Below, piece by piece: positions 1 through 23,831 of a stretch of 23,831 nt of DNA. Location of the stretch: positions 1 through 23,831 of IMG/VR virus record IMGVR_UViG_3300042691_004254, one strand, 5' to 3'. How positions within the stretch are numbered: the first letter of the stretch is position 1; each line of letters starts with the position of its first letter. The DNA is from a virus. A model generated the notes under the pieces. That model worked only from the letters and a program-made list of their open reading frames with translations. It was not told the origin of the DNA and ran no database searches. The translations under genes were made by a program, and so were the position numbers.

Positions 1-133
1 TCCAAACAGGACACACAAGAGTGCGAGTTTTGAGGTCGAAGTATGCAGTCTTGGTCTGCTGATGCGAGACAGTGATGTTCTCGGCGGCGAGAAGTTTCGC
101 CAGAATACTCTTGGATGTTTGTAACTTATCCAT
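1..133 (-). CDS. Probable metallopeptidase (vWA-like phage peptidase), N-terminal fragment
   Basis: Only the first 44 codons lie in the window; the gene continues past the left edge. The ATG at 133 is preceded by a GAGG ribosome binding site about six bases upstream. The fragment reads MDKLQTSKSILAKLLAAENI, followed by a segment ending in FDLKTRTLVCPVW. This start (a lysine/leucine helix, then a 'FDLKTRxLxxPVW' strand) resembles the putative metallopeptidases with a vWA-like domain that T4-like marine phages carry next to their recombination genes, whose zinc motif would come just downstream. No catalytic residue is inside the window, so the assignment rests on remembered family resemblance and gene context. 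The product is probably cytoplasmic and its substrate in phage infection is not known. Confidence 0.5.
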   Translation of the reverse strand, partial: MDKLQTSKSILAKLLAAENITVSHQQTKTAYFDLKTRTLVCPVW

Positions 134-156
134 AAATCCTCATTCAGTATAAGGCA

Positions 157-185
157 ATTATGGGGGCAAATTACGAAAAAGGCAA
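157..185 (-). promoter_or_regulatory. Candidate sigma70-type promoter for the metallopeptidase gene
   Basis: Read on the minus strand there is a -35-like TTGCCT (180-185), a spacer of exactly 17 bases and a -10-like CATAAT (157-162), ending 23 bases before the ATG at 133. It lies in the 80-base gap after the deformylase gene, the only gap of that size on this side of 6.8 kb. No late octamer is present here. Matches are 4/6 and 5/6 to consensus, so chance occurrence in AT-rich DNA is possible. Confidence 0.35.
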
Positions 186-213
186 TAGGTAAAACTCTAA
201 TAAAATCAATAAC

Positions 214-807
214 TTACGGAGCAAGCCCCATTCTCTTCAAGTCTTCTACTGTGATTCGGCTCATCTGCTTCAGCGTTTTCTTGACTTTTCTCTTGGCTTG
301 TTCTAATTTAATTGGACTCACTCTATCGGTGTATACTATTCCATCCAAATGGTCTAATTCATGTTGAACACAAACAGCAGTCAATCCGTCAACCTTTTGC
401 TCAACCCACTGCCCGTTCATTGCTTGAAATTGTACAGTGACTTCTTTTGCTCTTGGAACTTTTACGAACAATCCTGGGTAAGAAAGACATCCCTCAGATA
501 ATGTTGAAAGTTCATCAGATTTGTTCACAATTTTAGGATTGAACATAATCCAGTTTTGAGTGCCCATGTTAACAACACACAAACGCTTATTAATGCCAAC
601 TTGATTGGCTGAAAGACCTAGACCTTTAAGGTGCTGTAGAGTTTCAGACATTGAGTATCCTAAGAAACTTGCTTGCTTCAATGATTCTTCGTCACTAAAT
701 TGAAATAACTCAGTTGGCGTACGAAGAATTGGATCATAAAAGTCAACTAGTTTGAATACTTGATACTCAACTAGAGAACCATTCAAATACTTTAACATTC
801 TACTCAT
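214..807 (-). CDS. def: Peptide deformylase
   Basis: Metalloenzyme that removes the formyl group from the N-terminal methionine of new proteins; cytoplasmic and ribosome-associated. All three family motifs are present: GLSANQVG (residues 64-71, with Gln69), EGCLSYP (105-111, metal ligand Cys107) and QHELDH (148-153, ligands His149 and His153, catalytic Glu150). The 197-residue protein has an N-terminal extension of about 20 residues. It also keeps a basic C-terminal tail of about 40 residues after the HELDH motif, whereas several phage deformylases are known for a shortened C-terminus. The ATG lies one base after the gp46 stop, so translation is probably coupled; Met4 is an alternative start. 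Phage deformylases are thought to keep host or phage protein maturation going late in infection. Function is near certain; the benefit to this phage is inference. Confidence 0.95.
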   Translation of the reverse strand: MSRMLKYLNGSLVEYQVFKLVDFYDPILRTPTELFQFSDEESLKQASFLGYSMSETLQHLKGLGLSANQVGINKRLCVVNMGTQNWIMFNPKIVNKSDELSTLSEGCLSYPGLFVKVPRAKEVTVQFQAMNGQWVEQKVDGLTAVCVQHELDHLDGIVYTDRVSPIKLEQAKRKVKKTLKQMSRITVEDLKRMGLAP

Positions 808-808
808 G

Positions 809-2518
809 TCAAATCACCATTTGTGAGAAGTTTTTGATCTTTGCGAATTTAATTGTATGTTTAAACTTATCAGCAAGCACATCACCCTTGTGCGAAATAA
901 CAAAGATATTTGTGCCATCGTTAAACATATTTATCAACTTTAGGAACTCTTCAGTTCCATTCGAATCTAATGATCCATCAAAGACTTCGTCGAAGATGAG
1001 AAGATTCGTATTGGCACTATTCTTCAATTTGGCAACCGCACGCCAAGTAAATAACAATGCTAGGTCAATGCGCTTCTTCTCACCTTCGCTGAAGTTCTCA
1101 TAACTAAAGTCATCACGGTGCCTGGACTTGATGGACTCTTTGAATTCCTCATCGATGTTGAAGTTAACAAAGAAGTCCATCGAAGCCAGGTGTTTGTTTA
1201 CAAGTTTGTTTATGATTGGTATATACTGCTTAATAATCTTTGATTTGATACCGCCATCCTTGAGTAACTGGGCGACGATATCGTAATTTGTCATTGCTTC
1301 AACTGCTTCTTTTCTCTTTTCGTTATGATCTTGTAGTTCATTCAATAAGGTCTTGCTCTGAGCCTTAAACTCCTCACTCATTGCTGGTTTGTTTTCTATT
1401 TCCAAAATTTCATCTTCAAGTTTCTTGATGTATTTTTTGACTTGAATGCGAGAAGTATTAATGCGAACAAGATCTTGTTCAAAAATCTTGAGTTCTTTTT
1501 GTGTTGCTTTGATGGCATTGATTCGTTGTAGAACGGCATCGCTTTCTTCTTTTAGTTTAGTTAGACCTTCTGCGAGTTCTGCAATTTTACTGTTACAAGT
1601 GTGGACTTTTTCTTCTTTGTTATTAATTGCCTGATCGCAGGTTGGACAAGTCGAATTTACAGAATAAAACTCAATGTCTTTTTCGAGTTTCTGAATATTC
1701 CCTTCGATCTTGGCTTCAAGATTGTTTAGTTTGTTAAATTTGTTGGTTGTTGCATCTTCATCTGATACTAGGAATATCAAATCATCGATTTGTTTTTCTT
1801 TTTGCGTTGCTTCATTTTCTAGGGTAGAGAGCGATGCTTTATTTTCGATTGTTTCTTGTTTCTTTGCGTCTACAATTTCTTTTGTATTTTTCTTTAATTC
1901 GTCTAGATGTTTTTTATGCAGTTCAATTTTACCTTTGACTGCATCAATTTTAATTTTGAGTCTGGCTGCTTCTTCCTTCGCACTTGATAGTTTAGTTTTA
2001 ACAACTTGGTTCATAGAACTAAAGATTTGAATATCGAGTAGATCTTCAATCACAGCCCTACGATCTGCTGCTGACAGTTGCATGAATGGTGTGAAGTTAG
2101 TTGAGCCCAGAATTACGATCTGGGTGAATGACTTATAGTTCATCTTGAGAATTAATTTCTCAAGTTGGTCTTGATAGTCTTTAGCCTTGGCGTCTTGATT
2201 TAAGAGATCGCCATCACAATAGATCTCAAAAACATTTGGTTTGATTCCGCGAACAACCTTGTAATTTTTACTGGCAATTTTAAACTCAATTTCTACTACG
2301 CATTCTTTTTCGTTGACGGAGTTGATTAACTGAGGCTTGTTAATATTGCGAAATGGTTTTCCAAACAATCCAAATGTGATTGCGTCTAAGAATGTGGACT
2401 TGCCAGCACCGTTCTCACCTATAATGAGCGTCGTTGGATTTTTACTGAGATGAATCTCGGTAAAGATATTTCCAGTTGATAGGAAATTCTTATAACGAAC
2501 AGTCTTGAATACAATCAT
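809..2518 (-). CDS. gp46: Recombination endonuclease subunit gp46 (Rad50/SbcC-like ATPase)
   Basis: ATPase subunit of the gp46-gp47 complex, which resects DNA ends for recombination-dependent replication and takes part in host DNA breakdown. The order of parts is typical of an SMC-like ATPase. Walker A GENGAGKST lies at 34-42. A long coiled coil runs from about 165 to 410, broken by a zinc-hook CPTCDQ (Cys291, Cys294). The ABC signature FSEGEKKR is at 476-483, Walker B NLLIFDE at 505-511 and the histidine switch ISHK at 541-544. At 569 residues it is close to T4 gp46. Its ATG overlaps the gp47 stop by four bases (ATGA), which implies coupled translation and matched stoichiometry. The gene is the most AT-rich part of the window by eye, with lysine- and glutamate-heavy coiled-coil coding. 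Confidence 0.97.
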   Translation of the reverse strand: MIVFKTVRYKNFLSTGNIFTEIHLSKNPTTLIIGENGAGKSTFLDAITFGLFGKPFRNINKPQLINSVNEKECVVEIEFKIASKNYKVVRGIKPNVFEIYCDGDLLNQDAKAKDYQDQLEKLILKMNYKSFTQIVILGSTNFTPFMQLSAADRRAVIEDLLDIQIFSSMNQVVKTKLSSAKEEAARLKIKIDAVKGKIELHKKHLDELKKNTKEIVDAKKQETIENKASLSTLENEATQKEKQIDDLIFLVSDEDATTNKFNKLNNLEAKIEGNIQKLEKDIEFYSVNSTCPTCDQAINNKEEKVHTCNSKIAELAEGLTKLKEESDAVLQRINAIKATQKELKIFEQDLVRINTSRIQVKKYIKKLEDEILEIENKPAMSEEFKAQSKTLLNELQDHNEKRKEAVEAMTNYDIVAQLLKDGGIKSKIIKQYIPIINKLVNKHLASMDFFVNFNIDEEFKESIKSRHRDDFSYENFSEGEKKRIDLALLFTWRAVAKLKNSANTNLLIFDEVFDGSLDSNGTEEFLKLINMFNDGTNIFVISHKGDVLADKFKHTIKFAKIKNFSQMVI

Positions 2519-3570
2519 GCGGTTTCCAAAGCAATTGCTTCATTGTAGACATCGCGAAGTATGGTTTTAATTTTATCTGATTCAACAGGCAATGTCAAAC
2601 TATCAACATAAGTATTCAGAATAGAAATAGTATCCTGAGCCTCATCAATATTTTCAATATCAGAAGATGATGTTAAGTCAGTAAAGTCCTCAACTACAGA
2701 AACATCGCAAGCATTTGCCTTCGTTAGATGATCCATCAATGTATCAAACAAAAATGTATTGGTTCTTTTCTCAACAACAAGTTTCACATACTTGCCTGTA
2801 TATACTGAGTAATCCATTTCCGTGATATCATTGTAGAACATTTCTTCATCGTTATACTTAATTTTATAAAACATACGATGCGGATTAGCCACAAAAGTCA
2901 ATTCACGAGTCTCAGTGTCTAGAATATGAAACCCTCGCTCATCATTGTAGTCTGCCCAAGTCATTTCACCAGGAGTACCGACATAAGTAATGTTACCCTT
3001 ACTGCTCTTGTGATGAAAGTGTCCACTCAATACAATCTCATAGCGAGAAAGCGTGCTAGGATCCATTCCCTCATGACAAATATTACCACGATCCATTTCA
3101 TAGCCAGCAAGTTCAAAGTGACCGAAGCAAATTTCGTTGGCGCTGTTCTTTATAAACTTAAGAACCTGTTGTTCATTATCTTTACAAATCCAAGGAATGA
3201 TGTCTATTCCCTGCCAAGATGCAGGTTCATTGTATACTACAATATTTGAATAATCCTGTAAAAGTAATTCGGGTGAATTGACTTCTAGAGTATTACGATA
3301 AGTGATGTCATGATTACCAAGAAGCGTGTGCAGTTCAATATTGTTCTTTACCAACTCATCAAAAAAATAGCGACGGCAAAGAGCGAGAGACTGAAAAGAG
3401 ATATACTTCCGACGATCAAATAAGTCACCCATTTGAAACACGGTGGTGATTCCATTTTGCACCAAATAGGGAATAAAAATTTCTTTATAGAACCTGCTAT
3501 ATAGGCTGTGGAATGCGAGAGAATCTCCTCTCATGCCAAAATGAGAGTCACCCAGAATTGCTATTTTCAT
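2515..3570 (-). CDS. gp47: Recombination endonuclease subunit gp47 (Mre11/SbcD-like nuclease)
   Basis: Metal-dependent phosphodiesterase that partners gp46. The calcineurin-like phosphoesterase motifs appear in order: D8 and H10 (GDSH), D49 (MGDLFDRR), N86/H87 (LLGNHD), H151 (GHFEL) and the SGHFHHK motif near 182-188. These supply the two-metal site. At 351 residues it is about the size of T4 gp47 (around 340). The ATG lies inside the end of the sigma factor gene, overlapping it by 23 bases, with a GGAG-like site upstream. The C-terminal half, after about residue 230, is poorly conserved in appearance and would be the part that contacts gp46 and DNA. The synteny 55-47-46 is as in other T4-like phages. 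Confidence 0.96.
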   Translation of the reverse strand: MKIAILGDSHFGMRGDSLAFHSLYSRFYKEIFIPYLVQNGITTVFQMGDLFDRRKYISFQSLALCRRYFFDELVKNNIELHTLLGNHDITYRNTLEVNSPELLLQDYSNIVVYNEPASWQGIDIIPWICKDNEQQVLKFIKNSANEICFGHFELAGYEMDRGNICHEGMDPSTLSRYEIVLSGHFHHKSSKGNITYVGTPGEMTWADYNDERGFHILDTETRELTFVANPHRMFYKIKYNDEEMFYNDITEMDYSVYTGKYVKLVVEKRTNTFLFDTLMDHLTKANACDVSVVEDFTDLTSSSDIENIDEAQDTISILNTYVDSLTLPVESDKIKTILRDVYNEAIALETA

Positions 3571-4087
3571 CTACAAACTTCTCCAGTCCAGCTTTCTTTA
3601 CCTTCTTTGCTTTTTTAGCATTCTCATAGTTTACAATAAACTCTGAGATGTTTTCATACAATTCAAATTGTCTGAATGTGCCATCTTCATTTTCGTTTAG
3701 TTCGAACTCATCAAGAATACCTGCCGTCTCAGTTGCCTTGTACTTAACATACAATTGCTTCTTCTCTTTCTGAATTCTTCTTAAGAATGCATAATAAGTT
3801 ATTTGCGTGAAATAAGCAAACGGGTTACTGGATTTTGCTGGGTCAAAATTGTCAACATACATGACACAGTTTTCAATTGCATCAGCGACCATTTCGTCGC
3901 GGAAAGTATACGACAAGAAGTTTGGTTTATGTGAGAGATTCTCAGAGATCTTCATAAAACATTCCGCAACATATCTTGGGATTTGCGGTTTAGTTTCGCC
4001 GTTACGTTTAGCCTTTCGAATCGCTTGGCGATATTTTACCATTTCACGAAGAAAGTCTTTATTATTGATGTAATGATTTTTAGCCAT
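3548..4087 (-). CDS. gp55: Late transcription sigma factor gp55
   Basis: Divergent sigma70-family factor that directs host RNA polymerase to the short late promoters of T4-like phages, together with the sliding clamp. The N-terminus (HYINNKDFLREMVKYR) matches the 'YVNNKELLxxI' start of T4 gp55. The middle (RDEMVADAIENCV, then NPFAYFTQITYYAFLRRI) matches the region-2-like segment with its aromatic NPxAYxTQ motif, followed by KEKKQ. Length is 179 residues against 185 in T4. It has no region 4, as expected for a factor that recognises only a -10-like octamer. The matching octamers are visible at five places on the structural side of this window. The 3' end overlaps gp47 by 23 bases. The start ATG is four bases after the stop of the gene before it. 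Confidence 0.93.
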   Translation of the reverse strand: MAKNHYINNKDFLREMVKYRQAIRKAKRNGETKPQIPRYVAECFMKISENLSHKPNFLSYTFRDEMVADAIENCVMYVDNFDPAKSSNPFAYFTQITYYAFLRRIQKEKKQLYVKYKATETAGILDEFELNENEDGTFRQFELYENISEFIVNYENAKKAKKVKKAGLEKFVDENSNSG

Positions 4088-4090
4088 AAA

Positions 4091-4546
4091 TTAGTGTACT
4101 GGTTTGTCCTTTTTGTTTGCCATTGCTTCTAGAATTGAAACAACTTTTTTTGTTGCTTCTGCTATTTCTTCTGGATGCTCTATCTTTTGTCCAACAACTT
4201 TAGGGATTTTCAGCTTAGAATTGTTCTCATAAAAAAAATCTCGGCAATATTCGTATTGCTCATAAAACTCATTTTTAATTGGTGTGCAAAACATAATATC
4301 GTTTAAATTAATATCTACTTGTCTAATCTCCACAATAGATTGCGGTAGATATTCTTGCAAAGAAAGTATTTGACGCCCTTCGTCGAAAATAGTTTCGATT
4401 TCAATTCGCAACGGCATCTCAACAGTAAGGTAGTCATTGTGGTAGGTCACATATCCGACAAGATCTTCACATGTGTTCTTCAAGCGAACAAATTTTAGTT
4501 CGCCTTCTGGCGAGGTTTCATTGTATTTTGTGTCATCTTCTGACAT
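4091..4546 (-). CDS. Conserved phage protein with a possible Sm-like (LSm) fold
   Basis: 151 residues, acidic, no membrane segment. The N-terminal 95 residues read as a small beta barrel: a strand around LKFVRLKN, then EDLVGYV, an alternating strand near YLTVEMPLRIEIE, and a final strand near VEIRQVDINLNDIMF. This is the spacing of phage LSm/Hfq-like proteins, in which a 'xLKxxxxEDxxGxV' entry is followed by a 'PLxI' strand. A helical segment (FYEQYEYCRDFFYEN) and a lysine-rich C-terminal helix follow. The ATG overlaps the uvsW stop by one base (TAATG), so the gene is coupled into the recombination operon just ahead of the sigma factor. Similar small genes occur near gene 55 in T4-like marine phages. 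RNA binding is inference from fold appearance only; it could equally be a polymerase- or clamp-binding accessory factor. Confidence 0.7.
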   Translation of the reverse strand: MSEDDTKYNETSPEGELKFVRLKNTCEDLVGYVTYHNDYLTVEMPLRIEIETIFDEGRQILSLQEYLPQSIVEIRQVDINLNDIMFCTPIKNEFYEQYEYCRDFFYENNSKLKIPKVVGQKIEHPEEIAEATKKVVSILEAMANKKDKPVH

Positions 4547-6006
4547 TAGTTTATCCTTACATTATTCGAAGTGAATGGGAATTTTTCTTCGCTGTATATT
4601 TTCACTCGTTCCTCATAATGCTTCAATGTAAAATTAGTATACGGACCATAACGCAAATCATCAGCAATGTCATATAGCGTTGCCGCTTCTTTATTCTCAC
4701 CTAAACGAAGCACACGACCAATAGACTGTAAAGCACGAATCTTACTCTTTGTTGGAGATGAGAATATAATATTATGTAGGTTGCGGATATTGACGCCTGT
4801 TGAGAAAGTTCCATAACTCGCTACAATGATCGCATCGTTTTCTTGTTCAGTGATATGTCTCACTGCTTCGCGATCTTCAGCCTCAACCCCACCATGAATA
4901 AAGAATACCTTTCGCCCTTGACTTGCATCTTTCAACAAGTCATAAAGTATTTTACCGTGTTTCTCTACATAAGTAAATAAAATTAAACTATTGCCTTTTA
5001 AATTCAAAGCCAAGTCTTTGATGAAGTTATTTCGCCCCTCATGCTGCGTGAGAAAATTCATCTCGTCGGGGTAAGTGAATCCTTTCACTGTCTTACAAAC
5101 CATCTCAGGATACTTTAAGACAATACACTTAATGCTGAAATTTGCGAGTTGCTTGCGCTCAATCAGTTCTTTTGTTGAGATGACTTTAAAGGTAGGACCA
5201 AACAAACCTTCAAGAACAAGTTTGTTTACTTTTGAATCGTCAAGCGTTCCAGTTGTGCCTATACGAATGTCACAGTTGATAAGTTTAGTCATGATAGAGG
5301 TAAGAGACTTGGCTTTAAATGTGTGAGCCTCGTCACCTATTACGAAATCAAACTGCGCAAAGTATTTCTTAGGCATCTCATAGATTGATTGCCAAGTAGA
5401 AATGATTAGGTCTGAGTCTGGAATTTTGCTCTCACCACCAAATATTTTCTGGCAATGATGGTCTACTTTCCATCCATTTTGAATGGAGTAGTTCTCAAAG
5501 TCGCTATACATCTGTGCTACAAGGTTAATCGTAGGAACAATCAACAATCCGCGTTTCTTGCCATTGTTTAATAAATGGCGAATCATCATATAAATGATTA
5601 ACGATTTTCCCGATGCGGTAGGTGAAATGAGTACAGATCTTTTTTTAGTAAGTCCGACGCTAGACGCGAGTAACTGGTAATCTCTTGGTTCCATTGGAAG
5701 GGAGAGAGCAGTTGCCAGATTTTTCGTGTCAATAGGATAAACTTCCTGTTCTTCTTCATATTCGTAACTATATCCTTTTAGTTTTGCAAACTCCCTTATA
5801 TATTTCTCAAGTCCAAAATAAATTTGCTTTGTCTTTAAATTTAATAAACGAATTTTTCCGTCCCAGTATTTGTTGCGAAATGCTGGACTGAACTGATACC
5901 CAGGAGTCGAGAATGTAAAGAACTCAGACATCTCTTGAAGTATTCCATCTTCTGCCTCTACTTGGACATAGATGTTATCAACTTTTTGGACTTTAATGTC
6001 GCACAT
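4546..6006 (-). CDS. uvsW: UvsW RNA-DNA and DNA helicase
   Basis: Superfamily 2 helicase that unwinds R-loops and branched DNA, shutting off origin-dependent replication and promoting recombination-driven replication and fork regression. Motifs are in order: EPRDYQ (106-111), Walker A PTASGKS (129-135), Ia VPTINLVAQ (158-166), DEAH box (225-228), TGT (252-254), V FSTGVNI (401-407) and VI QSIGRVLR (427-434). The roughly 100-residue N-terminal domain (PGYQFSPAFRNKYWDGKIRL) is the UvsW-type DNA-binding domain. At 486 residues it is near T4 UvsW (about 500). Start and stop each overlap a neighbour by one base (TGATG before, TAATG after), the pattern of the whole operon. Confidence 0.95.
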   Translation of the reverse strand: MCDIKVQKVDNIYVQVEAEDGILQEMSEFFTFSTPGYQFSPAFRNKYWDGKIRLLNLKTKQIYFGLEKYIREFAKLKGYSYEYEEEQEVYPIDTKNLATALSLPMEPRDYQLLASSVGLTKKRSVLISPTASGKSLIIYMMIRHLLNNGKKRGLLIVPTINLVAQMYSDFENYSIQNGWKVDHHCQKIFGGESKIPDSDLIISTWQSIYEMPKKYFAQFDFVIGDEAHTFKAKSLTSIMTKLINCDIRIGTTGTLDDSKVNKLVLEGLFGPTFKVISTKELIERKQLANFSIKCIVLKYPEMVCKTVKGFTYPDEMNFLTQHEGRNNFIKDLALNLKGNSLILFTYVEKHGKILYDLLKDASQGRKVFFIHGGVEAEDREAVRHITEQENDAIIVASYGTFSTGVNIRNLHNIIFSSPTKSKIRALQSIGRVLRLGENKEAATLYDIADDLRYGPYTNFTLKHYEERVKIYSEEKFPFTSNNVRIN

Positions 6007-6368
6007 CAGGTATTATCGTAATCTCTCTCAATATCTTCTTCAATGCATTTTGATCCATATTGAATCTCAATAATTTTTACAGGACTGTCAGTATTGTTGA
6101 CCAATTGATGCCATTGGTCAGTAATGATGTTAATGTGATCAAACATTACATGATTAGATATAAGATACTTTACGCCTTGATCATCAACTGAATATACTGA
6201 TGGTCTACCTTCAGCCACGAACCAAAATTCATCACGAAATTTGTGCCGTTGCATTGAAAGAGAAGAGCCAGGATTCACTACTAATTCTTTAACTTTTGAA
6301 TTTGGGTACTCATAAAGCACACGATAGTGTCCCCAAGATCTTTCAGTAACTTGACTGTCTGCGTTCAT
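6006..6368 (-). CDS. Cupin, mannose-6-phosphate isomerase type II-like
   Basis: Single-domain cupin of 120 residues resembling the C-terminal half of bifunctional GMP-PMI enzymes. The ATG at 6368 is chosen because GGAG lies eight bases upstream and the start overlaps the uvsY stop (TAATG); an in-frame upstream ATG at 6458 lies inside uvsY. Visible landmarks are W-G-x-Y near the start (SWGHYRVLYEY), then the cupin 1 motif G-x5-Q-x-H-x4-E-x6-G spelled by GSSLSMQRHKFRDEF and following residues, and cupin 2 with WHQLVNN, EIQYG and EEDIERDYD. The metal ligands of the family (Gln, His, Glu, then a later His) are therefore all present. The expected reaction is mannose-6-phosphate/fructose-6-phosphate interconversion, feeding GDP-mannose or related sugars. 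It has no nucleotidyltransferase domain. A place inside a recombination operon is odd, so another sugar substrate or a non-catalytic role is possible. Confidence 0.8.
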   Translation of the reverse strand: MNADSQVTERSWGHYRVLYEYPNSKVKELVVNPGSSLSMQRHKFRDEFWFVAEGRPSVYSVDDQGVKYLISNHVMFDHINIITDQWHQLVNNTDSPVKIIEIQYGSKCIEEDIERDYDNT

Positions 6369-6817
6369 TATCTCGCTCCTTGAATAAATCGTTCCCATGA
6401 CATATACTCTTTCAATTGCCATGTGCGATTGTTGAGTTCTTTCATTACATTGACGCAAAAACTTGCCGCTTCTTCATGATAGGCTTTCTTGCGTTTGAGT
6501 TTATTTAAATCATCATCACCATCAAGGTAAACGCTGATATCAGACTTGAGTGTGAATCTAAAAGGTTCCCAACCAAGTTTATCCAATTCTTCTTGGTCAA
6601 GTTTGCCTGTAAAATACATCCACTTGAGTTTTTTGATACGATCGTATTCTAGCGATGCGCGTTTGGCAGCAAGATTATGTAAAGACATAAACTTGTTATA
6701 CTTATTATGGAGGATAGGAATGCGAATGATTTCCTTACCAGGTTCTGTAGAGTCTACTTCAGAGTCCTTTTCCCATTGCTCAATTAGAGTTTCAAATGAT
6801 GGCGGTTCAAGTTTCAT
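6368..6817 (-). CDS. uvsY: UvsY recombination mediator
   Basis: Small DNA-binding protein that loads the RecA-like UvsX onto single-stranded DNA covered by gp32. The 149-residue sequence shows the marine T4-like UvsY pattern: an N-terminal 'LIEQWEKDSEVDSTE' segment, a basic stretch IPILHNKYNKF, then KLKWMYFTGKLDQEELDKLGW, a lysine-rich SYQD-like helix, and NNRTWQLKEYMSWERFIQGA at the C-terminus. T4 UvsY is 137 residues. It is the first gene of the recombination operon, directly behind a sigma70-type promoter. Its last codons carry the ribosome binding site of the cupin gene. UvsX and gp32 are not in this window. Confidence 0.9.
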   Translation of the reverse strand: MKLEPPSFETLIEQWEKDSEVDSTEPGKEIIRIPILHNKYNKFMSLHNLAAKRASLEYDRIKKLKWMYFTGKLDQEELDKLGWEPFRFTLKSDISVYLDGDDDLNKLKRKKAYHEEAASFCVNVMKELNNRTWQLKEYMSWERFIQGAR

Positions 6818-6846
6818 ACAATAATAATGTAGTTAAATGAACACTA

Positions 6847-6875
6847 ATCATATACTAATACCACATAAAAAGCAA
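6847..6875 (-). promoter_or_regulatory. Early or middle promoter driving the uvsY-def operon
   Basis: On the minus strand the site is TTGCTT (6870-6875), a 17-base spacer, then TATGAT (6847-6852), 29 bases before the uvsY ATG. Both boxes match the host sigma70 pattern well. The -35 region also reads TTTGCTT, close to the T4 MotA box core (TGCTT at about -30), so it might be a middle promoter instead. It sits in the 130-base gap that separates the structural genes from the recombination genes. No late octamer is present in this gap. A weak hairpin at 6887-6902 (AAGTTT stem, four-base loop) lies just upstream of the promoter. Confidence 0.6.
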
Positions 6876-6947
6876 ATACATACAAAAGTTTGACTAAACT
6901 TGATATGAACGATATACTAGACTATGTCTCGGATGATAAGTAATATT

Positions 6948-7493
6948 CTATATTCTTTCATACTCAAAATAAGTAAATCTAAACGTAGCATCAGCCGTGA
7001 CAATATTTTCCGCAGTATCGCTGACGCTAAATGACAAGGAGCCAACTGTTGTTGGGAACATGTCAATCATCTTGACGCGGAACATAGGATTGTTTTTGTT
7101 AGAATAAATTGTCATAATTCCAGTGGAGTATGGCGGTGGTCTTTTCTCATAACTAGAGCGAATGTTTGCACCGATTGACTGTCTATTCAAGTCTTGATAT
7201 TCCTTAAAGTCGGTTGGGAATGTGATTCCGCGAATCCAATCGTGCAATTGTGTCCAAGCACGCAAATCCTCATCAACCAAGAAAGTTATATTAAAGGTAT
7301 CATAGATTGCTTTTTCGCCAGGAATGTATAGTTCTACGAATGGCGTAGGCATAGGAATTTCTGTGAGTGAAATGCCTGGAAGATTTGCAGTCTGACAAAA
7401 GTATGTAGTATCAGGTAGCCTATCAAAGACCACATGAAACTTGGTACTTTGTAGCAAATCGAATGTGTTAGGATTTCTAGTTATTGATGTCAT
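6948..7493 (-). CDS. Tail-tube-fold protein, probably tail completion/sheath stabiliser gp3
   Basis: 181 residues with the features of the gp19/gp3 tail-tube superfamily. There is an N-terminal strand pair (TKFHVVFDRLPDTTYFCQ), the loop LPGISLTEIPMPTPF, then YDTFNITFLVDEDLRAWTQ, HDWIRGITFP, and a C-terminal strand ADATFRFTYFEY. In marine T4-like phages the gene just after gp23 and before uvsY is usually annotated gp3, which caps the tail tube. That synteny is the main reason for the call. A second tube-type protein at 14395-14952 is the true gp19. This copy has its own late octamer and follows a strong terminator, so it is transcribed separately from gp23. gp54-like or other baseplate tube paralogues are alternatives. 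Confidence 0.75.
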   Translation of the reverse strand: MTSITRNPNTFDLLQSTKFHVVFDRLPDTTYFCQTANLPGISLTEIPMPTPFVELYIPGEKAIYDTFNITFLVDEDLRAWTQLHDWIRGITFPTDFKEYQDLNRQSIGANIRSSYEKRPPPYSTGIMTIYSNKNNPMFRVKMIDMFPTTVGSLSFSVSDTAENIVTADATFRFTYFEYERI

Positions 7494-7522
7494 TTAGAAA
7501 TTTCCGATCGTAGCCATAAGAA

Positions 7523-7530
7523 TATTTAGG
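7523..7530 (-). promoter_or_regulatory. Late promoter octamer (CCTAAATA) for the gp3-like gene
   Basis: Minus-strand CCTAAATA, 30 bases upstream of the ATG at 7493. It is one mismatch class away from TATAAATA but shares the TAAATA core with the other four candidates in the window and has the same spacing to the start codon. It begins three bases after the U-run of the terminator at 7534-7562, so transcription can restart directly after termination. Confidence 0.6.
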
Positions 7531-7533
7531 TGT

Positions 7534-7562
7534 AAAAAAAGAGGGGGACTTTCGTCCCCCTC
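7534..7562 (-). terminator. Rho-independent terminator after gp23
   Basis: On the minus strand GAGGGGGAC, a GAAA loop, and GTCCCCCTC form a perfect nine-base-pair, GC-rich stem closed by a C-G pair around a GNRA-type tetraloop, followed at once by seven Ts. It begins 56 bases after the gp23 stop and is the only textbook terminator seen in the window. It would end the abundant capsid transcript and protect its 3' end. Confidence 0.95.
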
Positions 7563-7617
7563 CAGTTCTTTGCCTTATTCTTATTATCGAGTTGGCAATA
7601 ACTTTCTAGCACATCAA

Positions 7618-8925
7618 TTATTGATTGATGTTCAACACTTGGAACTTGCGATAGTAGAAGTTCGTATTGTTTGCTAGTGCGCCTGTTCCAGCACCTGTTG
7701 CGAAAGGATTTGCAACTAGACCGTAACGGGTCTTGAAGCCAACCTTTGGCTGGTAGGTTGTTGGGTCAATTGCACGAACCATCTGTAGTGGAACGTATGG
7801 GCAGTAGAACAGACCAGCGTCATATGGCGTTGATCCCTTATAGCCTACACATACATAGTCGTTGCCGCTGACAGAATATGGGTCAACATAGACCTTGATA
7901 CGTCCGAAGAGCGTACCAGCGAATGTGTTACCAGAATCGTCAACTACGAGGTTTGTGTTGCCTGATAGCGCTGAGTTGTAATCGAGAAGACCTGTCATTG
8001 CGAGAGCTGATGCTACATCGGTTGAAACGATGAGCAAGTTGCCCTTACCACGACGGGTGTCTTTTGCGATCTTGTTAGCAGCACGTTCTACAGCGAAGAG
8101 CAAGCTCTTGTACTTCTCAACCTGCCAGCGACCGCTTGTGTCACTTGAAGATGAGAGGTTAAACACTGCTGAAGAAGCACCAACGATACCAACATTAGCT
8201 GTTGCATAAATCGTACGAACTACTTCGCGATTGATTTCTGCAAGAATTTCTGTTGATAGGATGTTGGTTAGTTCTGTTTCAGCATCTAGACCATGCACTG
8301 CCTTGAGGTCTTGTGCAAGTTCTAGTGTGTAGGCTGCTTGTAGACCACGTGATTTTGCTGTAACAGCAACGCGATCGATTTGGAAGCCCATGTAAGCAAG
8401 TGTCTTATCTTCAGCTGTTGCCGTTGACATACCTGCGCCAGTGTTGGCGAGTGTAAGAGCAGCGACGTTGGCTGGGAGAGTAAGTTCAGCATTTGCAGCT
8501 GTAGCACCTGCGTACTCAGTGTTTGCTTCGTTGTAGAGTGCTTCGCCTGTCATTGCTGTTGCAGATGCGTATTGTGAACGCATTGCGAAGATCAAACCTG
8601 TTGGACCTGTCATTGGCTGAACGCCGCAAACATCATAAGCCATTAGGTTTGGTAGCGCACGACGTACGAGACCGATTAGGATTGGGTCGAAGCCCTTGAT
8701 GTTGCCTTCAGAACCGACAACTGGTGACATTCCACCGTTGACTTGGTTAGCAGGTGATGCTTCCCAAAGATTCTGCATTGAACGAGCTTCTTCCATAAGG
8801 GCACGCTCTTGGTTTTCGAGAACGAGGGCAGTAACAGCACGCTTGTAGTTGTCTGTAATTGCTGGGAGTTCTGGATGATCAAGAACTGGTGCCCACTTCT
8901 TTGCATATGTTTCGTTAATATACAT
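7618..8925 (-). CDS. gp23: Major capsid protein gp23 (precursor)
   Basis: HK97-fold shell protein that forms the hexamers of the head. The segment FDPILIGLVRRALPNLMAYD followed by CGVQPMTGPTGLIFAMRSQY is nearly the T4 gp23 sequence, as is EALYNEANTEY. The 435-residue precursor is shorter than T4 gp23 (521), so the insertion domain is probably small or missing. The N-terminal 55 residues form the delta domain expected to be removed by gp21: the sequence LWE/ASPAN at 53-60 fits the L-x-E cleavage rule. A GAGG site precedes the ATG. No late octamer is seen in the 25-base gap before it, so it probably relies on the promoter upstream of gp22. Transcription ends at the strong terminator downstream. 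Confidence 0.98.
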   Translation of the reverse strand: MYINETYAKKWAPVLDHPELPAITDNYKRAVTALVLENQERALMEEARSMQNLWEASPANQVNGGMSPVVGSEGNIKGFDPILIGLVRRALPNLMAYDVCGVQPMTGPTGLIFAMRSQYASATAMTGEALYNEANTEYAGATAANAELTLPANVAALTLANTGAGMSTATAEDKTLAYMGFQIDRVAVTAKSRGLQAAYTLELAQDLKAVHGLDAETELTNILSTEILAEINREVVRTIYATANVGIVGASSAVFNLSSSSDTSGRWQVEKYKSLLFAVERAANKIAKDTRRGKGNLLIVSTDVASALAMTGLLDYNSALSGNTNLVVDDSGNTFAGTLFGRIKVYVDPYSVSGNDYVCVGYKGSTPYDAGLFYCPYVPLQMVRAIDPTTYQPKVGFKTRYGLVANPFATGAGTGALANNTNFYYRKFQVLNINQ

Positions 8926-8950
8926 TTAGTGATACCTCAGTTAAATTAAA

Positions 8951-10069
8951 TTAGGCTTTTGGAGCCGTTTTAGATAGTGCTTTTACATAATGTGCCATAA
9001 TACCAGATGCTTGTACTACTTCAGGCTCTTCATTGACTGCAGTTTCTTGAATTGCCTTTACCTCACTTTTCACTGATGTTTTACTTGGGAAGTAGTTCTC
9101 GCGAATTACTGCGAGCTTATTTTCAAAATCACCATCTGCGGTGAACTCCACGCCCTCTGCGAGCGATTTCATTTTGCCAGCCTGTACTTCGGTAAGACCT
9201 TCACATGCTAGGCGAATTGCTTTTTCTTTCTTAACTGCATTAAGTTCTTCAACAAGAGAAGAGATTTCTGTCTGAGCAACTGTTGAAAGATCTTCAACAA
9301 TCCCTTCAAGTTCAACAACCTTAACAGCAAGTTCTTCTGCTACGTCAACCTTCTCTTCTGGTAGTTCAATGTAATGCTCTGCGAAGAGATTCTTGAGACC
9401 AGAAATAAAGTCTTCGACAAGTTCTGCGCGAAGACCTGTTTCGATAGCAACTTGATTATCCTTGACCCACTCTTCAACAACATAGTTGAGATACTCATCA
9501 ACTTGTTCTGAGAGTTCGGATTTGATTTCTTCGATTGCTTGAGCAAGAAGTTCATCGTTTTCAGCAAGAACTTCTTCAACAATCTTTTCGACGCGTGAAG
9601 AAACAGCTGATTCGAAGATTAGAGTTGCTTTGACGCGGAAATCTTCAGAAAGAGATTCGCCGTTGAATAGAGCATCGACATCTTCTCTCATTGAACCACG
9701 ATACCTTTCAACCATTTCTTTCTTCATTTTTGATTTCATTTCTTCGGCGTCATCTTCATCTTTATCTTCGTCTTCGTCTTCGGTTTCTTCCATTGCATCC
9801 ATTGTGTCTTCTACTGCTTCTTCTTCATCGGCAGCGACTTCTGCTTTCACAACCTTTTCGGCTGGTTCAGCTGGAGTACCCTCAACACCTGGTTTTGGTG
9901 CTGGGTTAACAGCATCAGCGGCGTTTGAGCCTACTGATCCTGCGTCCATACTTTCTGGCGTTTGACCGCCAAGATCTTGTGCTACAGTTAGTGCGGCTGC
10001 TGGTTCTTTGCCAGCCATCATTGAGGCTTGTAAAATTTCAGCAGCAGATTCTGATAATGTCTTACTCAT
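8951..10069 (-). CDS. gp22: Prohead scaffold (core) protein gp22
   Basis: Internal scaffold on which the prohead assembles; later cut to peptides by gp21 and expelled. The 372-residue sequence is predominantly helical and strongly acidic. It has an alanine/proline-rich N-terminal 75 residues, then a run of Glu and Asp near 85-110, then a long predicted coiled coil (about 115-290) with repeated EEL/VEE patterns. Many L-x-E and I-x-E sites are present, as expected for a protein that is degraded by gp21. T4 gp22 is 269 residues, so this one is longer, mostly through the N-terminal and acidic parts. Position between gp21 and gp23 is diagnostic. A perfect TATAAATA lies 28 bases before the ATG, with AGGAG between. 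Confidence 0.92.
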   Translation of the reverse strand: MSKTLSESAAEILQASMMAGKEPAAALTVAQDLGGQTPESMDAGSVGSNAADAVNPAPKPGVEGTPAEPAEKVVKAEVAADEEEAVEDTMDAMEETEDEDEDKDEDDAEEMKSKMKKEMVERYRGSMREDVDALFNGESLSEDFRVKATLIFESAVSSRVEKIVEEVLAENDELLAQAIEEIKSELSEQVDEYLNYVVEEWVKDNQVAIETGLRAELVEDFISGLKNLFAEHYIELPEEKVDVAEELAVKVVELEGIVEDLSTVAQTEISSLVEELNAVKKEKAIRLACEGLTEVQAGKMKSLAEGVEFTADGDFENKLAVIRENYFPSKTSVKSEVKAIQETAVNEEPEVVQASGIMAHYVKALSKTAPKA

Positions 10070-10096
10070 TGTTTTAAACTCCTAAAGAAGTAATAT

Positions 10097-10104
10097 TATT
10101 TATA
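10097..10104 (-). promoter_or_regulatory. Late promoter octamer (TATAAATA) for gp22-gp23
   Basis: Exact T4 late consensus on the minus strand, 28 bases upstream of the gp22 ATG at 10069, in the 39-base gap after gp21. It would be recognised by polymerase carrying gp55. It would drive the scaffold and capsid genes up to the terminator at 7534-7562, giving a high-output transcript separate from the protease upstream. Confidence 0.85.
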
Positions 10105-10108
10105 AAAT

Positions 10109-10753
10109 TTAAAGTTTTGACATGAAGTTTCCGAAGATCTTCAATGCAACTTCATCGATTTGCTTTTGTTTGGCGCTCTTAATTTGTTCGTAATAAGCGT
10201 TAATGTCAACTTCTTTGACAATGCCGTTATCCCAAACCCACTCTTTGTTTTCCATAATGCCTTGAACGAAAGCTCCTGGTGCGGATGGATCCGCTACAAT
10301 ATCTGCCGCTGTGGCGAGATAAAAGTCGTCTTGCACCACGTTAATGCCGCCCTCTTGTTTAAGAGAGCCCATACCTCGTGATGATACACCAAGAGTTGCA
10401 CCGCCCTCCATTAAGGATTTGGCGATTTTACCCATTGGTGTTTCAAGAATTTTTGCCTTACCTACGAAGACATTGCCGTCTTCTTTGAGGTTAGTAATAA
10501 GATGTGAAACGCGATCGAGGTTAATCGTTGGCGAGTCTGGATGACCGAGTTCGCCAAATGCGCGATTCTTGTTAACATACTGTTCCATATAACGCCCAAC
10601 TTCTTTTGCGAGCGTTTCTTTGCGATACACGCGACCATTACGGTTCTTCGTTTCAGCAACAAGAAATGGACCAGAGATGAATAGCGATTTAACGCCATTG
10701 CTTTCTTCTGTAATAACCTTGATTGTTTCGATTGTTTCGGTAATGAGTTTCAT
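10109..10753 (-). CDS. gp21: Prohead maturation protease gp21
   Basis: Serine protease of the herpesvirus-assemblin-like fold. It sits inside the prohead, cleaves capsid and core proteins after L-x-E or I-x-E, then destroys itself. The catalytic pair is visible: His in FGELGHPDSPTI (residue about 70) and Ser in LGVSSRG (about 122-125). The family's 'NRNGRVYRKETL' motif lies at 38-49 and the ADIVADPSAPGAFV loop at about 150. Length is 214 residues, the same as T4 gp21. The ATG lies one base before the stop of the glycine-zipper gene (gap of a single base) and has an AAGG site within that gene's end. Confidence 0.95.
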   Translation of the reverse strand: MKLITETIETIKVITEESNGVKSLFISGPFLVAETKNRNGRVYRKETLAKEVGRYMEQYVNKNRAFGELGHPDSPTINLDRVSHLITNLKEDGNVFVGKAKILETPMGKIAKSLMEGGATLGVSSRGMGSLKQEGGINVVQDDFYLATAADIVADPSAPGAFVQGIMENKEWVWDNGIVKEVDINAYYEQIKSAKQKQIDEVALKIFGNFMSKL

Positions 10754-10754
10754 T

Positions 10755-11522
10755 TTACTTACCTTTTTCTTCTGGGACTAAGATTGTTGATGAGGTAGGT
10801 TTAGGCTCTTTCTTTTGACGTGTTCTTGATGCGTCAAAATTGGAAGAGACTTTAGTGTTTTTTTGCCTTTCAGCAGCACGAATAGCAGCAGCCACAGCAG
10901 CTTGCCCAGCCCTACGCTTGGTTGCTAGTTGTTGCCCTACTTCTGTCTCATCACTGCGTTGTGTGAAAATTCCATGCGCTGGATGATTAACGTGAACTGG
11001 ATGCACAGAAGTTACTGGTTCGTTTGGAGCAGCTGCTTGCTGAACTTGTTGTGGGTGCGCTGCTTGTTTAGGGCGCAGAGGAACAACATTGCTTGGACGT
11101 TGCTGAGGAGCAGATGCTTTAGGTTTTGGTGTTACTAAACCACTAACTGGTTCTGTAGCATCAGGACTTGTTGCATACATGCCGCCTGATTTTCTAACAG
11201 CAACATTTCTTAGATATCTTGACGCAACACCTGGTCTAAATCTAGATTGACCAGCTGCCACAGCTTTCTTTGCTTTTCGTTTGTCTAAAATGTCTGCTGC
11301 TTTATTAGCAATAGCAGCATCTAAAAAACTTTGATTTTGTGATGTTTTTTGTGTAATTTTGTGTCCAGCATATGCACCAGCAATAGCACCGATAGGACCG
11401 CCAGCAAGACCACCAGCAATTCCACCAATTAGTGCACCGCCAATACCTTCTTCAACTTTTACAAGTCGAGTAGGTGGGCGGCTTCTAATCTCTGTCATAT
11501 AATCTTTAAATCTTTTTGGCAT
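10755..11522 (-). CDS. Unassigned prohead-cluster protein with glycine zipper, possible internal protein
   Basis: 255 residues, not recognised as a named T4 protein. Its start, MPKRFKDYMTEIRS, resembles the T4 internal-protein capsid-targeting sequence in pattern: Lys, aromatic, acidic-aromatic, hydrophobic-x-Glu, then Arg. Residues 27-55 form a glycine zipper (GGALIGGIAGGLAGGPIGAI then AGAYAGHKI), a hydrophobic hairpin able to enter a membrane. The rest is low-complexity and basic: an Ala/Lys-rich helix at 65-90, a Pro/Gln/His-rich linker at 130-185, and an Ala/Arg/Gln-rich helix near 195-220. It sits in the prohead block, one base before gp21 and directly behind the basic gp68-like gene (TAG then ATG). 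An ejected internal protein that acts at the host membrane is one reading; a structural core protein is another. Confidence 0.7.
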   Translation of the reverse strand: MPKRFKDYMTEIRSRPPTRLVKVEEGIGGALIGGIAGGLAGGPIGAIAGAYAGHKITQKTSQNQSFLDAAIANKAADILDKRKAKKAVAAGQSRFRPGVASRYLRNVAVRKSGGMYATSPDATEPVSGLVTPKPKASAPQQRPSNVVPLRPKQAAHPQQVQQAAAPNEPVTSVHPVHVNHPAHGIFTQRSDETEVGQQLATKRRAGQAAVAAAIRAAERQKNTKVSSNFDASRTRQKKEPKPTSSTILVPEEKGK

Positions 11523-11870
11523 CTATTTAAGTCCTAATGCTGTTCTTTTGCGGAGAGATCTTTTTCTTTTCATTAATGCACGCGCTGCTTTCGCTTTGCG
11601 TTTAATCTTTGCTTTACGCTGAGAGATTTTTCTTTTAAGTCTCTCTGACGAAGTCATGCGAGTGAGTGTGCCACCACGCATTGTATAACCTTTAACTGCT
11701 GATACAACTTTACGACGTTGTACTTTGCCACCACGAACTCGTGCGCGAACTAGTTTTTTGCGCCCCATCTTCTGAACATTTTCTGATTCATCAAGAGCAA
11801 CAAATGCTTTCATCATCTCAAGTTTTTGATGTACTAATTCAATAAGTTTATCTTTAATTTGCTCAAGCAT
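11523..11870 (-). CDS. Small very basic prohead-cluster protein, gp68-like
   Basis: 115 residues, of which 38 are Lys or Arg. The first 32 residues are a mildly amphipathic helix (MLEQIKDKLIELVHQKLEMM). The remainder is basic, with GRKKLVRARVRGGKVQRRKV, then MTSSERLKRK and a long Arg/Lys/Ala helix ending RKRTALGLK. The 'MTSxERxxRK...KRKAKxxxALxKRKxSLRKR' pattern recurs in small proteins found next to the portal and protease of T4-like phages, often called prohead core protein gp68. Position after gp67 and before gp21 agrees. It overlaps the preceding gene by eight bases (ATGCTTGA). A role in binding the acidic scaffold, or DNA, is inferred from charge. Confidence 0.7.
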   Translation of the reverse strand: MLEQIKDKLIELVHQKLEMMKAFVALDESENVQKMGRKKLVRARVRGGKVQRRKVVSAVKGYTMRGGTLTRMTSSERLKRKISQRKAKIKRKAKAARALMKRKRSLRKRTALGLK

Positions 11871-12612
11871 TTGGCACCATTGGCTTTACTTTTTCGTGAG
11901 CGAAATTAGCAACTTTTGCAAATTTATTTTTGCTTGCTGATAACATGTCAGCAAGTTTTGCTTTATTCTGATCATTGAGTTGATTGTGAACAAGCAAAAT
12001 CTTTTTAGCAATATCGTGATGAACTTCCATTGAAGTTCCATCAAGAAATTTTAATTCTTTTGGCTCGCCTTTAGCAGCCATATCTTTAAGATGTTCTAAA
12101 TTTTCTGCAACGGATTCTTCATTCACACCCATCATAGGATTTTCAAGACCTTGAGAACTATATGGGATTGTAAATGTTAATCCTAGTTTTTCGTTAACAT
12201 AAAGAGCAACACGTCTTCCGTCTGGAAAAATACGAACACCTTTGCGCTTCAACACCATCATCATTGGTGGGTCATTCATATTGGCAGCTTCGCCTAAGAA
12301 CTCTTCGCCGTCAATTTCAAATCCAGCATTAATATTTCTTGCGATAGCCGTTACTGATGAAGTTGTGCCTAGTGCTGCATTTTCAATAGCAGAATTATAT
12401 CGCTGCAAAATATCACGATCCGCTCGAGCCAACTTACCTACATCTTTTCTTTTATTTAATAAGTCAAGAGCACGCATAAGTCTCGGACGATCGGTGGCTG
12501 CAAGCAATCCTCGACTAATAAGTCGATTAATTTTTTGCTTGTGACTCTTTAAAACGTCAGGAGCTTGCGCTTCCGTCAGAGTCAACTTGTTCCGTAGATC
12601 CGTCAACTTCAT
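11863..12612 (-). CDS. Unassigned prohead-cluster protein with possible capsid-targeting N-terminus
   Basis: 249 residues, not a recognised T4 protein. The N-terminus MKLTDLRNKLTLTE/AQAP carries an L-x-E/A site after residue 14, the cleavage rule of gp21. It is also of the length and charge of the T4 internal-protein targeting peptide. Residues 20-80 are helical and basic. A compact alpha/beta segment at about 105-160 (NDPPMMMVLKRKGVRIFPDG, then RVALYVNEKLGLTFTIPYS) resembles a conserved domain in structural proteins of marine T4-like phages. The C-terminal 80 residues are lysine-rich helices. The chosen ATG overlaps gp67 by 56 bases and has only a weak AAGAAG site; the next in-frame Met is residue 46 (start 12477). 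The targeting-peptide match favours the long form. Confidence 0.72.
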   Translation of the reverse strand: MKLTDLRNKLTLTEAQAPDVLKSHKQKINRLISRGLLAATDRPRLMRALDLLNKRKDVGKLARADRDILQRYNSAIENAALGTTSSVTAIARNINAGFEIDGEEFLGEAANMNDPPMMMVLKRKGVRIFPDGRRVALYVNEKLGLTFTIPYSSQGLENPMMGVNEESVAENLEHLKDMAAKGEPKELKFLDGTSMEVHHDIAKKILLVHNQLNDQNKAKLADMLSASKNKFAKVANFAHEKVKPMVPNA

Positions 12613-12772
12613 ACGATGGTTCTTCTTGTGGTGTAATGAGTGTAGATGCTAACTCAACTTTTTTAATTTCGAGCGCATCTGTAACTTTATCAGCTAGAGC
12701 TGCATTAAATGCTTGCATAAAGGTTTCTTTATCACCAGCAACTACAGCGTCTACAATATTAAATGTTTCCAT
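12557..12772 (-). CDS. gp67: Prohead core protein gp67-like
   Basis: Small acidic core protein of the prohead. In T4 gp67 helps shape the core and is cut by gp21 to internal peptides. This product has 71 residues from the ATG at 12772, which is placed behind GGAG; a TTG at 12784 would add four residues but overlaps that ribosome site. The pattern is that of gp67: 'VVAGDKETFMQAFNAALADK' then VTDALEIKKVELASTLI, and an acidic tail of Glu, Asp and Ser. Position directly after the portal gene matches T4. An AATAAATA at 12786-12793 overlaps the portal stop but is only 14 bases from the ATG, probably too close to act as its promoter. The last 56 bases are shared with the next gene in another frame. 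Confidence 0.82.
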   Translation of the reverse strand: METFNIVDAVVAGDKETFMQAFNAALADKVTDALEIKKVELASTLITPQEEPSYEVDGSTEQVDSDGSASS

Positions 12773-12784
12773 AACTATCTCCAA

Positions 12785-14362
12785 TTATTTATTAATTTCA
12801 CTTGCGAATGCTTGATTCATGTCAACAGGTGCTTGTTGAGGCATTTCAGCAGCAGCTTGTTGTTGTAGTGCCGAGTCAACTGCTGATTCAGCAGCAAGTT
12901 CAGCATCCATACGCTGCATACCTTCCTCATCAAACTGTAGGACATGCTTTTTAACCCATGCCTTGGAGAAATAAGTTCCAACATATGGGTCAATTTGGCT
13001 CATGAGTTGAAGTCTTGTAGCCATCAACTCTGATTCTTTTAGTTCGGCAAAGTTATTGTCTTTTAAGAAGTCATAGTGAATCTTTTCGCGGAGCTCTTTC
13101 CATTCGTCAACAGAGCAAATACCTTTGAGAGCAAGCTGTCGTTCCATTAGTTCATCAAACAATGTACTAAACTTGGCTCTAACGCGATCAATAAACTTTG
13201 AAAATTTAAGTTCGTCGCGAGTAATTTCTGCTGTGCGACCTAGTGTAAATCCTGTTTGAGGAACTAGGCGTGAAACTGGCACATTTAATGACTTATATAA
13301 CTTTTCTTCAAAATACTTAACATCAGTAAGTTCGCCGAGGCTCTGTCCACCAGGAAGCGTTGAGATCTCTGTTGACTTACCTTCACCACGACGAGGAATC
13401 CAAAAGTCTTCCATCATTGTCATAAACTTACGATCATCTTTAACTTCGCCTGTGGCGGAATCATAAACAACTTTATTGCGGAATTTAATCATCATATCGC
13501 GCAAGTATTGCTCAGCCTTCATTTTAGGCATGTTACCAACATCGATGTAGAACACACGACGTTCAGGTGCGCGGGACAAACGATAGATAACGACAGCGTC
13601 CTCAACCATTCGGAGCTGATTGAGGGGCTTGATGGCTTTGTGAAGGTATGATAGCACCATCTGTCGTTTTGGGTCCATAAGACCTGAATTTACGTTTACG
13701 ATTGCGTCTGTTGCAATTTTAACAGCACCATCAGCAACTGATGTGATCATATTTTGACCTTGCTGAGATGCCTTATCGCTGTACACATAAAACTCTTGCA
13801 CACCATCAACTACTTCGATGCCTGTGCGCGGATCTTTTTTCTTTTTAACTGCACGAACCTTTTTAATTTTTCTTGGGTCAATGTAAACTAGTTCTTGAAC
13901 TCCAAGTCTTGGTTGTTTTTCATCAATCAATACTTGATAAAAAATTCTTCCATCGATGTACCAGTTGCGGAAAACATCAACGCCTGAGTTAGAAAAGTCA
14001 AGTAGTCGTAAAACATTATCAAATTCGTTACGAATCATATCCTTGATTTCATCAGGTTGTTCTAAATCATCAAGGATAATTGATACTGACTTGCCTGTAA
14101 CATCATGCACGATTGCTTCGTTGACGATGTCATCGACGGCTGCTTCAAGTTCTGGCTGCATAGCCATTTCTCGATATCTTGAAACTAGATCGCCTTCATT
14201 TTTAAAACTTGATTCTAAATCAAGATAAGTTCCGTAATATCCGCCAGAATTTACATTGATTGCACCATCATCAGCAACTGGTGCAGTGATCTGAGGCTGA
14301 ACAGTCGATTGTTCTGGTTGATTACGGACTATCTGAAAGCCGAATAGATTAATTCCAGCCAT
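12785..14362 (-). CDS. gp20: Portal vertex protein gp20
   Basis: Forms the dodecameric portal at the unique head vertex through which DNA enters and leaves; it also starts prohead assembly. The 525-residue length is almost that of T4 gp20 (524). Recognisable family segments are SRYREMAMQPELEAAVDDIV near residue 60, VYIDPRKIKKVRAVKK, the RAPERRVFYIDVGNMPKMKA segment with AEQYLRDMMIKFRNKVVYD, and the PRRGEGKSTEISTLPGGQSL and LNVPVSRL segments. The C-terminus is Gln/Ala-rich. ATG is preceded by GGAG. No convincing late octamer lies in the 32-base gap to gp19, so it is probably read through from gp19. Confidence 0.97.
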   Translation of the reverse strand: MAGINLFGFQIVRNQPEQSTVQPQITAPVADDGAINVNSGGYYGTYLDLESSFKNEGDLVSRYREMAMQPELEAAVDDIVNEAIVHDVTGKSVSIILDDLEQPDEIKDMIRNEFDNVLRLLDFSNSGVDVFRNWYIDGRIFYQVLIDEKQPRLGVQELVYIDPRKIKKVRAVKKKKDPRTGIEVVDGVQEFYVYSDKASQQGQNMITSVADGAVKIATDAIVNVNSGLMDPKRQMVLSYLHKAIKPLNQLRMVEDAVVIYRLSRAPERRVFYIDVGNMPKMKAEQYLRDMMIKFRNKVVYDSATGEVKDDRKFMTMMEDFWIPRRGEGKSTEISTLPGGQSLGELTDVKYFEEKLYKSLNVPVSRLVPQTGFTLGRTAEITRDELKFSKFIDRVRAKFSTLFDELMERQLALKGICSVDEWKELREKIHYDFLKDNNFAELKESELMATRLQLMSQIDPYVGTYFSKAWVKKHVLQFDEEGMQRMDAELAAESAVDSALQQQAAAEMPQQAPVDMNQAFASEINK

Positions 14363-14394
14363 AAATTAACTCCATGATATATGAAAGTTCACGA

Positions 14395-14952
14395 TTAAAC
14401 AATAACTTCAGATGAGGAATTATTATTCTCTGCTTCCCACCATTGGTATGCGAATGTAACCGTAAACTCTTCGATCATATCATTATTGCCCCAATCTAGA
14501 TCGATTGGAGAAATGTCTGTTGGGAACATTCCAATAAATTTATAACGACGTAGTACGGATCCATTCTTACCATAATGTGTTACGGCAGCGTCACTGGTGT
14601 ATGAACTTGGTGATCGACCAATGTTACGGACATTTGAGCCGTGACTATTGATTAACTGCATCCAACGCTCAAATCCACCTCTAATCTTAAAATCCTCATC
14701 GTTAATAATGTTTACTGTCCAATCAGCAAATGTGCGGTTGCCAGCAAATTTTACTTCGCGACCGAAGTATGGAACAACAACTTGGTTAACCGTTGATCCA
14801 GGGATTTGAGCACTTTTACACTTGAATGCCACATCGCGACGAAATCTGCTGTTTCCAAAAGCTGCTGGGAAGTTCAATTGAACGTCAAACAGGTTGGCTC
14901 TTGCGCCATCAAACTTCATTTCATTACGGAAGTTGCTTACATTAAAAGCCAT
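14395..14952 (-). CDS. gp19: Tail tube protein gp19
   Basis: Subunit of the inner tail tube, stacked as hexamers inside the sheath. 185 residues, with the family features ANLFDVQLNFP, FKCKSAQIPGSTVNQVVVPY, the GREVKFAGNRTFADWTVNII strand and NDEDFKIRGGFERWMQLINS helix, MFPTDISPIDLDW and the C-terminal FTVTFAYQWWE. T4 gp19 is 163 residues. It has a CAGGAG ribosome site and its own late octamer CATAAATA in the 34-base gap after gp18, consistent with the large amounts needed. It shares a fold with the protein at 6948-7493 but the sequences are clearly diverged. Confidence 0.96.
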   Translation of the reverse strand: MAFNVSNFRNEMKFDGARANLFDVQLNFPAAFGNSRFRRDVAFKCKSAQIPGSTVNQVVVPYFGREVKFAGNRTFADWTVNIINDEDFKIRGGFERWMQLINSHGSNVRNIGRSPSSYTSDAAVTHYGKNGSVLRRYKFIGMFPTDISPIDLDWGNNDMIEEFTVTFAYQWWEAENNNSSSEVIV

Positions 14953-14978
14953 TGTATTCTCCTGACTTTATTCTAGTC

Positions 14979-14986
14979 TATTTATG
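14979..14986 (-). promoter_or_regulatory. Late promoter octamer (CATAAATA) for gp19-gp20
   Basis: Minus-strand CATAAATA, 27 bases upstream of the gp19 ATG and directly abutting the gp18 stop codon. One mismatch to TATAAATA. Same core and spacing as the octamers before gp22 and gp13. It would start the tube, portal and prohead transcript. Confidence 0.75.
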
Positions 14987-16774
14987 TTAGAAACGTCCAA
15001 CGATTTCATCGAAGGATACACCGCTGCGAACAGCGACAAAGTTCAACTGAATAAAGTTTACACTTCTTGCTGGTTTGATGTAGATATCTCCGATAAATTC
15101 ATTGCGGTCAACAACTCCGGATGTATTGTTTGTTTCGTCACATACAACACGGAAGTCATAGATACCACGACGACCCTGAACGTCTCTCAAGAATGGTTCA
15201 ACAAGTGCTACGAATTGTGCTCTTGTAAACTCATCATTGATTTCAAATAGACTTGATCTTGCTGCTCTAGAAATTGCTTTTTCTAGGACAATAAACAAGC
15301 GACGTACATTGATGCGATCAAAGGCACTTGGGCGACCTTGTAGCGTCTTATCGCCGAAGAGAAGAGTTCCTTCTCCTGGGAAAGATACAACTGGGTTCAC
15401 ACCAGCCTTATAAAGTGAATCGCGCTCTGCTTGAGTTGGATTGAAGGACAACTTCACTAGATTGCGAATTTGTCCACGATCAATACCAGCTGGCGAGAAC
15501 CATGGATCACGCTGAGTATCGGTGCGCACACAAAGACCAGCGATATCTGGGTTTAGTGGAACCCAACGATAAACGTCGTTATACTTGTCATATTGATACT
15601 TCCAACCAGAGTCCATCACACCGTAAGATGTTGATGTTAAACCATTGCGGAAGTTGATCACTGCTGTTGATTTTGTTGTAGAAGTTACTGAGTTAGCATA
15701 TGGTGGTGATACAAATGCTACAGTATCTTTACGAGCAGTTGCAACTGTTAGATACTTCTGAGAGATCGATGTAATAGCAGCATTGTTTGATGTTAGGTTA
15801 GCAGCTGCGATACCGCTATCACCAACAAAGAGCAATGATACATCAACGAGTTCAGTATTATTAAACTGATCAACTGCTGCTTCGATCTGACCCTGAGTAA
15901 TCGTGCCGTCGTTACCGCCAACTAGTGACCAGTGATTGTTTGCATTTGATTCACCATGGAATGTTACAGCTGCAGCATTTACAGCTGCAATTGTTTGACC
16001 CCAACCGTTAGCCGCATTGCTTCCAACTGTTGGATGACCTAGCCAGTGAATCCACTGAGAGTTGCGATAGATTGATTCTTTATAGTAGATTGATGAACCG
16101 TCATCGCCCTTCGCGTCTGTTGCTTTTGATAGATTAGGAAATCTTTCTAGAACTGTATTTGCTGTACCAGTAATCACACCATCTTCGTCAACTACAACAA
16201 CATGTAGTTCGTCTTTAAGATATGTGTTATTTGTGGCGCCAAGTGCATAAGCCGATGTATTAGGTGCACGATCAAACAGTGGAGCATAAACCCAAGTTGA
16301 AAATGCATCTGGATTTGAACACACAGAAACACGGAGCGAGTTTCCGAGCACACCAGGATATCTTGCTGCCCAAGCGAGCGTTGCGTCGGTTGTGTTGTAT
16401 TCGTCAGCAAAGTAATCATCTTCGTTTGCGATTACTTTAGCGTCTGCAGCAGTTGTCGTTGCCAGAGCGTTTGCTCTTGCGACTGCATTGTTTGATGCAG
16501 AAGCACCAGCCGTCTCATTGACCACACGAACGATGCGAAGATCGTTGCCATAGGTTAAAAAGTTTGCTGCAGAAAGGAAAGAAAGTGCTGCGTTTCCATC
16601 TGGTTTTGTAAAGCGAGCTAGTAGATCTGATTCGCTAGAAACCTGAATAACTGTGTTTGCAGGACCCCACTTAAAAAAACCCACTGTACCGCCAGTCGTT
16701 GTTCCGACACCAGGAACTGACGCTGTAAGATCAATTTCAGAAGTATTCACTCCTGGAGAAACTAAAAATGCCAT
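14987..16774 (-). CDS. gp18: Tail sheath protein gp18
   Basis: Contractile sheath subunit. The N-terminus MAFLVSPGVNTSEIDLTASV, with VGFFKWGPANT, is the sheath start shared by T4-like phages. The C-terminal third holds the most conserved part: RGQIRNLVKLSFNPTQAERD, FPGEGTLLFGDKTLQ, the helix RLFIVLEKAISRAARSSLFE, and the end segment FIGDIYIKPARSVNFIQLNF. Length is 595 residues against 659 in T4; the difference lies in the variable outer domains between about 100 and 350. The ATG has a TAGGAG site. A late-type ACTAAATA lies 43 bases upstream. Confidence 0.97.
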   Translation of the reverse strand: MAFLVSPGVNTSEIDLTASVPGVGTTTGGTVGFFKWGPANTVIQVSSESDLLARFTKPDGNAALSFLSAANFLTYGNDLRIVRVVNETAGASASNNAVARANALATTTAADAKVIANEDDYFADEYNTTDATLAWAARYPGVLGNSLRVSVCSNPDAFSTWVYAPLFDRAPNTSAYALGATNNTYLKDELHVVVVDEDGVITGTANTVLERFPNLSKATDAKGDDGSSIYYKESIYRNSQWIHWLGHPTVGSNAANGWGQTIAAVNAAAVTFHGESNANNHWSLVGGNDGTITQGQIEAAVDQFNNTELVDVSLLFVGDSGIAAANLTSNNAAITSISQKYLTVATARKDTVAFVSPPYANSVTSTTKSTAVINFRNGLTSTSYGVMDSGWKYQYDKYNDVYRWVPLNPDIAGLCVRTDTQRDPWFSPAGIDRGQIRNLVKLSFNPTQAERDSLYKAGVNPVVSFPGEGTLLFGDKTLQGRPSAFDRINVRRLFIVLEKAISRAARSSLFEINDEFTRAQFVALVEPFLRDVQGRRGIYDFRVVCDETNNTSGVVDRNEFIGDIYIKPARSVNFIQLNFVAVRSGVSFDEIVGRF

Positions 16775-16816
16775 GTTTATGCTCCTATGAATGGAGAATT
16801 GAGAATTCTACCTGAT

Positions 16817-16824
16817 TATTTAGT
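16817..16824 (-). promoter_or_regulatory. Late promoter octamer (ACTAAATA) for gp18
   Basis: Minus-strand ACTAAATA in the 62-base gap between gp17 and gp18, 43 bases upstream of the ATG. Shares CTAAATA with the octamer before the gp3-like gene. The leader between octamer and ATG contains two copies of AATTCTC and the TTCTCCATTC decamer also seen before gp13. Confidence 0.6.
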
Positions 16825-16836
16825 ATTTTACCGAGC

Positions 16837-18465
16837 TTACCTTTCAACCACATTCCAAACGGCTCCATCTTCTACATAACCAGGATTATCATCAACATCA
16901 ACATGACCCGCTAACATATTTGGAAGCGATTCTTCTTCAATTTGTCTCATCTGTTCGGCATATAGTTTGGTTTTTAGATCTATATTCGTCAGCTCTGAGA
17001 AAAATTGTTGATTGGTCATCCAAGAAAAAAGAACTAGGCACATAACTAGATCGTCATGACTACCCTCTTCAGCCTCAAAACTCCCATTTTTACCAATAAA
17101 TGTTGACAGCTCGGCGATTACATCAAAATCTTGAATAATTAATTTTTGTTCTTCGATCAAATTCTTAAGTAAACTACATCCAAGACGCTTGACCGATCGA
17201 GTCGTACGAACTCCCCTTGAAGATTTATTGCCATATCCCCAAGTTATAACGACTTTACCCTTAATGTCGACTGTGGAAAGAATATTTTCGTATTCATAGT
17301 CTTCAAAGAGGCTATCTACTATTTGTTGCCCGTTATCATTAATTTCGACTAGGGCATAGGCTTGATTATAATACTGCCCAAGTTTCTTCAAAATGCTCGG
17401 ATAGACCAATGGACTAATTGTATTGTCTTTATAACTCGCCACAAGACGATAAGGGAGCTGAGTAACGTCTAAAACAATGCAAGCGGAATAGTCTAACCCT
17501 TTTCCACGCGATGTGTCGGCGATTAAAGTATATACATGGTTCTCAATCGGAGCCTGATAGATCTTAATTCCAGTTTCAGATGTGTTCATTGGCTTAACAA
17601 AAGCCAACGATTTAAGAGCTGCTGCCGATAATAGCGTTCCAGCTGAACCCATGAACTCGCATTCCATTTCTTGAAGAAACTTTTCTTCGCCAAGAATGCG
17701 CCTTTGATCGTCTGCCCACGCTTGATCGCGCCCTGGGACTTGACGCCAGTTTGCTTCGATGTGTTTGAATCCGTTTTGACCCTCAACAGCCTCCGTCCAC
17801 ATACGATAATAGTGATTCATACCGTTAGGCGTCGAAGAAATAAGAATCTTGGACTGCGTGCCAGAAGAAATAGTTGGATAAACGGACGTGAAGAATTCAT
17901 CGGCAATATTACTTGGAACGAATGCGAATTCGTCAAGATATAGTAACGAGATAGAATAACCGCGGATGGCTGATGATGCGGTAGATGTAGCCATCACGCG
18001 ACAGTTGTTTTCTAATTCAATGTCACCCTTGTTCCACACACGAACACCCTGCTGAAGCCAGAGAGGTAAAGATTCGTATGCAATTTTGATTCGATTTAGA
18101 ATTTCGCGAGCTGTTGGTGCTTTGTTAGCAAGAATCGCGACAAACTTATCTTCGTTGAATAGAATATACCACAAGATATATCCAACGACCATTGTGGTCT
18201 TGCCAACCTGACGACCTGCCTTTACAATTACTCGGCGATTATCATTGATGTCTTGAACTGCTTGCTTTTGAAATGGATATAAAGAAATCTGCACAAAGCC
18301 TTTATCAAGCGTAATGATCTTGACATAGTTTTCAATAAAGTAAACGGGATTTTTTGAACAACGAATAAACTCACGGATCTGATCTTCCGTAAGTTGAAGT
18401 GGCATATTAATTCTTTTTAAATTGGGATTCCCAAGATAATGTTTAAGTTTACTCGGCAGATTCAT
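16837..18465 (-). CDS. gp17: Terminase large subunit gp17
   Basis: DNA-packaging motor and headful nuclease. The ATPase half has Walker A GRQVGKTT (84-91), Walker B LLYLDE (174-179) and the coupling motif STPNG (211-215). The RNase H-like nuclease half has D317 (IADTSRG), E374 (LVEINDNG) and the SHDD acidic pair at 471-472. Length is 542 residues against 610 in T4. The ATG used lies 17 bases inside the end of gp16 with only a weak ribosome site, so its translation is probably coupled to gp16. Met21 is a possible later start, but the overlap matches the gp16-gp17 arrangement of other T4-like phages. Confidence 0.97.
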   Translation of the reverse strand: MNLPSKLKHYLGNPNLKRINMPLQLTEDQIREFIRCSKNPVYFIENYVKIITLDKGFVQISLYPFQKQAVQDINDNRRVIVKAGRQVGKTTMVVGYILWYILFNEDKFVAILANKAPTAREILNRIKIAYESLPLWLQQGVRVWNKGDIELENNCRVMATSTASSAIRGYSISLLYLDEFAFVPSNIADEFFTSVYPTISSGTQSKILISSTPNGMNHYYRMWTEAVEGQNGFKHIEANWRQVPGRDQAWADDQRRILGEEKFLQEMECEFMGSAGTLLSAAALKSLAFVKPMNTSETGIKIYQAPIENHVYTLIADTSRGKGLDYSACIVLDVTQLPYRLVASYKDNTISPLVYPSILKKLGQYYNQAYALVEINDNGQQIVDSLFEDYEYENILSTVDIKGKVVITWGYGNKSSRGVRTTRSVKRLGCSLLKNLIEEQKLIIQDFDVIAELSTFIGKNGSFEAEEGSHDDLVMCLVLFSWMTNQQFFSELTNIDLKTKLYAEQMRQIEEESLPNMLAGHVDVDDNPGYVEDGAVWNVVER

Positions 18466-18853
18466 TTTTAAGTTTCTTTAACAAGTCAGCTGTTGAACCA
18501 ACAAACACTGCTTTGTCTACGGTAATATTAGTTGGACCAGCTGGTTCTTTTGGCTGTAATTCTTGTTGTTGTTTTTGAAGAATCATTAACTTCTCTGTAA
18601 CATCAGAGAGATTTTTGATCATATTCGCAGCAACTTCATATGCTCTTGGATGTTGAGATTCTTTAGCAACTTCAAGAATGCCTTCCAGTGCTTCGTTGCC
18701 CTTTTCGATTAGATTATAATAGTTTGATCGTGAATAATCAGCATCTGGATTGGATGTTTCATTTTGATGAATTGTAATGGGTTTATCTTCCTTGACCGCA
18801 GGAATATAATCAGTGTTCAACAACTCAGACAAACTTTTATCTACTTCACTCAT
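18449..18853 (-). CDS. gp16: Terminase small subunit gp16
   Basis: Ring-forming regulator of the packaging motor that helps choose and cut the DNA. 134 residues against 164 in T4. The central helical hairpin is typical of the family: DADYSRSNYYNLIEKGNEAL, ILEVAKESQHPRAYEVAANM, IKNLSDVTEKLMILQKQQQE. The C-terminal tail (VDKAVFVGSTADLLKKLKNE) resembles the segment of other T4-like gp16 proteins that is thought to contact gp17. The start ATG is four bases after the gp15 stop, without a strong ribosome site. Confidence 0.92.
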   Translation of the reverse strand: MSEVDKSLSELLNTDYIPAVKEDKPITIHQNETSNPDADYSRSNYYNLIEKGNEALEGILEVAKESQHPRAYEVAANMIKNLSDVTEKLMILQKQQQELQPKEPAGPTNITVDKAVFVGSTADLLKKLKNESAE

Positions 18854-18857
18854 AAAA

Positions 18858-19859
18858 TCACGTTATGTTAGGATACTCTTCAATTGTTTGAGTAAATCCG
18901 AAATCATCATTCGCATTTGCTGTAAGCGGATTAGGTTCAACAGTTAGATTGACCAACTGATTTACGCCAGTGTCAATTGTTGAAATAGTAAACGTAGCAT
19001 TAGATACTGCGCCACGAAGTTTTTTACCTAACTCTAATCTTCCCTTGAAATCTTCTAGAATAATTACATTTGATGTATTGCTCCACTCACGAACAAAGCC
19101 AACTGAATTTGCTGAGGATAATGTTCTTCCTTCATAAGCAACTTCACCAACTCTAAATTCGCCAACACCGTTAGTTAGATCTAATCCGATAACTCCCGTA
19201 AGCGCATCATCATAATATGTATTCGCTGTAACTTTACGAATAATTTTATCGTTGCTAATTGGACCAAAGAGATATGATTTTGCAGTAAACTGCAGCGTCC
19301 AAACAATCATGCGCATTTCCATTGGCGTTCCAGTATCACCGCTCAATGAATAGTCTACACTTTCAAGAATAAAAGGAACATCCATTGGCGGTGTTCCATC
19401 AGTAAGATCAATCGTAACTGTATAATCTGGATTGAAATATGGTAGAATTTGCTCAATTAACTGCGTGCCATCCTCAGTATTGCGCACATAAATTTGTAGT
19501 GAGAAATTAAAATTGTATGGTGCTGAATATGCAGTCTTTACAGTATTATTTGAACTTGTGTTCGCGCTGATAAACTTTTGAAATGAAGACACTTTACGCA
19601 GCGGATCATAAGTAATGGAGTCTAATTGAAACGACATGCGCGGAAGCGTCAACATCACTTCTTTGTTTAGATTCGGATCTTGTGTGATACGAACATAGAA
19701 TTTTTCTTTTTCTGAATATGTTAGCGGAACAGTGATACGCTCAATCTCTTGTGTTCCTGCTTTGTTATATCGCACTAGACGAATGTTATTAAACATCGTG
19801 CCAAAGGCAACGACAAGTTTGCGTGTAATGCGATGATAAAAGTGTTGTCTAGATAACAT
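18858..19859 (-). CDS. gp15: Tail terminator / sheath stabiliser gp15 with C-terminal extension
   Basis: Hexameric ring that caps the tail and joins it to the head. Landmarks shared with T4 gp15 are the Phe/Tyr/Arg-rich N-terminus (HFYHRITRKLVVAFGTMFNN with IRLVRY), VPLTYSEKEKFYVRI, LTLPRMSFQLDSITYDP, the NFSLQIYVRNTEDGTQLIEQ strand-helix with ILPYFNPDYT, and WTLQFTAKSYLFGP. T4 gp15 is 272 residues and ends soon after the last of these. Here about 110 further residues follow. Within that tail, residues 234-292 are homologous to a segment of the neighbouring gp14 (residues 193-251). The ATG follows the gp14 stop by a few bases. Confidence 0.93.
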   Translation of the reverse strand: MLSRQHFYHRITRKLVVAFGTMFNNIRLVRYNKAGTQEIERITVPLTYSEKEKFYVRITQDPNLNKEVMLTLPRMSFQLDSITYDPLRKVSSFQKFISANTSSNNTVKTAYSAPYNFNFSLQIYVRNTEDGTQLIEQILPYFNPDYTVTIDLTDGTPPMDVPFILESVDYSLSGDTGTPMEMRMIVWTLQFTAKSYLFGPISNDKIIRKVTANTYYDDALTGVIGLDLTNGVGEFRVGEVAYEGRTLSSANSVGFVREWSNTSNVIILEDFKGRLELGKKLRGAVSNATFTISTIDTGVNQLVNLTVEPNPLTANANDDFGFTQTIEEYPNIT

Positions 19860-19863
19860 TTAA

Positions 19864-20745
19864 TTACTCGTTAGGCATACCGAACGGATTCGTCTCAGTC
19901 CAGTCAAGAATATTGTCTGCTTCAGTTTCAACTCGAACGTTGTCATCAATCTCTGATAGAATATCTTCCATAGTATTTGCTGGTGTTCCAACAATAGTAG
20001 ACCACTGCGCGTTGGTACTTTGACCTTTGACAACCGTGTTACCAGTAAACTCTCCACGAATATTTCTTAATCGTAGTTTTCGTGTTAATACATTCCAATT
20101 AGAAACATATCCACGAGCTGTTGATGTTGCGAGTGTAGAACCTTGGAATACAACTTCATCTTTCGTATATGTCCCAGTGCCACCTGCTTGCATCGAGTAT
20201 TCAATACCAAATGCGCGAACATCAGCAATATCATCAATGTCTTCAATACCAGTAGTAAAGAGTTCACCATTATACTTGAATGTTTCAATATACAATCCGA
20301 ACATATATGGTGCTTGTTTTCCTGCTTGGAAAAAGTTCTTTTCTTCTTCAACTCGTTTGATTTCTAAAATCTTTTCTTGAACAGGAAGATAAATCAAATC
20401 GCCTTCCTTTGGAACATTACGAAGTGATGTTGGAACATAACGCTCAAAGGTTCTTCGCGCAACAGCAACACGCGCCGACTTTTGAATCTCTAATCCAAAC
20501 TTGCTAAAGAATTCTTGATTGCCTTCGAAGTCATTAAATGACTCAAGATACATATCAATCTTAAATGCTTTGCTATATGATTTGACTGGATCGTCGCCAA
20601 ACAATTCATCAAATGTTGATTGCGATTCACGCGGCAAGTAATAGATGTCTATACCATGATTCTTAATCGACTCAATAATCATATCCTCGATAAGCATCTG
20701 CTCACGAGTAGCACCTTGATTGTTAAAGTATACTGATGTTGGCAT
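19864..20745 (-). CDS. gp14: Neck protein gp14
   Basis: Head-completion/neck protein that with gp13 closes the filled head and docks the tail. 293 residues against 256 in T4. The N-terminus (VYFNNQGATREQMLIEDMII, then ESIKNHGIDIYYLPR) is the standard gp14 opening. VARRTFERYVPTSLRNVPKE and GDLIYLPVQEKILEIKRVEE continue the match, and the end DNILDWTETNPFGMPNE is also typical. Residues 193-251 (DEVVFQGSTLATSTARGYVS onward) form a small beta module also present in gp15. It is three bases from gp13 and a few from gp15, forming one transcript with them. Confidence 0.94.
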   Translation of the reverse strand: MPTSVYFNNQGATREQMLIEDMIIESIKNHGIDIYYLPRESQSTFDELFGDDPVKSYSKAFKIDMYLESFNDFEGNQEFFSKFGLEIQKSARVAVARRTFERYVPTSLRNVPKEGDLIYLPVQEKILEIKRVEEEKNFFQAGKQAPYMFGLYIETFKYNGELFTTGIEDIDDIADVRAFGIEYSMQAGGTGTYTKDEVVFQGSTLATSTARGYVSNWNVLTRKLRLRNIRGEFTGNTVVKGQSTNAQWSTIVGTPANTMEDILSEIDDNVRVETEADNILDWTETNPFGMPNE

Positions 20746-20748
20746 TTA

Positions 20749-21510
20749 TCACCCAACGAACATTGATGGTGGTTCTTCGTAAGTGTCACGAAGTTTTGCT
20801 TCTAGTAATGCAACTTCTTGAACTGCGTCAGTATAGATCTTATCTCCGTTCACAACCAAACCACCTGGCAATGTATAATTTGCATACTTGGTCAAGTTAG
20901 AACCCCACTGCTCTTTAAACAACGCAGTAGTGTATTCCTTGAGCCATGAGTCGCCAAAAACTTTTGTATAAGTTGAAGCATCTACAATACGAAATGCGTC
21001 AATTACGATATAGTCATCAGAGGTCGCCTTATTAGCAACTTGTGTATGTAATTGTAGGCGATTGACCTTTCTATTATACTCAAATGGAATTTCACCAATC
21101 GTAATCATGTTGAGCATTTCTAGATGCTCACGCGCGATGTAATAGTAAGTATATGAACTTGAGGTCAGATTATAAAAATCGTTTAGGCGAATCTGATAGT
21201 TAACATCAAAGATATTAAAGCCGCTGGCAGCAGTCGAACTAATGCTCGCTCCTGTGATTGGCAAAACTCTGGTGACGCCGATAATATTGTTTGGAAGGTC
21301 GTAGTAATTATTAGCGGCAAGAGTTCCATCAGCTCTGATGGCTAGATAAATCTTTTCTGTGCCGTCGTAATGATGGTCGCGAAATTTACCCAACGCATCG
21401 TCAATACGATCTTCGAGTTGGTCGTCGTCGACATTTATATCAATTACTGGAAAGCCGAGTCTACGGAGGCAGTAATCTTTTAATTCGGAACGGGATGTAG
21501 GTGTTGCCAT
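20749..21510 (-). CDS. gp13: Neck protein gp13
   Basis: Head-completion protein that forms the head-side part of the neck. 253 residues against 309 in T4. The opening SRSELKDYCLRRLGFPVIDI, followed by NVDDDQLEDRIDDALGKFRD and HHYDGTEKIYL, is characteristic. So are the middle segment HLEMLNMITIGEIPFEYNRK and the C-terminal helices SWLKEYTTALFKEQWGSNLT, KYANYTLPGGL and the ending EEPPSMFVG. It is the first gene after a perfect late octamer 33 bases upstream, and begins the gp13-gp17 transcript. Confidence 0.95.
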   Translation of the reverse strand: MATPTSRSELKDYCLRRLGFPVIDINVDDDQLEDRIDDALGKFRDHHYDGTEKIYLAIRADGTLAANNYYDLPNNIIGVTRVLPITGASISSTAASGFNIFDVNYQIRLNDFYNLTSSSYTYYYIAREHLEMLNMITIGEIPFEYNRKVNRLQLHTQVANKATSDDYIVIDAFRIVDASTYTKVFGDSWLKEYTTALFKEQWGSNLTKYANYTLPGGLVVNGDKIYTDAVQEVALLEAKLRDTYEEPPSMFVG

Positions 21511-21542
21511 TGAATTCTCTTAAGAATGGAGAAATATAGCAA

Positions 21543-21550
21543 TATTTATA
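21543..21550 (-). promoter_or_regulatory. Late promoter octamer (TATAAATA) for gp13-gp17
   Basis: Exact T4 late consensus on the minus strand, 33 bases upstream of the gp13 ATG, in the 88-base gap that separates the tail-fibre cluster from the neck genes. The same spacing class as the octamer before gp22. No terminator hairpin is seen in this gap. Confidence 0.85.
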
Positions 21551-21598
21551 ACTACCACCAAGCTGGTCCTTCAATCCAAAAACTAGAGATTAATTATG

Positions 21599-21961
21599 TT
21601 ATCTATTGCCTTTTTCATAAAACACTGCAAGGCTAGCTGGTTCCATATCTTCTGGAATCGCCCAAGGAAGCGTCCGCTGATGACCAGAAGTAAATTGATT
21701 GGCTAGACCTGCTTCAATCGCCCGAACATCTAGAATGGACTTAACCCATTCTAAAACTTGTGCTTCAGTCAAACTATTATAATCGGTGAAGTTATTTGCT
21801 GATGGGGCAGAGAGACGGACAAAAGCGTCGACGTCTCTCTTAATTCCATCTTTTGTTGCAGTCACTTTCCAGTGGACATCACGAACAACGTTGTTCAAAC
21901 TGTCAAGATTTGACAGTGTTTGCATTGAAAGGATTGACCACTTATAAGTGATTCCAGACAT
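21599..21961 (-). CDS. Small tail-cluster protein A (paralogue of the gene at 22167-22484)
   Basis: 120 residues, function unknown. It shares its whole core with the protein encoded at 22167-22484: an initial Y-x-W strand, 'LNNVVRDVHWKVTATKDG', a strand ending VRLSAPSANNFTDYNSLTEA, a short helix QVLEWVKSILD, and a final T-L-P-W motif. Such small proteins occur next to tail-fibre genes in several marine phages and may be virion or fibre-assembly components. That role is inferred from position. This copy has about 18 residues after the terminal PW motif that its paralogue lacks. The ATG overlaps the stop of the preceding gene by one base (TAATG). Confidence 0.75.
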   Translation of the reverse strand: MSGITYKWSILSMQTLSNLDSLNNVVRDVHWKVTATKDGIKRDVDAFVRLSAPSANNFTDYNSLTEAQVLEWVKSILDVRAIEAGLANQFTSGHQRTLPWAIPEDMEPASLAVFYEKGNR

Positions 21962-22143
21962 TAGGCTTGTTCAACGCTCACATCTGGCATAGCAGCTGGT
22001 GCTTGCTGAGACTGAACCTGAGGAAGAACCTGAACGCGAACACGCTCAATCACGGAAAGAGAAGCCTTTGCAGGAAGTTCGCCAAGACCAGCAAGAATCA
22101 CATTGACCTCATCAAGCGTCAATTCAAGTGTAAGTTTATTCAT
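21961..22143 (-). CDS. Small conserved phage protein, LTLDEVN type
   Basis: 60 residues: an N-terminal strand-helix 'MNKLTLELTLDEVNVILAGL' with GELPAKASLSVIERVRVQ, then a Gln/Pro/Ala-rich tail. Proteins with the 'xLxLTxDEVNxVLxALGxxP...VIxKIRxQ' pattern are common in marine phages beside tail-fibre genes; no biochemical role is known to me. GGAG lies eight bases before the ATG. It sits between the two paralogous small genes, and its opening resembles that of the 23-codon ORF at 22500-22571. Confidence 0.75.
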   Translation of the reverse strand: MNKLTLELTLDEVNVILAGLGELPAKASLSVIERVRVQVLPQVQSQQAPAAMPDVSVEQA

Positions 22144-22166
22144 AAATCATTCTCCAAAATTAAATA

Positions 22167-22484
22167 TTAAACCCAAGGAACAGATTTAGAAACAATTGGA
22201 GGATTTGCTAATCTCTCTAATTGTGCATCTAAAGAACTCATTAGTTCTTTTTTATTTAGTTTGCTCTCCAGCCATGACTCGACTTGTGTTTTGGTCAAAC
22301 TATTAAAGGCTGTGAATGATTCGCTGGTTGGTCCTTCTAATGACACAGTGCCATAAACTTCAGCATCATGAGTGCCGTTGTTTGCATGAAAACGCCAGTG
22401 AACTGCTTTGACAACATCAGATAGCGCACCCTCAGATGGTGCAGTATCTAATGCACTGATTAACCAATTGTATGTTGTGCTCAT
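22167..22484 (-). CDS. Small tail-cluster protein B (paralogue of the gene at 21599-21961)
   Basis: 105 residues, function unknown. It aligns end to end with the protein at 21599-21961: Y-x-W start (TTYNWLISALDTAP), 'LSDVVKAVHWRFHANNG', a strand leading into 'SESFTAFNSLTKTQVESWLE', a charged helix (KLNKKELMSSLDAQLERL) and a final VPWV. The shared positions are the aromatic and hydrophobic ones (VHW, F-T-x-[FY]-N-S-L-T, Q-V-x-x-W). An AAGGAG site precedes the ATG. A duplication followed by divergence around the 60-residue gene is the simplest history. Confidence 0.75.
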   Translation of the reverse strand: MSTTYNWLISALDTAPSEGALSDVVKAVHWRFHANNGTHDAEVYGTVSLEGPTSESFTAFNSLTKTQVESWLESKLNKKELMSSLDAQLERLANPPIVSKSVPWV

Positions 22485-22499
22485 CTATGTTCTCCTTGT

Positions 22500-22571
22500 T
22501 TATTCAATGTAGCAATGAGTGGGGTTCGTCAATGCGACGGCTTCTTCGAGGGTGAGGGTGATTTCGGGCAT
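22500..22571 (-). CDS. Possible 23-codon ORF, remnant of an LTLDEVN-type gene
   Basis: Starts at an ATG that overlaps the tail-fibre stop by one base (TAATG) and has a strong GGAGG site at good spacing. It reads MPEITLTLEEAVALTNPTHC followed by YIE and a TAA. The opening is what one expects of the small proteins of the 21961-22143 type, but the rest of that family's length is missing. The next gene starts only 15 bases further on, so a frameshift cannot restore it: it has been truncated, or is a real micro-peptide. Translation is plausible; function unknown. Confidence 0.4.
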   Translation of the reverse strand: MPEITLTLEEAVALTNPTHCYIE

Positions 22572-23831
22572 TACTTGGCCTCCAGTTCTGCCACGCGCTT
22601 GCGGAGCGATTGCACTTCTTTCACCAGCATCGGGACGAGTTTGCTGTAGTCCACGCCCCACGGGTTCTTAAAGTCTTCTACATCGTCTGCATCGCCAACC
22701 GAAACCGCCTCTGGCGCAATCATATGCAGGTCTTGGGCAATCATGCCGTAGCGGGTATGCCCGCCAACCTTCCAGTCGTGCTTGACAACTTCAATCGCAT
22801 CAATGACTTCCCCTGCATCATCAGCAGGAGCAATGTTGTCCTTTAGGCGACGGTCGGACGAGGTGTTGTAAGCAGTCGCTGCGCTTGTAAACGATATAGT
22901 TCCAACTGCTGTGCTAGACCCATTTGCGATATACATGGCATAGCGTGTACCCGTGTCATTATTTGCTTGAACGGTATACGCAGATAAATTTTGCGCCAAC
23001 GGAGCAACAACTATTCCATCACTATCTGGATTTATCGTGACCCTTTGTTCTGTAAACAGTCCATATCCTGCCGTCGTAGTTCCTACAAGCAGTTTCCCCC
23101 CGCTCGTGATGCGCGCGCGTTCGGCTTGAGCAGTCCAAAATGTCATTGCATCAGATGCATGAACATACCCGACTGCGCCAGAGTAAGATGCAGCACCAGA
23201 GGCAGAATCACCAAATTGCACATAGTGAGTCCCTGATGTAGTAGACCATAATTGCAAACCGCCAATTGTTGTGCCAGGATTGCCAATTGATATGTTGCGC
23301 ACACCAGCATTTCCTGGCTCTGTTGAGCCTACACATAAATCACCCGCCGATGTGATGCGTGCGCGTTCGGTGTCTGCGGTAAAAAACCGCATATTTTTGC
23401 TAGACACCATGTTAAAGCGAATATCGCCATCGCCATCAATGAACTGACGGTACGATGCCGCGCCAGTTGATGACCGCGTGATGTACAGCCCCACATCCGC
23501 GCTTGTTCGTGCCAATTCAAGCGCGATCCCGGGACTCGCCGTGCCGATGCCGACATTGCCGTTGTTGTCAATGGCAAAATCATCAACCCAAGCAGCAGTT
23601 GTGCCGCGCTGAATTAAGAAGGTGCCTGCTCCAAAAGAAGCAGCCGTATTGGTATTGGTAAGCCTAAAACCGTAGAAGTCTGCAGCGGAATAGCCAAGGT
23701 GGATTGACCTTGTGATTGCACTTGCAGTTGCCGTACCAACATCAAGATTACCACGAGGGGTTGCCGTGCCGATGCCGAAATTACCAGATGTGTCGATCCG
23801 AGCCTGCTCCGAACCGTTCGTGAAGAAGGTA
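22571..23831 (-). CDS. Tail-fibre-like protein with C-terminal S74 intramolecular chaperone (N-terminus outside window)
   Basis: The reading frame is open from the stop at 22571 to the right edge, giving at least 419 codons, so the gene enters from outside. The apparent TTG start at 23515 is internal. The visible part has four 'R-I-x-x-x-G-x-x-x-V/I-G-T' units of beta-structured fibre repeat, at about 23785, 23560, 23371 and 23125, each some 73-82 residues apart. The C-terminal 100 residues are an S74 (endosialidase-type) chaperone: TSSDRRLKDNI with the Ser-Asp self-cleavage site at about 22856, then HDWKVGG, YGMIAQDLHMIAPEAV and VDYSKLVPMLVKEVQSLRKR as the terminal coiled coil. This domain trimerises the fibre and is then cut off. 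The DNA is much richer in GC than the neighbouring genes. Confidence 0.9.
   Translation of the reverse strand, partial: TFFTNGSEQARIDTSGNFGIGTATPRGNLDVGTATASAITRSIHLGYSAADFYGFRLTNTNTAASFGAGTFLIQRGTTAAWVDDFAIDNNGNVGIGTASPGIALELARTSADVGLYITRSSTGAASYRQFIDGDGDIRFNMVSSKNMRFFTADTERARITSAGDLCVGSTEPGNAGVRNISIGNPGTTIGGLQLWSTTSGTHYVQFGDSASGAASYSGAVGYVHASDAMTFWTAQAERARITSGGKLLVGTTTAGYGLFTEQRVTINPDSDGIVVAPLAQNLSAYTVQANNDTGTRYAMYIANGSSTAVGTISFTSAATAYNTSSDRRLKDNIAPADDAGEVIDAIEVVKHDWKVGGHTRYGMIAQDLHMIAPEAVSVGDADDVEDFKNPWGVDYSKLVPMLVKEVQSLRKRVAELEAK
23066..23785 (-). repeat. Diverged protein-level repeats in the tail-fibre gene
   Basis: Four units share a core of E-R/Q-A-R-I-x-x-x-G-x-x-x-V/I-G-T: EQARIDTSGNFGIGTATP, FAIDNNGNVGIGTASPG, TERARITSAGDLCVGSTEPG and AERARITSGGKLLVGTTTAG. 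Traces remain at the DNA level: 'gccgtgccgatgccgaaatt' at about 23763 and a near copy at about 23540, and 'gatgcg(c/t)gcgcg' at about 23108 and 23352. Typical of trimeric fibre shafts that grow by recombination between repeats. Confidence 0.7.

Follow-up and report, generated by a model that had tools for sequence, protein, structure and literature searches.

The window analysed here, a 23.8-kb virus contig (23,831 nucleotides), carries a prohead gene cassette on its minus strand. Within this cassette, ZIP (10755..11522, minus strand) is a 255-aa open reading frame encoding a protein of 27.0 kDa with a pI of 10.6, considered here as a candidate internal (ejected) head protein. ZIP lies between the prohead-core genes and the gp21 protease gene, and its neighbours are all on its strand. 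On the upstream side are bas (11523..11870, minus strand), a 115-aa very basic prohead-cassette protein with a pI of 11.9; p249 (11863..12612, minus strand), a 249-aa prohead-cassette protein whose residues 166-239 match phrog_696 and whose N-terminus contains an LTLTE^A site; a gp67-like core protein beginning METFNIVDAVVAGDKE... (12557..12772, minus strand), with relatives alike in position and sequence type; and the gp20 portal protein (12785..14362, minus strand; phrog_213, E 1e-198). On the downstream side, profile matches identify the gp21 prohead protease (10109..10753, minus strand; Peptidase_S77), the gp22 scaffold (8951..10069, minus strand) and the gp23 major capsid protein (7618..8925, minus strand). 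The profile matches to gp20, gp21, gp22 and gp23 confirm the prohead-cassette setting given in the initial annotation. Two tail-tube-like genes, both phrog_45, flank the head genes on either side (6948-7493 and 14395-14952), and two small proteins further along the window (21599-21961 and 22167-22484) resemble paralogues, with the segments ..VVRDVHWKV.. and ..VVKAVHWRF.., respectively.

The ZIP open reading frame looks coding. GC content at the first, second and third codon positions is 0.61, 0.51 and 0.19, a strong coding periodicity, and the remaining two frames of the same strand contain 12 and 21 stops. The third-position value is low and differs from that of the neighbouring genes. The ATG of ZIP abuts the bas stop, with a ribosome-site-like AGGA upstream, and the ribosome-site-like sequence of gp21 sits within the last codons at the 3' end of ZIP. 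The extent previously assigned to the open reading frame, 10755-11522, is exactly right; its minus-strand orientation, absent from that description, is added here.

The protein has a net charge of +23, which together with its pI makes it basic, as the class of internal proteins requires, and bears out the basic, low-complexity remainder described earlier. Residues 61-255 form this basic region (10758..11342, minus strand), with helices predicted at low confidence for residues 62-89, 97-111 and 192-223. The single-sequence structure model has a pLDDT of 57, leaves residues 24-42 undefined and is too low in confidence for meaningful fold matches. Searches of Pfam and PHROGs gave no recognisable cytoplasmic domain; the matches returned, with E from 0.008 to 0.75, involve the zipper or low-complexity parts and were set aside.

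Targeting-like N-terminus, candidate cut sites and glycine zipper

ZIP begins with MPKRFKDYMTEIRS, as quoted in the initial annotation, and residues K3-E11, KRFKDYMTE, form a capsid-targeting-like peptide (CTS; 11490..11516, minus strand), at the end of which, following E11 (MTE^I), lies the first candidate site for gp21. T4 ipII begins with MKTYQEFIAEAR, and T4 ipII and ipIII both start MKTYQEFIAEA. The T4 targeting-peptide pattern noted earlier, K-x-aromatic-x-acidic-aromatic-hydrophobic-x-E-x-R, fits T4 ipII with a one-residue shift: F5, Y8, M9 and E11 of ZIP correspond to T4 positions 4, 7, 8 and 10, with the aromatics, the hydrophobic residue and the glutamate spaced alike. In the T4 CTS, residues 4 and 7 serve mainly targeting, and residues 8 and 10 processing (reviewed in PMC9026906).

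The pattern arises seldom by chance, with 30 matches in 200,000 shuffles of ZIP residues 2-25, and its strict form is found in 7 of 4,433 distinct N-termini drawn from 223 gp20/gp21/gp23-anchored loci and the window. A CTS weight matrix, built from 18 CTS-like N-termini with the window left out, ranks ZIP 13th of 2,097 ORF N-termini; some top scorers belong to the training set, making their own scores circular. Among the held-out N-termini, too, the high scorers come mostly from cassette proteins (L046, L073, L156, L213), and the entries ranked near ZIP are mostly gp20-gp21 cassette proteins and putative cargo. Homologues of bas in other lineages also bear the CTS (MKRFKSFITEE, MKSFSTFISES, MITFKQFISEA), and KRFKDYMTE of ZIP is nearly identical to KRFKSFITE of the bas homologues in L139 and L141. 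When the 5' end of ZIP was compared by eye with bas genes that bear a CTS, nothing at DNA level pointed to a recent copy.

The glycine zipper occupies about residues 26-53, GIGGALIGGIAGGLAGGPIGAIAGAYAG (11364..11447, minus strand), close to the previously proposed residues 27-55. It is an uncharged 28-mer with eight overlapping GxxxG motifs, and 20,000 shuffles of ZIP never reached that number. The highest 19-residue hydropathy of ZIP is 1.59, borderline for a transmembrane helix. The Pfam bit scores for PF13488 and PF05433, 15.1 and 13.9, are below the curated cut-offs of 25 and 24.2 (Gly-zipper_Omp, E 0.022), and the segment is described as zipper-like only. Glycine zippers also occur in soluble helix packing.

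A second candidate gp21 site, V23-E24-E25^G26 (11448..11456, minus strand), lies directly before the zipper and was missed in the initial annotation. Hydrophobic-x-Glu occurs just three times in ZIP: E11 closes the CTS, E25 belongs to this second candidate, and E251 is 4 residues from the C-terminal end. T4 gp21 cleaves after L/I-x-E (PMC9026906). The two N-terminal candidates, M-T-E^I and V-E-E^G, come close to this motif without matching it exactly, with Met or Val at P3 versus Leu/Ile in the T4 consensus, a comparison made against T4 specificity, which may not be that of this gp21. Cleavage at at least one of these N-terminal sites is somewhat favoured by the sequence, and following a cut at E25 mature ZIP would begin with the zipper.

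These features bear on the alternative that ZIP is a membrane protein of the infected cell, involved in superinfection exclusion or lysis timing, which merely lies in the head operon and whose CTS likeness is accidental. Zipper proteins with secretion-signal-like N-termini are indeed encoded away from the head genes in related phages (L326, L324, L325), but they lack a CTS and their N-termini are of the hydrophobic secretion type. The CTS match of ZIP is, moreover, improbable by chance, and other genes in the same slot start CTS-like, which makes this explanation improbable.

ZIP is a lineage-specific insertion between bas and gp21

The cassette was compared across 223 viral loci anchored on gp21, gp23 and gp20. 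Both bas and gp21 were found in 130 other loci and ZIP in none of them, with fewer independent cases than 130 because some contigs contribute more than one locus, as overlapping stretches. In the loci lacking ZIP, the gap between bas and gp21 is mostly 0-8 nt and most of the pairs abut, as they do in L019, which has a capsid protein of 93% identity. The gp67-like, p249 and bas genes are present between gp20 and gp21 in related loci from which ZIP is absent, so ZIP does not belong to the conserved cassette in the manner of gp67/gp68. The same slot contains a 108-aa open reading frame beginning MKSFKQLYEET in L130, a 42-aa open reading frame beginning MKKFKEF in L050 and L051, and a GIY-YIG/NUMOD3 homing endonuclease in L084 (3046-3579), L158 and L159. 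ZIP is an in-operon insertion at an accessory position and is lineage-specific, a status new relative to the initial annotation, and the slot adjoining gp21 takes insertions, several of which have CTS-like starts.

Since ZIP is absent from 130 related loci, a general role in assembly or entry across the group is excluded. This bears directly on a role as a prohead core or assembly factor, in which the zipper would anchor the portal-core initiation complex to the inner membrane and ZIP would be cleaved later. The placement of ZIP among gp67, p249, bas and gp21 suits such a role, as does the assembly of T4 proheads at the inner membrane, from which they detach after proteolysis (PMC9026906). A component missing from every one of the other loci with the same neighbours is, however, not a needed core part, and a zipper exposed only by cleavage would act after detachment rather than before it. 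The role is accordingly judged a poor candidate, and the anchoring of the prohead initiation complex suggested in the initial annotation becomes less likely, because of these loci and because the CTS route leads into the core.

No homologue of ZIP was found in phages (tblastn), in viral contigs (searched with whole ZIP and with its middle part), in genome contigs, in 90 viral records, many of them fragmentary, or in the 223 loci (tblastn, unfiltered), within the reach of pattern scans that require an exact 8-residue match and of BLAST, whose filter can mask zippers, so that distant relatives are missed. A match in L154 (E 4.6) was regarded as chance. The lack of homologues, along with a third-position GC unlike that of the neighbours, is what a young or random functionless insertion, an orphan that happens to stay open, would display. 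The coding periodicity, the ribosome-site-like sequence and the seamless fit into the operon argue against it, as do the organised N-terminus, with its CTS, cut site and zipper, and the similar architecture on two other contigs (below), and this explanation is very improbable.

Putative CTS-tagged cargo and zipper proteins beyond the window

Nine whole T4-like records were scanned with a codon-level form of the CTS pattern; seven of them gave 11 matches in all, and the backwards control gave 0. Several of the open reading frames starting at these matches are cargo-like. One, at L168:384-1166, encodes a 261-aa protein with the CTS-like start MKSFKEFLFEE and an ADP-ribosyltransferase domain (Pfam PF03496, E 1.8e-14); its sequence suggests the likely equivalent of T4 Alt, packed in the head of an uncultivated relative. 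Others are HAD-like or nucleotidyltransferase-like, identified by eye. In this way the CTS offers a means of cataloguing the putative ejected cargo of uncultivated T4-like phages.

Among long relatives of the window, L317, L318 and L322 encode proteins that start CTS-like and, judged by eye, resemble HAD phosphatases (FDVDDTLFHT). Nucleotidyltransferase-like proteins with the CTS-like starts MKKFSDFLTEA and MKNFNSFLTEA are encoded by cyanophages S-SSM4 (CYXG_00145, L309:6235-7404) and S-B68 (L315), respectively. T4 gene 61.1 (L330:267-431) encodes a 54-aa hypothetical protein with the CTS-like start MKTFKEFIKED followed by a lysine-rich tail.

The combination of CTS and zipper was found on two unrelated viral contigs beyond the window, L234 and L285, in a scan that demanded a CTS together with GxxxGxxxG, so that these cases represent recurrence and not a test of enrichment. 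L234 encodes a 152-aa CTS protein in which MKSFKKYISEEAELDE is followed directly by GLKGAAVGGAGG.., placing an exact L-x-E site (L-D-E) immediately before the zipper. The adjacent gene encodes a 285-aa protein without a CTS, in which ..VELDE likewise leads directly into the zipper SIAGAVIGGLGG.., again with an exact L-D-E. The 152-aa protein has no significant sequence similarity to ZIP, and searches with the zipper proteins of L234 returned only L234 itself. A gp67-like gene lies in the same stretch; the gene run at L234:3036-5284 has the CTS-like starts MISFKKYLNE, MDSFKTFIEN and MKSFKKYISEE in addition to the two zipper proteins, near gp67-like and endolysin genes. In L285, a 391-aa CTS protein beginning MKSFTQFIFE.. 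has its zipper near the C-terminus (Gly-zipper_Omp, E 3.4e-5). Most of the 82 stretches matching the CTS-plus-GxxxGxxxG pattern are glycine-rich and not zippers. A weak Melnitz match to an L234 zipper protein falls mostly on the acidic repeat preceding the zipper, and the PF05433 zipper proteins of G051, S-SSM4 and Melnitz, with secretion-type N-termini and no CTS, were set aside as a different type.

The diversity of this CTS cargo, and the accessory, lineage-specific nature of ZIP, would also suit ordinary anti-defence cargo of the internal-protein kind. The basic C-terminal part would then have a cytoplasmic target, such as a restriction enzyme, and the role of the zipper would be in packing or oligomerisation, or only in ZIP's own translocation. 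IPI of T4 is a GmrSD inhibitor, and in one host strain IPIII is required in the cytoplasm (PMC3012670, PMC9391042). Against such a function, Pfam and PHROGs show no cytoplasmic domain that can be recognised in ZIP, its long stretch of low complexity does not resemble the compactly folded IPI, and a zipper directly behind the cut site would not be needed. Anti-defence cargo is a real but doubtful possibility.

Proposed route of ZIP and comparison with known systems

The best explanation, to which we give about an even chance on the sequence features, is that ZIP is lineage-specific cargo of the T4 internal-protein type, loaded into the head and expelled together with the DNA, its zipper engaging the host inner membrane. 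The CTS would dock ZIP on the scaffold core, enclosing it in the prohead. Cleavage by gp21 after E11 and/or E25 would free ZIP from the core, and the cut at E25 would make the zipper a free N-terminus. The basic part may then bind up with the packaged DNA, as proposed for the T4 internal proteins, and ZIP would leave through the tail together with the genome. The exposed zipper could insert into or permeabilise the inner membrane, helping ZIP itself, and perhaps the leading DNA, into the cytoplasm; alternatively, the host or rival phages may be the target of ZIP at the membrane.

Packaging is the best-supported part of this mechanism, and ZIP is probably carried in the head, as the initial annotation held; the CTS, the slot and the CTS-like genes occupying that slot elsewhere support this well. 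Membrane engagement after ejection is a tentative reading with rather less than an even chance, drawn from the zipper, its placement behind a candidate cut site and the precedent of Tde1; from the zipper and this precedent (PMC10240207), membrane activity of ZIP is plausible. The accompanying proposal of help for DNA across the inner membrane does not stand as a general step, since 130 related loci lack ZIP, and specific, lineage-restricted aid to DNA entry is unlikely. T4-type passage of DNA across the inner membrane is described as essentially unknown (PMC11054660). A head-packed protein whose membrane-active segment becomes N-terminal on maturation would be a testable candidate helper for this step in some lineages.

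The T4 internal proteins carry a CTS, become enclosed in the core, undergo trimming by gp21 and leave along with the DNA at ejection; apart from the tag, they vary between phages (PMC9026906, PMC3012670, PMC9391042). ZIP resembles IPI, IPII and IPIII in its N-terminal CTS with matching spacing, and in being accessory and lineage-variable apart from the tag. In contrast to ZIP, the T4 ip genes sit outside the prohead cassette, and no glycine zipper is described for their products; T4 ipII and ipIII have Ile at P3 of the cut site where ZIP has Met or Val, and beyond the tag no sequence relation is seen. With the CTS-tagged ADP-ribosyltransferase and other putative cargo (L168, L152, L130), ZIP has the tag type and the phage group in common, whereas these proteins have enzyme or unknown domains where ZIP has a zipper, and only L130 and L050/L051 use its slot. 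ZIP shares CTS and zipper with the 152-aa protein of L234 and the 391-aa protein of L285, although the zipper of the latter is near the C-terminus, and the 285-aa protein of L234 has no CTS.

Members of PF13488 and PF05433 resemble ZIP in their GxxxG repeats within a hydrophobic stretch but are mostly exported envelope proteins, whereas ZIP has no signal-peptide-like start and scores under the cut-offs. The type VI secretion (T6SS) effector Tde1 requires its N-terminal glycine zipper (GxxxG) for crossing the target inner membrane, and zippers are also noted in phage tape measure proteins (PMC10240207). Tde1 is like ZIP in having a zipper near the N-terminus and is delivered by a contractile machine; it is otherwise an unrelated protein with a DNase domain and T6SS delivery, whereas ZIP has no recognised enzymatic domain. 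A broader proposal, that in some T4-like phages a CTS-tagged, protease-activated zipper protein, ejected either with the DNA or in advance of it, creates or opens an inner-membrane passage, is decidedly unlikely; if true, such a protein would be to T4-type phages what the ejection proteins are to short-tailed phages, its membrane activity masked until gp21 cuts before the zipper.
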